64,000 nucleotides of DNA from Agilicoccus flavus (GTDB lineage Bacteria > Actinomycetota > Actinomycetes > Actinomycetales > Dermatophilaceae), in NCBI RefSeq assembly GCF_014857905.1, contig NZ_JACYXE010000009.1, positions 124,001 to 188,000 of the forward strand, in the 5' to 3' direction. The translations under genes were made by a program, and so were the position numbers. Positions 1 through 64,000 of this stretch are shown piece after piece (the first letter of the stretch is position 1; the number at the start of each line of letters is the position of its first letter). The notes beneath the pieces are model-generated. The model saw only the letters and a program-made list of their open reading frames with translations, did no database searches and was not told where the DNA came from.

Positions 1-528
1 GGCCGCGACCCCCGCCGCGGCCGGGGTCGCGAGGAGGATGAACATCGTCGAGTTGGGCGGCAGCGACACCCCGAGCCCGGAGTTGCCGGCGACGAGGGTC
101 GCGGCCCGGGTGCTCGACCACCCGTTCTCCTTCATCCACGGGATGGTCACCGACCCGACCGTGGCCGCGTTGCCGGCCGTCGACCCGGCCACGAGGCCGA
201 TGGCCGCCGAGCCGGCCGTCGACACGTAGGCCGCGCCGCCGCGCACCCGGCCGAACAGGGAGTTGAGGATGCCGATGAGGCGCTCGATGAGCCCGGTCGC
301 CGACACGACGGCGCCCATGAACACGAAGGCCATGCCGGCGAACGTCACGTCGTTGTCGACCGCGTCGCGGACGCCGGCCCACAAGAGGCCGGGGGCGTCG
401 GCTCCCCCGACCAGCGACGTCGCGACGAGGGCGACGAGGAGCGCCTCGGAGATCGGCCGCTTGAGCGGGACGTTCATCACCACGGTGACGGCGATGAACA
501 CGAGGAGGGCGACGATGCCCACGGTCAC
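1..528 (-). CDS. TRAP transporter large permease (DctM-like), 3' end cut by the window edge
   Basis: Membrane permease subunit of a tripartite ATP-independent periplasmic transporter, the class that imports C4-dicarboxylates and other organic acids with a binding protein. The reverse strand is open from position 1 and encodes a hydrophobic protein. It starts with a transmembrane helix, then a DctM-like core containing GRVRGGAAYVSTAGSAA and GNSGLGVSLPPNS, which match the conserved loop and re-entrant region of the family. The C-terminal part lies outside the window. No ATG is in frame. The most likely starts are GTG at 528 or GTG at 522, preceded by GGAAG. The family assignment rests on the pattern of Gly/Ser/Pro motifs; the substrate cannot be told. 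The binding protein and small permease would be expected nearby but are not in the window. Confidence 0.7.
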   Translation of the reverse strand, partial: MTVGIVALLVFIAVTVVMNVPLKRPISEALLVALVATSLVGGADAPGLLWAGVRDAVDNDVTFAGMAFVFMGAVVSATGLIERLIGILNSLFGRVRGGAAYVSTAGSAAIGLVAGSTAGNAATVGSVTIPWMKENGWSSTRAATLVAGNSGLGVSLPPNSTMFILLATPAAAGVAA

Positions 529-634
529 CAGCTTCCGGTGGTCGGGGCCGGGGCGGCGAGCGCGCCCCGGTGCGGACCCACCCGAGGCTAGCGACGCCCC
601 GGCCGCGACGGGGCATCCCGCTCTTCCCGATCGC

Positions 635-1054
635 TCACCCGTCGCGCAGCGACCGGCGGGAGGTCCGCCACGCGCGCCACGCCCCGGTGCACCAGAGGGC
701 CCACACCACGAGGACCGGCTGACCGAGGAGGCGCAGGCCGCGGGCGAGGTCGGAATCGAGGCCGAAGGCGTCGGTGCGGGTGAGGAACTGGGAGACGTTG
801 CCGGGGAAGACCGCGACGAAGAACGCGGCGGCCACCCACCCGAGCGTGACGCGGCGCCGCACCCAGAGCATCAGGGCCAGGCCGAGGCCGATCTCGACGC
901 CGCCGGAGGCGAGGACGACGGCGTCGGGGTCGAGCGGGATCCACGTCGGCACCTGCGCCTGGAACTCCCGCCGGGCGTACGTCAGGTGCCCGACGCCGGC
1001 CAAGGCGAGGAACCCGCCGAGGAGGACACGGCCGAGGGTGCGGGGAAGGCTCAT
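635..1054 (-). CDS. DoxX-like small membrane protein
   Basis: Protein of 139 residues with about four hydrophobic helices. The first, near residues 6-22 (LGRVLLGGFLALAGVGHLTY), carries the early Gly-His typical of DoxX/DoxD-like and YphA-type membrane proteins. Known relatives are often linked to redox or thiol chemistry, but the function here is unknown. The start at 1054 is chosen because GGGAGGAGG lies just upstream. An in-frame upstream extension reading to 1204 is rich in Arg and Pro and looks non-coding. The neighbours on the same strand are a TRAP permease and a reductase, with no evident shared pathway. Confidence 0.7.
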   Translation of the reverse strand: MSLPRTLGRVLLGGFLALAGVGHLTYARREFQAQVPTWIPLDPDAVVLASGGVEIGLGLALMLWVRRRVTLGWVAAAFFVAVFPGNVSQFLTRTDAFGLDSDLARGLRLLGQPVLVVWALWCTGAWRAWRTSRRSLRDG

Positions 1055-1055
1055 G

Positions 1056-1244
1056 CGCCCCAGCCTCCTCCCGCGCGGATCCGGGACGTGACCCCGCCCC
1101 CTCCGCGCCGGCGACGGCGCACCCGCCGGAGGGCCCGGCGGGTGGACGACGCCGACCGGGCTCGGCCGTGCCGCCCGAACGGCATGGCCCGCCCCGACCG
1201 GCATGGTCCACGTCGTGGGAGCCGGTCGCCGGCGGCGGGCCGCG
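1056..1244. other. Intergenic stretch with a 19-nt tandem motif
   Basis: Non-coding gap between two minus-strand genes. Near 1177-1210 it holds two tandem units, GAACGGCATGGCCC and GACCGGCATGGTCC, 19 bases apart. On the opposite strand the core reads CATGCCGTTCG/CATGCCGGTCG, and similar cores recur near 62.8-62.97 kb. No terminator with a clear hairpin and T-run was seen. Confidence 0.35.
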
Positions 1245-2321
1245 TCAGGGGATGATCCGCGCGCGGCGGTAGGCCTCGACGTGGGACGCGAAGCTGTCCG
1301 GCGTGGAACGGAAGCCGAGGAAGCCGGCCTGCCGGCTCTTCGTCATGTCGGTGAGGCATTCGAGGTCGCGCCCGAGGTCGCTGTCCGTGTGCCACCAGGA
1401 CGCGAGGCGGTCGACGTCGGGCTCGGCGAGGTCGTACCGGGCGGCGATCTCCCGCCACGCCTCGGCGGCGTGCCCCATGCGCCCCTCGAGCGGCTGGGGT
1501 TCGCCCTGGAACCCGACCGGTTCGACGTCGAAGAGCTCGGCGATCCGCGGCCACAGCCACCGCCAGCGGAAGACGTCGCCGTTGGCGACGTTGAACGCCT
1601 CGTCGGCGCCGGCCGGCGAGGTCGCCGCCCACACCATCTGCTCGGCGAGCAGCCCGGCGTCGGTGACGTCGGTGAGGCCGTTCCACTGGGTCGCCGAACC
1701 GGGGAAGACGAAGGGGGCGCCGGTCTCGCGGCAGAGGGTGGCGTACACGGACAGGGTCAGGGCCATGTTCATCGCGTTGCCGGTCGCGAACCCGAAGACC
1801 GTGTGGGCCCGGTGCACGCTCCACGTGGCGCCCAGGCGGGCGGCGCCGGCGAACAGCGCGTCCTCCTGCGCGTAGTAGAAGTTCGGCGAGTCCAGCCGCG
1901 GCTCGTCCTCGTGGAAGGGGGTCTCGGCCGCGACCTGGGTGCCGTAGTCCTCGAACGGGCCGAGGTAGTGCTTGAGCCCGGTCATCAGCGCGACGTGTCG
2001 CACCGAACCGTGCGGCGCGAGCGCGTCGAGGACGTTGCGGACGATGGCCCCGTTGACCTCGATGTTCTCGGCCTCCGTGTCGCGCTTCTGCCACGCCGTG
2101 ATGAACACGGCCTGCGGCGCGACGTCGGCGAGGGCGGCCCGCAGCGAGTCGGCGTCGAGCAGGTCGGCCCGCACGGGGAGAACGTCGGGGTCGGCGAGCG
2201 TCGAGCGCCGCGACAGTCCGTACGTCGTCCAGCCCCGCTCGCACAGTTCGCGGCAGACGGTCTGGCCGGAGATGCCGGTCGCGCCGACGACGAGCGCGGT
2301 TCCGGGTGAGTTCGAGTCCAT
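1245..2321 (-). CDS. SDR-family NAD(P)-dependent reductase of the PRISE type
   Basis: Predicted 358-residue atypical short-chain dehydrogenase. The N-terminus ALVVGATGISGQTVCREL is a Rossmann nucleotide-binding motif. The segment around residue 180 (FYYAQEDALF) fits the Tyr-containing active-site block of PRISE enzymes (progesterone 5-beta-reductase/iridoid-synthase-like), which reduce activated C=C bonds. Family knowledge suggests an enone substrate, but the natural substrate is unknown. The start at 2321 has GAAGGA seven bases upstream. The frame stays open further upstream, but that stretch is Arg/Ser-rich and unlike the rest. No operon partner is evident; the DoxX-like gene follows after about 190 bases. 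Confidence 0.75.
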   Translation of the reverse strand: MDSNSPGTALVVGATGISGQTVCRELCERGWTTYGLSRRSTLADPDVLPVRADLLDADSLRAALADVAPQAVFITAWQKRDTEAENIEVNGAIVRNVLDALAPHGSVRHVALMTGLKHYLGPFEDYGTQVAAETPFHEDEPRLDSPNFYYAQEDALFAGAARLGATWSVHRAHTVFGFATGNAMNMALTLSVYATLCRETGAPFVFPGSATQWNGLTDVTDAGLLAEQMVWAATSPAGADEAFNVANGDVFRWRWLWPRIAELFDVEPVGFQGEPQPLEGRMGHAAEAWREIAARYDLAEPDVDRLASWWHTDSDLGRDLECLTDMTKSRQAGFLGFRSTPDSFASHVEAYRRARIIP

Positions 2322-2609
2322 GCGCGATCCTTCGGAGGTCGACGTCAGGGGAATCGTCCGGTTCCACCCGGACCGGGACGACGATACGGACGTCGATCCG
2401 TTGCGGGCGCCGCAGGGGCGGCGTGCCGCTGCCGTGCGCGGGAAGCGGCCGCGGCGGTAGGGTCCGGTCACCACCGACCAGTTCGCCATCACCACGTCGA
2501 CGAGCGCGGTCGCATAGAGCATGTCGAGGCACCAGCCGACAACGCTCGATCGACGGCCGGGCGCTGTCGTCATCGCCTTGTCATGCCGCGCGGGGTGCGA
2601 GCGACCGAT

Positions 2610-2690
2610 CTAGCCGGTGCGGGACAGCTCGTGCTCGACAGCTCGGCGAATCCAGGCCACGTCCTACTCTGCTGCGAGCCGCGGAGCCGA
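2610..2690 (-). pseudogene. Degraded copy of the ribbon-helix-helix antitoxin gene
   Basis: Read on the minus strand, the stretch ending at the TAG at 2610-2612 encodes VAWIRRAVEHELSRTG. This is nearly identical to the C-terminus of the intact antitoxin 320 bases away (SAWIRRAVEHELSRSA). Upstream of it an in-frame TAG (2664-2666) interrupts the reading, preceded by LAAE, which resembles RAAE of the intact protein. The remnant is therefore a truncated and mutated paralogue. No N-terminal half or toxin half is recognisable in 2690-2920, which otherwise holds no supportable gene. Confidence 0.7.
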
Positions 2691-2925
2691 CGTGGTGACG
2701 TCGGAATGCACGCCTATTCCTGTAGACGAGTCGGTCTACCGGGGCTTGCCCAGCAGAAGCACCCCCGGCCATCCGCTCGCCCAGCTCGTTGTCACTCGTC
2801 ACGAAGCGCACCTCCGTTTTGTGCGAACCCCGATTGCACATCAGTACATCGCCGAGGACGGTCTTTCAGCAACGGCAAAGCATCATCGAACAGGCGCTCA
2901 TGCCGCGCGTCGGACGTCAGAAGTT

Positions 2926-3171
2926 TTAGGCGGAGCGGGACAGCTCGTGCTCGACGGCTCGCCGGATCCACGCCGAGACCGAGCGGTCGTCGGCCTCCGC
3001 CGCTCGCTTGACGTCCTCGAGCAGGTCGGCCGGGAATCGCACGGGCACGGGCGTGCTCAGCGGGCTCTTCCGGCGGCGGGCGGGGCCCTGGGGCTCCTGG
3101 TTGGCCGGGTCGGCGTAGAACTCGTGCTCCTGCTCGGGAGTCATCTCACGGTGGTTCTGGTCAGCACTCAT
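2926..3171 (-). CDS. Ribbon-helix-helix antitoxin, BrnA-like
   Basis: Protein of 81 residues. The N-terminal half is acidic and Pro-rich with a GPARRRKSP segment. The C-terminal half, TPVPVRFPADLLEDVKRAA then SVSAWIRRAVEHEL, is a ribbon-helix-helix DNA-binding fold: one beta strand and two helices. Such proteins neutralise a partner toxin and repress their own promoter. The gene overlaps the end of the upstream toxin-like gene by 11 bases, so the two are probably co-translated. A broken second copy of its C-terminus lies downstream. The BrnA assignment rests on the partner and the fold, not on a full-length match. Confidence 0.75.
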   Translation of the reverse strand: MSADQNHREMTPEQEHEFYADPANQEPQGPARRRKSPLSTPVPVRFPADLLEDVKRAAEADDRSVSAWIRRAVEHELSRSA

Positions 3172-3475
3172 CTCGGTCCCCTCGGTAGGTGGCGGCGAGG
3201 CCCGAAGATGCCTCGTAGCAGCCGATCGGTCGGCATGCGCTCGGGTCGCCCGAGCGTGATGGGGCCAGTGGGACGAGGAGCACTCGCCCGCCGACCTCGG
3301 CGAGCATCAACCAGTCGGCAGGTGGCTTGGCCGGGTAGAACAGCGGATCGCTGCTCCACACGTCCATCACGTCCTCCAACCCAAGGTGCGGATGCTTGAA
3401 CAGATGAGCTGCTTGCGTGTCGATCTCGAAGGGCTCGTTGTCATCGAGCGCGTCAAGGTCGAACGGTTCGCTCAT
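3161..3475 (-). CDS. BrnT-like toxin
   Basis: Protein of 104 residues, first gene of a two-gene unit with the ribbon-helix-helix antitoxin. The layout HLFKHPHLGLEDVMDVW, then DPLFYP, then GRVLLVPLA, then a final conserved Tyr/Arg segment (YEASSGLAATYRG) follows the BrnT ribonuclease-toxin pattern, in which a His-containing N-terminal helix and two beta strands form an RNase fold. The toxin-first order is also the BrnTA order. The coding region is less GC-rich than the neighbouring housekeeping genes, consistent with acquisition by transfer. If it is not BrnT, it is still a small partner of a transcriptional antitoxin. Confidence 0.65.
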   Translation of the reverse strand: MSEPFDLDALDDNEPFEIDTQAAHLFKHPHLGLEDVMDVWSSDPLFYPAKPPADWLMLAEVGGRVLLVPLAPSRSGDPSACRPIGCYEASSGLAATYRGDRDEC

Positions 3476-3483
3476 GCTGCCGA

Positions 3484-3504
3484 GTGTATACCAAGCGACT
3501 ACAC
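3484..3504 (-). promoter_or_regulatory. Inverted repeat and -10 region upstream of the BrnT-like gene
   Basis: GTGTA and TACAC arms flank an 11-base spacer, eight bases before the toxin start. On the minus strand the right-hand part reads GGTATACAC, which contains a TATACA -10-like hexamer. A palindrome overlapping the -10 is where a ribbon-helix-helix antitoxin would autorepress. This is inferred from position and symmetry only. Confidence 0.4.
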
Positions 3505-3851
3505 ACGCTCAGGTCGCATTGAGGGCGGAACGCCCCATTCTGCCGCGGGGCGGTCGTGCCGATGACCGGAGGCCGTCGCCCTAGGTGGTCGATAGGAGAC
3601 GGCGATGTGGCCCGCCCTTGAGGGCCTAGGGTCCGAGCACCTACCCGCGTCCGTGGTCCGGGGCCCACGTCGGTGCTCCGCGAGGCAAGCCCCTTGTATG
3701 ACGCAGCGTGACGAGATGCTCCTGGCAGAGATCATCGACGCGCAGCCTGAAGCAAGGCGCAGCGCTCTCGCCCGGTACGGTTTCCGAGCAGTAAGCGGAC
3801 CCGGATGCCTCGAAACACCCGGCCCAGGTGAGGCATCTACACGGTTCGGAG
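3505..3851. other. Gene-poor stretch between tRNA-Thr and the toxin-antitoxin pair
   Basis: About 350 bases without a convincing gene. A short plus-strand open stretch from 3699 reads MTQRDEMLLAEIIDAQPEAR before an early stop; it looks protein-like but has no good ribosome site and no recognisable family. The region starts exactly at the 3' end of tRNA-Thr, a usual integration target, and may be the remains of an element. Confidence 0.3.
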
Positions 3852-3924
3852 AGCTGGAGAAGGGACTCGAACCCTCAACCACCTGTTTACAAGACAGGTG
3901 CGCTACCGATTGCGCCACTCCAGC
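3852..3924 (-). tRNA. tRNA-Thr (anticodon TGT)
   Basis: A 73-nt cloverleaf is readable on the minus strand. The acceptor stem GCTGGAG pairs with CTCCAGC, the D stem is GCGC/GCGC, the anticodon stem CCTGT/ACAGG encloses loop CTTGTAA (anticodon TGT, reading ACA), and the T arm is GAGGG-TTCGAGT-CCCTT with one G-T pair. The discriminator base is T. CCA is not encoded. Its 3' end faces the small accessory patch at 2.6-3.8 kb. Confidence 0.95.
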
Positions 3925-4029
3925 GGGCCCGCCGGGAGCGGCGGGCGGCCACCCCGGCGAGCCGGGGCGGGGTCCATCTTCGCACGCGGCGCGGGGCCGG
4001 GGCCGGACCGGCGGACGCGTCGCCGCACG

Positions 4030-4067
4030 CCGAACGGCCCGGCCCCACAGGGGGCCGAGCCGTTCGG
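4030..4067 (-). terminator. Hairpin terminator after the rpf-like gene
   Basis: CCGAACGGC and GGCCCC are mirrored by GGGGCC and GCCGTTCGG around a short ACAG-like loop. It lies 25 bases beyond the rpf stop codon. The T-run is weak, as is common in high-GC actinobacteria. Confidence 0.65.
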
Positions 4068-4091
4068 TGTACCGAGCCGACGGGGACGGAC

Positions 4092-4724
4092 TCAGATGAA
4101 GCGCTTCGCCTTGACGAGCGTCGAGGCGGAGAAGGAGCGCTTGCCGGTCAGCTGGAGGCCGAGGGCGCGCTCGGTCTTGCGGACGGTCTCCGGGCCGACG
4201 ATGCCGTCGACGCGGGCGCCGACCTTGCGCTGCAGCTCCTTGACGGAACCGCGCGACATGGCGGTGGAGGCGTTCGAGGTGGACTTGCGAGCGGTCGAGC
4301 GCGACGCGGTGATGTTGCCGCCGGCCGAGCCGAGGCCGTTGGCGCGCGTGAGGCCCGCCTTCTTGCTGCAGACCGGCCAGGCGCCCGGGCCCTGCTGGCG
4401 CAGGAGCTGCTGGGCGGCGGCGATCTGCTGACCCTTGCTCGCACGGTGCGGGAGGCTCGCGTAGCGGGTGCCGCCCGCGGCGCGCCAGCTGCTCGCCGAG
4501 AACTGGAGGCCGCCGTAGTAGCCGTTGCCGGTCGCGATGGACCAGTTGCCGCCGCTCTCGCAGGCCGCGACGCGGTCCCAGACGCCACCGGCCGCGGAGG
4601 CGGTCGGGGCGGTCGCGAGGCCGGCGGCGATGGTGGCTCCTCCGGCGACGGCCACGCCCATGGCGCGCAGACCGGTGGTGGACGACGACGTGCGGGCAGG
4701 GCGGTGCGTACCGATGTAACGCAT
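4092..4724 (-). CDS. Resuscitation-promoting factor-like transglycosylase
   Basis: Exported peptidoglycan-cleaving enzyme of 210 residues. A signal peptide (about residues 1-45, ending TASA-A) is followed by the Rpf/transglycosylase domain at about 48-122. The catalytic Glu is E56 in VAACESGGNW, and C54 and C119 fit the conserved disulfide. The motif GYYGGLQFSASSW is diagnostic of the family. The C-terminal 50 residues (ELQRKVGARVDGIVGPETV) resemble a peptidoglycan-binding repeat. Rpf enzymes remodel the wall during growth resumption or spore germination. Expression is very likely controlled by the c-di-AMP riboswitch immediately upstream. The gene is monocistronic with its own terminator. 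Confidence 0.92.
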   Translation of the reverse strand: MRYIGTHRPARTSSSTTGLRAMGVAVAGGATIAAGLATAPTASAAGGVWDRVAACESGGNWSIATGNGYYGGLQFSASSWRAAGGTRYASLPHRASKGQQIAAAQQLLRQQGPGAWPVCSKKAGLTRANGLGSAGGNITASRSTARKSTSNASTAMSRGSVKELQRKVGARVDGIVGPETVRKTERALGLQLTGKRSFSASTLVKAKRFI

Positions 4725-4749
4725 GCGGGGAAATGTCCTCTCCTGACGA

Positions 4750-4937
4750 GCGCCTGAGGGGTTAGCTGTCGGGTTCGGGCGTCAGGTGCCCGGTCGGCGT
4801 CGCCGACTTCACCCCCAGACCGACGGGCGCGGCGTACCGCGACCTCCGGCCACGGCCGCCGAGGCGGCCAGTGGGTCCCCCACCTTCGTCTGCCCGGGGC
4901 GATGCCCGGCGGGGTGTCCGGCGACGAAGTTAGGCGC
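4750..4937 (-). ncRNA. ydaO/yuaA-type cyclic di-AMP riboswitch
   Basis: The minus-strand leader of the rpf-like gene contains the conserved ydaO blocks in order: GGTGGGGGACCC, then GGGGTGAAGTCGGCG, then CCCGAACCCGACAGCTAACC. The ends pair as a closing stem, GCGCCT at the 5' end with AGGCGC at the 3' end, giving a 188-nt aptamer. The 3' end lies 25 bases before the start codon. In actinobacteria this class binds cyclic di-AMP and usually turns off cell-wall hydrolase genes. No alternative terminator is obvious, so the expression platform is undetermined. Confidence 0.92.
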
Positions 4938-5237
4938 TGCGGACACGCATGCTGATGGATGTGTATGCAGTTGTGCAGGCCCCCGAGGACAGGAATCCTG
5001 TCGGCCAGACCTGACGGACTCTAGAGCAGACCCGGCGAGGAGTGAACCCGAACGGTCACTTTTGCGCATCGTTTCGGTCACGCGGGAGTCAAGGTCTCTT
5101 CCCGATTCGTCCATGTCGAGGACGACCTGAGCCGTCCGCGCGGCCGATCCCGCGGGTCCGATCCGCTCGTCGAAACGTGGTTCGGCGCGCATCTATCGGC
5201 GGGACCCAGCTCGCGCAAGAGGCGCCGTCCGGGCCGC
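4938..5237. other. Upstream region of the rpf riboswitch; no gene seen
   Basis: About 300 non-coding bases between the kinase stop and the riboswitch. It should hold the rpf promoter, but no confident -35/-10 pair was identified. Open frames here lack ribosome sites and family features. Confidence 0.4.
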
Positions 5238-7334
5238 TCACCAGGGCAGACGCCACACCTCGGTCGGCGAACCCACCATCGGCCACCAACTCGGGTCGAT
5301 GGCCGTGCCCTGCGTGCGGACGCCGAGGACGGCCGCCGCGATGAGCAGGAGGGCGGCCACGGACCACGGCGTCCACGGTCCGGGTGTGAGGCCCGTCACG
5401 ACGAGCCTCGAACCGGTCCGCACCCCGCCTCCGCCCGGACCCCACCAGGCGAAGAGCAGCGCCACGGCGGCGGCCACCGCGAGCGGGCCCTCGCTCAGCG
5501 GTCCGATGTCGACACCTCCGGCGGCCTGCAGGGCGAACTCGGCGGCGAACAGGGCGGGCACGACGACGAGCGCCTGCACGGCCGCGAGGAGCAGCGTCGT
5601 CACCGCAGCGCCGAGCAGGCGCAGCGGGGACGCGGCGGCTGCGCGGACGACGTCGCCCGCCACGGCGCGGCCGCGCTCGAGGCGCCGCAGGTGGACGGAC
5701 CGCGCCGAGTCGCCGACGGTGCGCGCGAGCGCTCCCCAACCCAGCGCCGCGATGAGCGTCAGCAGCGGGAACGACGCCGCGGCGGCAACGGTGAGCAGCG
5801 CGCCGGCGGCGAGCACCGGCCGCGAGCGACGGCGCCGCGACGGCCCGGGCGGCCGCTGACCCGGGACCGACCCCACGACGTGGCTGCCGCCGGCCGCTGG
5901 TCCGGCGGACCCGGGAGGGCCGTCCGGCCACCCCCGGCCCGGGCCGTGGGGATCGACCGGGGCAGGGGTGGACTCACGCCCGACGACCGAGGTGGGGGCT
6001 CCGCCGAAGGCCTGCACGGGGGCGGCGGGGTCCCGGAAGCGGGCGTACGCCCACCCCGGCCGCGGCTCGGGCGCGGGGACGGCGGGCATCGTGCGCGTCG
6101 AGACGACCGGTGCGGCGGTCGTCGGGGGCGAGACCACGGGCTGCGGACGGGTCCCCCCGTCACCGTGGGGCGCGCGCGATCCGTCGTCGCCGCGAACCGG
6201 AGCGCCGGGGTCCCGGCTCGACCGCTCCCGGGCGTCGCGCCCGTGGGCGCGGAACCACCCCGTCCGGCCGACCCGGTCGCGATGGCCGGTGGGGGCCGGG
6301 GAGGGCGGCCGCGGCCCGGGGCGCGGCGTCGCGACTGTGAACACCCGGGTGGGCGCCGCGTCGGACGGGTCGCCGGGCGCCCCCTCGGACCCGTCGGGTC
6401 CGGGCCGGCGCCCCGAGAAGTCTCCGCGCGCGCCGGCCTCGAGTCGGTCGAGGCGGGCGACGATCTCGTCGTGCGCGGGCCGCAGGTGCGCCTGCGGGTC
6501 GAGGGCCGCGCGCAGCAGGCCCGCGAGGATCGGGTCGACGCCCGCGAGGTCCACCTCGCCGCGCGCCACGCGGTGGTAGACGGCCCCGACCGGCCCGCGC
6601 CCGAACGGCAGCCGGCCGGTCGCCGCGAACGCGATCGTCGCGGCCCAGCCCCACCAGTCGGTCGCGAGGCCGACCTCGGTGGCGTCGTCGTCGAGGAGCT
6701 CGGGGGCGAGGAAGCCGGGGGTTCCCATGACGAGGCCCGTGCGCGTGAGCCGGGACTCGTCGGCGATGTGGGCGATCCCGAAGTCGATGACGACGGGGGC
6801 GGCGTCGCGGACGAGGACGTTGCTCGGCTTGAGGTCACGGTGCACGACGCCGGCCGCGTGGATCGCGTCGAGGGCCGTGGCCAGCGCCCGGGCGAAGACG
6901 AGGAGCTCGGTGCCGCGGAGGGGTCCGCGTTCCGTGATCCACTCGTCGAGGGGACGGCCGCGGACGTACTGGGTGACAAGGAACGGGCGCTCCCCGTCGA
7001 GATCCGCGTCGACGACGCCCGCCACCCCCGGGTGGCGCACCCGGCTGAGCGACGCGAACTCCCGCCCCAGCCGCTCGCGGGCGGCGGGATCGCCGGCCAC
7101 GTGGTCGCGCAACACCTTGACGGCCACCGCGCGCCCGTTGCCGTCGACGGCGAGGTGGACGACGCCCATGCCGCCCTCCCCGATGCGCTCGACGAGACGG
7201 TAGGTACCGAGGCGCACCTCGTCGGGCCGACCTGACGACGGGGTCGACGACGAGGACGACGGCGCGGACGACGAGGGCAGGGCGTCACTGCGCCGGACGC
7301 CCCGCCCGGGCGTCACGAAACCTGACGTCGTCAC
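5238..7334 (-). CDS. Membrane-anchored serine/threonine protein kinase
   Basis: Hanks-type kinase of 698 residues. The N-terminal 40 residues are Ser-rich. The kinase domain spans about 44-300 with P-loop GEGGMGVV (52-59), ATP Lys K73, catalytic HRDLKPSN (H165-D167) and DFG (D184), then GTPGFLAPE in the activation segment, so it should be active. A Pro/Arg-rich linker of about 200 residues follows. The C-terminal 180 residues contain several hydrophobic segments rather than one helix and a PASTA or sensor domain. The domain faces the cytoplasm. It stands alone, divergent from otsA by 260 bases. The trigger and substrates are unknown. Confidence 0.9.
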   Translation of the reverse strand: MTTSGFVTPGRGVRRSDALPSSSAPSSSSSTPSSGRPDEVRLGTYRLVERIGEGGMGVVHLAVDGNGRAVAVKVLRDHVAGDPAARERLGREFASLSRVRHPGVAGVVDADLDGERPFLVTQYVRGRPLDEWITERGPLRGTELLVFARALATALDAIHAAGVVHRDLKPSNVLVRDAAPVVIDFGIAHIADESRLTRTGLVMGTPGFLAPELLDDDATEVGLATDWWGWAATIAFAATGRLPFGRGPVGAVYHRVARGEVDLAGVDPILAGLLRAALDPQAHLRPAHDEIVARLDRLEAGARGDFSGRRPGPDGSEGAPGDPSDAAPTRVFTVATPRPGPRPPSPAPTGHRDRVGRTGWFRAHGRDARERSSRDPGAPVRGDDGSRAPHGDGGTRPQPVVSPPTTAAPVVSTRTMPAVPAPEPRPGWAYARFRDPAAPVQAFGGAPTSVVGRESTPAPVDPHGPGRGWPDGPPGSAGPAAGGSHVVGSVPGQRPPGPSRRRRSRPVLAAGALLTVAAAASFPLLTLIAALGWGALARTVGDSARSVHLRRLERGRAVAGDVVRAAAASPLRLLGAAVTTLLLAAVQALVVVPALFAAEFALQAAGGVDIGPLSEGPLAVAAAVALLFAWWGPGGGGVRTGSRLVVTGLTPGPWTPWSVAALLLIAAAVLGVRTQGTAIDPSWWPMVGSPTEVWRLPW

Positions 7335-7594
7335 GTGTCGTCCTCCCTCGCAGGCGGCGCCGGCCGCGGATGGTCAGCGCTCGACCGGCGCCGGATCGAG
7401 GCCGGGGCCCACGACCCGGGCCACTCCTGTCCCGACCATAGCGGCCGACCCCGAACCGTTCCTGGACGCCGGGCCGGAGGCCGGTCGAGCGTCCCGGGGG
7501 AGGCCGCCGACCTGGGCGGTCACCGAGCGGGCGTGACGACGTGGCCCTAGGATCGGAGCGGCCGAAACCCTCTCGAGGAGATGAGTCGTCCCAG

Positions 7595-9022
7595 ATGAGC
7601 GAACCGAGCCCGCCCTTCGACTTCGTCGTCGTCGCCAACCGTCTGCCCGTCGACCGCGTCGAGGTGGCGGACGGGCAGACCGAGTGGCGACGCAGTCCCG
7701 GCGGTCTCGTCACCGCCATGGATTCGGTCATGCGCGGGCGCGACGGCGCCTGGGTGGGGTGGGCCGGCGACCCCGGGGACGCCCCGGAGCCCTTCGTCGA
7801 CGAGGGCATGTACCTCTGCCCGGTCGGCCTGTCGGCCGAGGACGTCCGCGACTATTACGAGGGCTTCTCGAACGACACCCTGTGGCCGATCTACCACGAC
7901 GTCATCGTCCCGGCGACGTTCCACCGGCGCTGGTGGGACGCCTACTGCCGGGTCAACGAGCGGTTCGCGCAGGCGGCGGCCGACGTCGCCGCGCAGGGCG
8001 CGACCGTGTGGGTGCACGACTACCAGCTCCAGCTCGTGCCCGCCCTCCTGCGAGAGCTCCGCCCCGACGTCCGCATCGGCTGGTTCGACCACATCCCGTT
8101 CCCCGCCGTCGAGCTGTTCGCCCAGCTCCCCTGGCGCGAGAAGATCATCGAGGGACTGCTCGGCGCCGACTACCTCGGCTTCCAGCGCACGGCCGACGCC
8201 GGCAACTTCGTGCGCGCGTGCCGGCAGCTGGCGGGCAAGAAGACGAGGGGCGACGTCGTCACGACCACGTCCGGCGAGACGACGCGCGAGGTCCGCGCGA
8301 GCGCCGTCCCGATCTCCATCGACTTCCGTCAGCTCGACGAGCTCGCCCGCTCCCCCGAGGTCCGCGCCCGGGCGCAGGAGATCCGCGAGTCGGTCGGCAA
8401 CCCGCGGGTGCTCATGCTCGGCGTAGACCGCCTCGACTACACCAAGGGGATCCGGCACCGGCTGAAGGCCTACCAGGAGCTTCTCGCCGACGGCCGCATC
8501 GCGCCCCCGGACGTCGGCCTCATCCAGGTGGCCGTGCCGAGCCGCGAGCGCGTCGACGCGTACCGGCACCTCAAGGAGGAGATCGAGGGCACGGTCGGCC
8601 GCATCAACGGCGACTACTCGACGGTGGGTGCGGCGGCCGTCCAGTACCTGCACCAGTCCTTCGACCGCGCCGAGATGGCCGCGATGTTCCAGGCCGCCGA
8701 CGTCATGCTCGTCACGCCCCTGCGCGACGGCATGAACCTCGTCGCCAAGGAGTACGTCACCTGTCGCGCCGACAACGGCGGCGCGCTGGTGCTCTCGGAG
8801 TTCACCGGCGCGGTCCACGAGCTGCGCAGCGGCGCCTACGTGCACAATCCGCACGACATCCAGGGCCTGAAGAACACGATCCTCCGGGCGATCTTCGACG
8901 ACGACCGGACCAAGCGCACGCGCATGCGATCGCTGCGCCGGCGCGTCCGCGACCACGACGTCCAGCGCTGGGCCTCGCGGTTCCTCGACGCGCTGGCCGC
9001 CGCCCCGGGCCGACCCGACTGA
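7595..9022 (+). CDS. otsA: Trehalose-6-phosphate synthase (UDP-forming)
   Basis: GT20 enzyme of 475 residues joining a UDP- or other NDP-glucose to glucose-6-phosphate in the cytoplasm. Visible motifs are VVVANRLPV at the N-terminus, [36 protein letters not shown] and [14 protein letters not shown], all hallmark OtsA blocks. The start at 7595 gives the usual family N-terminus; GAGGAG lies 14 bases before it, which is long. A -10-like TAGGAT at 7548-7553 precedes it. otsB follows after 47 bases and removes the phosphate, so the two form the OtsAB route to trehalose. Confidence 0.95.
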
Positions 9023-9069
9023 CGTCGAGCCGCCCCACCCCTCCCCCATCGGCGCAGACCGGAGCCACG

Positions 9070-9900
9070 ATGACCGAGACCACCGGGCCGCAGACCGGCC
9101 CCGATGTGCCGACCGACCTGCGGGAGCGCCTCGAGGCCGCGGCCCGGGCGGGGCGCGTCCTGTTCGCCACCGACTTCGACGGGGTGCTGGCCCCGCTGGG
9201 CGACGACCCGATGGCGGTGCGTCCCGTCGACGGGGCCATGGAGCTGCTGCGGACGGCGACCGAGCTCGAGGGGGTGACGGTCGCCGTCGTCTCGGGCCGG
9301 GACCTCCAGACCCTCGCGACGCTCACCTCGGCGGGCGGCGAAGACGACCCGATCGTGCTGCTCGGCAGCCACGGCGGCCAGGGCAGCCGCCCCGACCTGC
9401 TCGAACACCCGCCGTTGACCGACGCGCAGACCCGGGCCCTGTCCGACCTCGACGCCCGGCTCGTCGAGCTGGTCGAGGCCCACCCCGGCGCGCGCATCGA
9501 GCGCAAGCCGGCCGCCGTGGTCCTGCACACGCGCGGGATGGCCACGGAGGCGGGCGCCGCCGCGGGCGCCGCCGCCCTGTCGATCGGCGCGGCCGTCGAC
9601 GGCACCCACCCCCTGCAGGGCAAGGACGTCGTCGAGCTGGCGGTCACCGACGTCAGCAAGGGCACGGCCCTGGCTGCCGTCGGCGCCGCCCTGTCCGTCG
9701 ACGTCACGTGCTACTTCGGCGACGACGTCACCGACGAGACGGTCTTCACGATCCTCGACCCGGCCTCCGGGGACGTCACGGTCAAGGTCGGGGCGGGCGA
9801 CAGCGCCGCCGTGTGCCGCCTGCCCGACGAGCGCTCGGTCGCCGAGGCGTTCCGGGTCTTCGTCGAGGCCCGCACGGGGTCCTCGCCCGATACGCGCTGA
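9070..9900 (+). CDS. otsB: Trehalose-6-phosphate phosphatase
   Basis: HAD-superfamily phosphatase of 276 residues completing trehalose synthesis. The DxD nucleophile motif is ATDFDGVLAPL (D35, D37), the second HAD motif is VAVVSGRD, and the Mg-binding motif is YFGDDVTDETVF near residue 218. The insert between them matches the OtsB cap. It is directly downstream of otsA in the same direction. A short non-coding gap and then an ABC ATPase gene follow. Confidence 0.93.
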   Translation: MTETTGPQTGPDVPTDLRERLEAAARAGRVLFATDFDGVLAPLGDDPMAVRPVDGAMELLRTATELEGVTVAVVSGRDLQTLATLTSAGGEDDPIVLLGSHGGQGSRPDLLEHPPLTDAQTRALSDLDARLVELVEAHPGARIERKPAAVVLHTRGMATEAGAAAGAAALSIGAAVDGTHPLQGKDVVELAVTDVSKGTALAAVGAALSVDVTCYFGDDVTDETVFTILDPASGDVTVKVGAGDSAAVCRLPDERSVAEAFRVFVEARTGSSPDTR

Positions 9901-10087
9901 CCCTCGCCTCCGACGAGCTTTGCGCGAAACGCGGATTCCTGGTCCCGGTGTGTCGTCGCACACCCACGCAGGTGGCACGATGAGCACACCGCGCTGACCG
10001 GCGTGGCAAACGGCACATCGCCTGTGCCGGCCCTTTACAACGGATCGTCCGGCACGTTCCTGCCGGTGAAGGAAGGACAACGACGTC

Positions 10088-11167
10088 ATGGCCACGGTCA
10101 AGTACGACAATGCCACCCGCCTCTACCCGGGCAACGACAAGCCCTCGGTGGACGCCCTCGACATCGACATCGCGGACGGCGAATTCCTCGTCCTCGTCGG
10201 ACCCTCCGGCTGTGGCAAGTCCACCAGCCTGCGCATGCTCGCCGGCCTCGAGGAGGTCAACGGCGGTCGCATCCTCATCGACGACAAGGACGTGACGGAC
10301 CTCTCGCCCAAGGACCGCGACGTGGCGATGGTGTTCCAGAACTACGCGCTCTACCCGCACATGAGCGTCGCCGACAACATGGGCTTCGCGCTCAAGATCG
10401 CCGGCATCGACAAGGGCGAGATCCGCCGCCGCGTCGAGGAGGCCGCCAAGATCCTCGACCTCGAGCCCTACCTGGAGCGCAAGCCCAAGGCTCTCTCCGG
10501 TGGTCAGCGTCAGCGCGTCGCCATGGGTCGCGCCATCGTGCGTGAGCCCAAGGTCTTCCTCATGGACGAGCCGCTGTCCAACCTCGACGCCAAGCTGCGC
10601 GTGCAGACGCGCACGCAGATCGCGTCGCTGCAGCGCCGCCTGGGCATCACGACGGTCTACGTCACGCACGACCAGGTCGAGGCCATGACCATGGGTGACC
10701 GCGTCGCGGTCCTCAAGGACGGCATCCTCCAGCAGTGCGACAGCCCCCGTCGCATGTACGACCACCCGAACAACGTCTTCGTCGCGGGCTTCATCGGCTC
10801 GCCGGCCATGAACCTCTTCGAGGTCCCGGTCGCCGAGGGCGGCGTGAAGTTCGGCAACGGCGTGCACCCGGTCGACCGTTCCGTGCTCGGATCCACCGGC
10901 AACCGCATCACGCTCGGTGTCCGCCCCGAGGACCTCGAGGTCTCCGGTGAGGACGGCCTGCCCATCAACATCGACGTCGTCGAGGAGCTCGGCGCGGACG
11001 CCTACGTGTACGGCTCGGTCGCCGGCACCGACCCCGGCGACCGCCCGATCATCGCGCGCGTCGACGGCCGCCGGCCTCCGATGAAGGGCGACGTCATCCA
11101 CGTGAAGCCGAAGGCCGACCACGTGCACCTGTTCGACGTGGAGACGGGCCTGCGCCTCGGCGACTGA
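10088..11167 (+). CDS. Sugar ABC transporter ATP-binding protein, MsmK/UgpC/MalK type
   Basis: Cytoplasmic ATPase of 359 residues. Walker A is GPSGCGKST, the signature is ALSGGQRQR, and Walker B is VFLMDEPLSNLDAKLR. The C-terminal third is the TOBE/OB regulatory domain found in ATPases of carbohydrate importers (LGVRPEDLEV). In actinobacteria one such ATPase (MsiK-type) often energises several sugar importers encoded elsewhere. No permease or binding-protein genes are adjacent, which fits a shared ATPase. GAAGGA lies upstream of the start and a strong hairpin terminator follows. Confidence 0.92.
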   Translation: MATVKYDNATRLYPGNDKPSVDALDIDIADGEFLVLVGPSGCGKSTSLRMLAGLEEVNGGRILIDDKDVTDLSPKDRDVAMVFQNYALYPHMSVADNMGFALKIAGIDKGEIRRRVEEAAKILDLEPYLERKPKALSGGQRQRVAMGRAIVREPKVFLMDEPLSNLDAKLRVQTRTQIASLQRRLGITTVYVTHDQVEAMTMGDRVAVLKDGILQQCDSPRRMYDHPNNVFVAGFIGSPAMNLFEVPVAEGGVKFGNGVHPVDRSVLGSTGNRITLGVRPEDLEVSGEDGLPINIDVVEELGADAYVYGSVAGTDPGDRPIIARVDGRRPPMKGDVIHVKPKADHVHLFDVETGLRLGD

Positions 11168-11183
11168 CCCTCACCACCCGGCA

Positions 11184-11227
11184 CGCCGACGGGCCGTCCT
11201 CGTCTCCACGAGGGCGGCCCGTCGGCG
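11184..11227 (+). terminator. Strong hairpin terminator
   Basis: CGCCGACGGGCC-GTCCTCG is mirrored by CGAGGGC-GGCCCGTCGGCG around TCTCCA, about 17 bases after the ATPase stop. Stem of roughly 18 pairs. Confidence 0.8.
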
Positions 11228-11304
11228 TCCCCCGCCCGGGGTCCGCCCTCCGGCCGGAGGGGACTCTGGCCCGTGGACGTGCCGGCACGTGCCAGCATGG
11301 TGCG

Positions 11305-12552
11305 GTGGCGCTCAACATCACCGCGAACCGCGCAGACTCCACCCTGCTGGATCTGCCCTGGCACGAACCGCTCGAGGAGTGGGACCCAGCGCTGCTCGCG
11401 GCCCTGCCCCGGGGCATCTCCCGGCACGTCGTCCGCTTCGTCGAGGTGAGCGGGCGCGTCATCGCGGTCAAGGAGATCCGCGGCGACATCGCCCGGCGCG
11501 AGTACGACATGCTCCGTCAACTCCGCCGCCTCGAGATGCCGTGCGTGAAGGCGTACGGCGTCATCGACGGCCGCACCACCCCCGACGGCCGCGAGCTGGA
11601 CGCCTGCCTGCTCACCCGGCACCTGCAGTTCTCGCTGCCCTACCGCGCGTTGTTCAGCCAGCGGCTGCGGCCCGGCACGGCCGACAAGCTCCTCGACGCC
11701 CTCGCCGTCCTCCTCGTCCGCCTGCACCTGGCCGGCTTCTGGTGGGGCGACGTCTCCTTGTCGAACGCGCTCTTCCGCCGCGACGCGGACGCCTTCTCGG
11801 CCTACCTGGTCGACGCCGAGACCGGGCAGCTCCTTCCGGCGCTGTCCGACGGGCAGCGGGAGCACGACCTCGACATCGCCCGCGTCAACATCGCCGGGGA
11901 GCTCATGGACCTCGAGGCCGGCGGCGTCCTCGAGGAGGGCGCCGACCCGATCCTCATCTCCCGCCGCATGGTCGCCCGCTACGAGCAGCTGTGGGGCGAG
12001 CTCACCGAGGTCGAGCGGTTCGAGACCGGCGACAAGTGGCGGGTCGACGAGCGGATCCGGCGCCTCAACCAGATCGGGTTCGACGTGGACGAGCTCGCGA
12101 TCTCGACCGACCTCGACGGCACGACGATCCAGATCCAGCCCAAGGTCGTCGACGCCGGCCACCACTCCCGCCGCCTCATGCGCCTGACCGGGCTCGACGT
12201 CGAGGAGAACCAGGCCCGCCGCCTGCTCAACGACCTCGACGCCTATCAGGCCGCGGTCGGCCGTCAGAACGACAGCGACGAGATGGTCGCCCACGACTGG
12301 ATGCGCGAGGTGTACGAACCCATCGCCGCGAACATCCCGCGCGACCTCGCCCGCAAGCTCGAACCCGCCCAGGTGTTCCACGAGGTCCTCGAACATCGCT
12401 GGTACCTGTCGGAGCGTCACGACATGGACGTCACCACCCAGTGGGCCTTCGCCGACTACCTCGCGGAGGTCCTCCCGGCCAAGCCGGACGAGCAGTCGGT
12501 GGTCGGGGTCGACACCGTCGAGATGCCCGTCATCGCCCTGTTCGACGACTGA
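11305..12552 (+). CDS. DUF4032 domain-containing protein
   Basis: Protein of 415 residues. Its first half resembles a lipopolysaccharide-kinase-like fold (HVVRFVEVSGRVIAVKEI, with a putative ATP Lys, then FWWGDVSLSNALF as a possible catalytic-loop relative and DAETGQLLP as a possible metal motif). The second half matches the actinobacterial DUF4032 pattern. The function is unknown; kinase activity is speculative. The start is GTG at 11305, six bases after a weak CAGCAT hexamer, so the message may be leaderless. It converges with rlmB across a 60-base gap. Confidence 0.8.
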   Translation: MALNITANRADSTLLDLPWHEPLEEWDPALLAALPRGISRHVVRFVEVSGRVIAVKEIRGDIARREYDMLRQLRRLEMPCVKAYGVIDGRTTPDGRELDACLLTRHLQFSLPYRALFSQRLRPGTADKLLDALAVLLVRLHLAGFWWGDVSLSNALFRRDADAFSAYLVDAETGQLLPALSDGQREHDLDIARVNIAGELMDLEAGGVLEEGADPILISRRMVARYEQLWGELTEVERFETGDKWRVDERIRRLNQIGFDVDELAISTDLDGTTIQIQPKVVDAGHHSRRLMRLTGLDVEENQARRLLNDLDAYQAAVGRQNDSDEMVAHDWMREVYEPIAANIPRDLARKLEPAQVFHEVLEHRWYLSERHDMDVTTQWAFADYLAEVLPAKPDEQSVVGVDTVEMPVIALFDD

Positions 12553-12615
12553 GCCCGTCGACGCCCCCGACCGCTCGGCCCGGCCGCTCGATCCGCTGTC
12601 CAGCGCTCGGACGGG

Positions 12616-13575
12616 TCAGCGCTGAGCCCGGGAGCGGGCGATCTCGTACAGCGTCACACCGGCCGCGATGCCGGCGTTGAGGGACTCCATCTCGCCCGCC
12701 ATCGGGATCGACACGATCTGGTCGCACGTCTCGCGCACGAGCCGCGAGAGGCCCTTGCCCTCGGAACCGACGACGACGACCAGCGGCTCGTCGGCGAGCG
12801 CGAGGCCCGGGAGGCTGACGTCGCCGTCCATGTCCAGCCCGACGACGAAGAAGCCGGCCTTGCGGAAGTCCTCCAGCGCGCGGGTGAGGTTCGTCGCCTG
12901 GGCCACGGGGACGCGGGCGGCCGCACCGGCGCTCGTCTTCCACGCCGACGCCGTCATGCCCACCGAGCGGCGCTCGGGCACGACGACGCCGTGCCCACCG
13001 AACGCGGCCACCGAGCGGATGACGGCCCCGAGGTTGCGGGGGTCGGTGATGCCGTCCAGCGCGACGACGAGCGGCACACCGGGCAGGTCGGGGTCGTGCA
13101 GGTCGCGGCAGTCGACGTATTCGTACGGGGGCACCTGGACGGCCAGGCCCTGGTGGGTCGCCCCGTCCGTGAGTCGGTCGAGCTCACCGCGCGGGGTCTC
13201 GAGGGTGGGGATGCCGCGCTGCGTGGCGAGCGTGATGGCCTCCCGGACGCGGTCGTCGGAGTCGATGCGGCTCGCGACGTACAGCGTCGAGGCCGGGACG
13301 TGGGCGCGCAGGGCCTCGACCACGGGGTTGCGCCCCGCGACGATCTCGCTCGAACCCTTGGGGCGTCGGGTCGGGCGCCGCCCCGGCGCCGACGTCTGCC
13401 GCTTGTCGTCGCGCTTCGACTGCTTGTGCGCCTTGTGGTTGACGCGGTCCTCGGCCTTGGGGGTCGGGCCGCGGCCCTCGAGACCGCGACGGCGCTGACC
13501 GCCGCTGCCGACGGTCGCGCCCTTCTTGGAACCGCCGCGGCGCGTGGCGCCGGGGCGGTGGGCGTTACCGGCCAT
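12616..13575 (-). CDS. rlmB: 23S rRNA (guanosine-2251-2'-O)-methyltransferase
   Basis: SPOUT-fold rRNA methyltransferase of 319 residues. A basic N-terminal extension of about 85 residues precedes the TrmH-type substrate-binding domain ([14 protein letters not shown]). The catalytic domain shows the three SpoU motifs: [26 protein letters not shown] and [17 protein letters not shown], which contain the knot and the SAM site. It uses SAM to modify G2251 in the peptidyl-transferase P loop. The gene starts six bases after the cysS stop, so the two are an operon as in mycobacteria. Confidence 0.92.
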
Positions 13576-13581
13576 GGCCGA

Positions 13582-15048
13582 TCACCGGCCTTCCTGCTGG
13601 GTGTCGGGAGTCCGGGCCAGGCTCCACCTGGCCCCGGACGGGGTGTCCTCCACGGCGATGCCGGCCGCGACGAGCTGGTCGCGGATGGCGTCGGCGGAGG
13701 CGAAGTCACGTTCGCGGCGGGCCTGGGCGCGGGCGGCCAGGCGGTCCGCGACGAGGGCGTCGAGGGCGGCGTGGGCGTCCGAGCCGCCGCGCTCGCCCTC
13801 GCCCCAGACCGGGTCCTCGGGGTCGATGCCGAGCACGCGGGTCATCGCCCGGACCGCGGTCGCGGCGGCAGCGGCCGCCTCGGGGTCGCCGTCGTCTAGG
13901 GCGGAGTTGCCGGCGCGCACGGTGTCGTGGACGACGGCGAGCGCCCCGGAGACGTTGAGGTCGTCGTCCATCGCCTCACGGAACGCGGCAGGGAACGGGT
14001 CGGCGGACACGTCGGCGGCCGCGCCTCCCGTGCCGGGCGCGTCGGCCAGGTCACCGGCGCGCCTCAGGAAGCCCTCGATGCGCTCGACGGCGCTCGTGGC
14101 CTCCTCGAGCGAGGTGGGCTGGTACTCGATCGTCGAGCGGTAGTGGGAGGCCCCGAGGTAGTAGCGCAGCGCGAGCGGGCGGGTCGTGCGCGTCACCTCG
14201 GCCACCGTCATGCCGTTCCCGAGCGACTTGCTCATCTTCTCGCCGGCGGCGGTCAGCCACGCGTTGTGCATCCAGTAGCGCGCGAAACCGAGCCCGGCGG
14301 CGTGGGACTGCGCCTGCTCGTTCTCGTGGTGCGGGAAGCGCAGGTCGACGGCGCCGCCGTGGATGTCGAACGTGTCGCCCAGGTACTTGCGCGCCATCGC
14401 CGAGCACTCGAGGTGCCACCCGGGCCGCCCGCGGCCGTACGGGGTGGGCCAGCTCGCCGTCTCGGGGTCGCCCTCCTTGTGCCCCTTCCACAGCGCAAAG
14501 TCGCGCGGGTCGCGCTTGCCGCGCGGGTCGGCGTCGGCGGCGGCCTCCATGTCGTCGATCGACTGGTTCGTCAGCGAGCCGTACTCGGGGAACGACCGCA
14601 CGTCGAAGTAGACGGCGCCGCTCCCGTCCTGCGCCGCGTAGGCGTGCCCGCGCTCGACGAGGGCGTCCATGAGCTCGACCATCTCGGTGACGTGACCCGT
14701 CGCGCGCGGCTCGTACGTCGGAGCCGCGACCCCGAGGGTCTCGAGGGCGTGCGCCGTCTCGAGCTCGTGACGGTAGCTCCAGGCCCACCACGGAGCGCCG
14801 GCGTCGGCCGCCTTGCGCAGGATCTTGTCGTCGATGTCGGTGACGTTGCGGACGAGGGTCACCTCGTAACCGTGACCCAGCTCGAGCCACCGCCGCAGGA
14901 TGTCGAACGCGACGGCGAACCGCATGTGACCGATGTGCGGGGTCCCCTGGGTGGTGAGCCCGCAGATGTACATGCCGACCCGGCCCTCGGACAGGGGGTG
15001 GAACTCCCGCAGCTCGCGGGCGGCCGTGTCGAACAGATGCAGACTCAC
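13582..15048 (-). CDS. cysS: Cysteinyl-tRNA synthetase
   Basis: Class I aminoacyl-tRNA synthetase of 488 residues charging tRNA-Cys. The HIGH motif (PHIGHMR), the zinc-site region with HLECSAMA, and KMSKSLGN are all present, with the DALR-like C-terminal helical domain. Length and gene order (upstream of rlmB) separate it from the paralogous mycothiol ligase MshC. The block before HIGH reads CGLTTQG where the family usually has CGPTVQG or CGPTVYD. Whether this matters is unknown; the zinc-ligand Cys is retained. Confidence 0.93.
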
Positions 15049-15144
15049 GAACTGGAGCCTACCGGGCGCCGACCCCGCCCCCGACGGGTGCGCAGGTCAC
15101 GCGCAGGCGTGTGCGGACTCTTCTGTCGCGCTCAGCCTGCAGGG

Positions 15145-15750
15145 TCACCACTCCGAGGCGTCGGGGTCGATCTCCCCGCGGGCGGCGGCAAGGAGCGCCG
15201 GGACCGTCTGCAGCTCGCCCCAGACGAGGCCCTCGGGCCGCGTCTGGATCGCGACCCGCGTGGCGTCGTGGGGGCGGACGACGAGCTGGCCCGCCTCGGC
15301 GGCGTCGATGTGGTCGAGCAGACGCAGGTCGGCGGCGTCGGTCTCGACGGTCCAGCGGCGCCACGGCGCCGCCCAGGCTCGGCGCAGCCATTCCGGCGCG
15401 TCGGCCGGGGCCGGGGTCGCCGGGTCGTTCAGGCGCGCCTCGAGCACGGCGCGGTCGACGAGGGTCTCGTCGCCGTCGAGGATCGGCGAGGGCCGCAGGC
15501 CGGCGAACCGGCCGAGGACGAGCGGCAGGGCGTCGGCGGGCTCGGTCCGGGGACCGTCCGGGCCCTCGACGAGGACCGCGCCGGCGGTGACCGCGACGCG
15601 GGTCCGGACGACGCCGGCGGCACTGCGCTCGACGAGCGTGAGGACCTGCGGGTCAGCGGCGGGGCCGCCTGTGACGCCGGCGATGCCCTCGGCAGTGGTC
15701 TCGGTGGTGGCGTTCGGGTCGGCGGTGGCCCGCCCGGTGACGGCGCTCAC
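15145..15750 (-). CDS. Hypothetical protein, second gene of a coupled pair
   Basis: Protein of 201 residues that I do not recognise. After a Thr/Ala-rich start of about 40 residues it contains a likely beta-rich stretch (VLTLVERSAAGVVRTRVAV, then GAVLVEGPDGPRTEP) and a C-terminal Trp-rich segment (WLRRAWAAPWRRWTVETD). No signal peptide or membrane segment is seen. The GTG start overlaps the stop of the preceding gene as GTGA, so the two are translationally coupled. It lies upstream of cysS with a gap of about 95 bases. Confidence 0.7.
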   Translation of the reverse strand: MSAVTGRATADPNATTETTAEGIAGVTGGPAADPQVLTLVERSAAGVVRTRVAVTAGAVLVEGPDGPRTEPADALPLVLGRFAGLRPSPILDGDETLVDRAVLEARLNDPATPAPADAPEWLRRAWAAPWRRWTVETDAADLRLLDHIDAAEAGQLVVRPHDATRVAIQTRPEGLVWGELQTVPALLAAARGEIDPDASEW

Positions 15751-16235
15751 GCCCCGGCCCCGGTCTCGACCGCGAGGCGCCCGACGATCGAGGCGACCTG
15801 CTCCTCGATGTGGAGCAGGTCGACGAGCCGGCAGTCGACCTCGACCTGGATGCGCAGGCCCTCGTGCGTGAAGAGGTAGACGTCGTGGGCCAGCGTCTCG
15901 GGACCCTCGACGTGCGCGGTCTGCACATAGCGACCCTCGCCGAAACGCACGTGGGGCCAGATGTCGCACCCGGCGACGAGACGGTCGGGGCGCTCGGTGA
16001 CGAGACGGCCGATCAACGCCTGGGTCGCGGCGTCGAGACCGGCGGCGTCGCGGGAGACGCTGAGGCGCAGCTCCGGGCGGGGACCGTCGCCGCGGCGGGG
16101 ACCGAGCAGGACGGCGACCCGGTCGATCTGCGCGGTCCACCCCTGCGGCAGATCACCGAGGACGACGAGGCCCGGTTCGGTGGACGGGTGCGGCAGCCGC
16201 GCGACCGAGGTCGCCGCGGAGACGTGCTGTGACAT
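15747..16235 (-). CDS. Hypothetical protein, first gene of a coupled pair
   Basis: Protein of 162 residues with no recognised domain. It alternates likely beta strands and helices: GLVVLGDLPQGWTAQIDRVA, then LRLSVSRDAA, then DIWPHVRFGEGRYVQTAHV, then IQVEVDCRLVDLLHIEEQVA. The pattern of strands with a C-terminal helix ending in a repeated hydrophobic I/V is loosely like the Mog1/PsbP fold of actinobacterial LpqN-type proteins, but it has no signal peptide; treat this as a guess. The start at 16235 has GGAGGAA seven bases upstream. It is coupled by GTGA to the next unknown gene. Confidence 0.7.
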   Translation of the reverse strand: MSQHVSAATSVARLPHPSTEPGLVVLGDLPQGWTAQIDRVAVLLGPRRGDGPRPELRLSVSRDAAGLDAATQALIGRLVTERPDRLVAGCDIWPHVRFGEGRYVQTAHVEGPETLAHDVYLFTHEGLRIQVEVDCRLVDLLHIEEQVASIVGRLAVETGAGA

Positions 16236-16637
16236 GGATGTTCCTCCCCCTTCGAACGGCTCATACGCGACCACGCGGGCGCCGACCCCCCAGCCGGTGA
16301 TGCCTCGCGTTCGCCCGTGCGGGCGAGGTCGTCGATATGCGCGGCCGCGGTCGGCCGCTCGCGTCCGTGTGGCCCCTCTCCCCCGCGTCGATCCGCATGG
16401 ATCGGGGGCGATCGTGGCACCGCCGGACGGATCCATCATGCCCGAGCGCCGTGGGACTCGTCCACCCGTCCTGAACGAGCGTTCCGGTTCTCGCGGCGCT
16501 CGACCGCGCCCACGACACTGCGGCCGGAGCCGGCCGAACACGCGAACGGGGACTCCCGACAAGCACTTTCGCGTCGGGAGCCGCCGATCGACCGAATCGG
16601 ATCACGATCAGGTCACGATCTGATCACGGTTAGGGTC
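16236..16637. other. 400-base intergenic region with ATCACGATC repeats
   Basis: Separates the MBL-hydrolase stop from the unknown pair. Positions 16597-16629 hold tandem related units (GGATCACGATCA, GGTCACGATCT, GATCACGGTTA), including GATCAG/CTGATC inverted arms. The rest is likely the promoter of the unknown pair, but no clear -10 was identified. Confidence 0.45.
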
Positions 16638-17297
16638 TCAGTGGCCGCGGTCGATCCACTCCTGTCGGTCCGGCGCCTCGGCGCCGATCGTCGTCGCGTC
16701 GCCGTGGCCGGTGAGGACGAGGGTCTCGCTCGGCAGGGTGAGCAGCCGGCCGCTGATGGACTCGACGATCGTCGGGAAGTCGCTGAACGACCGCCCGGTC
16801 GCCCCGGGGCCGCCCTGGAACAGGGTGTCGCCGCTGAAGACGGCCGACAGCGCCGGGGCGTGGAAGCAGCACGCCCCGGGGGCGTGGCCCGGCGTGTGCA
16901 GGACCCGCAGCCGCAGATCGCCCACCTCGATCACCTGGCCGTCGGACAGCTCGCCCTCGGGCGGGGAGTCGTAGACCCGGGCGTACAGCTCGGCGTCGTC
17001 GGGGTGGAGAAGGCGCGGGGCGCCGGTGACGTCGTGCAGCTCGCCGGCGACGTCGATGTGGTCGTCGTGGGCGTGGGTGAGCAGGATCGCGCGCACCACG
17101 CGACCGTCGACCGCGTCGAGGATGGCGCGGGCGTCGTGCGCGGCGTCGACGACGACGCACTCGTCGTCGTCGCCCACGACGTAGACGTTGTTGTCGACCT
17201 CCCACGTCCCCCCGTCGAGGCTGAACGTGCCCGACGTGACGACCTGGTCGACGCGGATGCCCTCCACCTGGGCCGGGGTCGTGACACGGGTGCTCAC
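16638..17297 (-). CDS. MBL-fold metallo-hydrolase partnered with MscR
   Basis: Metallo-beta-lactamase-fold hydrolase of 219 residues. The metal site HxHxDH appears as THAHDDHID, with further ligands in [16 protein letters not shown] and LTGHGD, so it should be a two-metal, glyoxalase-II-like enzyme. It overlaps mscR by GTGA and is co-translated with it. Mycobacterium has the same pairing beside mscR. A role in hydrolysing S-formylmycothiol to formate and mycothiol is a reasonable inference, not shown by sequence. Confidence 0.88.
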
Positions 17298-18376
17298 AGG
17301 ACCACCACCGAGCGCAGGATCTTGCCGCCGTGCATCTTCTCCAGGGCCGCCTCGACGTCCTCGATACCGATGCGCTCGGTGACGAACGCGTCGAGGTCGA
17401 GCCGCCCCTGCCGGTAGAGGTCGACGAGCATCGGGAAGTCGCGCTCCGGCAGGCAGTCGCCGTACCAGCTCGACTTCAGCGCGCCTCCGCGCCCGAAGAC
17501 GTCGAGCAGGGGCAGCTCGATCGTCATCTCCGGCGTCGGCACGCCGACGAGGACCACCCGGCCGGCGAGGTCGCGCGCGTAGAACGCCTGGCGGTAGGTC
17601 TCGGGACGGCCCACGGCCTCGATGACGACGTCCGCGCCGTTCCCTCCCGTGAGGTCACGGATCGCCTCGACCGGGTCCGTCTGGGCCGAGTTGACCGTGT
17701 GGGTCGCCCCGAACCGCTTCGCGTTGCCGAGCTTCTCGTCGTCGATGTCGACGGCGATGATCGTCGTCGCGCCCGCCACCGACGCACCGGCGATGGCGGC
17801 GCAGCCCACGCCGCCGCACCCGATGACGGCGACCGACTCGCCGCGGCGGATCGCGCCCGTGTTGGCGGCGGCGCCGAAGCCCGCCATGATCCCGCAGCCG
17901 AGGAGGCCGACGGCGGCGGGGTCGGCCTGCTCGACCTTCGTGCACTGCCCCGCCGCGACGAGGGTCTTCTCGGCGAAGGCGCCGATGCCGAGCGCCGGTG
18001 ACAGTTCCGTCCCGTCGGTCAGCGTCATCTTCTGCGTGGCGTTGTGCGTCGCGAAGCAGTACTGCGGCTCGCCCTTCTTGCAGGCCCGGCAGCGGCCGCA
18101 CACGGCCCGCCAGTTGAGGACGACGAAGTCGCCGACCGCGACCTCCCGCACGCCCTCGCCGACGGCGCTGACGACGCCCGCGGCCTCGTGGCCGAGGAGG
18201 AAGGGGAACTCGTCGTTGATCCCACCTTCGCGGTAGTGCAGGTCGGTGTGGCAGACGCCGCACGCCTGGATGTCGACGACCGCCTCCCCCGGACCCGGAT
18301 CGGGCACGACGATGTCGACGAGCTCGACGGGAGCTCCCTTCGACCGTGCGATGACGCCTTTGACGGTGCTGCTCAT
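17294..18376 (-). CDS. mscR: S-(hydroxymethyl)mycothiol dehydrogenase
   Basis: Zinc alcohol dehydrogenase of 360 residues that oxidises the formaldehyde-mycothiol adduct with NAD, detoxifying formaldehyde and possibly acting on S-nitrosomycothiol. The catalytic zinc site is [11 protein letters not shown] and GHEAAG; the structural zinc loop is [15 protein letters not shown]; the NAD-binding motif is [14 protein letters not shown]. The start at 18376 has GGAGG seven bases upstream. The assignment to the mycothiol class rests on overall similarity and the adjacent MBL gene; mshA and mshD in this window show that mycothiol is made. Confidence 0.9.
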
Positions 18377-18499
18377 GTGGATTCCTCCGCCGTGTTCCTG
18401 TGGACCTGCGACGACCGCCACATTTCCTCATGTCGGGCCGTCACGACAAGTGAACGCACCGGCGAGGTCGGGCCGACCTGCGGCGCGCGGCGGGTCGGG

Positions 18500-18997
18500 T
18501 CACCCGCGCGGGACGAGCAGGGCGGTGGCGACGGCGGCCACGCCCTCGCCCCGGCCGGTGAGGCCGAGGCCGTCGGTGGTCGTGCCGGACACGCGGACGG
18601 GCGCCCCGCACGCCTCCGACAACGCGCGCTGGGCCTCGTCGCGCCGGGTGCCGATCTTGGGGACGTTGCCGATGACCTGCACGGCGACGTTCCCCACGTC
18701 GAAACCGGCGGCCCGCACGAGCCGGGCCGCCTCGGCCAGCAGGGCGGCCCCCGACGCGCCCGCCCACTCGGGTCGGCTCGTGCCGAAGTGGGCGCCGAGG
18801 TCACCGATGCCGGCCGCCGAGAAGAGCGCGTCGCAGGCGGCGTGGGCCGCGACGTCGGCGTCGGAGTGGCCCTCGAGCCCCTGCAGTCCCTCCCACCGCA
18901 GGCCGGCCACCCACAGCGGGCGGGGCCGGTCCGGAGGCGCGAACGCATGGACGTCGGTGCCGATCCCGACGAGGGGCAGCCCCGGCGGCGCGGTCAC
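18500..18997 (-). CDS. ispF: 2-C-methyl-D-erythritol 2,4-cyclodiphosphate synthase
   Basis: Trimeric MEP-pathway enzyme of 165 residues that cyclises CDP-methylerythritol phosphate. Motifs are IGTDVHAF with the zinc-ligand Asp and His, [14 protein letters not shown] with the third His, and GDLGAHFG. The C-terminal [15 protein letters not shown] completes the nucleotide site. The GTG start overlaps the ispD stop as GTGA, so ispD and ispF are co-translated. Confidence 0.95.
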
Positions 18998-19704
18998 GGG
19001 CGTCCCCCCTGCCCCGCCGGCGTTCGCGCCGCAAGGCCGGCGGACACGAGCGCCTCGGCGCGGCGCAGGTCGTCGGGGCCGGTGATCTTGAAGGCTAGGT
19101 CGCTGCCCTCGACGACCACCACCGTCTCGCCCATGGCCTCGACGAGGGCGGCGTCGTCGGTGGCGAGCCCGCCGCCGGCGTGGGCAGCGGCGATGACGTC
19201 GGGACGGAACCCCTGCGGGGTCTGGACGGCGCGCAGGCTGCCCCGGTCGGGCGTGGCGACGACGCGCCCGGCGGCGTCCACCGCCTTGATGGTGTCGGTG
19301 ACGAGCAGACCGGGCACGACGCCGGCGGCCCCCGCCCGGACGGCGGCGACGACCCGCTCGAAGTGCGCGGGCGGCGCGAGGCAGCGGGCGCAGTCGTGGA
19401 TGAGCACGACGTCGTGCCCGGGAGGCAGGACGGACAGACCGAGGGCCACCGAGTGGCTCCGCTCGGGCCCACCCGGGACGACGACCGCGGCCTGCGCCTC
19501 GAGCGGACTCAACAGCTCACGGGCCTGGTCGAGGTGGGTGGGGGGCGCGACCACGACGACCGTGCCGACCTCCGGGACGCCGAACGCCTGGTCGAGCGCC
19601 CACCGCAGGAGTGGACGCCCGGCCAGGCGGACGAAGGCCTTGGGTTCACCGGCCCCCAGTCGCAGGCCGGCACCGGCCGCGACGACGAGGACGGCGACGC
19701 TCAG
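18994..19704 (-). CDS. ispD: 2-C-methyl-D-erythritol 4-phosphate cytidylyltransferase
   Basis: MEP-pathway cytidylyltransferase of 236 residues. The essential N-terminal nucleotide motif [18 protein letters not shown] must be translated, yet no ATG, GTG or TTG is in frame before it. The only near-cognate start is CTG at 19704, which overlaps the carD stop as CTGA, with GAGG about ten bases upstream. The first conventional start (GTG at 19554) would delete the active site. Other motifs are [10 protein letters not shown] and RAVQTPQGF. Probably translated by reinitiation from carD. Confidence 0.88.
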
Positions 19705-20183
19705 GAGGCCAGCACCTCGTCGAGGAGCGTCTCGGCACGCATCTCGTCGGTGTTCTCGGCGAGCGCGAGCTCGGAGACGAGGATCTTGCGCGCCTTGCCC
19801 AGCATCCGCTTCTCGCCGGCTGAGAGGCCGCGGTCCTTCTCGCGGCGCCAGAGGTCGCGGACGACCTCGGCCACCTTGATGACGTCGCCCGACGCCAGCT
19901 TCTCGAGATTGGCCTTGAACCGGCGCGACCAGTTGGTCGGCTCCTCGGCGTGCGGGGAGCGCAGCACCTCGAAGACGCGATCCAGGCCGTCCTGACCGAC
20001 GACGTCGCGGACACCCACGAGGTCGCAGTTGTCGGCCGGAACCTGGATGGTGAGGTCACCCTCGGCGACCTTGAGGACGAGGATCATCTTCTCTTCGCCC
20101 TTGATGGTGCGGGTGTTGATCTGTTCGATGAGTGCTGCCCCGTGATGCGGGTAAACGACCGTATCGCCGACCTTGAAGACCAT
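19701..20183 (-). CDS. carD: CarD-family transcriptional regulator
   Basis: RNA-polymerase-binding regulator of 160 residues. The N-terminal Tudor-like RID ([18 protein letters not shown]) binds the polymerase beta subunit, and the helical C-terminal domain (about 60-160, including W86 in NWSRRFKAN) contacts the upstream edge of the open complex and stabilises it. In mycobacteria CarD is essential and controls rRNA transcription. GAAAGGGG precedes the start. It heads a carD-ispD-ispF unit and is divergent from an lpqE-like lipoprotein, the order seen in Mycobacterium. Confidence 0.95.
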
Positions 20184-20210
20184 GTGTGATAGACCCCTTT
20201 CGCGGCTTCC

Positions 20211-20216
20211 AGGTTA
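20211..20216 (-). promoter_or_regulatory. Candidate -10 element of carD
   Basis: TAACCT on the minus strand, about 27 bases before the carD start, within GTGTTAACCTGG. The spacing leaves room for a short leader that includes the GAAAGGGG ribosome site. The -35 region is poor, as often in actinobacteria. Confidence 0.4.
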
Positions 20217-20604
20217 ACACGCCCCGCGTGCTCCACGGAACTGCGACGTCGATATCTGCGCTGGTCAGGGCCTCGGCGTCGCGAAATGACCCGCGGGTAG
20301 GGGTTGACACCTGGACAGTCGTGCGGGTATCGCGCGACATAGTGCCGCCCCCCGGGGCGCCCACCACGGGTCGCCCACCGCTTCCGACCGGGGACGACGC
20401 GACGGCCCGTCGGTGGCCCCTCGCAGGTCCGCCGCGGCCCCTGCACACGTCCTCCGTCGGCCCGTCGCGGGCCTCTCCGGGACACGCCGGTGAGCGCCCC
20501 CCGGCGGCGGGTGGCCCGCCCCCCCGGCCGCTGCGACGACGCGGGGCTCACGAAGCGCGGGCCGCTCCGCGACGCAGCCGGCCCCGGGCCGGTATCCTGA
20601 CCGC
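20217..20604. other. carD/lpqE divergent intergenic region
   Basis: No gene seen in nearly 390 bases. TTGACA at 20304-20309 and TATCGC at 20328-20333 (18-base spacer) form a plausible plus-strand promoter pointing to the lipoprotein gene. TATCCT at 20593-20598 sits six bases before the lipoprotein start and could drive a leaderless transcript. Confidence 0.4.
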
Positions 20605-21267
20605 GTGATGCGACGACACGCCGGCAGCGACCCGACCCCCACCGCCTCCCGCCGCGGGAGCCGCGGTGCGCGCACGGCCAAGGTGGCCGCCCTCGCGGCG
20701 GCCGCGACGCTGACCCTCGGGGCGTGCCAGTGGACGTCGACGATCCAGACCGACCGCCAGTACGTCCCCGCCGACGGCTGGGAGGCGAACGTGGGCCCGC
20801 TCGAGCTCCGGAACGTGCTCGTCGTCGCCGAGAAGCAGGGCGGACCCGGCAACGTCGTCGGTTACGCGGTCAACTCCTCCGATCAGCCGGTCGACGTGAG
20901 CGTCGCGGGCGCGCAGGGCGGCGCCAAGATCGTCGTCCCGGCCCGGGGCTCGGCGCAGCTCACGCAGGCGAACGGCCCCGCCACCACCCTGGCGAAGGTC
21001 GACGCGGCTCCGGGCGCGTACACGAACGTCCGCATCGAGACGAGCGTCGGCGGGACCGACATCCAGGCTCCGGTGCTGCCGGCCACCGAGTACTACAAGA
21101 CACTGGCCCCCACCGGCGGCGCCGCCCAGCCCACCGGCTCGGCGCCCCCCGCCGCCACGGGCACCCAGGAGCCGGCACCCACGACCACGGCGACGCCCGC
21201 CCCGACCGCCACGCAGCCGGAGACCACGCAGACGGCTCCGGCCACCCCGACGTCCACCGCAGGCTGA
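20605..21267 (+). CDS. LpqE-like lipoprotein
   Basis: Secreted lipoprotein of about 220 residues. A basic N-terminus and hydrophobic segment end in lipobox TLGAC (C41 with the GTG start). The mature domain (about 50-160) is a beta sandwich of the LpqE/DUF461-like type: VGPLELRNVLVVAEKQGGPG then NSSDQPVDVSV. The last 60 residues are low-complexity Thr/Pro/Ala repeats. Position and orientation next to carD match LpqE of Mycobacterium. The function is unknown; related PCu(A)C domains bind copper, but no Met/His-rich site is visible. Start GTG at 20605 or ATG at 20608. Confidence 0.8.
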   Translation: MMRRHAGSDPTPTASRRGSRGARTAKVAALAAAATLTLGACQWTSTIQTDRQYVPADGWEANVGPLELRNVLVVAEKQGGPGNVVGYAVNSSDQPVDVSVAGAQGGAKIVVPARGSAQLTQANGPATTLAKVDAAPGAYTNVRIETSVGGTDIQAPVLPATEYYKTLAPTGGAAQPTGSAPPAATGTQEPAPTTTATPAPTATQPETTQTAPATPTSTAG

Positions 21268-21482
21268 GCCGACACTCGTCGACGGCCCACGGCCCCGCAG
21301 GCCGGGCGGCCCCGCTCCGAGGGTCGGGCCCACGGGTCGACGCCGGCGGCACCCTGCATCGCGTTCAGGCCTGGATCGCGTTCAGGCGCTCTCTCGCGCT
21401 CCGGCGGCGGCACAGAACGGCGGCGACTTCCGCGAGGCCGGCGGGGTCGGCACCCATGTCGTCGCCTCCTGGAAGGGCGTGG

Positions 21483-22163
21483 TCAGGTCTCGAACTTGTA
21501 GCCGAGCCCGCGCACGGTGACGATGTGGCGAGGGTGCGACGGGTCGGGCTCGATCTTGGCCCGCAGGCGCTTGACGTGCACGTCGAGGGTCTTCGTGTCG
21601 CCCACGTAGTCGCTGCCCCAGACCCGGTCGATGAGCTGAAGGCGGGTCAGGACGCGCCCCGAGTTGCGCAGCAGCATCTCGAGCAGCTCGAACTCCTTGA
21701 GCGGCAGCGACACCGTCGCCCCGTCGATCGTCACCACGTGCCGCTCGACGTCCATGCGGACCGGTCCCGCCTCGACGACGTTCGACATGAGCGCCTCGGG
21801 TTCGGCCTGCCGGCGGAGCACGGCCTTGATGCGGGCGAGGAGTTCGCGGGTCGAGTACGGCTTGGTCACGTAGTCGTCGGCGCCGATCTCGAGCCCGACG
21901 ACCTTGTCGATCTCCCCGTCCTTGGCGGTGAGCATGATGACGGGCACCATCGACGTCTGTCGGATCGTGCGGCAGACGTCGACCCCCGACAGGCCGGGGA
22001 GCATGAGGTCCAGCAGCACGAGGTCGGCTCCGGATCGCTCGAACTCGGTGAGCGCGTCGGGGCCCGTCTCGGCGACGGCGACGTCGTACCCCTCCTTGCG
22101 CAGCAGGTACGACAGCGGGTCGGAGAACGATTCCTCGTCCTCGACGACCAGGATCCGGGTCAT
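21483..22163 (-). CDS. regX3: Phosphate-responsive response regulator RegX3/PhoP
   Basis: OmpR-class regulator of 226 residues. The receiver domain has acidic pocket VVEDEE, phospho-acceptor D52 in LLDLMLPG and Lys in VTKPYS. The winged-helix C-terminus (LKEFELLEMLLRN, then VHVKRLRAKIEPDP and RGLGYKFE) binds DNA. In actinobacteria this regulator activates pst and pho genes under phosphate starvation by binding 11-nt GTTCAC-type repeats, and such repeats lie upstream of phoU and pstS here. It overlaps senX3 by ATGA. Confidence 0.95.
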   Translation of the reverse strand: MTRILVVEDEESFSDPLSYLLRKEGYDVAVAETGPDALTEFERSGADLVLLDLMLPGLSGVDVCRTIRQTSMVPVIMLTAKDGEIDKVVGLEIGADDYVTKPYSTRELLARIKAVLRRQAEPEALMSNVVEAGPVRMDVERHVVTIDGATVSLPLKEFELLEMLLRNSGRVLTRLQLIDRVWGSDYVGDTKTLDVHVKRLRAKIEPDPSHPRHIVTVRGLGYKFET

Positions 22164-23419
22164 CGTGCGTCCTTTCGGTCGAGCATGGGTTCGGGTGTCG
22201 GCCGGGCGTCCTCCCCGGCCAGGGGGATCCGGATCGTGAAGGTCGACCCGTGCCCGGGCGAGCTCCACAGCGTCACCTCGCCCCCGTGGTTGGTGCAGAT
22301 GTGTTTGACGATGGCGAGGCCGAGGCCGGTTCCTCCCGTGGCCCGCGAGCGGGCCGCGTCGACGCGGTAGAACCGCTCGAAGACCCGGGCCTGGTCGGCG
22401 CGGCTGATCCCGGTGCCCTGGTCGGCGACCGCGATCTCGACGGTCTGGCCGACCGGCCGGACCGAGACGGCGACGCGGGTGTCGTTCGGGGAGTAGTTGA
22501 CCGCGTTGGACAGCAGGTTGGACACGGCGGTCCGGAGCAGGGCGGGATCGCCGTAGACGCACGGATCGCCCTCGACGGCGAGGGCGACGGTGATGTCGCG
22601 GCCCTCGGCGAGGGCGCTCGTCATCTCCAGGGCGTCCTGCGCCACGTCGCGGACGCGGACGAGCTCGGGCTCGGTGACGGATTCCGACGCCTGCAGCCGC
22701 GACAGGTCGACGATCTCCTTGACAAGCTTGGTGAGCCGGTTGCTCTCGATGACGATGCGCCGGGCGAACCGGTCGACGGCCTCGGGGTCGTCCTTCGCGT
22801 CGAGGACGGCCTCGGCGAGGAGGGCGATCCCGCCGACCGGGGTCTTGAGCTCGTGGCTGACGTTGGCGACGAAGTCGCGCCGGACGTGTTCGACCTGCCG
22901 CGCCCGCGTCCGGTCCTCGACGAGCAGGAGCACGTCGCCGTCGAAGAGGCGCGCCGCGCGCGCCGCGACGCTGAGCCGGCCCTCACCCACCGGACCCCGG
23001 GCGAGGTCGAGTTCCGCCTCGTGGATCGCCTCGTCGCGCCGCGCGGCCCGCGCGAGCTCCCGCAGCTGGGCGTGGACCAGTTCCCGCCCGCGGACGAGCC
23101 CCTGCCGCCGGGCCCCCGGGCTGGCGTGGACGACCGCGTCGCTCGGGTCGAGCACGACTCCCGCGGAGGCGAGCAGCGGCAGCAGCGACTCGATGCCGAG
23201 GTCGGCCGACGCGGCCCCCGACGGTGCAGCCCCGTTCACGGAGCCGCCGCCGATCCGGTGGCCTCCGCGCGAGACGGGCGACCCGGCCGGCTCGGCCGAC
23301 GCGGGCGAACCCAGGTGGCCCGGGCGGCCCCGCCGGGCGGCCGCCCACGAAGCCGCGAGGAACCCGACGAGGGCGCCGGCCACCAGCGACGCGAGCAGGA
23401 GCGGCACCGACACAGTCAC
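22160..23419 (-). CDS. senX3: Phosphate sensor histidine kinase SenX3/PhoR
   Basis: Membrane histidine kinase of 419 residues. The N-terminus has a hydrophobic anchor (about 4-27). A short region, then a PAS-like domain (about 75-170), precedes the DHp helix with phospho-acceptor H189 in ANVSHELKTP. The ATP-binding domain has N-box NLLSNAVNYSP, G1 DQGTGI and G2 GGTGLGLAIVKH. It phosphorylates RegX3 when phosphate is scarce; PhoU and the Pst transporter are thought to hold it inactive. Divergent from phoU. Confidence 0.94.
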   Translation of the reverse strand: MTVSVPLLLASLVAGALVGFLAASWAAARRGRPGHLGSPASAEPAGSPVSRGGHRIGGGSVNGAAPSGAASADLGIESLLPLLASAGVVLDPSDAVVHASPGARRQGLVRGRELVHAQLRELARAARRDEAIHEAELDLARGPVGEGRLSVAARAARLFDGDVLLLVEDRTRARQVEHVRRDFVANVSHELKTPVGGIALLAEAVLDAKDDPEAVDRFARRIVIESNRLTKLVKEIVDLSRLQASESVTEPELVRVRDVAQDALEMTSALAEGRDITVALAVEGDPCVYGDPALLRTAVSNLLSNAVNYSPNDTRVAVSVRPVGQTVEIAVADQGTGISRADQARVFERFYRVDAARSRATGGTGLGLAIVKHICTNHGGEVTLWSSPGHGSTFTIRIPLAGEDARPTPEPMLDRKDAR

Positions 23420-23489
23420 TCCCGAAGGCTACGACGGCCCGGTGGTGCGGACGTCCACGCGGCGGCCGGGCGGGCCCGCGTCGGGAAGT

Positions 23490-23522
23490 GTTCACCTGGG
23501 AGGCCATCCGCGTTCACGGACG
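23490..23522 (+). promoter_or_regulatory. PHO-box-like direct repeats between senX3 and phoU
   Basis: GTTCACCTGGG and GTTCACGGACG are separated by exactly one 11-nt unit (AGGCCATCCGC). That makes three 11-nt units, of which the middle is degenerate. The unit length and GTTCAC core agree with the PhoP/RegX3 site and with the box upstream of pstS in this window. Located 118 bases before phoU, it could serve phoU and, divergently, senX3-regX3. Confidence 0.6.
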
Positions 23523-23639
23523 CCTGACACGGTCGACTCGGTCCGCGGCTCGCGGACCACCTGTGACGCCTGCCCGGCCCGCCTCGGCGCCGGGCGGCGC
23601 CCACCCAGCGCTCGACCGAGCTCGACCGAGAAGGACACC

Positions 23640-24308
23640 ATGCGCGACGCGTTCCACGAGGACCTCGACAACATCTCCGACCGCCTCGTCGAGATGACGC
23701 GGCTCGCGGGGTCAGCGATGTCGCGGGCGACCACCTCGCTGCTCGACGCCGACCTCGAGCTCGCCGAGAGCGTCATCGACGCCGACCACCAGATCGACGC
23801 CATCCGCAACGACATCGACAACCTCGCGGTCGAGCTGATCGCCCGCCAGCAGCCGGTCGCGACCGACCTGCGGATCGTCGTCACGGCACTGCACATGGCC
23901 TCGAGCCTGGAGCGCATGGGCGACCTCGCCGAGCACGTCGCGAAGGTCACGCGGCTGCGCTTCCCCGACTCCGCGGTGCCCGCCGAGGCCCGCGGCATCA
24001 TCACCGACATGGGCCAGGTCGCCGTGCGCCTCATCTCGCAGGCCGGGTCGATCATCGCGGCCAAGGACGTGGACGCGGCTAAGTCCCTCGAGGCCGACGA
24101 CGACTTCATGGACCGGCTCCACCGCAGCGTCTTCACGATGCTCGCCGCCGACTCCTGGGCGCACCCGACCCAGACGTCGGTGGACCTCACCCTGCTCAGT
24201 CGCTACTTCGAGCGCTTCGGGGACCACGCGGTCTCCGTGGCCCGCCAGGTCGTCTACCTCGTGACCGGCGAGTGGGAGCACCGCATCCTCGCCGAGGAGC
24301 AGGCCTGA
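23640..24308 (+). CDS. phoU: Phosphate signalling protein PhoU
   Basis: All-helical protein of 222 residues with two tandem PhoU repeats. The metal/phosphate-binding helices show IDNLAVELIARQQPVATDLR and the matching LSRYFERFGDHAVSVARQV. SLERMGDLAEHVAKV is the family hallmark. It links the Pst transporter to the SenX3 kinase and represses the pho regulon when phosphate is plentiful. The start at 23640 has AAGGA five bases upstream. Confidence 0.94.
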   Translation: MRDAFHEDLDNISDRLVEMTRLAGSAMSRATTSLLDADLELAESVIDADHQIDAIRNDIDNLAVELIARQQPVATDLRIVVTALHMASSLERMGDLAEHVAKVTRLRFPDSAVPAEARGIITDMGQVAVRLISQAGSIIAAKDVDAAKSLEADDDFMDRLHRSVFTMLAADSWAHPTQTSVDLTLLSRYFERFGDHAVSVARQVVYLVTGEWEHRILAEEQA

Positions 24309-24353
24309 CCGACGCTCGACACGTGAGCGGCCCCCGCTCGCGGCGGTCGCACG

Positions 24354-24389
24354 ACACGAGGCGGGACCCGTCGGGTCCCGGCCTCGTGT
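24354..24389. terminator. Bidirectional terminator between phoU and gpmA
   Basis: ACACGAGGC-GGGACCC and GGGTCCC-G-GCCTCGTGT enclose GTC. It sits between two convergent genes and could stop both. Confidence 0.75.
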
Positions 24390-24422
24390 TCGTCGTGACG
24401 TGCCTGAGCTGCTCGGACCGCC

Positions 24423-25166
24423 TCAGCGGCCCTGTCCCGCGACCGCGGCGATCGCGTCCTTGGCCGCCTCGGGGTCGAGGTACTCGCCGCCGGGGACGGT
24501 CGGCGACATGTCCTCGTCGAGGCGGTAGACGAGCGGGATGCCGGTCGGGATGTTGAGCCCGGCGATGTCCTCGTCCGAGATCCCGTCGAGGTGCTTGACG
24601 AGCGCGCGCAGGCTGTTCCCGTGGGCGGCCACGCAGACGACCTTGCCGGCGCGCAGGTCGGGGACGATCGAGCTCTCCCAGTAGGGGAGCATGCGGGTGA
24701 CGACGTCCTTCAGGCACTCGGTGTCGGGCGCCGTGCCGTCGATGTCGGCGTACCGCGGGTCGCCCGCCTGGCTCCACTCGTCGTCGGCGGGCAGGGGCGG
24801 CGGCGGGACGTCGTAGGAGCGACGCCATTGCATGAACTGCTCCTCGCCGTACTCGTCGCGGATCTCCTTCTTGTTCTTGCCCTGGAGCGCGCCGTAGTGC
24901 CGTTCGTTGAGCCGCCACGACCGGGTCACGGGGATCCACAGGCGGTCGGCGGCGTCGAGCGCGAGGTTCGCGGTGGTGATGGCCCGGCGCAGGAGCGAGG
25001 TGTGCAGCACGTCGGGCAGCACGCCGGCGTCGGCGAGCAGCTTGCCGCCGCGCGCGGCCTCCTCGCGACCCTTGTCGGACAGGCCCACGTCGACCCAGCC
25101 GGTGAACAGGTTCTTGGCGTTCCACTCGCTCTCGCCGTGGCGGAGGAGCACGAGGGTGTAGGTCAT
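24423..25166 (-). CDS. gpmA: 2,3-bisphosphoglycerate-dependent phosphoglycerate mutase
   Basis: Glycolytic mutase of 247 residues interconverting 3- and 2-phosphoglycerate through a phospho-His. The catalytic motif [18 protein letters not shown] is at the N-terminus; [18 protein letters not shown] supplies the Glu and substrate contacts, and [16 protein letters not shown] the second His. It follows ybjN with a 4-base ATGA overlap, giving a unit mshA-ybjN-gpmA. Mycobacterium has the same neighbourhood next to senX3. Confidence 0.95.
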
Positions 25167-25711
25167 GCCTCCACCCTAGGAGGACCCCCCTCGCCCTGCG
25201 AATCGCCCTGTTCCTCCATGAGGTGGGCGAATGCCTCGAGGTTGCGCCGGGACTCCCCGCGCGAAGTCCGCCAGGCCCACTCCCGCCGGATCGAGGTGAG
25301 GAAACCGAGGGCCAGCAGGTCGTTGAAGCACGAGTCGGCGGCGTCGAGCACGACTCCGAGAAGGCGGTCGAGCGGGTCGTCGTCGAGCGCGGCGATCGGC
25401 AGGCGGCCCACGACGTAGACGTCTCCGGCGGCGTCGATCGCGTACGCGAGCCCCGGCGTCCGCAGGTTGCGGCGCAGGAGGAAACGGTAGACCTCGGCGT
25501 GGTTCTCGTCGGGGTTGCGGACGACGAACGCCGACGCGGACACGTCCCGCTCCCCCACGACGAGCGACAGCACGGTGCGCAGCTTCTTCTCCCCGGGGAG
25601 GACGAGCACGACCTCGCCGCCGCGGCTGCCGCGCTCCGCGTCGAGCTCGGCCGAGCGCGCGAACGCCAGCAGGCGCTCGACGACCTCCTCGCGGTCGGGC
25701 CCGGCGCTCAT
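25163..25711 (-). CDS. YbjN domain-containing protein
   Basis: Protein of 182 residues with the alpha/beta YbjN fold: [41 protein letters not shown] and [18 protein letters not shown]. The fold resembles type III secretion chaperones and is often encoded near mshA in actinobacteria. Its biochemical role is unknown. It overlaps mshA upstream and gpmA downstream by four bases each. Confidence 0.85.
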
Positions 25712-27042
25712 CGCGGACGCTCCGGCGACGGGCCGGATCCGGATCGGCCCCGGCCGGCGCCGGATGCGGGGTGTGCGCGGTTCTCCATGGCCTCACGGTA
25801 GACGTCGACGAGCCGCCCCGCCGTCCGCGACCACCCGAACTCGAGGGCGTGGGCGCGGGCGGCCCGGCCGAGCCGCGCGCGGCGTCCGGGGTCGGCGAGC
25901 AGGGCGAGCAGGGCGTCGGCCCAGTCCCCCGGGTCGTGGCCGTCGACGAGCACCCCGCCGCCGACCGCGGTCCGCAGGCCGCCGACGTCGGCCGCGACCA
26001 CGGGCGTGCCGCACGCCTGCGCCTCGATCGCGACGAGACCGAACGACTCGTTGTGCGAGGGGACGGCGACGAGGTCCGCGGCGCGGTACCAGCGGGCGAG
26101 GCGGGGCTGCGGCACGGGGTCGACGAACCGGACGACCTCGGTCAGCCCGAGGTCGGCCGCGAGGTCCGCGAGCCGACCGGGCGTGGCGGTCTCCTCTCCG
26201 CTGGGCCCGCCGAGGACGACGACCCGCAACCGGCGCGCGACGTCGGGATGCGTGGCCGCGGCCCGCTCCCGGGCCACCGCGATCGCGCGGAGCAGCACGT
26301 CCGGCCCCTTGAGCAGCTGGATGCGGCCGACGAAGAGGACGACAAGGTCGTCGGCCGCCAGCCCCACCTCGGCGCGGGTGCGGGCGCGTTCGTCGCCGCC
26401 GTCGGCCCCCGGCGGCTCGAACGCGTCGAGGTCGACGCCGGGCGGCACGACCCGGACCCGCTCGGGACGGGCGCCGTAGAGGCGCACCAAGTCGCCGGCC
26501 TCGAGCTCGGTGTTGGCCACGAGGGCGTCGGCGACGGCGACGATCTGCGCCTCGCCCCGCTCGCGGGCCGGCGGCTCGGCCCGGTCGCCGCCGGCGAGGC
26601 CGCGGTTCTTGACCCGGGCCATCGTGTGCATGGTGTGCACGAAGGGCAGGCCCCACCGCCGGGACGCGATCATCGCGACCCGCCCCGAGAGCCAGTAGTG
26701 GGAGTGGACGACGTCGTAGAAGCCCTCGGGGCGGGCGGCCATCGCCCGCGCGAGACCGGCCGCGAAGGAGCAGATCTCGGCCGGGAGGTCGTCCTTGACG
26801 AGCCCCTCGAACGGCCCGGAGGCGACGTGGTGCACGCGGACGCCCGGAGCGAGACCGACGACGACAGGATCGGTGGCGGCTCGGGCGCGGGTGAAGACGT
26901 CGACCTCGACCCCGAGCCTCGCGAGTCGGTCGGCGCTCTGGCGCACGTAGACGTTGAGCCCGCCCGCATCGCCCGAACCGGGGGTGTCGAGCGGCGAGGT
27001 GTGCAGCGAGATCATCGCGACGCGTCGCGGGTCGGTGCCCAT
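25708..27042 (-). CDS. mshA: D-inositol-3-phosphate glycosyltransferase
   Basis: First enzyme of mycothiol synthesis, a GT4 glycosyltransferase of 444 residues that moves GlcNAc from UDP-GlcNAc to 1L-myo-inositol-1-phosphate. The N-terminal acceptor domain has SLHTSPLDTPGSGDAGGLNV and VVHSHYWLSG. The donor domain has FVGRIQLLKGPDVLL and SHNESFGLVAIEAQACGTPV with the nucleotide-ribose Glu pair. The start at 27042 has GGAGGAG five bases upstream. Start of a three-gene unit with ybjN and gpmA. Confidence 0.94.
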   Translation of the reverse strand: MGTDPRRVAMISLHTSPLDTPGSGDAGGLNVYVRQSADRLARLGVEVDVFTRARAATDPVVVGLAPGVRVHHVASGPFEGLVKDDLPAEICSFAAGLARAMAARPEGFYDVVHSHYWLSGRVAMIASRRWGLPFVHTMHTMARVKNRGLAGGDRAEPPARERGEAQIVAVADALVANTELEAGDLVRLYGARPERVRVVPPGVDLDAFEPPGADGGDERARTRAEVGLAADDLVVLFVGRIQLLKGPDVLLRAIAVARERAAATHPDVARRLRVVVLGGPSGEETATPGRLADLAADLGLTEVVRFVDPVPQPRLARWYRAADLVAVPSHNESFGLVAIEAQACGTPVVAADVGGLRTAVGGGVLVDGHDPGDWADALLALLADPGRRARLGRAARAHALEFGWSRTAGRLVDVYREAMENRAHPASGAGRGRSGSGPSPERPR

Positions 27043-27155
27043 CCGCTCCTCCGTCCTGGCGGCTTCGTGCCCGCCCGCGCCATCTTCGCCCACGCGCGTG
27101 GGCGTCTCGCGACCAGGCCCGTCCGGGCGCCGCCCGGCCGCGCGCATCGCCCGCC

Positions 27156-27161
27156 TACCCT
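27156..27161 (+). promoter_or_regulatory. -10 element of a probable leaderless transcript (methyltransferase)
   Basis: TACCCT ends six bases before the GTG at 27168, and no ribosome site is visible. The same spacing recurs at 20593 and 34247. Confidence 0.5.
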
Positions 27162-27167
27162 GCTGGG

Positions 27168-27956
27168 GTGGCGGTGACACGACCGGTGGGGACCGTGACG
27201 CGGGGGACGACCAATCCCAACCGCCTCCGCAAGGTGGACCGGTGGCTCGCCGGGCCCCAGGCCTTCCGGTTGCGCGGGGGCGCGCGCCCGCCGGTCGTCG
27301 TCGACCTCGGCTACGGTGCGTCGCCCGTCACCGCGGTCGAGCTGCACCGCCGCCTGCGCCGGGTGGCCGGCGACGTCGAGGTCGTCGGACTCGAGATCGA
27401 CCCGGAGCGGGTGCGGGTGGCCCGGCCCCACGAGCGAGAGGGGCTGCGGTTCGCCGTCGGCGGGTTCGAGGTCCCGCTGCCGGGCGGTGCTCACGCCCGC
27501 GTCGTCCGGGCCTTCAACGTCCTGCGCCAGTACGACGAGGCGGAGGTCGCCGGTGCCTGGGAGCGGCTCGCGGCTCGGCTCGACCCCGAGGGGATCGCCG
27601 TCGACGGCACGTGCGACGAGCTCGGCCGCCGCGCGACGTGGGTGTGCCTCGACCGTCGCGGCCCGGTCACCCTCACCCTCGCGATGAGCCTGCGGCACCT
27701 CGAGACCCCGTCCGACCTCGCGGAACGCCTGCCCAAGGCGCTCATCCACCACAACGTGCCCGGGGAGGCGATCCATGCCTTCCTCGCCGACCTCGACGGC
27801 GCGTGGGCCCGGGCCGCGCCGGCGGCGTCGTTCGGCCGTCGCCAGCGCTTCCTCTCCGCCGTCGCCGACGCGACGGCGCGCTGGCCGATCGCGCGCGAAC
27901 CGCGGCGGTGGCGTCAGGGCGAGCTGACCGTCGCCTGGTCGGCCGTCGCCCCGTGA
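27168..27956 (+). CDS. Class I SAM-dependent methyltransferase
   Basis: Cytoplasmic protein of 262 residues. The SAM-binding motif I is VVDLGYGASPVTAVEL and motif II includes VVGLEIDPERV. A further segment, VVRAFNVLRQYDEAEV, would be the catalytic region; the target is unknown. It is a conserved actinobacterial protein found near mshA. The GTG start lies six bases after a TACCCT hexamer, suggesting leaderless translation. It converges with the hydrolase gene. Confidence 0.75.
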   Translation: MAVTRPVGTVTRGTTNPNRLRKVDRWLAGPQAFRLRGGARPPVVVDLGYGASPVTAVELHRRLRRVAGDVEVVGLEIDPERVRVARPHEREGLRFAVGGFEVPLPGGAHARVVRAFNVLRQYDEAEVAGAWERLAARLDPEGIAVDGTCDELGRRATWVCLDRRGPVTLTLAMSLRHLETPSDLAERLPKALIHHNVPGEAIHAFLADLDGAWARAAPAASFGRRQRFLSAVADATARWPIAREPRRWRQGELTVAWSAVAP

Positions 27957-27969
27957 TCCGGCGGGCGGT

Positions 27970-28800
27970 TCACGCCCGCAACGCGTCGGTGACGAGGTGC
28001 CGGAGGCGGTCGCGGTGGGCCCACACGAGCCCGCCCGGGGGCAGGATCTCGAGCCGGGCGTCCGGCAGCGCGTCCGCGAGGTCGGCCGCGACGGACGCCG
28101 GGTGGACGTCGTCGCCCTCGGCGCCGACGACGAGGCACCGGGCGCTGACCCGGGCCAGTGCCCGATGGGCCGGGTGCGGCAGCGGTGCCCGCCCGGGCAT
28201 CGCCCGCAGCGCCGGCGCGAGGCCGGCGGCGGTCATCGCCTCGGCCCGGCGGCGGGCCCAGGCCCGGACGTCGTCGCGGGCGGGGTCGGCCCCGAGATCG
28301 GCCTGCTCGTCGACGAGCAGAGCGGCGAGGTCGTCGACCCTGCCGGCGTCGACGAGGTCGGCCATGGCGGCGAACCGGGCGACCCCGGCGCCCTGCCGGG
28401 GCCGGGCGAGGGCGGCCGGGAGCAGCAGGACGGCGGCCTCGAACGCGTCGGGCCGCCGCGCGAGCAGGGCGAGGATGGCTCCCGTCCCCAGGCTGACCCC
28501 GATCGCGCGCGTCGCATCGACGCGGTCGGCGACCCCCTCGAGGTCGTCGGCGAGCCCTTCGTACGTCCAGGGGTCGGCGGCGTGCTCGGCATCGCCGGTC
28601 GCCGCCGCTGCCCCCGTCGCGTCCACGGGCGCGGTCGCGCGGAAACCCCCGTGGCCGCGGAAGTGCAGGAACGTGCGCCGCCCCCGCAGCCCCGAGGCGA
28701 ACGGGCGGGTGGTCTCGATGGACTCGCCCAGCCCGTGGGCGACGACGGTGCTCGGCCGGCCCGAGCCGACGGTCCGGTACTCGACGGGGCCCGAGATCAC
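27970..28800 (-). CDS. Alpha/beta-fold hydrolase
   Basis: Protein of 276 residues with the alpha/beta-hydrolase layout: oxyanion segment VVAHGLGESIE, then nucleophile elbow IGVSLGTGAILAL (Ser in GVSLG), an Asp-bearing strand LVVGAEGDDVHP and a late His in WAHRDRL. Substrate unknown. The GTG start overlaps the DUF2516 gene stop as GTGA, so it is coupled to that membrane protein and, upstream, to the hbhA-like gene. Confidence 0.8.
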   Translation of the reverse strand: MISGPVEYRTVGSGRPSTVVAHGLGESIETTRPFASGLRGRRTFLHFRGHGGFRATAPVDATGAAAATGDAEHAADPWTYEGLADDLEGVADRVDATRAIGVSLGTGAILALLARRPDAFEAAVLLLPAALARPRQGAGVARFAAMADLVDAGRVDDLAALLVDEQADLGADPARDDVRAWARRRAEAMTAAGLAPALRAMPGRAPLPHPAHRALARVSARCLVVGAEGDDVHPASVAADLADALPDARLEILPPGGLVWAHRDRLRHLVTDALRA

Positions 28801-29132
28801 CAGGAGCCGTACGGCCCCGACCCCGAGGCGCCGCGGCGGCCCCGGCGACGCGGCGAGATGGCGCGCAGCGCGGGTCGCACGTCGGCGAGGTACACGCCGG
28901 CCGCGACGACCCCGAGCACCCCGAAGCCCATGACGTAGCCGACGGTGACGACACCGACCGCGGTCGCGACGGCCAGGATGCCCACCCACCCGGCCTTCGT
29001 CAGCTTGCCCGCCGCCGGGTACGCCTCCTTGGGGTAGCGCAGCGCGTCGACCAGGGCGTACATCTCGAGGGCGAGGGCCGCGACCCCGAGCGCGAGGAGC
29101 AGCACCCGCTGCAGGTCGCCAAAGATCTCCAT
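28797..29132 (-). CDS. DUF2516 family membrane protein
   Basis: Membrane protein of 111 residues with two to three helices (about 6-28 and 47-85). The conserved motif ALVDALRYPKEAYPAAGKLTKAGWVGI is the DUF2516 signature. Mycobacterium encodes the equivalent directly after hbhA, as here. No biochemical role is known. Coupled to the downstream hydrolase. Confidence 0.82.
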   Translation of the reverse strand: MEIFGDLQRVLLLALGVAALALEMYALVDALRYPKEAYPAAGKLTKAGWVGILAVATAVGVVTVGYVMGFGVLGVVAAGVYLADVRPALRAISPRRRGRRGASGSGPYGSW

Positions 29133-29320
29133 GCGCTCCAGGGTACGGGGGCGAGCTGGGAGCCCGCCGCGTCCGCTCGCTCCGGCGACCCGGCGAGGCG
29201 CCAGAGCGGGCCCGGGACCGCGCCGTCGGCCGGTCGGCGAGGCGCCGGGCCACCCGGCCCGAGCGCCTCGTCGTCACGAGCGGACGGGTCCGCTCGGTCG
29301 GGTCCGGTCGGGCGGCCGGG

Positions 29321-30646
29321 TCAGGCCTCGGGGTCGAGGGGGCTGTCCGCGGGCGAGGGGATCGGGCGGTCCGCGGCGGCCGAGGTGGGCCGGGTCCGGC
29401 GGCGGGGGGCCGGGCGCGTCGCCGGGGGCGTGCCGTCCGCCGCGCTCGACGGCGCCGGCGTCGTCGTGGGCACCGCAGACGTCGAGGGCGCCGCGGGCGT
29501 CGTCGGCACCGCCCGGGCCGGGCCCGCGTCCCCCGCGCCCTCGGAGACAGCGGCGTTCGTCGTCGCCGCGGCCGTGGTGGTCGGGCGGCGGCGTCGGCGC
29601 GGAGTCGTCGTCGGCGCGCCGACGGCGGAGGGGCCGGCGCCCCCGGCGGACCCGGCACCGAGGCCCGAGGCGGGCGCGGCGGCCGGAGTGGTCGTCGGGG
29701 TCGCGGCCGCCGTCGCGGTCGGCGCCGGGGCCGGGGTGGCGGCGGGGGCCGGAGTGCTCGACGGCGTGACCGAGCCGACGTCGGGGGTCACGGACACGAG
29801 GTCGGGCTGCTCGCCCGGCGTGGCCGAGGCTGTGGCCCGGCGGCGTCGACGCACCGGGGTGGCCGCCGCGGCGTCACCCGCGGGGCTCGCGACCTCGGGG
29901 ACGTCGCGGGTGGGCCTCCGCCGGGTGCTCGGACGGCCCGCGAGGCGCGGCGTGGCCGCGGCCGACTCGATGCCCCCGCCGGCGGGCGAGGGCGCGCCGC
30001 TCGGGTCGGGCTCGACGACGGCGGGACGGATGGGGGCGGGCGCCGCCGTGCGGGCCGCCGCGCTCGTGCGGCGGCGGCGCGGCGGGGTGTGCGGGGCCTG
30101 GGGCTCCGTGACACCCACGCGGCCGCGGCGGGGGCGGGAACCGTGCTCGACGGCGTCGACGACCTCGCCGGCCTCACGCCGGCCGGTCGCGGCGGCGGTG
30201 GACGCGGTCGTGGCGACGCCCTCGCGGGTGCGGTCGAAGACGGTGCGGGCGCGGCGGCGGGTCGCGTCGACGCGCCGGCCGGCCGTGCGCACGGCCTCGG
30301 CTGCGCGCTCCTGCCCCGCCTCGGCGCCCTGCTCGCCCTCCGCGCGGGCGCGGCCGGCGAGGCGGCGACCGCGGCCGGCCAGGTCCTCGTACGCCGTCTG
30401 GGTCAGGGTCACGCGGTTGACGGCCTGCTCGATGGCGAAGCCGGGGACGCGGCGGGCGCCGCGGACGAGCAGCTCGACGTCGTGGGTGACCCCACGGCGC
30501 TCGGGCTCGCCCTCGACCTCCGTGCCACGCGGCCGGTCTGCGCCCAGCTCGCGGAGCTTGGCGGCGGCGAGGTCGGTGGCCCCGACCACGGCGAACAGGG
30601 GCGTGAGACCGATGAGGTCGTCGCGGAACTTCTTGGCGAGCGTCAT
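29321..30646 (-). CDS. HbhA-like protein with long Arg/Ala/Pro/Thr-rich tail
   Basis: Protein of 441 residues. The N-terminal 110 residues are helical (FRDDLIGLTPLFAVVGATDLAAAKLREL) like the coiled-coil start of heparin-binding haemagglutinin. The remainder is low complexity with clusters such as TPPRRRRTS, TPVRRRRRA, TTPRRRRRP and APRRRTRP, analogous to the Lys/Ala/Pro repeats that bind heparin or DNA in mycobacterial HbhA, but with Arg in place of Lys. No signal peptide, as in HbhA. Gene order XRE regulator, this gene, DUF2516 matches Mycobacterium. Adhesion is not demonstrated. Confidence 0.75.
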   Translation of the reverse strand: MTLAKKFRDDLIGLTPLFAVVGATDLAAAKLRELGADRPRGTEVEGEPERRGVTHDVELLVRGARRVPGFAIEQAVNRVTLTQTAYEDLAGRGRRLAGRARAEGEQGAEAGQERAAEAVRTAGRRVDATRRRARTVFDRTREGVATTASTAAATGRREAGEVVDAVEHGSRPRRGRVGVTEPQAPHTPPRRRRTSAAARTAAPAPIRPAVVEPDPSGAPSPAGGGIESAAATPRLAGRPSTRRRPTRDVPEVASPAGDAAAATPVRRRRRATASATPGEQPDLVSVTPDVGSVTPSSTPAPAATPAPAPTATAAATPTTTPAAAPASGLGAGSAGGAGPSAVGAPTTTPRRRRRPTTTAAATTNAAVSEGAGDAGPARAVPTTPAAPSTSAVPTTTPAPSSAADGTPPATRPAPRRRTRPTSAAADRPIPSPADSPLDPEA

Positions 30647-30680
30647 GGGTGGTGTCCTCGGGTCGACGTCGGATGGACGG

Positions 30681-31163
30681 TCAGGCGGTGGTCGACCCCG
30701 CCGGCGGCGCCGGGTGGGGGGCCGGATCGATGACGGGGTCGTGCGTGTCGACCGACCGAAGGTGGGGGCGGGCGTCGGGTTCGGGCCCGTCGAAGCCGAC
30801 CGGGTCGTCGGCCGCGACGAACGAGTCGAAGAGGTCGAGCAGGATCCGCCGCTGACGCGCCGTGAGCCGGCGTTCGAGCACGAGGGCGGCTCGCGCGTCG
30901 ACGCTCTGGGCCTGGGTGCTGTCGTCGAGCAGACCCGCGCGCACGTACAGCGTCTCGGCGGAGATCTCGAGGCCCTTGGCCAGCGAGGACAGGATCTCGG
31001 CGCTCGGCCGCCGCAGGCCCCGCTCGATCTGGCTGAGGTAGGGGTTGGAGATGCCCGCGGCCCGCGAGAGCTGGCGCACCGAGAGCTGGGCGTTCTCGCG
31101 CTGCTCGCGCAGGTACGCGCCGAGGTCGGAGACGCCGGGCAGGTTCGGGGTCAGCTTGGGCAC
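30681..31163 (-). CDS. XRE-family helix-turn-helix regulator
   Basis: Protein of 160 residues. The helix-turn-helix is at about 15-70: LREQRENAQLSVRQLSRAAG, then SNPYLSQIERGLRRPSAEIL. A helical segment follows (ALVLERRLTARQRRILLDLF) and then a Pro-rich tail. It sits just upstream of the hbhA-like gene, as the XRE gene next to hbhA does in Mycobacterium, and probably regulates it or itself. GTG start with a weak ribosome site. Upstream, GCATGTGC/GCACG-like half-sites at 31172-31205 could be an operator. Confidence 0.82.
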   Translation of the reverse strand: MPKLTPNLPGVSDLGAYLREQRENAQLSVRQLSRAAGISNPYLSQIERGLRRPSAEILSSLAKGLEISAETLYVRAGLLDDSTQAQSVDARAALVLERRLTARQRRILLDLFDSFVAADDPVGFDGPEPDARPHLRSVDTHDPVIDPAPHPAPPAGSTTA

Positions 31164-31286
31164 ATCGCCAGTGTGCGCGGACGTGCGAGCACATGCAAGC
31201 GCACGCTAACCAGGGCTAGCACTGCGGGCGGCCGGCTGCCCGAGGTCGGCTGCCCGAGGTCGGCTGCGCCGCCCGGTCGGCACCGG

Positions 31287-32321
31287 TCAGGGGGTGACGA
31301 TCACCGTCTGCGCCGCCGTGACGGTCCCGGCCTCCAAGGTGGCGTCGACGGGCGTGTTCCGCTTGACGACGCCGAGCGCGACGGGCCCGTCCTCGTGGTG
31401 GCGCACCACCGTCGTCAGGCGGCCGACGACCCGGCCGCCGAACGACAGCTCGGCGCCGGGGTCGGGCAGGACGTGCCCGGAGCCGTCGAGGTGGAGGAAG
31501 ACGAGGCGGCGGGGCGGGCGCCCGAGGTTGTGGACCCGCGCGACGGTCTCCTGCCCGCGGTAGCAGCCCTTGTGCAGGTGGACGGCGGTGCGGAGCCAGT
31601 CGAGCTCGTGCGGGATCGTGCGGTGGTCGGTCTCGACGAGGAGGCGGGGCCGCCAGGCCTGGACGCGCACGGCCTCCGCGGCCCACGTCCCGGCGAGGGG
31701 CCGGTCGCCGACGGTGGCGGCGAGCGCGTCCCGCTCGACGATCATCTCGCGCCAGGGACGGTCGGCGCCCGGGTGGGGGTCGGCGCCGGCGTACGCGGCG
31801 GTGTCGCCGAACAGGCCCGGCCAGGGATCGCACCACGTCACCGGCTCGCCCGGCAGCCCCTCGGCGCCGGTGGGTTCGCCGACGACCGCGTAGGCGTCGG
31901 AGCGGTCGGCCACCTCGACGCGGAGCATGAACCGCATCTTGTCGAGCCAGGCCACGAGGTCGGGGGCGGTCGTCGGCTCGACCGTGATCCAGGTCGTCTC
32001 CCCGTCGTCGACGAGGTGCAGGTCGTGCTCGACGTGCCCCTTCGGTGAGAGGACGAGCGACTCGACCGACGTCCGCGGCGCCAGACCGGTCAGGTGCTGC
32101 GTCGTCAGCGAGTGCAGCCAGCTGAGCCGGTCGGGACCCGTGACGGTGACGACGCCCCGGTGGGAGAGGTCGACGACCGCGAGCCCCTCCTCGAGGAGGC
32201 GCTGCTCGCGGTGCGGATCGCCGTAATGGGCGGCCACGCCGGCGTCGATCCCCGACGCCGCCACGGCTCCCGGCCGCCTCAGCAGCTCCGACACGTACCC
32301 GCCCGTCGGCTCGCTCTCCAC
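31287..32321 (-). CDS. YgfZ/GcvT-like folate-binding protein
   Basis: Tetrahydrofolate-binding protein of 344 residues. The YgfZ signature KGCYRGQETVAR is at about residue 250, with the conserved Cys needed for support of Fe-S cluster repair in the family. The N-terminal GcvT-like domain has VDLSHRGVVTVTGPDRLSWL. It lacks the catalytic layout of aminomethyltransferase. It likely helps Fe-S enzyme maturation. Monocistronic. Confidence 0.88.
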   Translation of the reverse strand: MESEPTGGYVSELLRRPGAVAASGIDAGVAAHYGDPHREQRLLEEGLAVVDLSHRGVVTVTGPDRLSWLHSLTTQHLTGLAPRTSVESLVLSPKGHVEHDLHLVDDGETTWITVEPTTAPDLVAWLDKMRFMLRVEVADRSDAYAVVGEPTGAEGLPGEPVTWCDPWPGLFGDTAAYAGADPHPGADRPWREMIVERDALAATVGDRPLAGTWAAEAVRVQAWRPRLLVETDHRTIPHELDWLRTAVHLHKGCYRGQETVARVHNLGRPPRRLVFLHLDGSGHVLPDPGAELSFGGRVVGRLTTVVRHHEDGPVALGVVKRNTPVDATLEAGTVTAAQTVIVTP

Positions 32322-32399
32322 GTCACCACCCTACGCACGCCCGCGCGGCCGGCTCGGGCCGGGAGCTGGAGGCGGGAGCCGGGTCGCCGACGCGAGCGG

Positions 32400-32903
32400 T
32401 CAGCCGACGCGCTTGAGCTGGGCGGACATGTGGCTCTGCATGGGGTGGCCCTCGGCGGCCATGTCGAGGACCCACATGAGCTGACCGTCGACGAGGCCGT
32501 ACATGCGCTCGGCCGCGTCGTAGCGCCGCGCCTCCGGGGAGCGCATGACGCCGTCGGTGGCGAGCTGGACGACGGGCCGATCGGCGTCGCGGCGGCCCAC
32601 GTACATCTCGAGGATGCCGGTCGGGTGGGCGACGAGCAGCTCGATCTCGCCGCTGTCGAGCACGCGCCAGAAACCCACCTCGCGGGCGAGGGGGCGCACC
32701 TTGGCGCCCGACTCGTCGAGCACCCAGGCGCGGCTGCTCACCTCGAGGAAGGGCCCACCGTCGTGGGTGATGTCGAGCTCCTGGCCGAAGTTCTCGGACT
32801 CCGTGTCGGGGTAGCCCACGACCCCGGCGCCCTCCCAGGAGCCGATGAGCCAGGCCAGGGGGGCCAGGCGGTGGTCCATGGTCGGGTCGATCTCGAACGG
32901 CAC
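32400..32903 (-). CDS. FABP-like/nitrobindin-family heme protein
   Basis: Ten-stranded beta-barrel protein of 167 residues. The motif LIGSWEGAGVVGYPD is the GxWxGxG block of nitrobindin/DUF1794, and the C-terminal HMSAQLKR provides a conserved His region. Family members bind ferric heme and can isomerise peroxynitrite; heme binding here is inferred. It stands alone between ygfZ and a membrane protein gene. Confidence 0.85.
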   Translation of the reverse strand: MPFEIDPTMDHRLAPLAWLIGSWEGAGVVGYPDTESENFGQELDITHDGGPFLEVSSRAWVLDESGAKVRPLAREVGFWRVLDSGEIELLVAHPTGILEMYVGRRDADRPVVQLATDGVMRSPEARRYDAAERMYGLVDGQLMWVLDMAAEGHPMQSHMSAQLKRVG

Positions 32904-32952
32904 GGTCGGCTCCCTCGTCTGCGGTGACGCCGCCCGGCGAAGCGGATGCGGG

Positions 32953-33918
32953 TCAGCGGGTGATCGCGGCCATCATCTCAGGGCCGAGGGACAGCCAGGC
33001 CAGGGCGTAGGCGACGACCCCCACCGAGAGCACCGACGCGAGGCCGCTGGCGATGCGGGCCCGGCGGCGGGCGAGCGTGGGCAGGATCGACTGCGCCTGG
33101 CGCACCCCGTGACTCGCACCCCCGGTGAGGACGCCGGCGAACAGCAGCACCCACCAGCCGAGGTCGAGCGAGAGCGCCAGCCCCGCCCCGAGGGCCGCGA
33201 CGCCCCCGGCCGCGAGCGCGATGAACGCCGACGTGCGATCGGCGAATCCGACCACGCGCGCGACGTCGCCGAGGCAGCCCGCGACGACGGCGGCCATGAC
33301 CGTCGCGGTCGCGGCGACGCCGTCGGGATCGTCGGGGATGAGCAGGAGACAGGCGATCGAGGTGAGGACGGAGATGCCCGTGATCGATCCCGAGACGGAC
33401 TCGACGAGGCGCGGGCGTCCGTCGCGGCGGGCGAGCTGGTGGACGAACTCGACGATCATCGCCAGCGCGAGCGCCCCCGGCAGCACCGATTCGCGCAGCT
33501 CGCGCGACAGCAGCCCCGACGCGAGGAGGATGACCGAGGCGCCCACGAGGGTCGCGGTCGTGCCGCGGGGGCTGGGCAGCCCGAGGAGCAGCACCCAGCC
33601 CGCGGCGAGCCCGAGCATGCCCGCGCCGGCGACGACGAAGAGGGCGGGGGTCCAGGCGGTCGAGAGCGCGAGCGCGACCGCCGCGAGGGCCGCCACCGCC
33701 GGCACGATCGGACGGGGGGGCCGCAGCGGCGGGCGGGGGTGGACGGCCGGCGACGTCGCGCTGCGGGGCGACCCCGACGGGCGCCGCGGCCCCGATGGAT
33801 CCGGCGTCCCCGCGGGACGGCCGGACCCGCGTCGGCCTCGGGCCCCGCTCGGCCCGGACGCGCCGGCGGACCCGGAGGGTTCGGCGGCGTCCGAGGGCGT
33901 GGCGGCGTGGGACGGCAC
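32953..33918 (-). CDS. Polytopic membrane protein of unknown function
   Basis: Protein of 321 residues. A Ser/Pro/Arg-rich cytoplasmic start of about 70 residues is followed by nine or so hydrophobic segments from residue 70 onward (IVPAVAALAAVALALSTAW through VLSVGVVAYALAWLSL). No transporter motif is recognised. It follows the MoaD-like gene by three bases and is probably co-transcribed with it. Homologous membrane proteins sit near glnR in other actinobacteria. Confidence 0.75.
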   Translation of the reverse strand: MPSHAATPSDAAEPSGSAGASGPSGARGRRGSGRPAGTPDPSGPRRPSGSPRSATSPAVHPRPPLRPPRPIVPAVAALAAVALALSTAWTPALFVVAGAGMLGLAAGWVLLLGLPSPRGTTATLVGASVILLASGLLSRELRESVLPGALALAMIVEFVHQLARRDGRPRLVESVSGSITGISVLTSIACLLLIPDDPDGVAATATVMAAVVAGCLGDVARVVGFADRTSAFIALAAGGVAALGAGLALSLDLGWWVLLFAGVLTGGASHGVRQAQSILPTLARRRARIASGLASVLSVGVVAYALAWLSLGPEMMAAITR

Positions 33919-33921
33919 GGC

Positions 33922-34185
33922 TCAGCCGCCCGCGAACGGGGGCAGGACGTCGAGCGTCGAGCCGGCGGGCGCGTCGTGCTCGCGGTCGACGGCAAGACCG
34001 TCGAGGAGGAACGTCGAGACCGCGGCGACCGTCTCGAGGCCGGGGTGGGCGTCGCAGGCCCCCGCCAGGACGTCGCCGACTCGACCGGGGGGCCGCGTCT
34101 CCTGCTCCACGCCGGCCGCGGCCGCCGCGGCGGCGAAGTACCGCACGGTGAGCGGGATCGGCGTGGCGGGCGGGTCGGCGGTCAC
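33922..34185 (-). CDS. MoaD/ThiS-family sulfur carrier
   Basis: Ubiquitin-fold protein of about 87 residues ending in Gly-Gly ([10 protein letters not shown]), the C-terminus that becomes a thiocarboxylate in sulfur-transfer pathways such as molybdopterin or thiamine synthesis. The start [15 protein letters not shown] fits the first strand. GTG at 34185 is chosen because AGAGG lies about eight bases upstream; a GTG at 34194 abuts that site. Its activating enzyme is not in the window. Divergent from glnR. Confidence 0.8.
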
Positions 34186-34246
34186 GCACGACACCCTCTC
34201 AGGTCGGCCCCGGCCACGCCAACGAGGGAGTCGGGCGGGGCCCGAC

Positions 34247-34252
34247 TAACCT
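34247..34252 (+). promoter_or_regulatory. -10 element of glnR
   Basis: TAACCT ends seven bases before the GTG start at 34260, with no ribosome site, so glnR is probably leaderless. Confidence 0.5.
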
Positions 34253-34259
34253 GTCTGGT

Positions 34260-34964
34260 GTGGCCTCCCTCGTGCTCATGACCGATGCGCTCGCTCTGAG
34301 CGCCGAGGTCCTCCCGGCGCTGGGACTGCTGGCCCACCACGTGCGCGTCGTGCCCGCCGACGCGTCCGCCCTGCTCGACGACGACCACGTGGACGCCGTC
34401 CTCGTCGACGCCCGGCGTGAGCTCGCGCAGGCCCGGACGCTGTGCCGCCTGCTCGACACGACGGGCCTGAGCGCCCCCGTCCTCGTCGTGCTCACCGAGG
34501 GCGGGCTCACCGCGCTGAGCGCGGAGTGGCCCGTGGCCGACGTCGTCCTCGACACCGCCGGCCCCGCCGAGGTCGAGGCGCGGTTGCGGGTCGCCACCGG
34601 TCGCGCGCGGTCCCTGCTCGGCGCGGCGCCCGAGGCGGGGCCCCTCGACACCGGCGACCTCCAGATCGACGAGGACGCGTACACGGCCCGGTTCCGCGGC
34701 CGGTCGCTCGACCTCACCTACAAGGAGTTCGAGCTGCTCAAGCACCTCGCCCGGCATCCGGGCCGGGTGTTCACGCGCGCCCAGCTCCTCCAGGAGGTGT
34801 GGGGGTACGACTACTTCGGCGGCACGCGGACCGTCGACGTCCACGTGCGTCGGCTGCGCGCCAAGCTGGGCCGCGACAACGAGGCCCTCATCGGGACCGT
34901 CCGCAACGTCGGGTACCGGTTCGTCCCGGACGCCGGCGACCACGCGACCGGCGACACCGCCTGA
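34260..34964 (+). CDS. glnR: GlnR-type orphan response regulator
   Basis: OmpR-class regulator of 234 residues. The receiver domain ([19 protein letters not shown]50 in [10 protein letters not shown]) is atypical: GlnR proteins lack the normal phosphorylation pocket and dimerise without phosphorylation. The winged helix is very conserved ([20 protein letters not shown] and [19 protein letters not shown]). It controls nitrogen assimilation, and in relatives also phosphate and sugar uptake genes. mshD follows after 83 bases, the gene order found in Mycobacterium. Confidence 0.92.
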
Positions 34965-35047
34965 TCGCTCGTCCCGCCCGGGGGCGGGTGCCGGGTGGGC
35001 GCCGGGGCGCGAGGTCGCAGGGTCGGCGCGCCGTGCTGTGATGGGGC

Positions 35048-36004
35048 ATGGCCGTCTCCACCTCCCCCGCCCTGACCCCCGCCCTGGCCCGGGCCGCGCT
35101 CGCCCTCGCGGCGGAAGCCTCCGCACAGGACGGGGTGGGAGCGCTGTCGGAGCAGGCACGGCTGCGCCTGGCCCCCGACTCCCCCTCGTCCGACCCCTCG
35201 GCCGACCCCTCGGCCGACACTCGGCCACGTACCGCCGACACCGGATGGCTCCATCTGGTCGACGTCGTCGACGGCGAGCTGCGCGGGTACGCCGCCCTTG
35301 ACGACCCGGCCGGTGACGCGCCCGCGGCCGAGATCGTCGTCGCGCCGGGGGCCCGGCGCCGCGGCTCCGGCTCCGCCCTCCTGGCCGGGGTCCGGGCCGC
35401 GGCCGAGGCGCCACCGCTGTTCTGGGCCCACGGGTTCCTCGATCCGGCCCGCGCGTTCGCCGCGGCCCACCGACTGAGCGTGCGGCGCGAGCTGTGGCGC
35501 ATGTCCGTCACCGCGGCGGACCTCGCCGCGACGGTCGGCGACGACCCGGCCGACGTCCCCCTCCCCGAGGGGTTCCGTCTCCGCACGTTCACCCCGGCGT
35601 ACGGCGAGGCGTGGCTCGCCGTCAACGCCGCGGCGTTCGCCGACCACCCGGAGCAGGGCCGCCTGGGCCCCGCCGACCTGCGCGCCCGCACCGAGCAGCC
35701 GTGGTTCGACCCCGCCGGATTCCTCCTCGTGGAGGACGTCCGCGACGAACGCGCCCCCCGCCTCGCCGCGTTCCACTGGACCAAGATCGAGGAGGGTCTC
35801 GGCGAGGTCTACGTCGTCGGCGTGGACCCGGCCTACCAGGGGTCGGGGCTGGGCGGCGCGGTGACCCGGGCCGGCCTCGCCCACCTGCGGTCGCGGGGCG
35901 TTCCCGAGGTCGACCTCTACGTCGACGGCGACAACGCCGCCGCGATCGCCACGTACCGGCGCCAGGGCTTCGAGCGCGTCGCCCTCGACGTGCAACTGGG
36001 CTGA
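35048..36004 (+). CDS. mshD: Mycothiol synthase
   Basis: Last enzyme of mycothiol synthesis: acetylates Cys-GlcN-Ins with acetyl-CoA. The 318 residues contain two tandem GNAT domains. The N-terminal one is degenerate with VVAPGARRRGSGSALL; the C-terminal active one has acetyl-CoA loop VVGVDPAYQGSGLGGAVT and EVDLYVDGDNAAAIATYRRQGF. FADHPEQGRL matches the MshD substrate region. Directly downstream of glnR. Confidence 0.93.
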   Translation: MAVSTSPALTPALARAALALAAEASAQDGVGALSEQARLRLAPDSPSSDPSADPSADTRPRTADTGWLHLVDVVDGELRGYAALDDPAGDAPAAEIVVAPGARRRGSGSALLAGVRAAAEAPPLFWAHGFLDPARAFAAAHRLSVRRELWRMSVTAADLAATVGDDPADVPLPEGFRLRTFTPAYGEAWLAVNAAAFADHPEQGRLGPADLRARTEQPWFDPAGFLLVEDVRDERAPRLAAFHWTKIEEGLGEVYVVGVDPAYQGSGLGGAVTRAGLAHLRSRGVPEVDLYVDGDNAAAIATYRRQGFERVALDVQLG

Positions 36005-36094
36005 GGACGCGTTCGACGGCCGTCCGAGCGCCAGGGCTCGCGGCGACCTCGTGGGCCGGACGCGCCGCCCATCGACGACCCCGACGGTGACACC

Positions 36095-38359
36095 ATGGAC
36101 CCCATGACGACGCCCGCCGATGCCGCGCAGTCCGCCGCCGACACCCCCGACGCCGCCTCCGCCCAGGACGCTGCCCCCGTCACGGTGGCGGCCACCGTGT
36201 CGACGCGGCCGCGGAGCTCGAACGGCCGCTTCGTGCGGCTCGACGAGGACGATGCCGACGGCTCCGGCGACACCTTCTCGCCCGACCGGTTCCTCGACCG
36301 CGAGATCTCCTGGCTGCAGTTCAACGAGCGCGTCCTGCAGCTCGCCGAGGACGACACCATGCCGCTGCTCGAGCGGGCGAGGTTCCTCGCCATCTTCGCG
36401 AGCAACCTCGACGAGTTCTTCATGGTCCGGGTGGCCGGCCTCAAGCGGCGCATCGCCACCGGGCTCGCCGTGCGCTCGGCGTCGGGCCTCGAGCCCCGCG
36501 AGGTCCTCGAGGCGATCCACTCGGTCGCCGAGGAGCTCATGCGCAAGCACGCCGCCGTGTTCGAGCACCAGGTCCGGCCCGCCCTCGCCGAGGAGGACAT
36601 CTCCGTCGTCTCGTGGGAGGACCTCTCCGACGACGAGCGCGACCGCCTCGGCACGTGGTTCACCGACCAGGTGTTCCCGGTCCTCACCCCGCTCGCCGTC
36701 GACCCGAGCCACCCGTTCCCGTACATCTCGGGGCTCTCGCTCAACCTCGCGGTCGTCCTCGACAACCCCAAGACGGGCACCGAGCACTTCGCGCGGGTCA
36801 AGGTGCCGCCGCTGCTCCCCCGCTTCGTGCGGGTCGAGAACGGCGACGACCTCTACGCCGCGCGGTTCGTGCCCCTCGAGGAGGTCATCGCCTCCCACCT
36901 CGACCAGCTCTTCCCGGGGATGACGGTGCGGGAGCACTTCACCTTCCGGGTCACGCGCAACGAGGACCTCGAGGTGGAAGAGGACGACGCGGAGAATCTC
37001 CTCACGGCCCTCGAGAAGGAGCTGACGCGGCGCCGCTTCGGCCCGCCCGTGCGCCTCGAGGTCGACGCCGAGGTGACCGATCACGTCCTCGAGCTGCTCG
37101 CGCGCGAGCTCGCCGTCAACCCGCGCGAGGTCATCCGCCTGTCGGCTCCGCTCGACCTGCGCGGCCTCAACTCCGTCGCCGACCTCGACCGGACCGAGCT
37201 GAAGTACCCGCCGTTCGTCCCGCGCACCCACCCCGACCTCGCCCGGGTCGAGAGTTCGAAGGCGGCGAACATCCTCTCGGCCGTCCGGGCCAAGGACGTG
37301 CTCGTCCAGCACCCCTACGACTCGTTCTCGACGTCGGTGCAGGCGTTCATCGAGCAGGCCGCCGCCGACCCGAAGGTCCTCGCGATCAAGCAGACCCTGT
37401 ACCGCACGAGCGGCGACTCCCCGATCATCGACGCCCTCATCGACGCGGCCGAGGCCGGCAAGCAGGTCCTCGCCGTCGTCGAGATCAAGGCGCGGTTCGA
37501 CGAGCAGAACAACATCGAGTGGGCCCGCAAGCTCGAGCACGCGGGCGTCCACGTCGTCTACGGCGTCGTCGGCCTGAAGACCCACTGCAAGCTGTCCCTC
37601 GTCGTGCGCCAGGAGGCCGACGGGCTGCGCCGCTACTGCCACGTCGGCACCGGCAACTATCACCCCAAGACGGCCCGCCTGTACGAGGACTTCGGCCTGT
37701 TCACGTGCGACCCGAAGGTCGGCGAGGACCTGACGAAGCTCTTCAACCAGCTCTCGGGGTGGGCACCGCGGAGCAAGTTCAAGCGGCTGCTCGTGGCCCC
37801 CCGCACGGTCCGCTCCGGCCTGCTCGAGCGCATCGACCACGAGATCGCGGAGGCCGAGGCCGGGCGGCCGGGCTACGTCGGCATCAAGGTCAACTCGATG
37901 GTCGACGAGGCCCTCATCGACGCGCTCTACCGCGCCTCCCAGGCGGGCGTGTACGTCGACATCCTCGTCCGCGGCATCTGCGCGCTCCGGCCGGGCGTGC
38001 CCGGGCTCTCCGAGAACATCCGGGTCCGCTCGATCCTCGGACGCTTCCTCGAGCACTCCCGCGTCTTCGTCTTCGGCCCCGAGGGCGGCAACGGCGTCTA
38101 CATCGGCAGCGCCGACATGATGCACCGCAACCTCGACCGCCGCGTCGAGACGCTCGTGCGCATCACCGACCCGCGCCACCTCGACGACCTGACCTCGCTG
38201 CTGCGGCGCGGGATGAGCGACGAGACGTCGAGCTTCCACCTCGACGGCGACGGCCGCTGGACGCGCCACCACAAGGGGCCCGACGGCGAGCCGCTCGTCG
38301 ACATGCAGAGCGCGCTCATCGCCGAGCACTCCCGCCGGCGCCGGAGCCGTCAGCGGTGA
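36095..38359 (+). CDS. ppk: Polyphosphate kinase (RNA degradosome polyphosphate kinase type)
   Basis: PPK1 of 754 residues that polymerises ATP gamma-phosphate into polyphosphate through a phospho-His. An Ala/Asp-rich start of about 65 residues precedes the N domain ([18 protein letters not shown] and [19 protein letters not shown]). The catalytic domains contain [12 protein letters not shown] and [18 protein letters not shown] with the autophosphorylated His, and [19 protein letters not shown]. Start ATG at 36095 or 36104. The stop overlaps the mutT1 start by GTGA. It belongs with the phosphate genes of this window. Confidence 0.95.
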
Positions 38360-39294
38360 CCGGGTCGGGTTCGCTCGAGGTCGTCGAGGCTGCGGGGACG
38401 CTGCCGTGGCGCCTACGCGACGGGACGCTCGAGGTCGCCCTCATCCACCGGCCCCGCTACGACGACTGGTCGTGGCCCAAGGGCAAGCTCGAGGAGGGCG
38501 AGCACTGGAGCGTCGCCGCCGCCCGCGAGACGGTGGAAGAGACCGGCCTGCACGTCCGGCTGGGCGTGGCGCTGCCCACCTCGCGCTACGACGTGAGCGG
38601 GCGCCCGAAGGTCGTGCGCTACTGGGCGGCGACCGTCGTCGGCGGCGACGGCGTCCTCGAGCACGAGGTCGACGACGTCGCGTGGTGCGCGCCCGACGAG
38701 GCCCGGCGCCGGCTCAGCCGCGACGACGACGCCGAGCAGCTCGACGCCCTCGAGGCCGCCTTCGGCGTCGGCGCGCTCGACACGCGCCCGTTCGGTGTCG
38801 TGCGCCACGCGAAGGCCCGCCCCCGCAAGAAGTGGAAGAAGCCCGACTGGCGGCGGCCGCTCGACGCCCGCGGCACGGGTGAGGCCGCCGACCTCGTCGC
38901 CGTCCTCGGGGCCTACCGGTTCGACCGGATCGTCAGCTCGACGTCGGTGCGCTGCGTCGACACCGTCAAGCCCTACGCGAAGCGCTCGGGCGCGAAGTTC
39001 GTCACGACGAAGCACCTGTCCGAGGAGGGGCACGCGGCGTCGGCCAAGCGGGCCGTGGCGACGCTCGAGCGGGAGATCGTCCGCGACCGGACGGTGGCGC
39101 TGTGCTCGCACGGCCCGGTGCTGCCCGACCTCCTCGCCGCGCTCGCCGCGCGAGCCGAGGGCCAGGTGCGGGTCGCGCTCGACGAGGCCGTGATCGGCAA
39201 CCTCGAGAAGGGCGAGATCCTCGTCTCCCACGTCGTCGGCGGAGCCGAGCCGCGCGTCGTGGCGGTCGAGCGGCACGCGCCGGCCTCGGACTGA
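38356..39294 (+). CDS. mutT1: MutT1-like Nudix hydrolase with histidine-phosphatase domain
   Basis: Two-domain protein of 312 residues. The N-terminal Nudix box is complete: [16 protein letters not shown] then TVEETGL. The C-terminal domain (about 145-310) is a histidine phosphatase with VVRHAKA. Mycobacterial MutT1 of this architecture hydrolyses 8-oxo-GTP/dGTP and diadenosine polyphosphates. GTG start coupled to ppk by GTGA, the same pairing as in Mycobacterium. Confidence 0.92.
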
Positions 39295-39467
39295 CCCCGC
39301 CGGGGATCATCGAGGAATTCGTCGAACTCGACGCCCCGTCGGGAACATCACGGGCGGCTCGTCGGTTGGAACGGGATGTGCGCCGGGCCGCGGTAGCCCC
39401 GGGTCCCGAAATACGCCGCCACGAGCGGCCGTGCGCCGTGAGGCGCTCCCGGTCCGGCGCACGCACG

Positions 39468-39498
39468 AACGCCCGGTGGAGGTCCTCCACCGGGCGTT
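39468..39498. terminator. Perfect bidirectional terminator
   Basis: AACGCCCGGTGGAGG is followed directly by its inverse complement TCCTCCACCGGGCGTT. It lies between the convergent mutT1 and the small gene at 39541. Confidence 0.85.
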
Positions 39499-39540
39499 GC
39501 TGCGTCGTGAGCCGGGACGGACCTGACCGACCCGGTTGTC

Positions 39541-39807
39541 TCAGACGCGCTCGGGCTGCGAGGACGGCGCGTCGACGGCCGGGACCGCCGGGACGGACTC
39601 GGGCAGGGCGGCCGGCGGGCAGCCGGCCATACCGTGCAGCTCGGCATCGGTGAGGGCGGCGGAGCGGGCGCGGCGCCCCGGGCCCTCCCAGCCGCAGGAG
39701 ATACACACGCCGTGGGCGAACGAGCCGCGCTCCACCAGAGGGCGGGGCAGCTCTTCGACGACGTCAGGGCGGGCCTTCCGGGCCCACGGTCGCGGCCACC
39801 TGCGCAT
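39541..39807 (-). CDS. Small hypothetical protein with a CxxC-like pair
   Basis: Protein of 88 residues. A basic N-terminus (MRRWPRPWARKARPD) precedes GVCISCGWEGPGRRARSAAL, a Cys-x-x-Cys pair that could hold a metal or be redox-active, and a third Cys in MAGCPPA. The tail is Pro/Ala-rich. Similar short proteins with a CGW segment occur in actinobacteria without known function. The start at 39807 has GAGGAGG five bases upstream. Monocistronic, upstream of pstB on the same strand but separated from it by a terminator. Confidence 0.65.
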   Translation of the reverse strand: MRRWPRPWARKARPDVVEELPRPLVERGSFAHGVCISCGWEGPGRRARSAALTDAELHGMAGCPPAALPESVPAVPAVDAPSSQPERV

Positions 39808-39981
39808 GCAGCCTCCTCGCGGGACGAGATCGAGATCGACCTCCGAGCCGTCCGGTGGCGCGGGGGGATCCGATCGACGGTCGATCGACCTGGTCGGTCG
39901 TTCTACTCCAGGGTAGCGACGGAGGGCGGTCGGCCGGACCGGATCCGCTCGTTTGCTCAATCGGCCGGCAGCAGGCACAGC

Positions 39982-40017
39982 AAAGCCCCGGGGGCGACCA
40001 TCGTCGCGCCCGGGGCC
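39982..40017 (-). terminator. Rho-independent terminator of the pst operon
   Basis: On the minus strand GGCCCCGGGCGCGAC and GGTCGCCCCCGGGGC pair around GAT, followed by TTTG. It is 23 bases beyond the pstB stop. Confidence 0.85.
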
Positions 40018-40039
40018 GTGCCGTGTCGGGAGCCGGCGA

Positions 40040-40816
40040 TCAGCCGAAGCGGCCCGAGATGTAGTCCTCGGTCGCCTTCTCCGACGGCCGGTTGAACATC
40101 TTCTGCGTGTCGTCGATCTCGATGAGCTTCCCGGGCTTGCCGGTCGCCGCGAGGTTGAAGAAGGCCGTCCGGTCGGAGACGCGGGCCGCCTGCTGCATGT
40201 TGTGCGTGACGATGACGATCGTGTACTTCTCCTTGATCTCGTGGATCAGGTCCTCGATCGCCAGGGTCGAGATGGGGTCGAGCGCCGAGCAGGGCTCGTC
40301 CATGAGGAGCACCTCGGGGGACACCGCGATCGCGCGGGCGATGCACAGGCGCTGCTGCTGGCCGCCGGAGAGGCCCGCACCCGGCTTGTCGAGGCGGTCC
40401 TTGACCTCGTTCCACAGGTTCGCGCCCTTGAGGGAGCGCTCCACCGTCTCGGAGAGCACCTTGCGGTTCTTCACGCCGTTGAGGCGCAGACCCGCGGCGA
40501 CGTTGTCGAAGATCGACATCGTCGGGAACGGGTTGGGCCGCTGGAACACCATGCCGATGGTCCGGCGCACGGCGACCGGGTCCATGTCCTTGGCGTAGAG
40601 GTCCTTGTCGTCGAGCAGCACCTGGCCGTCGACGGACGCGCCGGGGATCACCTCGTGCATGCGGTTGAGGGTGCGCAGGACGGTCGACTTCCCGCAGCCG
40701 GAGGGGCCGATGAAGGCGGTCACGGAGCGGGGTTCGATCCGCATGGACACGCCCTCGACGGCCTTGAACTTGCCGTAGTAGATGTCGAGGTCCTGGACGT
40801 CGATGCGCTTGGCCAT
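40040..40816 (-). CDS. pstB: Phosphate ABC transporter ATP-binding protein
   Basis: ATPase of 258 residues driving high-affinity phosphate import. Walker A is [10 protein letters not shown], the signature is [15 protein letters not shown], Walker B is [12 protein letters not shown], and the switch His is in [15 protein letters not shown]. The start [15 protein letters not shown] and length fit PstB. Last gene of pstS-pstC-pstA-pstB, with a gap of about 40 bases from pstA. Confidence 0.96.
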
Positions 40817-40854
40817 GGAGGTCGTCGTTTCCTTCGGTGTGCGGGGCGGCGTGC

Positions 40855-41868
40855 TCAGGCCTTGACCTTGCTCGTGCGGGCGATGAGCCGGCCGACCAGG
40901 TTGAAGGCGAGGATGATGAGGATGAGGGTGAGCGAGGCGGCCCACGCGCGGTCGATGGCGGCCTGCGTGACCTCGGTACGGTTGTCGTTGATCATCGTCG
41001 GCAGGGTGGCCATGAGGTTGGCGAACAGGTCCCCCTGCAGATACTTCGTGTACGGCGCGAGGATGATCAGCGGCGCCGTCTCGCCCATGACGCGGGCCAG
41101 GCCCAGCAGGATGCCCGTGACGATCCCGGAGAACGCGGTCGGCAGGACCACCTGCACGATCGTCTTCCACTTGGGGACACCGAGCGCGAAGGACGCCTCG
41201 CGCAACTCGTTGGGCACGAGCTTGAGCATCTCCTCCGTCGACCGGACGACGACGGGGATCATGAGCAGCACGAGCGAGAGCGTCGCGGCGAACGGGATGC
41301 GCTGGCCTCCCAGGGTGGTCACCCAGAAGGCGTAGATGAACAGACCGGCGACGATCGACGGCACCCCCGTGAGGATGTCGACCATGAAGCTGACGAGTCG
41401 GGCGAGGCGGCCCCGGCCGTACTCCACGAGGTAGACCGCGGTGAGGACACCGATCGGGACGGCGATGAGGGCCGTGACGGCCGCCATCTCGAGGGTGCCG
41501 ACGATGGCGTGCAGCGCGCCCCCGCCCGGGCGGCGGGCGCTCGTGCCGGCCGCGTCGTCGGACCACCAGCGCGGCGAGCCGACGAGCTCGAGACCGTTGG
41601 AGACGACCGACCACAGGATCCACACGAGCGGGATGACCGCGAGGACGAACGCGCCCCACATGATGATCCGCGCCGCGACGTCGGCGGCGGCGCGGCCGCC
41701 CGACTTGTGGCCGCTCGCGCCCTCGTTCCGGGGGTTGCCGGCCGGACCGGCCGGTTCGGCGTCCCGCTCGACGACGCGGGTCGCGGAGCAGGAGGGGGTG
41801 GCCTCGAGGGTCCGGACGTCCTCCGCGGCGGCGTCGGGTCGGCCCTGCTTGGGCGTGCTGGCGCTCAT
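40855..41868 (-). CDS. pstA: Phosphate ABC transporter permease PstA
   Basis: Inner-membrane permease of 337 residues. An unusually long charged N-terminal extension of about 65 residues precedes six helices. The EAA-like coupling loop is [22 protein letters not shown]. The motif [20 protein letters not shown] is typical of PstA. It overlaps pstC by ATGA and pairs with it to form the channel. Confidence 0.95.
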
Positions 41869-42863
41869 TCGCTGAAGGCCTTCCGGCGCTCGATGACGAT
41901 ACGGGCGATGGCGTTGACGACGAAGGTCAACAGGAACAGGACGAGGCCCGCGGCGAGGAACGCGCCCGTCTTCTGCGGGGTGTCGAACTCGCCGGCGTTG
42001 TTGGCGATCTTCGACGCGAACGTCTCGCCACCGTTGAACAGACTGGCCACCCAGGGCGTGCCGGGCGCGAGCGTCGCGAGGATGATCGTGACCGCGAGCG
42101 TCTCTCCGAGGGCGCGGCCCAGGCCGAGCATCGCGGCGCTGATGACACCGGGCTTGCCGAAGGGCAGGACGGCCGTGCGGATCGTCTCCCACTTCGTGGC
42201 CCCGAGGGCCATGGCGCCCTCGATGTGCGCCCTCGGGGTCTGCGCGAAGACCTCCCGCGACAGGGCGGTGACGATCGGCAGGATCATGATCGCGAGCACG
42301 ACCCCGACGACGAAGATCGTCGAGACGTTGCCGCTGAGGCCGTTGTTCGGGGCGAAGATCGGGATCCACCCGAAGTACTGGGCGAAGAACTGCTGGACCG
42401 GCACGAGCACCGGTCCGAACTGCCGCAGACCCCAGAGGCCGTAGACGATCGAGGGGACCGCCGCGAGCAGGTCGATGGTGCCGGCGGCGGGCCGGGCCAG
42501 CCACGTGGGGGCGTACTGCGTGAGGAAAAGCGCCACCGCGACGCCGACCGGCACCGCGAGCAGCATCGCGATGATCGACGACACCACCGTCACCCAGAGC
42601 AGGCCGGCGACGCCGAAGCGGGGGTGCTCGCCGCTCACCGTCCACTCGGAGGACGTGAGGAAGTTGACCTCGTTGCGTTGCAGGGCCGGCACGGCCTGGG
42701 TGACGAGGAAGAGTCCGATGAGCAGGACGAGGACGACGACCAGCGTGCCGGCGCCGATGGAGAGTCCGGAGAACACCCGGTCACCCAGGCGTCCCGTCGA
42801 CCGGGAGGCCACGGACGACGTGGGGCTGGGATCGGGCGCCGAGACGCCGGTCACGCTGGTCAT
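41865..42863 (-). CDS. pstC: Phosphate ABC transporter permease PstC
   Basis: Permease of 332 residues with six helices. The coupling loop is [21 protein letters not shown], and [16 protein letters not shown] is the PstC periplasmic signature. [19 protein letters not shown] marks the second helix. Overlaps pstA by four bases; pstS lies 47 bases upstream. Confidence 0.95.
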
Positions 42864-42910
42864 GGGTCCTGTTGTCCTCTACTGCTGGGATCCGGTCGGG
42901 CGGGCGCCGG

Positions 42911-44041
42911 TCACTTGATGGCGGCGATGGCCGTCTCGACCTTGCTGCGCACCTCGGCGGGCAGCGGGGCGTAGCCGATCTCCTCGATGGCCGTCTGCGT
43001 GTCCTGCGACGCGAACGACGTGAGGAAGCTGCGCACGTTGGTGCCGGTCGCCTGGTCCTTGTACGTGGAGCAGACGATCTCGTAGGTGACGAGGAGGATC
43101 GGGTAGGCGCCGGCCTCCTTCGTGGCGTAGTCCAGCTTGAGCTTGAGGTCGTTGCCCTCGCCGGCCGGCTTCGCGGCGGCGACGGCCTTGCCGACCGACT
43201 CACCCGTGAGCTCGACCGGGCCCGCGCCGTTGTCGATCTGGGCGTACTTCAGGCCCGCGTCCTTGGCGTACGAGAGCTCGGTGTACGTGATGCCACCCTC
43301 GGTGCCCTTCACGCCGTTCGTGACGCCCGCGGACTTCTCGACGCCCTGGCCCTTGCCGGACCACTTCTTGGCGGGCTCGGCGGTCCAGTTCTTGGGCGCG
43401 GCGGCCGCGAGGTACTTGGTGAAGTTCTCCGTCGTGCCCGACTCGTCGGAGCGGAAGAACGGCTTGATCGGCGTGGCGGGGAGGTTGACACCCGCGTTGA
43501 CCTTGGCGATGGCCGGGTCGTTCCACGTCTTGACCTTGCCGGTGAAGATGTCGGCCGTGACCGCCGGCGTGAGCGTGAGCTTCTCGACGCCCGGCACGTT
43601 GTAGGCGATGGCGATGGGGCCGGTGACCATGGGGATGTTCCAGGCGGGCGAGGCGCAGGCGGCGTCGGCCTGCTGCTGCTCGATCTTGCCGTCCTTCGCC
43701 TCGGTCTTCAGCGCCGAGTCGGAGCCGGCGAAGTTGACCTGACCGGCGATGAACTGCTTGATCCCCGCACCCGAACCGGTCGGGTTGTACGAGATCTTGG
43801 CGTCCTGGCAGTTCTCGGAGTACAGGTTGACCGCCTCCTCGAAGGCGTTCTTCTGCGCCGACGAGCCCTCGGCGGTCAGGTTGCCCGAGAAGCAGTTGCC
43901 GTCGCCGCTCTCCGCGGCCTGGGTCTCACCGCCGCCTCCGCCCGGGTTGGTCGACCCGGAGTTCCCGCCGCCGCATCCGGCGAGGGCGAGGACGCCCGTG
44001 AGGGCAAGGCTCGAAACTACGGCCAAACGCTGGGTCTTCAC
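42911..44041 (-). CDS. pstS: Phosphate-binding lipoprotein PstS
   Basis: Extracellular phosphate-binding protein of 376 residues anchored as a lipoprotein (lipobox LALAGC, C23). A Gly-rich linker follows. Phosphate contacts are visible in LTAEGSSAQKNAF, YNPTGSGAGIKQFIAG, FAGSDSAL and RSDESGTTENFTKYL. GTG start with GGAGAGG upstream. Transcription is expected from a PHO-box promoter about 100 bases upstream, so the operon is induced by SenX3-RegX3 under phosphate limitation. Confidence 0.96.
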   Translation of the reverse strand: MKTQRLAVVSSLALTGVLALAGCGGGNSGSTNPGGGGGETQAAESGDGNCFSGNLTAEGSSAQKNAFEEAVNLYSENCQDAKISYNPTGSGAGIKQFIAGQVNFAGSDSALKTEAKDGKIEQQQADAACASPAWNIPMVTGPIAIAYNVPGVEKLTLTPAVTADIFTGKVKTWNDPAIAKVNAGVNLPATPIKPFFRSDESGTTENFTKYLAAAAPKNWTAEPAKKWSGKGQGVEKSAGVTNGVKGTEGGITYTELSYAKDAGLKYAQIDNGAGPVELTGESVGKAVAAAKPAGEGNDLKLKLDYATKEAGAYPILLVTYEIVCSTYKDQATGTNVRSFLTSFASQDTQTAIEEIGYAPLPAEVRSKVETAIAAIK

Positions 44042-44136
44042 GATCTGAGTACCTCTCCGCTGAACTACCGGGGTGTGCGGGCGGCCGACGACCGCCAAGC
44101 GTGACGGTAGGGAGGACGGGTGTCCTGCTCGGTGGC

Positions 44137-44158
44137 GGTGGGTGAACTGGCGATGAAC
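44137..44158 (-). promoter_or_regulatory. PHO box of the pst operon
   Basis: On the minus strand two consecutive 11-nt units read GTTCATCGCCA and GTTCACCCACC. This is the classical actinobacterial PhoP/RegX3 direct-repeat arrangement. It lies 96 bases before pstS. The unit matches the repeats upstream of phoU in this window. Confidence 0.85.
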
Positions 44159-44273
44159 ACCAGCCGTGCGTCGGGCGACGACCGCCCCGGACGCGCAGGT
44201 CACACGGGGTCTCGACGCCCCGGGCGCGCCCTTTGCGCACGGCCTCCGTGGGTGCCGTGGCCCGCGGACGGTC

Positions 44274-44987
44274 TCAGGCCAGCGGGTCGATCCGCCACGC
44301 CCGGGCGGTCGCCTCGAGGTCGTCGGCGGTCGTCAGCAGAGCCGCCCCCCGACGGGCCCGATCGGACCAAATACCTTGCAGTCCAAGGGAGTTCGGGCCA
44401 GGTGGTACGGGCGTGCCGGTCGCGCCGGATCGACCGGCGTCGTCCGCGGAGTCGGCTCGGGCGTCCGCATCGGCGGCGGAGTCCGTGCCGCGGCCCGCGG
44501 CGACGACGCGGCAGAAGGCGGCGGCGCGCTCGAGGGCGACGGCGAAGTCGCCGGTGAAGATCCCGCGCAGGATGTCGTCGACGAGGCGACGCAGCTCGTC
44601 GGGGCCGGGCGGGTCGGCCACGCCGGCCACGACGCCGGCGACGTCGGCGTGGACGACGCCGTCCCGGTAGTCGTGGCTCGCGCCGGCCGGGTCGCGGCGC
44701 ACCCATTCGCGGAGCACGTACAGCCGCCACAGGGCGCCGGCCAGGCTCCGGGCGGGCCGGTCGGCCCACATCTCCGCGAGGGTCGCGAGCCCGATCTCGT
44801 CGACGAGGTCGATGAGCCGGGCGGTGAGCACCGGGTCGTCGCTGCTGCGCCCGACCCGGACGAGGACCGCGGCGCTCTCGTCGGCCACCTGGGTGATGAC
44901 GGCCGGGTCGAGGCGCTCCTGGGCGAAGGCGTCCATCGCCGACGGCGGCAGGTACGCCGGCCGGCGCGGGCGCTGCGGGGACGTCAT
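44274..44987 (-). CDS. Hypothetical protein downstream of treZ
   Basis: Mostly helical cytoplasmic protein of 237 residues with no recognised domain. Two conserved-looking blocks are DPVLTARLIDLVDEIG and SLAGALWRLYVLREWVRRDP, which also contains the Trp/Arg-rich helix seen in related actinobacterial hypotheticals. A low-complexity Asp/Ala stretch (about 165-185) separates a C-terminal block (LGLQGIWSDRARRGAALLTT). It starts 31 bases after the treZ stop and is likely part of the treY-treZ unit. Confidence 0.72.
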   Translation of the reverse strand: MTSPQRPRRPAYLPPSAMDAFAQERLDPAVITQVADESAAVLVRVGRSSDDPVLTARLIDLVDEIGLATLAEMWADRPARSLAGALWRLYVLREWVRRDPAGASHDYRDGVVHADVAGVVAGVADPPGPDELRRLVDDILRGIFTGDFAVALERAAAFCRVVAAGRGTDSAADADARADSADDAGRSGATGTPVPPGPNSLGLQGIWSDRARRGAALLTTADDLEATARAWRIDPLA

Positions 44988-45018
44988 CGCGTGCTCACCG
45001 CCGGCTCACCGCCGCCGG

Positions 45019-46809
45019 TCACGGCGCCGACGGGCCGACGACGACGACCGACTCGGGGGCGAGGTCGACGTGCCCGTCGGCGAGCTCGACGGTCGGGTCG
45101 AGCGAGAGGAGGACGACGGGGCGGGGCACCCCCGGGACGCGCACGTCGAGACGGACCGGCTCGTCGGAGAGGTTGACGGCGACGCGGTGCCGGCCGCGCT
45201 CGACGACGAACGCCCCGGCGGTCGGCGTGCGCTGCACCCGCACCTCCCGCAGGTCACCGTCGCGCAGGTCGGCGCGGGCCCGGCGCAGGGCGAGCAGGGC
45301 GCGGTACCAGGCGAGGGTCCTCGCGTGGTCGCCCTCTGCGCGCTCGCCCCAGTCGAGGGTGGAGGCCACCACGGTGTCCTCGGACTGCGGGTCGGGCACC
45401 GAGTCCTCGTCCCACCCGTGGGCGGCGAACTCGCCGCGCCGCCCGTCGCGGACCGCCTGCGCGAGGTCGTCGTCGGTGTGGTCCGTGAAGTACTGCCACG
45501 GCGTGGAGGCGGCCCACTCCTCCCCCATGAAGAGCATGGGCGTGAAGGGGCCGGTCAGCAGCAGCGCGACCCCGCACGCGAGGCGCCGCTGGTCGATCTG
45601 GTGCGACAGGCGGTCGCCCGCACGCCGATTGCCGACCTGGTCGTGGGTCTGCAGGGAGGCGACGAACTGCGACCCGTCCACGCGCGACGGATCCACCGGG
45701 CGGCCGTGCGTGCGCCCCCGGAACGTGGACCACGACCCGGCGTGCAGGAACGGCGTCGTCAGGACGGTCTCGAGGACGCCGGGCAGCGCGAAGTCGCCGT
45801 AGTACCCCTGCGACTCGCCGGTGAGGGCCGCGTGCAGCCCGTGGTGCACGTCGTCCGCCCACTGTCCGTCGAGCCCGAGTCCGCCGAACTCGCGGGCCGT
45901 CACGGTGCGGATGTCGTTGCGGTCGGACTCGGCGATGAGCGCCACGGCGCGGCCGGTCTCCTCCTCGAGGTCGTCGACGGCGATCGCCAGCTCCTCGAGG
46001 AGGTGCAGGGCGCGGTCGTCGCGCAGCTCGTGGACCGCGTCGAGCCGGAGGGCGTCGACGTGGAAGTCGCGCAGCCAGTGCAGCGCGTTGCCGATGACGA
46101 ACTCCCGCACCGGGTCGGAGTCGGGACCGTCGAGGTTCACGGCCGCGCCCCACGGCGTCTCGTGGCGCTCGGTGAAGTAGGGGCCGAACGACGAGAGGTA
46201 GTTGCCGTCGGGGCCGAGGTGGTTGTAGACGACGTCGAGGGCGACGGCGAGGCCGCGGGAGTGCGCCGCGTCGACGAACCGCAGCAGCCCCTCCGGCCCG
46301 CCGTACGGCTCGTGCACCGCCCACAGCGCCACGCCGTCGTAGCCCCAGCCGTGCCGGCCGGGGAAGCCGGCGACGGGCATGACCTCGACGATGTCGACGC
46401 CCAGCTCGACGAGGTCGTCGAGGTGGCCGATGGCGGCCTCGAACGTCCGCTCGGGGGTGAACGTGCCGACGTGCATCTCGTAGACGACCTTGCCCGCGAG
46501 CTCGACACCCTCCCAGTCGGACTCGCCGGGGCTCCAGGCGAAGTCCGCCGGGTCGAACACCGCCGAGAGCCCGTGCGGCCCGTCCGGCATGCGCAGAGCG
46601 CGGGGGTCGGCCAGCGGCTCTGATCCGTCGATCGAGAACCCGTACCGGGCGCCGTCGGCAGCGGCGGCCTCGACGCTCCAGTACCCCGACGAACGCGACG
46701 TCATGGCGTGGCGCGAGCCGTCGAGGACGAGGTCGACGGACTCCGCCGTGGGGGCCCACAGCGTGAACGTGCGGTCGGTCGTGGCGGCGGGGGCGGGGCT
46801 GTCGGCCAT
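45019..46809 (-). CDS. treZ: Malto-oligosyltrehalose trehalohydrolase
   Basis: GH13 enzyme of 596 residues that releases trehalose from maltooligosyl-trehalose. An N-terminal CBM48-like domain (FTLWAPTAESVDLVLDG) precedes the barrel with ALDVVYNHLGPDGNYL, DALRLDAVHELRD (nucleophile Asp), ALIAESDRND (Glu) and ASLQTHDQVGNRRAGDR. The start at 46809 has AGGAG about ten bases upstream. It follows treY by 66 bases; together they convert maltodextrin or glycogen ends to trehalose. Confidence 0.95.
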   Translation of the reverse strand: MADSPAPAATTDRTFTLWAPTAESVDLVLDGSRHAMTSRSSGYWSVEAAAADGARYGFSIDGSEPLADPRALRMPDGPHGLSAVFDPADFAWSPGESDWEGVELAGKVVYEMHVGTFTPERTFEAAIGHLDDLVELGVDIVEVMPVAGFPGRHGWGYDGVALWAVHEPYGGPEGLLRFVDAAHSRGLAVALDVVYNHLGPDGNYLSSFGPYFTERHETPWGAAVNLDGPDSDPVREFVIGNALHWLRDFHVDALRLDAVHELRDDRALHLLEELAIAVDDLEEETGRAVALIAESDRNDIRTVTAREFGGLGLDGQWADDVHHGLHAALTGESQGYYGDFALPGVLETVLTTPFLHAGSWSTFRGRTHGRPVDPSRVDGSQFVASLQTHDQVGNRRAGDRLSHQIDQRRLACGVALLLTGPFTPMLFMGEEWAASTPWQYFTDHTDDDLAQAVRDGRRGEFAAHGWDEDSVPDPQSEDTVVASTLDWGERAEGDHARTLAWYRALLALRRARADLRDGDLREVRVQRTPTAGAFVVERGRHRVAVNLSDEPVRLDVRVPGVPRPVVLLSLDPTVELADGHVDLAPESVVVVGPSAP

Positions 46810-46875
46810 GCGTCTGGAGCTCCTGGCTGGCGGGGCGGGGGGATGATGCCGGGTCGCGTTCGAGGGCACCGGGGT

Positions 46876-49437
46876 TCAGCGCCGGAGGAGGACCGCGACC
46901 GGATGGGTGTCGAGCAGGGTCGCGACGGGCACCGTCCCGCCGGCGACGACGGCGCCGGTGACGACGTCCTCCCACTCCCCCTCGGGGAGCGTGACGGTCG
47001 CGTCACCCCAGCCGCCGGCGGCGGCGAGGCGCGCGGGTGCGCGGGTGACGAGGGTGACCGCGGCGGCGTCGCGCCCGAACCCGAGCGCGCCGGCGATGCG
47101 GCCCGCGGTGAGGGTGCGGGAGAACCCGAGCGCGTGGTCGGAGTCGGTGGGCAGCGGCTCGTAGGTGCCGGAGCCGAACAGGTCGGGCTCGGCCGCCCGC
47201 AGACGCAGGAGGCGGTGGGTGAACAGGAGCTTCTCGGCGTCGAGGCCCGTGGCGGGCGCGCCGTCCGGGGCGGGTTCCGCCGCGCTCGCGCCGCCGGCCG
47301 CGGCCGCGACGGCGGACGCGAGGGCCGGGTCGACGTCGCCGAGAGGCTCGTGCGGGGCGTCGAGCACGTCGAGCAGGCGGGTCCGCAGGTCGAAGTCGAC
47401 GGGGCGCCGGTTGTCGGGGTCGACGAGGGACAGGTCGACGATCTCGCAGCCCTGGTAGGTGTCGGGCACGCCGGGGATCGTCAGCTCGAGGGTCTTCGCG
47501 GCGAGCGTCGTCGCGCGGATCGCCTCCCGGCCGGCGTCGAGCGCGCGGGCGATGGCGTCGTGGAGCGGCCCGCCGGCGAGGATCGAGCGGCCGAAGGCGA
47601 CGACCCGCTCCTCGTACTCGGCGTCGCCATCGACCCAGGCAGTGTGCTGCTTGCCCTCGCGCAGGGCCTTGAGCAGGTACGCCTCGAGGCGGTCCTGCGT
47701 GATGGGCATGGTCCCGGCCACGGTCTGCCACACGAAGTGGGCCGTGGGCGCGTCGACCCCGGCCGCCTCGCCGGTCTGGCGCGCCGCCTCGGAGCAGGCC
47801 CGCCACGCGGCGGGGTCGCCGGCCAGGGCGAGCAGGCGGGCGCGCACGTCCTCGCTGCGCTTGGTGTCGTGGGTCGACAGGGTCGTCATGCCCTGCGGCC
47901 AGTTGGCCTGCTGGTAGCCCGCCCACCGGTGGAGGGCGTTCGGCGATCCGTGGTCGAGGTCCTCGGGGTCGCCGCCCACCTCGTTGAGGGCGATGAGGCG
48001 GTGCCAGCGGTAGAACGTCGTGTCCTCGATGCCCTTGGCCATGACCGGGCCCCAGGTCTGCTGGAGGCGCACGGCGAAGTCGACGGCGGCGGCGTCGGAC
48101 TCGTCGTCGGCCGTCGCGAGCGGGGCGAGCGCGCGCAGTTCCTGCTCGAGGTCGGGGCGGCGGCCGAGCGCGTCGGCGAACGCCGTCGTCAGGCGCTCGC
48201 GCGCCTCGGGGCCGAGGCGCTGCTCCTCGGGGCGGACGTAGGCGCGGTAGACCTCGCCCGCGACGAGGAGTTCGACGACGGCCTCGCGCAGGCGCTCGGG
48301 ATCGAGGTCGCCGCGCACCTCGCGGGCGCGGCGGGTGAGCCGGTCGACCTCCGGGACGAGCGACTCCTGCACGACCTGGCGCTTCGCCGCCTCGACGGCG
48401 TCGGAGGCGGCGGGCTCCCCGCCCGCGCTCTGCCAGGCTCCGGAGATGTCCGCGGCGGCGTCCGTGTCGACGAGCGCGGCCTGGATCGCGCGCATCGCGT
48501 CGTAGCCGGTCGTGCCGGCGCACGGCCACGAGGAGGGCAGGTGCTCGTCGCCCTCGAGGATCTTCTCGACCCACACGAGGGTGCCGCGGCGGGTCGCGCG
48601 GCGGAGCTGCTCGAGGTAGCCGGCCGGGTCGGCGAGGCCGTCGGGGTGGTCGATGCGGAACCCGTCGACGAGACCCCGCACGTCGAGCTCGAGCAGGAGC
48701 GCGTGCGTGGCCTCGAACACCTCGGGGAGCTCGACGCGCACCGCGATGAGGCCGTCGACCTCGAAGAACCGGCGGTAGTTGAGGACCTCGTCCTTGTCCC
48801 GCCAGCTCGTCAGGCGGTAGTGCTGACGGTCGAGCACGGCCCGCAGGGTGGCCGGGTCGGAGTCGCCGACCTTCGCGTCGCCCTCGGTCCCGATCCCGAT
48901 CGGGTAGACGTGGTCGTGGTAGCGGACGACGAGGGTGGGCACCGGCTCCTCGCCGGGCCCGGGGGCCGTCTCGATCTCGTCGATGACGAGCTCGCCCGCG
49001 TCGAGGACGGTCTCGAGGTCGTCGCCGAGCACGGGCAGGCCGAGGCGCCCACCGCCCGCCCGCCAGTCGACGTCGAACCAGTCCGCGGTGGCGGCGTCGC
49101 GGCCGTCGCGCAGGAGCTGCCACAGGGGCAGGTTCGCGTTCTCGGGGGCGACGAAGGCCATGTGGTTGGGGACGACGTCGACGACGATGCCCAGCCCGTG
49201 GTCGTGCGCGACGCGGGCGAGGGACTCGAATCCGTCGCGGCCACCGAGACCCTCGGCGATGCGCGTGTGGTCGACGACGTCGTAGCCGTGCTGCGAGCCG
49301 GCGACGGCCTGCAGGATCGGCGAGAGGTAGAGGTGGCTGACGCCGAGCCGCGCGAGGTAGGGGACGACGGCCTCCGCGTCGGCGAACCCGAACCCGTCGT
49401 GGAGTTGCAGGCGGTACGTCGCGGTCACGGTGGGCAT
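46876..49437 (-). CDS. treY: Malto-oligosyltrehalose synthase
   Basis: GH13 enzyme of 853 residues that isomerises the reducing-end glucose of maltodextrins to a trehalosyl unit. The N-terminus is diagnostic: ATYRLQLHDGFGFADAEAVV, followed by LYLSPILQAVAGSQHGYDVV. Catalytic blocks are VVDVVPNHMAF, DGFRIDHPDGLADP and TLVWVEKILEGDEHLP. GIEDTTFYRWHRL is the TreY-specific segment. First gene of the treY-treZ unit. No treX/glgX debranching gene is adjacent. Confidence 0.95.
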   Translation of the reverse strand: MPTVTATYRLQLHDGFGFADAEAVVPYLARLGVSHLYLSPILQAVAGSQHGYDVVDHTRIAEGLGGRDGFESLARVAHDHGLGIVVDVVPNHMAFVAPENANLPLWQLLRDGRDAATADWFDVDWRAGGGRLGLPVLGDDLETVLDAGELVIDEIETAPGPGEEPVPTLVVRYHDHVYPIGIGTEGDAKVGDSDPATLRAVLDRQHYRLTSWRDKDEVLNYRRFFEVDGLIAVRVELPEVFEATHALLLELDVRGLVDGFRIDHPDGLADPAGYLEQLRRATRRGTLVWVEKILEGDEHLPSSWPCAGTTGYDAMRAIQAALVDTDAAADISGAWQSAGGEPAASDAVEAAKRQVVQESLVPEVDRLTRRAREVRGDLDPERLREAVVELLVAGEVYRAYVRPEEQRLGPEARERLTTAFADALGRRPDLEQELRALAPLATADDESDAAAVDFAVRLQQTWGPVMAKGIEDTTFYRWHRLIALNEVGGDPEDLDHGSPNALHRWAGYQQANWPQGMTTLSTHDTKRSEDVRARLLALAGDPAAWRACSEAARQTGEAAGVDAPTAHFVWQTVAGTMPITQDRLEAYLLKALREGKQHTAWVDGDAEYEERVVAFGRSILAGGPLHDAIARALDAGREAIRATTLAAKTLELTIPGVPDTYQGCEIVDLSLVDPDNRRPVDFDLRTRLLDVLDAPHEPLGDVDPALASAVAAAAGGASAAEPAPDGAPATGLDAEKLLFTHRLLRLRAAEPDLFGSGTYEPLPTDSDHALGFSRTLTAGRIAGALGFGRDAAAVTLVTRAPARLAAAGGWGDATVTLPEGEWEDVVTGAVVAGGTVPVATLLDTHPVAVLLRR

Positions 49438-49626
49438 TCGGGCTCCTGCTCGGGGTGGTCACGCGAGGTGGGCGTCGGGGCGGGCGTCGCCGGCCGCGAG
49501 GTGGCATCGCGGACCCCGGGGTGTCGCCCCGGCGGCCCGTCGACGGCCCGTCGGTAGACCACCGTATCGGTGCGTTCCGCCGGGCCCGCACTCGGCAGCG
49601 CGGCGGTCCGTGTGGCGAGAAGCGCC
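49438..49626. other. Gap between helicase and treY
   Basis: About 190 bases of non-coding sequence that should include the treY promoter. No convincing -10/-35 pair or hairpin stood out. Confidence 0.3.
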
Positions 49627-52179
49627 TCAGACCCGGTCGAGGTCCGTGGCGCGCAGGACGAGTTCGCCCGCGGCGTCCGTGGCGGGCAGGTCGACCTCGG
49701 CGAAGATGCGCCAGTCGTGGTCGCCGGCCGGGTCGTCGAGGATCTGCTCGACGAGCCAGAGGCCCTCGGGGGCATCGGACCCGTCGCGGCGGACGACGAG
49801 CAGGCCGGGCCCGCGGGCGTCGGGGCCGGTGCCGATGTCGTCGTACTCGTCGAAGTACTCCCCCAGGGCCTCCTCCCAGTCCTGGGCCTCCATCGGGTCG
49901 CCGCCGGCGCCCTCGTCGAGGGCCGCGAGGTCGTTCCAGCGGCGCCGCGCCGCCAGCTCGACCCGGCGCCACATGGCCCGCCGGATCGCGACGGTGAGCG
50001 CGCGGACGTTGGCCGTGAAGGGGCGGGTGCCGGAGTCGTGGGGGCGCACCGGGGCGTCCTCCGGCCGGTCGGGGTCGGTCAGCGCCTCCCACTCGTCGAG
50101 CAGCGAGGAGTCGGTCTGGCGCACGAGCTCGCCCAGCCACTCGACGAGGTCGTCGACGTCGTCGGTCTTCCGCGCGTCGGGCACGGTCGAGCGCAACGCC
50201 TTGTAGGCGTCGGAGAGGTAGCGCAGCAGGACCCCCTCTCCGCGGGTGAGCTGGTAGTACGCGACGAACTCGCCGAACGTCATCGCCCGCTCGTACAGGT
50301 CCCGGACCACCGACTTCGGTGACAGCATCCCCTCCCCGAGCCACGGGTGGCTCTGCCGGTAGGTCTCGAACGCCGCCTCGAGCAGCTCGGCGAGCGGGCG
50401 GGGCCAGGTCACGTCCTCGAGCAGCTCCATGCGCTCCTCGTACTCGACGCCCTCGGCCTTGAGCTCGGCCACGGCCTCGCCGCGGGCCTTGAACTGCTGC
50501 GCCATGAGGACGGGTCGCGGGTCGTCGAGGGTGGCCTCGATGACGCTGACGACGTCGAGGGCGTAGTCGGGGTCCTCCTCGTCGAGGAGGTCGATCGCGG
50601 CGAGCGCGAACGTCGACAACGGCTGGTTGAGGGCGAAACCGCGCTGGAGGTCGTCGACGACCGCGAGGGTCCGGCCGGTCTCGTCGGGCTCGTCGAGGCG
50701 CCGGACGACCCCCGCGAGCAGGAGGCTGCGCAGGATGTCGATCGCCTGCCGCTGGTGGCGGGCCTGCCGGCGGGGGTCCTCGTGGTTGTCGGTGAGGAGG
50801 CGGCGCATCGCGCGCACCGGGTCGCCGGGGCGGGCGATGACGTTGAGGACCATCGAGTGGCTGACCCGCATCCGGCTCACCATGGCCTCGGGCGGGGCGG
50901 CGACGATCTTCTCGAACGTGTCCTCGCTCCAGTTGACGAAGCCCTCCGGCGGCTTCTTGCGCTGGACCTTGCGCTGCTTCTTCGAGTCGTCGCCGGCCTT
51001 GAGCAGGGCCTTGTGGTTCTCGACGACGTGGTCGGGCGCCTGGACGACGACCGACCCGCTCGTGTCGAACCCGGCCCGGCCGGCGCGGCCGGCGATCTGG
51101 TGGAACTCGCGCGACTTGAGCAGCCGCTGCCGGGTCCCGTCGAACTTGCTCAGGCCGGTGAGCACGACGGTGCGGATGGGCACGTTGATGCCGACGCCGA
51201 GGGTGTCGGTGCCGCACACGACCTTGAGCAGGCCCTTCTGCGCGAGGGTCTCGACGAGGCGGCGGTACTTGGGCAGCATCCCCGCGTGGTGGACGCCGAT
51301 GCCGTGCTTGACGAGGCGGCTCAACGTCGCGCCGAAGCCCTTCGCGAACCGGAAGTCGGCGAGGTGCTCGGCGATCGCGTCCTTCTCGGCGCGGGTCGTC
51401 ACGTTGAGGCTCATCAGTGCCTGCGCCCGCTCGAGGGCGGCGGCCTGCGTGAAGTGCACGACGTAGACGGGCGCCTGGTTGGTCGTCAGCAGCTCCTCGA
51501 GCGTCTCGTGCATCGGGGTGAGGGCGTAGGTGAAGCTGAGCGGGACGGGCCGTTCCGCGCCGGCGACGACCGCGGTCGAGCGGCCGGTGCGCCGGGCCAG
51601 GTCGTCGCGGAAGAACTCCACCTCGCCGAGGGTCGCGCTCATGAGCAGGAACTGCGCCTGCGGCAGTTCGAGCAGCGGCACCTGCCAGGCCCACCCGCGG
51701 TCGGGCTCGGAGTAGAAGTGGAACTCGTCCATGACGACGCAGCCCACGCGCAGGTCGGCGCCCTCGCGCAGGGCGATGTTGGCGAGCACCTCCGCGGTGC
51801 AGCACACGATCGGCGCGCCGGGGTTGACCGCGGCGTCCCCGGTGAGCATGCCGACGTTCGCCGCGCCGAACGTCTCGCACAGGTCGAAGAACTTCTCGCT
51901 GACGAGCGCCTTGATCGGGGCCGTGTAGTAACTGCGGGCGCCCGTCGCGCGGAAGCGGGCGAGGTCGAAGAAGTGGGCCCCGGCGGCGACGAGCGACTTG
52001 CCCGATCCGGTGGGCGTGGCGAGGACGACGTTGCTGCCGGTGACGAGCTCGAGGAGCGCCTCTTCCTGGTGCGGGTACGGCGGCAGCCCGCGCCCCTCGA
52101 TCCACTCGGCGAAGGCCGCGTAGAGGTCGTCGGGGTCGGTCGTGCCGTCGGTGGGCAGGAGGTCCGTGAGAGTCGTCAT
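49627..52179 (-). CDS. DEAD/DEAH-box RNA helicase with DUF3516 C-terminus
   Basis: Ski2-like helicase of 850 residues. Motif I is LATPTGSGKSLVA, motif II VVMDEFHFYSEP, motif III LLMSATLGEVEF, motif VI QIAGRAGRAGFD. The C-terminal half is the DUF3516 domain found with these helicases in actinobacteria; it includes GFVNWSEDTFEKIVAAPPEA and VLLRYLSDAYKALRSTVPD. The probable role is RNA processing or decay; substrates are unknown. The start at 52179 has GGGAGGG just upstream. Confidence 0.9.
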   Translation of the reverse strand: MTTLTDLLPTDGTTDPDDLYAAFAEWIEGRGLPPYPHQEEALLELVTGSNVVLATPTGSGKSLVAAGAHFFDLARFRATGARSYYTAPIKALVSEKFFDLCETFGAANVGMLTGDAAVNPGAPIVCCTAEVLANIALREGADLRVGCVVMDEFHFYSEPDRGWAWQVPLLELPQAQFLLMSATLGEVEFFRDDLARRTGRSTAVVAGAERPVPLSFTYALTPMHETLEELLTTNQAPVYVVHFTQAAALERAQALMSLNVTTRAEKDAIAEHLADFRFAKGFGATLSRLVKHGIGVHHAGMLPKYRRLVETLAQKGLLKVVCGTDTLGVGINVPIRTVVLTGLSKFDGTRQRLLKSREFHQIAGRAGRAGFDTSGSVVVQAPDHVVENHKALLKAGDDSKKQRKVQRKKPPEGFVNWSEDTFEKIVAAPPEAMVSRMRVSHSMVLNVIARPGDPVRAMRRLLTDNHEDPRRQARHQRQAIDILRSLLLAGVVRRLDEPDETGRTLAVVDDLQRGFALNQPLSTFALAAIDLLDEEDPDYALDVVSVIEATLDDPRPVLMAQQFKARGEAVAELKAEGVEYEERMELLEDVTWPRPLAELLEAAFETYRQSHPWLGEGMLSPKSVVRDLYERAMTFGEFVAYYQLTRGEGVLLRYLSDAYKALRSTVPDARKTDDVDDLVEWLGELVRQTDSSLLDEWEALTDPDRPEDAPVRPHDSGTRPFTANVRALTVAIRRAMWRRVELAARRRWNDLAALDEGAGGDPMEAQDWEEALGEYFDEYDDIGTGPDARGPGLLVVRRDGSDAPEGLWLVEQILDDPAGDHDWRIFAEVDLPATDAAGELVLRATDLDRV

Positions 52180-52320
52180 CGCCCTCCCATGGTCGCAGGC
52201 CGCCAGACGGGCGGGCGGCGCCGCGTACCGCGCGCGAGGGAGGCCGGGTCGGTAGGCTTGGTTCCGCTCTCGGCGCGGGTGACCGGGTGCGCGGGACGGG
52301 CGGATCGGAGTGGATGCCGA

Positions 52321-52768
52321 ATGCGTCGAGGACGACCGGAAGTCGGACGCCGGATCGGAGGTCGCGGCGGACGCCGGGGCGTGGCGGCCGTCGGGTGCGC
52401 CCTCGCGGTCGGGACGACGTCCGCGTGCGCGACCCCGCCCGAGCAGGGCGAGGCCGAGGCGGCGGCCCGGGCCTTCGTCGCCGACGTGCGCACCCCTCCC
52501 GCGCGCCTGCGGCCGCCTGGCACCCGCGACGCGGACCGCCCTCGAGGACCGTGCGGAGGCGCCGTGCCCACAGGCGCTGCCCGACGAGGACCTGCCGACC
52601 ACGACGGGGTCCGTGTCCGTCGAGGTGGCCGGGCACTCTGCCGTCGCCCGGACGGATGCGGAACGCATCTACCTCGCGCGGTTCGCCGACGGGTGGCGCG
52701 TCACCGCCGCCGGGTGCACGGCCCGCGACGGCGACCTCCCCGACGACCGCGACCTTCAGGGGGAATGA
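52321..52768 (+). pseudogene. Lipoprotein gene with an apparent +1 frameshift
   Basis: The N-terminal part (start 52321) encodes a signal peptide ending TTSAC and then EQGEAEAAARAFVADV. The C-terminal part lies in the next frame: RLAPATRTALEDRAEAPCPQ, then ARFADGWRVTAAGCTARDGD, ending at 52768. The two halves match one actinobacterial secreted-lipoprotein pattern in which a conserved Cys pair and FxDGWRVxAAGC close the domain. The switch falls near 52495-52515 in a GC-rich run, where one extra base would explain it. It is either a true inactivating mutation or a sequencing error. The stop overlaps the next small gene by ATGA. Confidence 0.7.
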
Positions 52769-52851
52769 TGAGACGCCTCTTCTGGCTCTACGCCGTCCTC
52801 ATCGCGGCCGGGCTGGCCTGGTGCTTCGCCCTCCCGGTGCTCGGGCGATGA
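52765..52851 (+). CDS. 28-residue single-pass membrane peptide
   Basis: Encodes 28 residues starting MMRRL with one helix (FWLYAVLIAAGLAWCFALPV) and a short charged end. Support comes from position: ATGA overlaps on both sides tie it to the lipoprotein and to the DUF6766 gene, and AGGGGGAA precedes it. No homologue is recognised. It may be a real small membrane protein or mainly a translational coupler. Confidence 0.55.
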   Translation: MMRRLFWLYAVLIAAGLAWCFALPVLGR

Positions 52852-53522
52852 CGAGTCGTCGGTCCTGGTGGCGGGACAACGGGCTCGGCCTCGTGTTCGC
52901 CGCGCTGTTCCTGCTCGTCCTCGCGGGGCAGGCCCTGTCCGGGCTGGCCCTGTACAACGACGAGGCCCGCGCCGCCCGCCTGCAGACGCTGGACCTGCCC
53001 GCGTACGTCAGCAGCTCCGCCTTCGCCGTGGACGTCGCCGAGAACTGGCAGTCGGAGTTCCTGCAGTTCCTCCTGTTCATCTGGCTCACCGTGTGGCTCG
53101 TTCAGCGGGGCTCTCCGGAGTCGAAGCCCGTCGACGCGGCGGGGCCGGGCAGCGACGAGGACGCGCGGGCCGGTCGCTTCGCCCCCGACGACGCCCCCGC
53201 GTGGGTGCGGGCCGGCGGATGGCGCGCCCGCCTCTACGGCCACTCGCTCACCCTGACGATGGGCCTGGTGTTCGTGCTGTCGTGGGCCGCTCAGGGCCTC
53301 GCCGGCCGGGTCGCCCTCAACGAGGAGCGGCTGCGCGACCTCCGCCCGCCCCTGTCGACGGGGGCGTACCTGACCTCGCCGGACTTCTGGTCGCGCACCC
53401 TGCAGAACTGGCAGTCCGAGCTGCTCGCCGTCGGGACCATGGCCGTGTTCACCATCTACCTGCGCGAACGCGGCTCGCCCAAGTCCAAGCCCGTCGGCGC
53501 GCCGCACGACTCGCACGGCTGA
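52848..53522 (+). CDS. DUF6766 family membrane protein
   Basis: Membrane protein of 224 residues with four helices (about 13-33, 70-86, 134-152, 191-206). It is an internal duplication: NWQSEFLQF with GSPESKPV in the first half and NWQSELLAV with GSPKSKPV in the second. This twofold motif is the DUF6766 hallmark. The function is unknown. It is coupled to the preceding 28-codon gene by ATGA. Confidence 0.82.
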   Translation: MTSRRSWWRDNGLGLVFAALFLLVLAGQALSGLALYNDEARAARLQTLDLPAYVSSSAFAVDVAENWQSEFLQFLLFIWLTVWLVQRGSPESKPVDAAGPGSDEDARAGRFAPDDAPAWVRAGGWRARLYGHSLTLTMGLVFVLSWAAQGLAGRVALNEERLRDLRPPLSTGAYLTSPDFWSRTLQNWQSELLAVGTMAVFTIYLRERGSPKSKPVGAPHDSHG

Positions 53523-53535
53523 GGGCGGACGGGGA

Positions 53536-54825
53536 TCAGACGAGGAAGCGGTACGCGGGGCTGTCGGCGGAGATGCGCTCGACCGACATGGGGCTCTCGT
53601 CCATCCGGGCCAGCAGGCCCTCGAGGTCCTCGCGGCGGCCGAGCTCGATGCCGACGAGGGCGGGCCCGGTCTCGCGGTTGGACCGCTTGACGTACTCGAA
53701 GTGCGCGATGTCGTCCTCCGGGCCGAGCACCTCGGACAGGAAGCGGCGCAGCGCGCCCGGCTCCTGGGGGAAGTCGACGAGGAAGTAGTGCTTGCGCCCC
53801 TCGTCGACGAGGGAGCGCTCGACGATCTCGGCGTAGCGGGACACGTCGTTGTTGCCGCCGGAGAGCACGACGACGACGTCCTGGCCCTCCTCGACGTGGA
53901 TCCGGTCGAGGAGCGCGGCCGACGAGAGCGCGCCGGCGGGCTCGGCGATGACGCCGTCGGTCTGATACAGCTCGAGCATCTCGGTGCAGATGCGCCCCTC
54001 CGCCACGGACACGAGCTCGATGCCGGCGTCGCGGACGATCGGATACGTGAGGTCGCCCGCGCGGCGGACGGCCGCCCCGTCGACGAACGTCTCGATGTCG
54101 TCGAGCTCGAGCGGCTGACCGGCCTCGACGGCGGCCGCCATGCACGCGGCCCCGGCGGGCTCGGCGCCGACGACGCGGGTCTCGGGGTGGCGCGCGCGCA
54201 GCCACGTGAGGCAACCGGAGAGCATCCCGCCGCCGCCGACCGGGATGACGATGACGTCGGGCGCGTGGCCGAGCTGCTCGACGATCTCGATCGCCATCGT
54301 GCCCTGGCCGCAGATCGTGTCGGGGTGGTCGAAGGCGGGGACGAGGACCGCCTGCGTCAGGTCGGCGTCCGCGAGCGCCGCGGCGGCCGCGTCGTCGTAG
54401 GTGTCGCCGCCGACGATGACCTCGACCCGGCCGGCGCCGAGCGCGTCGATGCGGTCGCGCTTCTGCCGCGGGGTCGTCCGGGGGACGTAGACGCGCCCGT
54501 CGAGCCCCAGGGCGGCGCACGCGAACGCGAAGCCCTGGGCGTGGTTGCCGGCGCTCGCGCAGACGACGCCGCGGGCCCGGTCGGCGGCGTCGAGCTGGGA
54601 GATGAGGTTGTACGCGCCCCGCAGCTTGTACGAGCGGACCGGCTGCAGGTCCTCGCGCTTGACCCACACGTTCGCGCCCGTGCGCTGCGAGAGCCGCTCG
54701 CTGCGCTGCAGGGGCGACTCGCGGATCACCGCGCGCAGGCGCACGAACGCCGCCTCGACGTCGAGGGCGGTGGGCAGGGCGGTGTCGAGCGCGGCAGTCA
54801 CCTCTCCATGCTGACCGTCGACCAC
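53536..54825 (-). CDS. ilvA: Threonine ammonia-lyase
   Basis: PLP enzyme of 429 residues deaminating threonine to 2-oxobutanoate for isoleucine synthesis. PLP Lys lies in VRSYKLRGAYN; the phosphate loop is PVGGGGMLSG; SAGNHAQGFAFA binds the substrate carboxylate. The C-terminal 85 residues (KHYFLVDFPQEPGALRRFL) form a single ACT-like regulatory domain, so feedback by isoleucine is likely. Start GTG at 54825, or GTG at 54801 immediately after GGAGAG; both leave the fold intact. Confidence 0.93.
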   Translation of the reverse strand: MVDGQHGEVTAALDTALPTALDVEAAFVRLRAVIRESPLQRSERLSQRTGANVWVKREDLQPVRSYKLRGAYNLISQLDAADRARGVVCASAGNHAQGFAFACAALGLDGRVYVPRTTPRQKRDRIDALGAGRVEVIVGGDTYDDAAAAALADADLTQAVLVPAFDHPDTICGQGTMAIEIVEQLGHAPDVIVIPVGGGGMLSGCLTWLRARHPETRVVGAEPAGAACMAAAVEAGQPLELDDIETFVDGAAVRRAGDLTYPIVRDAGIELVSVAEGRICTEMLELYQTDGVIAEPAGALSSAALLDRIHVEEGQDVVVVLSGGNNDVSRYAEIVERSLVDEGRKHYFLVDFPQEPGALRRFLSEVLGPEDDIAHFEYVKRSNRETGPALVGIELGRREDLEGLLARMDESPMSVERISADSPAYRFLV

Positions 54826-54927
54826 TCACCGGACAACTCGTCTCGCCATCCGAGCGGAGCGTCATAGCCGCCGGTTCCTGGTTCGACGGTTCTCGGCGCG
54901 ACGCACCCCCTAGGGCCGACCCGGTTC

Positions 54928-55254
54928 TCAGACGCAGTCCAGGGCGACGCCCAGTGCTGCGCACACCTCGCGCATCCGCAGATCGCCGAGTCGCCCGAGC
55001 CGTTCCACGCACCAGGCGGCGGAGACGCTCTCCAGGGAGTCCAGCGAGATCACACACGGGCGCGGGACGGGATCCGTCGTGGGGTCGAGCACGACCTCGC
55101 TGGGGAGGCCCCGCACCCGGGTCGAGCAGGGCGCCACGACGGCCAGACGCCGAGCGACGATCGCCTGATCGCGAGACATCACGAGGACCGGACGGCGACC
55201 CACCTGCGGGACCTCGCACCACCAGATCTCGCCGCGCTCGGGCAGGCTCGTCAT
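54928..55254 (-). CDS. MazF/PemK-family endoribonuclease toxin
   Basis: Protein of 108 residues. The fold markers of PemK/MazF are visible: RGEIWWCEVPQVGRRPVLVM with the conserved Gly-Arg-Pro, VVAPCSTRVRGLPSEVVLD with the catalytic Arg and Thr/Ser, and CVISLDSLESVSAAW. Such toxins cut mRNA at short sequences. It is coupled by ATGA to the upstream antitoxin. Confidence 0.88.
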   Translation of the reverse strand: MTSLPERGEIWWCEVPQVGRRPVLVMSRDQAIVARRLAVVAPCSTRVRGLPSEVVLDPTTDPVPRPCVISLDSLESVSAAWCVERLGRLGDLRMREVCAALGVALDCV

Positions 55255-55526
55255 CGAGGCGGATTCCGTTCCGCGACAGCGGAACCACGGGCCGCCGAGA
55301 CGGACTCGTGCCACGCCCCCAGGTCGCCCCACGCGTCGGTCTCGTCGAGTGGGTGGTCGCGGTACGCCCGTGCGTAGGCGGCGTCGATCTCGGCCCGGCG
55401 GTGCCCGCGCAGCAACTCGTTGAGCGCGGCCTCGAGCAGGGACGCGTCGCTTCCACCTCCGTGGGCCGCCCGGGCCTCGGCCAGGAGGTGTTCGTCCACG
55501 GTCGTGCTGACCCGAACCTTCGGCAT
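55251..55526 (-). CDS. Ribbon-helix-helix antitoxin paired with the MazF-like toxin
   Basis: Protein of 91 residues. The N-terminal 45 residues (VRVSTTVDEHLLAEARAAHGG and ASLLEAALNELLRGH) form a ribbon-helix-helix DNA-binding domain. The acidic C-terminal half would wrap the toxin. Overlaps the toxin gene by four bases. An inverted repeat at its start is a likely operator. Confidence 0.85.
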   Translation of the reverse strand: MPKVRVSTTVDEHLLAEARAAHGGGSDASLLEAALNELLRGHRRAEIDAAYARAYRDHPLDETDAWGDLGAWHESVSAARGSAVAERNPPR

Positions 55527-55552
55527 GCCACAAACGTAGCATCATGGTGGCA
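55526..55552 (-). promoter_or_regulatory. Operator-like palindrome at the MazEF-like start
   Basis: TGCCAC and GTGGCA arms are separated by 15 bases that include GCTACGTTT on the minus strand, a possible -10. Overlap with the start codon suggests autorepression and perhaps a leaderless message. Confidence 0.45.
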
Positions 55553-55729
55553 TTGCCGCCCGTGGGCCTCGCTGGTCGCCCACACCCTTCGCACCCCGCT
55601 CAGCCAGGGGTCGCCGGTTCCCCGGCGAGGGCCCCTGGTCCGTCGCGCAGCTCTGCGAGGATCGGGGTCGGCCCTCCCGACGGCGCGTTCGGCGCCGATA
55701 CCCCGACGAACGAAGGATGCTGATCCCCC

Positions 55730-56572
55730 GTGACCGAGAAGACCGTGTGGTTCGTGACCGGAGCCGGCCGCGGCCTGGGCGTCGACATCGTGCGGGCGGC
55801 GCTGGCTGCCGGGCACGCCGTCGTGGCCACGGCGCGCGACCCCCGCAAGGTCACCGAGGCCGTCGGCGAGCACGAGAACCTGCTCCCCGTGGCCCTCGAC
55901 GTCACCGACCCGGGTGCCGCGAGCGCCGCCGTCGACGCGGCCGTCGAGCGGTTCGGGCGCCTCGACGTCGTCGTCAACAACGCCGGCAGCTTCGAGGCCG
56001 GGTTCTTCGAGGAGATGACGCCCGAGGCGTTCCGTTCCCAGATCGAGACGACCCTGTTCGGGCCCGTCAACGTCGTCCGGGCCGCGTTGCCGCAGCTGCG
56101 GGCCCAGCGGTCGGGGCTGCTCATGACGATCTCGGCGACCGCCGGGATCCTCCCGGCCGGCGACTTCCTCACCGCCTACTCGGCGTCCAAGTTCGGCGTC
56201 GAGGGGTTCATGGAGGCGCTCGCCCCCGAGGTCGCGCCGTTCGGCATCCGCACGATGCTCGTCGAGCCGGGCTTCTTCCGCACCGAGCTGCTCACCCCCA
56301 CCTCCACGCAGTACGCCGACGCGTCCGTCGAGGACTACGACGAGCGCCGGGCTCAGCTCATGGAGACGTGGCGCGGCATGGACGGGCAGCAGGGCGGTGA
56401 CCCCGCCAAGCTCGCCGACGCGCTCGTGCGGCTCGCCGCGCTGGCGGACCCGCCCGCCCGTTTCGCCGCCGGCGCCGACGCGGTGGAGACGTTCGAGACC
56501 AAGGCCGCGTCGCTGCTCGAGCAGGCCCACGCCCACCAGGACCTGTCCGCCTCGCTCGCCTTCGAGGACTGA
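55730..56572 (+). CDS. SDR-family oxidoreductase
   Basis: Classical short-chain dehydrogenase of 280 residues. Cofactor motif TGAGRGLGVDIV, NNAGSF, catalytic Ser in TISATAG and YSASKFG (Tyr and Lys) are all present. VEPGFFRTELL follows. The residue after the first strand (ATARD) hints at NADP use. Substrate unknown. GTG start with GAAGGA about 12 bases upstream. Confidence 0.85.
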   Translation: MTEKTVWFVTGAGRGLGVDIVRAALAAGHAVVATARDPRKVTEAVGEHENLLPVALDVTDPGAASAAVDAAVERFGRLDVVVNNAGSFEAGFFEEMTPEAFRSQIETTLFGPVNVVRAALPQLRAQRSGLLMTISATAGILPAGDFLTAYSASKFGVEGFMEALAPEVAPFGIRTMLVEPGFFRTELLTPTSTQYADASVEDYDERRAQLMETWRGMDGQQGGDPAKLADALVRLAALADPPARFAAGADAVETFETKAASLLEQAHAHQDLSASLAFED

Positions 56573-56692
56573 GGACCTCGACGTCGGTCGCGGCCAGGGT
56601 CCCCACCCGAGACGGCGCCGTGTTCCGCGACGGGTGCGCTGCCGAACGGCCGCGCCGAGCGGCGTGGGACCAGGGCTGTCAGGGTGGACGGC

Positions 56693-57664
56693 ATGGACGT
56701 CCTCGTGCTCGGTGGCACCGCCTTCCTGGGCCGGGCAGTGGCGCGGGCAGCCCTGGCCGACGGGGCGACGGTGACCTGCCTCGCCCGGGGCAGCGCCGCG
56801 GCGCCCGACGGTGTGCGGCTCGTCCGGGCCGACCGCGACCGCACCGACGCACTGGCGGCCGTGGCCGACCACTCCTGGGACGCGGTCGTCGACCTGACCA
56901 GCCAACCCGGGCACGCCCGCCGCGCCGCCCGTGAGCTGCGCGCGGGCCACTGGGTGTTCGTCTCCTCCGTCAACGTCTACACCCGGTTCGACCGACCGCA
57001 GCAGGCCGAGGACGCGGAGGTGCACGAGCCCCTCGTCGACGACGTCCTGGCCGACATGTCGCAGTACGGACCGGCGAAGGTCGCGTGCGAGAACGCCGTC
57101 CGGGACCACCAGGACAGCTGGACCGTCCTCCGCTCCGGCCTCATCGGCGGCCCCGGCGACGAGACCGGCCGGGTCGGGTACTACCCGTGGCGGTTCGCCC
57201 ACCCCACCGGCGACGACGTGCTCGTGCCCCCGGACCGCACGTTCCCGTGCTCGATCATCGACGTCCGGGACCTGGCGGCGTGGATCGTCGCGTGCGCCCG
57301 CGGCCGTGTCCAGGGCGTCTTCAACGCCGGCGGACCGACCACGCCGCTCGGCGAGGTGCTGGAGGCGGCCCGTGAGGTCGCTGGCAGCGACGCCGCGATC
57401 CGACCGGTGCCCACCGACGTGCTCACCGAGGCGGGTGTGTCGGGGTGGATGGGCCCCAGCTCGCTCCCGCTGTGGGTCGACGACCCCGACTGGCGGTTCT
57501 TCACCTCCCACGACGCCGGCGCCGCGCGCGCCGCGGGCCTGACCACCCGCGACCTGCGCGACACCCTGCGTGCCGCCCTGCGGGACGAAGAGGCGCGCAC
57601 CACCCCGCGGCTCGCCGGGCTCAGCGACGACGACGAGCGCCGCGTCCGGGCGTTGTTGCCCTGA
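56693..57664 (+). CDS. NAD-dependent epimerase/dehydratase-like reductase
   Basis: Extended SDR of about 323 residues. Rossmann motif LVLGGTAFLGRAVARAA at the N-terminus; the active-site Tyr-Lys is in YGPAKVACEN. The C-terminal domain (DVLTEAGVSGWMGPSSLPLW and later) matches proteins annotated as isoflavone-reductase-like or epimerases with unknown substrates. ATG at 56693 has AGGGTGG six bases upstream; an in-frame GTG at 56684 is less likely. Confidence 0.82.
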   Translation: MDVLVLGGTAFLGRAVARAALADGATVTCLARGSAAAPDGVRLVRADRDRTDALAAVADHSWDAVVDLTSQPGHARRAARELRAGHWVFVSSVNVYTRFDRPQQAEDAEVHEPLVDDVLADMSQYGPAKVACENAVRDHQDSWTVLRSGLIGGPGDETGRVGYYPWRFAHPTGDDVLVPPDRTFPCSIIDVRDLAAWIVACARGRVQGVFNAGGPTTPLGEVLEAAREVAGSDAAIRPVPTDVLTEAGVSGWMGPSSLPLWVDDPDWRFFTSHDAGAARAAGLTTRDLRDTLRAALRDEEARTTPRLAGLSDDDERRVRALLP

Positions 57665-57814
57665 GGTGCGGTGCGGGGTCGCGCGGTCGCCGCGGTGGCG
57701 GACATGTCAGCCGTCCACAGACGTCGACGGCGCGGCCGTCATGAGGACGGCCACACCCCTAGCGTGACGACGGCGAACCCGCCGATACTTCGACCTATGG
57801 AGAGGAGGAGCCAC

Positions 57815-58390
57815 ATGAGCATCGCCACGCCTCCGCTCGCACTGGCGCACGTGAGCCTGGCCGAGTGGGACGAGGACTACTCCCAGCGCGAGGACGCGTA
57901 CGAGCTCGTCGACGGCATCCCCACCGTGGCCCCCAACGAAGCCCTGCACAATGTCGATGCGACAGCGCGACTCATCGCTCTGTTCGACCCCGTCATCCGA
58001 CCCGACTGGATGCCGCTCCCGCACTTTGCGGTCGACCTCGGCCGGTCGCAGGGAGGGCACACGGTACGGCAGCCCGACCTCGCGGTGGTCAGGCGGGGAG
58101 TCGACCCGACCCATCACCGCGTGACGCCCAGCGACATCGCGCTCGTCGTCGAGGTGATCTCCCCCGGCTCGGTCGAGACCGACGCCATCACCAAACGCGC
58201 CGAATACGCCCGGGCCGGCATCCCCGCCTACCTGCTCGTCGACGTGCGAGGACCCCGCCCCACCGTCGTCCTCTTCGACCGCATCGTCGACGGCGCCTAC
58301 GCGACCCCGGACACCGACGGCACCGCCGCCACGATCCGCATCGGCGACCACACCATCCCCCTGCGCGCCACCGACCTCGTCGACGAGTGA
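57815..58390 (+). CDS. Uma2/DUF820 family nuclease-like protein
   Basis: Protein of 191 residues with the PD-(D/E)xK-like Uma2 fold: YELVDGIPTVAPNEALHN near the N-terminus, RQPDLAVVRRG (Asp), LVVEVISPGSVETDAITKR (Glu and Lys) and AEYARAGIPAYLLVD. The catalytic set appears complete. Biological role is unknown; many copies in one genome are common. GGAGAGGAGGAG precedes the start strongly. Confidence 0.85.
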   Translation: MSIATPPLALAHVSLAEWDEDYSQREDAYELVDGIPTVAPNEALHNVDATARLIALFDPVIRPDWMPLPHFAVDLGRSQGGHTVRQPDLAVVRRGVDPTHHRVTPSDIALVVEVISPGSVETDAITKRAEYARAGIPAYLLVDVRGPRPTVVLFDRIVDGAYATPDTDGTAATIRIGDHTIPLRATDLVDE

Positions 58391-58451
58391 ACCACAGGCG
58401 GGCGGCATCTGCCTCGTCTGCTGACCGGGGCGACGAGGCCGACGCGCGCAG

Positions 58452-58660
58452 TCAGGCGACGCCGAGGAACACCATCAGGGCCCGTTCGACCTCGACGAGG
58501 CTCTGACCTGGCCGCCGACGCGTGAGGCGACGTCGTTCCGCCGGACCGTGGTGACCGAGTCGATCATCCCGTAGCCGTCGTGCTGACGACCGGAGACGGC
58601 ATCGGCTCCGACCTGGATTCGCGCAGAACTGCGCGTCGACCAGCGTGCTCGTCAGCGACA
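58452..58660 (-). pseudogene. Relic of a MazF/PemK-type toxin gene
   Basis: Three minus-strand segments in different frames join into one MazF-like C-terminal two-thirds: VVSLTSTLVDAQFCAN, then YGMIDSVTTVRRNDVASRVG, then SLVEVERALMVFLGVA before the TGA at 58452. The order and motifs (T/S strand, D-x-V-T-T-V-R-R, terminal helix) follow PemK/MazF. At least two frameshifts and a missing N-terminus mean it is dead. No antitoxin partner is visible. Confidence 0.65.
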
Positions 58661-58796
58661 CCACGGTGACTCACCTGCGGACCGCCGGACCCCGCCCCGC
58701 CGTTCGGGTAGCGTCCACCACCGCGACGCCCCGCGGCAGCCGACGAGGGTCGCCGGCTCCCGCTCGCGGCGACATCCCGGACACGAAAGGATCCTG
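58661..58796. other. Upstream region of the DUF421 gene
   Basis: No gene seen. Contains the ribosome site GAAAGGATCC just before the start codon at 58797. Confidence 0.3.
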
Positions 58797-59303
58797 ATGA
58801 CCGAGCCTGCGCTCCATCCGGCAAGCCCCCTGCACGTCATCGGGGTCACCATCGCGATGTACCTCGTGCTGCTGCTTCTGGTCCGCGTCATGGGGCCGCG
58901 CAGCCTGTCGACGATGGCCCCGACCGACCTGGCCTGCGTGGTGGCCGTGGGCGCCGTCGTCGGTCGCACCACACTCCTCGCGGTGCCGACGCTGGAGACC
59001 GGGGCCGTCGCCCTCGCCGTGTTGTTCGGAATGCAGTTGCTGCTCTCCACGCTCCGCCGTAACCGGTTCCTGGGATCCGTCCTGTCCCCGCCCCCGCTGG
59101 TCCTCCTGCGCGACGGCCGCCTGGACGAGGAGGTCCTGAGCCGCTCCCGGGTGAGTCACGACGACCTGCGCCAGCGCCTCCGGCTCGCAGGGGTGACGCA
59201 CCTGGACCAGGTCCACCGGGTCACCCTCGAACGCAACGGTCAGATCAGCATCCTGCGCAACGGCACCGAACCGGACCCGTGGCTGCTGGCAGACCTGAGC
59301 TGA
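58797..59303 (+). CDS. DUF421/YetF family membrane protein
   Basis: Protein of 168 residues. Three N-terminal helices (about 12-32, 40-58, 62-82) are followed by a cytoplasmic alpha/beta domain: LVLLRDGRLDEEVLSRSRVS, DDLRQRLRLAG and VHRVTLERNGQISIL, typical of DUF421. RVMGPRSLSTMAPTDL is the family loop. YetF-like proteins affect spore germination and membrane physiology in Bacillus; role here unknown. Confidence 0.88.
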   Translation: MTEPALHPASPLHVIGVTIAMYLVLLLLVRVMGPRSLSTMAPTDLACVVAVGAVVGRTTLLAVPTLETGAVALAVLFGMQLLLSTLRRNRFLGSVLSPPPLVLLRDGRLDEEVLSRSRVSHDDLRQRLRLAGVTHLDQVHRVTLERNGQISILRNGTEPDPWLLADLS

Positions 59304-59540
59304 CGAGGCGGCGCCGATCAGTCCGCTGGGCGCCCCGGTCGAGCGCGACCCTGATCGGGGGCCGGCCAACCGGAACCGGTCCCGTCCACGTGGCGCACGT
59401 CGTCCTCCCACGGCGACCGGTACGTTCACACCCAGGTTCCTCGCGCCCCTGCGCGGGCTCGATCGCGTCGACTCCTCCATGCTGGAACGGTCGTCATCGA
59501 AGCGAACCATCGTCACCGACCCAGGGATGGAGCCATCGAC
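59304..59540. other. Intergenic region before the fasciclin gene
   Basis: About 240 bases with no gene seen. GGTACGTTCACACC near 59419 contains a GTTCAC core, but only one unit, so it is not called a PHO box. Confidence 0.3.
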
Positions 59541-60209
59541 ATGCACCCCCGTCGCGCCACGACCACCGCCGCGCTCGCTCTCACCGCTGCGCTGGCACTG
59601 GGGAGCTGCTCGAGCGGGAGCACCGACGCTCCCGCCGAGACCCCGTCCGCGAACAGCGCGCCGAGCGGGTCCGCCATGCCCGGCACCACGGGCCCCAGCG
59701 GACCGACGGACTCGGCGTCGCCCGCCACCGACGCAGCCGCGGCCCGGTTCGGTCCCGCCTGTTCCCAGATCCCCGCGAGCGGCCCCGGGTCGTTCGAGGA
59801 CATGGCCGACTCCCCGGTTGGCACGGCGGCGAAGGACAACCCGCTGCTCTCGACCCTCGCGGGTGCCGCCGAGCGGGCCGGCCTGCTCGACACGCTCGAC
59901 TCGGCGCAGGACGTCACCGTGTTCGCCCCGGCGAACGCTGCGTTCCAGAACGTCGACGCCTCGAGGCTGGCCCGACTCATGGCCGACCCGCAGTCCCTGG
60001 GCGACGTCCTCCGGTACCACGTCGTCCAGCAACGCTTGACTCCCGAGCAGGTCGCCGGCACCCATACGACCCTCTCCGGTCGACAGCTCACGGTGGCCGG
60101 GTCCGGCGAGAACATGACCGTCGGCGCGAACAAGGCGAAGGTGCTGTGCGGCAACGTGCAGACCGCGAACGCGACCATCTACGTCATCGACGGGGTGCTG
60201 CTGCCCTGA
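59541..60209 (+). CDS. Fasciclin-domain lipoprotein
   Basis: Exported lipoprotein of 222 residues with lipobox ALGSC (C23). A Ser/Pro/Thr linker of about 50 residues precedes the FAS1 domain (about 90-222): NPLLSTLAGAAERAGLL, VTVFAPANAAFQNV (H1-like motif), LRYHVVQQRLTPEQV (YH motif) and IYVIDGVLLP. This matches MPT70/MPT83-type surface proteins, probably involved in adhesion. Confidence 0.92.
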   Translation: MHPRRATTTAALALTAALALGSCSSGSTDAPAETPSANSAPSGSAMPGTTGPSGPTDSASPATDAAAARFGPACSQIPASGPGSFEDMADSPVGTAAKDNPLLSTLAGAAERAGLLDTLDSAQDVTVFAPANAAFQNVDASRLARLMADPQSLGDVLRYHVVQQRLTPEQVAGTHTTLSGRQLTVAGSGENMTVGANKAKVLCGNVQTANATIYVIDGVLLP

Positions 60210-60459
60210 TCCTGCTCCGGCGGCCGGAGGAGGCGTAGACCGGACCCCGTCTGACGGCACGCCGCCTCGGGGGGCCGAGCAGAAGCGCCTGCGCCGAGGC
60301 CGCACCCGCCGCACCCGATACGCGTCGATCACCGTCGGCGACGTCCTCGACGTCCTCCGGGTGGCCGATGCGGACACCGCCTGCGGCATACTCTCTGGGT
60401 GGGTCCTCGCGTGGCCGATTCGCCGGGCGAGCGAGCCCCGGAGGTCGGTGAGAGACCCC
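60210..60459. other. Upstream region of tRNA-Lys
   Basis: No gene supported. A short plus-strand open stretch (KRLRRGRTRRTRYASITVGD) looks protein-like but has neither start signal nor known family. GCATACTCT near 60386-60394 could be a -10-like element, though it lies far from the tRNA. Confidence 0.3.
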
Positions 60460-60532
60460 GGGCCTTTAGCTCAGTTGGCAGAGCAGCGGACTTTTAATCC
60501 GAAGCGCGTCGGTTCGAGCCCGACAAGGCCCA
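60460..60532 (+). tRNA. tRNA-Lys (anticodon TTT)
   Basis: A 73-nt cloverleaf: acceptor GGGCCTT/AAGGCCC, D stem GCTC/GAGC, anticodon stem GCGGA/TCCGA (one G-A mismatch at its base) with loop CTTTTAA, T arm GTCGG-TTCGAGC-CCGAC, discriminator A. CCA is not encoded, although the next bases begin CC. Confidence 0.95.
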
Positions 60533-60577
60533 CCCGCGACGGCGACCCTGGGGCATCGCCGCCGCCCCGCCACCACC

Positions 60578-60790
60578 CGTTCGGGCAGCGCAGGCCGTGT
60601 TCGTGGCCGGACGCGCGGGAGTGCATCGTGCCATGTCGGCCCCCTCGATGCCTCCCCACCGTGACCGCATTGGAAGATGCGCAGGTCAGCGAGTTGGCGC
60701 GGTCGGGCGCGGGGTGTCGAAGGGGCCGACATGGCACGACGTCCGGCGACACGGCCGTGCAGGCGCCTCGGGCCGCGGCAGTCGAACGGT
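60578..60790. repeat. Long imperfect palindrome (two inverted, diverged copies)
   Basis: The core arms CGTGCCATGTCGGCCCCCTC (from 60627) and its inverse (60717-60738) match in 21 of 22 positions. The similarity continues outward: GGCCGTGTTCGTGGCCGGACG on the left against CGGCCGTGTCGCCGGACG read backwards on the right, then GCCACCACCCGTTCGGGCAG against GCCACCGTTCGACTGCCG. It also continues inward to TGACCGCAT/ATGCGCAGGTCA at the centre near 60682. No gene is supported inside. It could fold into a hairpin RNA or be an inactive inverted-repeat element. Confidence 0.75.
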
Positions 60791-60843
60791 GGCAAGCGCC
60801 GACGCACCCGGAAGCAGGCGTGGGCGGGCCATGGGGGCCGAGG

Positions 60844-60889
60844 CGCGACCGAGGTGCGCGACCAAGACGCGACCGAGACGCGACCGAGG
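60844..60889. repeat. Short tandem repeat CGCGACC-x4
   Basis: CGCGACC occurs at 60844, 60857, 60868 and 60879 with 11-13 base spacing, each followed by (G/A)AG. Related GGCCGAGGC units continue at 60940-60965. Function unknown. Confidence 0.6.
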
Positions 60890-60993
60890 CGGCCGCAAAC
60901 CTCAGCGCGCAGTGAACGCGATTTCATATCCTTCGTGGCCGAGGCGCGGCCGAGCCGTGGCCGAGGCGAGACGTTTGAGCGCGACCGCCGCCG

Positions 60994-62529
60994 TCAGCGA
61001 GCGGGGATGGCGCGCTGCCAGTACGTGTCGAGCAGCGTGCGGGTGCCCAGGGCGCGGGGCAGGGTCGCGGCGACCCGGCCCGAGGCCGGGGCGCACGCGC
61101 CGGTCGCGTCGGCCTTCGCGCGCGTCGCGGTGAGGGCGACGGCGTGCGCGGACTCCACGGGGACGAGCCGCCAGCAGCCGGGCTTCTCCGCCATCGCCTT
61201 CCGGTCGATGTTCGCGACGACCGTCCGGCCGTTCGGCGACACGGCCACCTTCCACAGCGGCAGCTGATTCGCCGCCACGGCCGCCGGCGCGGCGGTCCGG
61301 AACGGCGGCGCCACCTGGATCCACGAGGCGGGCGCGACGGCCGACACGACGACGCGGGCGCGACTACCCCGCACCCCGAACAACCACGCCGGCGCCGTCA
61401 CCGGGCCGGCGGTCGTCTCCAACGCGATGCGCGTGGGCGTGGGGCCGGTGAGGCCCACGGCGCGGCACGTCGGGCACGGCGCCGAGGTCGCCTGGGCGAG
61501 CTGCGCGACCGCCGCCGCGGGCGTCATCAGCGCCGGGCGCACCGCACGCCGCCCCGGGCCGGTCACGACCCCGCTCGCGGCCCGCGTCGCGGAGACCCCA
61601 GAACCGAAGACCTTGCCCGCCCGGACCGCACGCTGCACCTGGGCCGCCCCGGCCCCGACGACCTGCACGGGCGTCGACGCCACGTTCTCCCCCAGCGGCG
61701 CCGTCGCGACGAGCGCGCCGCCCCCGCCCGCGGTATACAGGCGCTCGAACGCGGCGACCAGGCCTCGCGCCCGCACACTCGGCGGCCCCGCCGCGACGGT
61801 GACGGGCGTGGTCGGAGCGGTGACGGGCGTGGCCGCGGGGGGCGGCGACGGCCGAGCGGACGGCTGCGCCGCCGACGGAGCCGGGCTGCTCACCGAGGGC
61901 TGCGCCGACGGCAAGGCGCCACCGGGCGAGGCCGACGACGCGGGGGACGAGGCGGAGGCGACCGAGGGCGTCGACGGCGGCGCTGCGGCGTCGGGGGCAG
62001 GTGCGTCAGGACGCGTCAGCGCGTAGGCGCCCCCCGCCACGGCCAGGGCGAGGACGCCGGCGGTGGCCGCGCGGGTCGTCGCGACGCGGCGCTCCCGGCG
62101 GCGACGTTCGCGCCGCTCGTGGCGAGTGGGGGCGACGAGCCCGTCGCCATCCGACCCGGCGACGGGCAGCGCGGCGGTGTCGTCCGCGACGAGGTGGACA
62201 CCGGGGCCATCGGCCGTGGCGCGGTCGTGAGCGCCGTCCGTGGCGACGCGGCCGTGGCCCTGCGCGAGCGTGTCGGCAGGGTGGTCGTCGCTCCGCCCGG
62301 GATCGTCGGTGGCAGCGTGGCCCCGCCCGGGATCGTCGACGGCAGCCCGGTCGCGAGCACGGCCAGCGATCACATGGTCATCGCCACCCTCGAGCGCGTC
62401 GGCGGCGACGTGGCCGTCGCCCAGAGCGAGCGCGTCGGCGGCGGACGCCTGGGCGTCGTCGGCGCGCCGGGCGGCCGAACGGATGTCGACCGACGTGTCG
62501 TCGGTCGTCTGATCGACGCGTCGCGCCAT
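60994..62529 (-). CDS. Large single-pass membrane protein of unknown function
   Basis: Protein of 511 residues. The N-terminal 130 residues are Asp/Ala/His-rich with imperfect repeats of the type DDPGRGHAATDDPGRSDDHP and are cytoplasmic by charge. A basic stretch (RHERRERRRRERR) and one helix (TAGVLALAVAGGAYAL) follow. Then comes a Ser/Pro/Ala linker and an external domain (about 275-511) with CPTC and a later pair of Cys (KPGCWRLVPV, TGACAPASG), and VAVSPNGRTVVANI. I do not recognise the domain. ATG at 62529 has GGAGG six bases upstream; an earlier start at 62649 is possible. Confidence 0.75.
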   Translation of the reverse strand: MARRVDQTTDDTSVDIRSAARRADDAQASAADALALGDGHVAADALEGGDDHVIAGRARDRAAVDDPGRGHAATDDPGRSDDHPADTLAQGHGRVATDGAHDRATADGPGVHLVADDTAALPVAGSDGDGLVAPTRHERRERRRRERRVATTRAATAGVLALAVAGGAYALTRPDAPAPDAAAPPSTPSVASASSPASSASPGGALPSAQPSVSSPAPSAAQPSARPSPPPAATPVTAPTTPVTVAAGPPSVRARGLVAAFERLYTAGGGGALVATAPLGENVASTPVQVVGAGAAQVQRAVRAGKVFGSGVSATRAASGVVTGPGRRAVRPALMTPAAAVAQLAQATSAPCPTCRAVGLTGPTPTRIALETTAGPVTAPAWLFGVRGSRARVVVSAVAPASWIQVAPPFRTAAPAAVAANQLPLWKVAVSPNGRTVVANIDRKAMAEKPGCWRLVPVESAHAVALTATRAKADATGACAPASGRVAATLPRALGTRTLLDTYWQRAIPAR

Positions 62530-63008
62530 GTCCGACCTCCGTACTCTCCCGATCCCCCACTGCTCGGATGCGGGCCGACGATTCGGCCCGATCCGCGCCC
62601 GGGCGGACTCCACCTCGTTCCACATCGGACCACCGGGGCCTCGACTCAAGGGGAATGGACGGGGGTTCTCCGTGGTCGAGCACCAAACCGGTTGTCATTC
62701 ACGGTAGTTCGTGGAGGCCGGACAGTCCGGGAGGTAGCGGGCGGGCGACGAGGTCGGATCACGGCCGGGCCACGACGCCGGCCATACCGTTCGTGCCGCC
62801 ATGGCGGCAGAGATCGGTCGGATCGGCCAGGCCCACAGGGCGAAGCCCCGCCCGGCCTCGCGGTCGTGACCGGCCGGCCGTCGCTTGGCGATCTGAACTA
62901 TGCCGGTCGCGCTCCCTCCTGCCGCGCCGGCGGCATAAATCGGCCGCATCGGCATGGTCCAGGGCGCGAGATCACCGGCCCGCGGCCGACGCAACCACCC
63001 GCGCGGCG
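62530..63008. other. 480-base intergenic region with duplicated element
   Basis: No gene supported. It contains the two related units described for 62781-62968 and the promoter of the large membrane protein. CTTTAAG-like AT signals are absent. Confidence 0.35.
62781..62968. repeat. Direct repeat of a roughly 65-bp GC-rich element
   Basis: Unit 1 (about 62781-62842) begins GCCATACCGTTCGTGCCGCC and continues through GATCGGTCGGATCGGCCA to CAGGGCG. Unit 2 (about 62897-62968) begins CTATGCCGGTCGCGC, continues through AATCGGCCGCATCGGCATGG and ends CAGGGCG. The units also contain internal palindromes (TGCCGCC/GGCGGCA). Cores like CATGCCGGTCG also occur at 1177-1210. Confidence 0.6.
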
Positions 63009-63713
63009 TCAGTCGGGCGCGTCCGCCTCATCGGCGGCGTCGTCGTCCTCCGGCTCGCCGCCGGGGCCGGTGTGGGCGCGGTCGGCGAGGGCGGGGCCGC
63101 CGAGTGGTTCCTGGGTCCAGCACACGACGGTCCAGCCGCGGCCCGGGTCGCCCTCGAGGGCGACGAGGCCGGTGTTCGGCAGCCAGTGCTCGCCGGCGTA
63201 GTCGAGGTCGACGTTGTCGGCGCGGGCTGCCGCCCACGCGCGGATCATCGCGCCGTGGCTGACCATGACGACGGTCCCGTCGGGGTGCTCGGCGTGCGCC
63301 TCGGCGACGACCTCGTCGAACCGGGCGAACACCTCCGTCCCCGACTCACCGCCGGGCACGCGCCGATCCGGCTCGACGTCCCACGCGAAGATCGTGCCGA
63401 GGTAGGCATCGACGGCCTCCTCGTCACTGCGCATCTCGACGTCCCCGGCCGGGATCTCGCGCAGCCCGCCGCGCACCCGGGGCTTGAGGCCGACGGCCTG
63501 CGCCAGGGGCGCGGCCGTCTGTGACGTCCGCACGAGGTCCGAGACGTAGAGGGCGTCGATCGCCTCGTCGGCGAGCGCCGCGGGGACGGCCTGAGCCTGC
63601 GTCCGACCGAGCTCGGTGAGGTCGGCCCCAGGGACGTCCGTGTCGAGCTGGTGACCGACGTTCGAGGTGGTCTGGCCGTGACGCACGAGGAGGAGCCGCA
63701 TGCCTCCCATCAT
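63009..63713 (-). CDS. Histidine phosphatase family protein
   Basis: Protein of 230-234 residues of the phosphoglycerate-mutase superfamily. The catalytic motif LLLVRHGQTTSN is at the N-terminus; later SDLVRTSQTA (Arg), GGLREIPAGDVE (Glu) and MVSHGAMIRAW (second His) complete the active site. The C-terminal tail is acidic. It is more like the general phosphatases than GpmA, which is encoded separately. Start ATG at 63713 or, more typical of the family, ATG at 63701. Confidence 0.88.
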   Translation of the reverse strand: MMGGMRLLLVRHGQTTSNVGHQLDTDVPGADLTELGRTQAQAVPAALADEAIDALYVSDLVRTSQTAAPLAQAVGLKPRVRGGLREIPAGDVEMRSDEEAVDAYLGTIFAWDVEPDRRVPGGESGTEVFARFDEVVAEAHAEHPDGTVVMVSHGAMIRAWAAARADNVDLDYAGEHWLPNTGLVALEGDPGRGWTVVCWTQEPLGGPALADRAHTGPGGEPEDDDAADEADAPD

Positions 63714-63762
63714 GCCCGGGCCGCCACGACGCCCGACGGGCGGCTCGCCGGGTCCCGTCGCC

Positions 63763-63788
63763 GTGGTCTGACCCCTCGGTCAGACCAC
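63763..63788. promoter_or_regulatory. Perfect hairpin with GntR-like half-sites, or a terminator
   Basis: GTGGTCTGACC and GGTCAGACCAC enclose CCTC. As RNA this is an 11-bp stem. As DNA, each arm resembles the TGGTCxGACC sites used by FadR-subfamily GntR regulators. It lies 50 bases upstream of the phosphatase start, so an operator fits as well as a terminator for a gene beyond 64 kb. Confidence 0.45.
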
Positions 63789-64000
63789 GAGAGCGGGCCG
63801 ACCCGAACCCCCGACGCGGGGCACCTGCCGATCGTCCGGCCGCGTGCCCGTGCGGCCGATCGACGGCGACCTCGTCCTCATCGGTGCGTGGCTCGGGCGG
63901 GATCTCGGGTGGCGCCACCCCGATTCACCCCGGCCCGGCGTCAGGTCGGGCCGCCCCCTCCTCCGGTGTGCTGAGTCTTCGCGACGACTGCACAGCCACC
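63789..64000. other. Window end, no gene called
   Basis: Open frames on both strands lack ribosome sites and recognisable motifs. A gene that begins beyond 64 kb cannot be excluded. Confidence 0.3.

Follow-up and report, generated by a model that had tools for sequence, protein, structure and literature searches.

A palindrome beside a tRNA-Lys gene of Agilicoccus flavus as a candidate copy of a dispersed inverted-repeat element with helically spaced arms

The DNA analyzed here is a stretch of 64,000 nt from the genome of Agilicoccus flavus, which is called the window below. Close to its end, the tRNA-Lys(ttt) gene identified by ARAGORN and Rfam occupies positions 60460–60534 on the plus strand, and an open frame without a Pfam match (60994–62649, minus strand) runs convergently to it. 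Between the frame and the tRNA gene, which lies outside the element, there is an inverted repeat of 114 bp (60626–60739), consisting of two 23-nt arms with one mismatch and of the 68 bp between them. A strict inverted-repeat scan placed the left arm (TCGTGCCATGTCGGCCCCCTCGA) at 60626–60648 on the plus strand, and the right arm, its inverted copy, at 60717–60739 on the minus strand. The arm sequence can be written as TCGTGCCATGTCGGCCCC-C/T-TCGA, and the two arms agree, inverted, at 22 of 23 positions. The sequence between the arms (60649–60716) contains a conserved centre, CAACTCGCTGACCTGCGCATCTTC, located at 60673–60696 on the minus strand, which was defined by a weight matrix and by the central placement of the motif TGACC[TA]GC; the spacers outside the centre have only their length conserved between copies. 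Shortly past the element, the region 60836–60986 contains short iterated GGCCGAGGCGCGACCGAGG-like repeats. Elsewhere in the window, an msiK RNA motif (Rfam RF01747, 58.2 bits) was found at 10022–10080 on the plus strand.

The initial annotation described a 210-bp imperfect palindrome (60578–60790) next to tRNA-Lys, with two diverged copies matching both inward and outward from a core. The position by the tRNA gene was correct, and the inverted repeat is real within 60626–60739. On the other hand, the flanks beyond it had a score of 10.5, which was equalled by 718 of 3000 shuffles and by 348 of 1714 control positions in the window; the extension to 60578–60790 is within the chance level. Folding of the region 60575–60795, which had been proposed as a check, was better on both strands than all 200 dinucleotide shuffles (z of −5.4 and −5.8). 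The further copies that were also to be looked for did not emerge from the palindrome itself. DNA searches with the arm or with the whole palindrome returned only the self-match in the own genome, and in 186 genomes of the family, with up to four places scored per genome, they gave short scattered matches and no full-length relative. The exact 23-mer was not found in genome_contigs. The 16-nt arm core GTGCCATGTCGGCCCC, with up to three mismatches allowed, had 114 matches in the own genome versus 99 for the reversed control, and its exact matches there were only the two arms. An alignment partner of the window copy at E ≤ 1e-6 was not found among the other elements described below. A single-copy arm, a 23-mer absent from genome_contigs and a copy without an aligning element are what would be expected of a chance palindrome or of an old single-site inverted duplication. 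Judged by its arm sequence, the palindrome came close to being a single copy with no conservation, which the annotation had named as an outcome that would speak against it, and which is misleading without the centre motif.

The class to which the palindrome appears to belong became visible only after the scan for strict inverted repeats was applied to a background of 397,738 bp taken from this genome (461,738 bp together with the window), and after the spacers of the repeats were compared; a query with the palindrome would have ended at a single copy. In these 461,738 bp the window repeat ranked sixth (tied) by the strict score. Several background repeats share its geometry, with a total length of about 108–126 bp and with different arms, and the spacers of some of them have a core in common with the window element. 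The motif TGACC[TA]GC was central in a long inverted repeat at 4 of its 49 sites (window included), compared with 1 of 213 control-motif sites. Those four sites had scores of 15–23 and the others not more than 9, and one site of the five control motifs scored 13. This recurrence of centre and geometry, together with the further copies found by a profile, argues against the chance palindrome or old single-site duplication, which we consider extremely improbable.

The wider core pattern AANYCNSTGACCTGCR was found six times in the own genome, nine times in G068 and seven times in G069, versus no control match in any of the three. It was matched in 131 of the 186 family genomes, many of the matches being armless and in coding-like or other surroundings, as for example in G086, with nine matches versus one for the control. 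When a weight matrix derived from 90 elements, the window element being one of them, was applied to the window, the centre was the top position with a score of 26.7 (training median 26.6). The second-best core-like site, at 20252–20275 on the minus strand, scored 22.1 and has no long inverted arms. In another part of the own genome (L088, 17449–17538 and 10762–10821), a pair of hairpins has GTGAGATGGCGAT arms in common and lacks the core.

To search for further copies, a covariance model (R1) was used. The first alignment contained 21 of the 23 elements found, with L139 and L149 dropped beforehand, and R1 was made from 15 of these 21, which had similar spacer lengths, with a 22-pair arm helix. 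In its alignment 92.9% of the cells pair, compared with 28.8%–43.2% when the arms are slid, and 21 of the 22 pairs change on both sides; because the elements were preselected for complementary arms, these changes show the turnover of the arm sequence and are not proof of a helix. The window copy was matched at 60627–60738, with the core on the minus strand, at 94.4 bits and E of 1.4e-20, where E refers to the own genome and the window copy is itself among the training elements. At E ≤ 0.01, R1 matched 38 of the 186 family genomes, in 17 of 53 genera, and at E ≤ 1e-4 it matched 14 genomes in 7 genera; the best E values of the other 24 of the 38 genomes were between 1.3e-4 and 0.0092, and some of these could be chance matches. 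With up to 20 places scored per genome, there were at least 20 matches in each of G000 and G094, at least 19 in each of G068, G069, and G097, and at least 14 in G111. In the 461,738-bp sample of the own genome the profile found eight elements. Hence, while the arm of the window copy is single-copy, the class is multi-copy as judged by the centre motif and the profile. A class-wide search (R2) of 394 genomes drawn from the taxonomic class, which used stricter filters and scored up to 10 places per genome, gave E ≤ 1e-4 only in the own genome and in one genome of another family, where the match resembles an element by eye. This search was insensitive, as G147 was without a match there even though R1 gave it 7.2e-6. 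The phased inverted-repeat class seems to be largely restricted to this family. The profile was run on 73 and later on 85 loci, and the 94 matches at E ≤ 4e-8 in the 85 loci corresponded to 90 distinct elements after the removal of duplicates.

The common plan of the elements is a core, about CAACnCnCTGACCTGCRSYGAYG, placed between inverted arms. In the 90 elements, which were selected by and fitted to the model, at least seven of the nine letters of CTGACCTGC were present in every one. Their core reads CAACCCnCTGACCTGCRSYGAYG. Counted from the left end, it started at a distance of 48–50 nt in 87 elements, and its distance to the right end was 43–44 nt in 29, 54–56 nt in 59, and another value in 2; the arm-to-centre distance is therefore fixed on one side and stepped on the other. 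The elements are about 94–123 bp long with arms mostly of 20–32 nt, which agrees with MITEs in size and in the presence of terminal inverted repeats. The arms are conserved and the spacers drift, the information reaching 1.9 bits in arm columns and being 0–0.7 bits in most spacer columns (arm family A of G000, and G094). The column pattern of G097, where several arm families are mixed, was less clear. Species of the same genus (G094, G095, and G097) have different arm families, and several families occur side by side within one genome. In L063 and L139 (G068) each arm itself looks palindromic, of the AGTGACCTCTCG and TGTCCACTCG types, which suggests binding by a dimer.

The spacing was also measured in a way not fitted by the model, using the commonest arm of the own genome, AACCATTCGGGCCGGGTCGA, with up to three mismatches. 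There were 28 forward and 28 reverse matches in the own genome, versus 1 and 0 for the control. They included 26 inward-facing pairs with start-to-start distances of 77–78 bp (3 pairs), 88–89 bp (18 pairs), and 98–99 bp (5 pairs), and none between. Like a REPIN, such a pair is an inverted doublet of a short repeat with a variable spacer. The step of about 10.5–11 bp is about one turn of the DNA helix (assuming independent pairs, the Rayleigh p is about 6e-11 for a period of 10.5 bp); the length classes of the own genome could stem from three founder lengths, which would weaken this statistic. The lengths of 110 matches in other genomes were 94–103 and 111–115 bp, with none between, and they were spread rather than at two sharp values. 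In phage attP sites and intasomes, too, a core is flanked by arm sites whose distances are phased with the helix; the likeness is one of architecture only. The five own elements of the 98–99 bp subclass, which are 123 bp long, have the same arms and, by eye, another centre. This subclass (L081 19257–19379, L084 4383–4505, L232, L235, and L236, all in the own genome) has a centre that reads by eye roughly as GAGGGGCnAATCGAAAGnnGTTGYGCCGCAG.

The elements are dispersed repeats bounded by their arms. In within-genome pairs aligning over at least 70 bp, the homology was confined to the element and about 30 bp on either side in 248 of 256 cases. Such scattered copies, homologous only as far as the repeats, are characteristic of MITEs; the window copy has no pair of this kind. 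The pair identities ranged from 69% to 100% (83% over 108 bp for L271/L273), and the eight other pairs include duplications that take in the flanks, a segmental one (L207/L234) and a tandem one whose copies are 242 bp apart (L173). Gaps between convergent genes are preferred. In the own genome the elements were located between convergent genes at 15 of 28 classed places, with 5 more places left unclassed by gene orientation, compared with 26 of 131 background gaps (p 0.0005), and at the 81 places in five genomes there were 32 convergent, 27 tandem, 8 divergent, and 14 not classed arrangements; these gene calls, based on third-position GC, were crude. By the same calls, the elements were often shortly 3′ of stop codons. 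The 43 flanking proteins, which come from 24 own loci, were ordinary and unrelated, as judged from the 25 of 46 Pfam families listed for them, and no integrase was among those 25.

These locations, together with the strong predicted folding of the window copy, could suggest a transcribed RNA hairpin, acting as a long bidirectional terminator or as an mRNA-stability element between convergent genes. However, the arms do not behave like an RNA helix. The cells with arm mismatches comprised 58 G–T, 44 A–C, and 106 other combinations, and G–U was not preferred (p 0.20), where the partial choice of elements by strict complementarity lowers the G–T and A–C counts alike. The initial annotation's copies matching inward and outward were borne out for the arms, with their 22 of 23 positions, and not for the spacers, which in 51 elements (56 minus 5 that had no clear centre or were duplicates) had no complementarity beyond that of permuted ones (the observed value was reached in 1791 of 5000 permutations). 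An inner dyad was not supported either (161 of 1000 permutations), and Rfam matches were not found in the elements of the window or of 11 loci with other copies. As the spacers are not complementary and an inner dyad, a G–U preference, and an Rfam match are all missing, the arms are best described as inverted DNA sites, and the constraint acts at the DNA level. The stepping of the arms as in double-helical DNA points the same way, as loop-length steps of about 11 nt are without evident reason in an RNA, and phages carry the core without long arms. The RNA hairpin is thus quite improbable, and the suggestion of a structured RNA in the initial annotation was not supported.

That annotation had also considered a recombination target beside the tRNA gene. 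Other copies adjoin unrelated protein genes, which does not support this idea as it was stated, and the tRNA is incidental to the element. When 16 tRNA-Lys loci of relatives were folded, six of them on the wrong strand, of which L063 alone was refolded, a histidine phosphatase neighbour as at the window was present in L063 only, and the L063 element has the opposite orientation to the tRNA from that of the window copy. Opposite orientations were found at three of the five places that are seemingly occupied in two genomes, namely this tRNA-Lys locus, L174/L250, and L277/L284, the last of which rests on a weak protein match, and the same orientation relative to the gene was seen at L279/L261 and L203/L278. 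Independent insertion fits these data better than inheritance, the numbers being small.

A mobilizing enzyme and a target-site duplication were looked for as marks of mobility. The Y1/RAYT transposase family (PF01797) was absent from the own genome and present in 4 of the 186 family genomes, none of which was among the 38 with elements. This result largely refutes the elements being REPINs proper, that is, REP doublets moved by a RAYT (Y1/HUH) transposase. The layout is alike, with inverted conserved ends, a less conserved spacer, an extragenic position, and spacings of 71 or 110 bp for REPINs (PMC3116915), yet the conserved centre and the helical steps are not mentioned for REPINs in the available part of that report, and we regard this identity as very improbable. 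Among the 56 own-genome matches to the arm most common there, 52 belonged to the short pairs, and the 4 others had no recognized gene-flanking arrangement. The frames between two close elements included none that was transposase-like by eye. No match was found for two elements in 72,556 plasmid records, nor for one element in 50,697 phage records; in viral contigs, four of five arm patterns had no exact match, and a 17-nt window arm had four matches. The check for target-site duplications, which the initial annotation had advised, showed direct repeats to be no more frequent than in permuted flanks, as 364 and 275 of 2000 permutations reached the observed value for 18 and 26 elements, with the right flank misplaced in about 4 of the 44 rows.

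That no mobile partner or target duplication was found could also be explained if the elements were domesticated by the host, as dispersed, phased pairs of sites for a chromosome-structuring or supercoil-handling factor at gene 3′ ends that are kept by selection and not by transposition, by analogy with BIMEs. The retention of arms while spacers drift, the preference for convergent gene pairs, and the occupation of some 3′ regions in different species are consistent with such sites. Their arms, however, vary in sequence among species of one genus and form several families per genome, the opposite orientation at three of five shared places is what independent insertion predicts, and the distribution is patchy, with 148 of the 186 family genomes having no match at E ≤ 0.01. 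Hence, these host sites appear unlikely.

The core is common to the elements and to actinophages. The exact 23-mer core was found in nine viral contigs, where long arms are absent. In L299 it was located between HNH endonuclease and terminase small subunit genes, in L300 it immediately precedes a terminase small subunit gene, and in L301 a marginal match to that subunit is one frame downstream of it; the genes in L303, L304, and L306 are by eye as in L299, and in L302 two frames had no Pfam match. In L300 (1610–1680) a 9-bp direct repeat, AACGATCAC, flanks the core, giving the appearance of a very short insert with its target duplication. A blastn search of phage records with a 41-nt stretch gave 108 records at E ≤ 10, of which 105 were from actinobacterial phages, which a GC-rich query favours, and 43 at E ≤ 1, all of them actinophages and many of them near-identical relatives or duplicate records. 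The core was outside annotated genes at 35 of these 43 places, and several were within 400 bp of the record end. In Gordonia phage Rosalind (L307 1350–1530), the gene-free end of the genome contains three copies of the core TGACCTGC with a period of 80 bp, and Mycobacterium phage Drake55 has the core upstream of its tyrosine integrase gene, with GTGCGAC repeats on both sides and a tRNA-like piece nearby.

Of the 21 loci scanned, 5 have a related form, AAGCCTCTGACCTGCGG or a variant of it, near a tRNA gene, and phage-integrase genes adjoin this type of core in L104 and L101. In other genomes of the family, core-like sites of the form AAGCC(T/C)CTGACCTGC without long arms were seen (L106, L148, L149, L150, L166, L104, and L101), located beside tRNA genes, partly in what look by eye like terminator-like hairpins, and beside phage-integrase genes.

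In where it occurs, the core is reminiscent of IHF sites. The IHF of mycobacteria is reported to lack sequence specificity (PMC3724605), and a protein binding the core would therefore be other than IHF. The centre may be the recognition site of a sequence-specific architectural host protein of actinobacteria, which bends or bridges DNA, and may serve like the IHF sites of enterobacteria, with the elements as minimal two-arm synapsis complexes; we hold this as a tentative and rather doubtful possibility. IHF-like use would account for sites by integrase and terminase genes, at phage genome ends, by tRNA genes, and at a bend in the middle of the element, while in a synapsis complex the arms would be specific to a recombinase and the centre to the host factor.

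Overall, we give about an even chance to the palindrome in the window being one copy of a small non-autonomous MITE- or REPIN-like mobile element, about 100–125 bp in length, of this actinobacterial family; of the three guesses in the initial annotation, the MITE-like one is the best supported, by the dispersed class with inverted ends that was reached through the centre motif and the profile. In such an element, the inverted arms of about 22–28 bp, specific to each subfamily, would be sites for a putative recombinase or transposase acting in trans, and the conserved centre would be bound or bent by another factor. With a spacing of only 77–99 bp and the right helical face, the arms could then be brought into synapsis across the bent centre. 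We infer three things here: binding of a recombinase by the arms, bending at the centre, and mobility of the elements. Arms set in step with the helix turn, around a core that phages of related bacteria also have, suggest small mobile DNA that is bent and paired by proteins. An element that is both phased and dispersed, with a core common to actinophages, would offer a concrete handle on a putative DNA-binding protein and on a putative mobilizing enzyme, and the example of the window shows that a single-copy palindrome can belong to a large family which a palindrome-query search misses.

To our knowledge, few small interspersed palindromic elements have been described from Actinobacteria. A published description of the class was not found in literature searches, where the core as a text string had no match, and the class is apparently undescribed so far. 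Cellulomonas and actinobacteria are unmentioned in the available part of a REP survey (PMC3733652). The GTAG and CGTC REPs covered there are palindromes of 20–40 bp, mostly between unidirectional and convergent genes, and the CGTC REPs also seem to be without a dedicated transposase; in the elements described here, in contrast, paired arms with about 90 bp from one to the other enclose a core. The attP sites of mycobacteriophage tyrosine integrases have arm-type sites, sometimes inverted, flanking a central region, and their arm sequences differ between related integrases (PMC3203893). The flanking of a centre by arm sites is alike, as is the position of the core upstream of the Drake55 integrase gene between GTGCGAC repeats, but attP is single and linked to its integrase (PMC3203893), whereas the elements are multi-copy, with no linked integrase among the families listed. 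REPINs are doublets of REPs that form hairpins, with common spacings of 71 and 110 bp, and they share with the elements two inverted conserved ends, a less conserved spacer, an extragenic position, and many copies (PMC3116915). The elements differ from them in having no Y1/RAYT gene in the own genome, and in their conserved central motif and helical spacing steps. The Correia/NEMIS elements of Neisseria, of about 107 and 155 bp, have terminal inverted repeats of about 24 bp, and the 155-bp form, nearly always intergenic, contains a site for the DNA-bending protein IHF (PMC2229807). They are alike in size range, in terminal inverted repeats, and in a bending site inside, which in the class described here would be the centre; this centre is not a known IHF site, unlike that of the 155-bp form. 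Correia elements also have a TA target duplication (PMC2229807), whereas here a duplication was not found and there are many end families. Taken together, in its mode of working the element is closest to REPINs and Correia elements, although neither the RAYT transposase of the former nor the target duplication of a MITE was found, and the class can be placed as a variant of the small interspersed palindromic elements, with a core common to actinophages.
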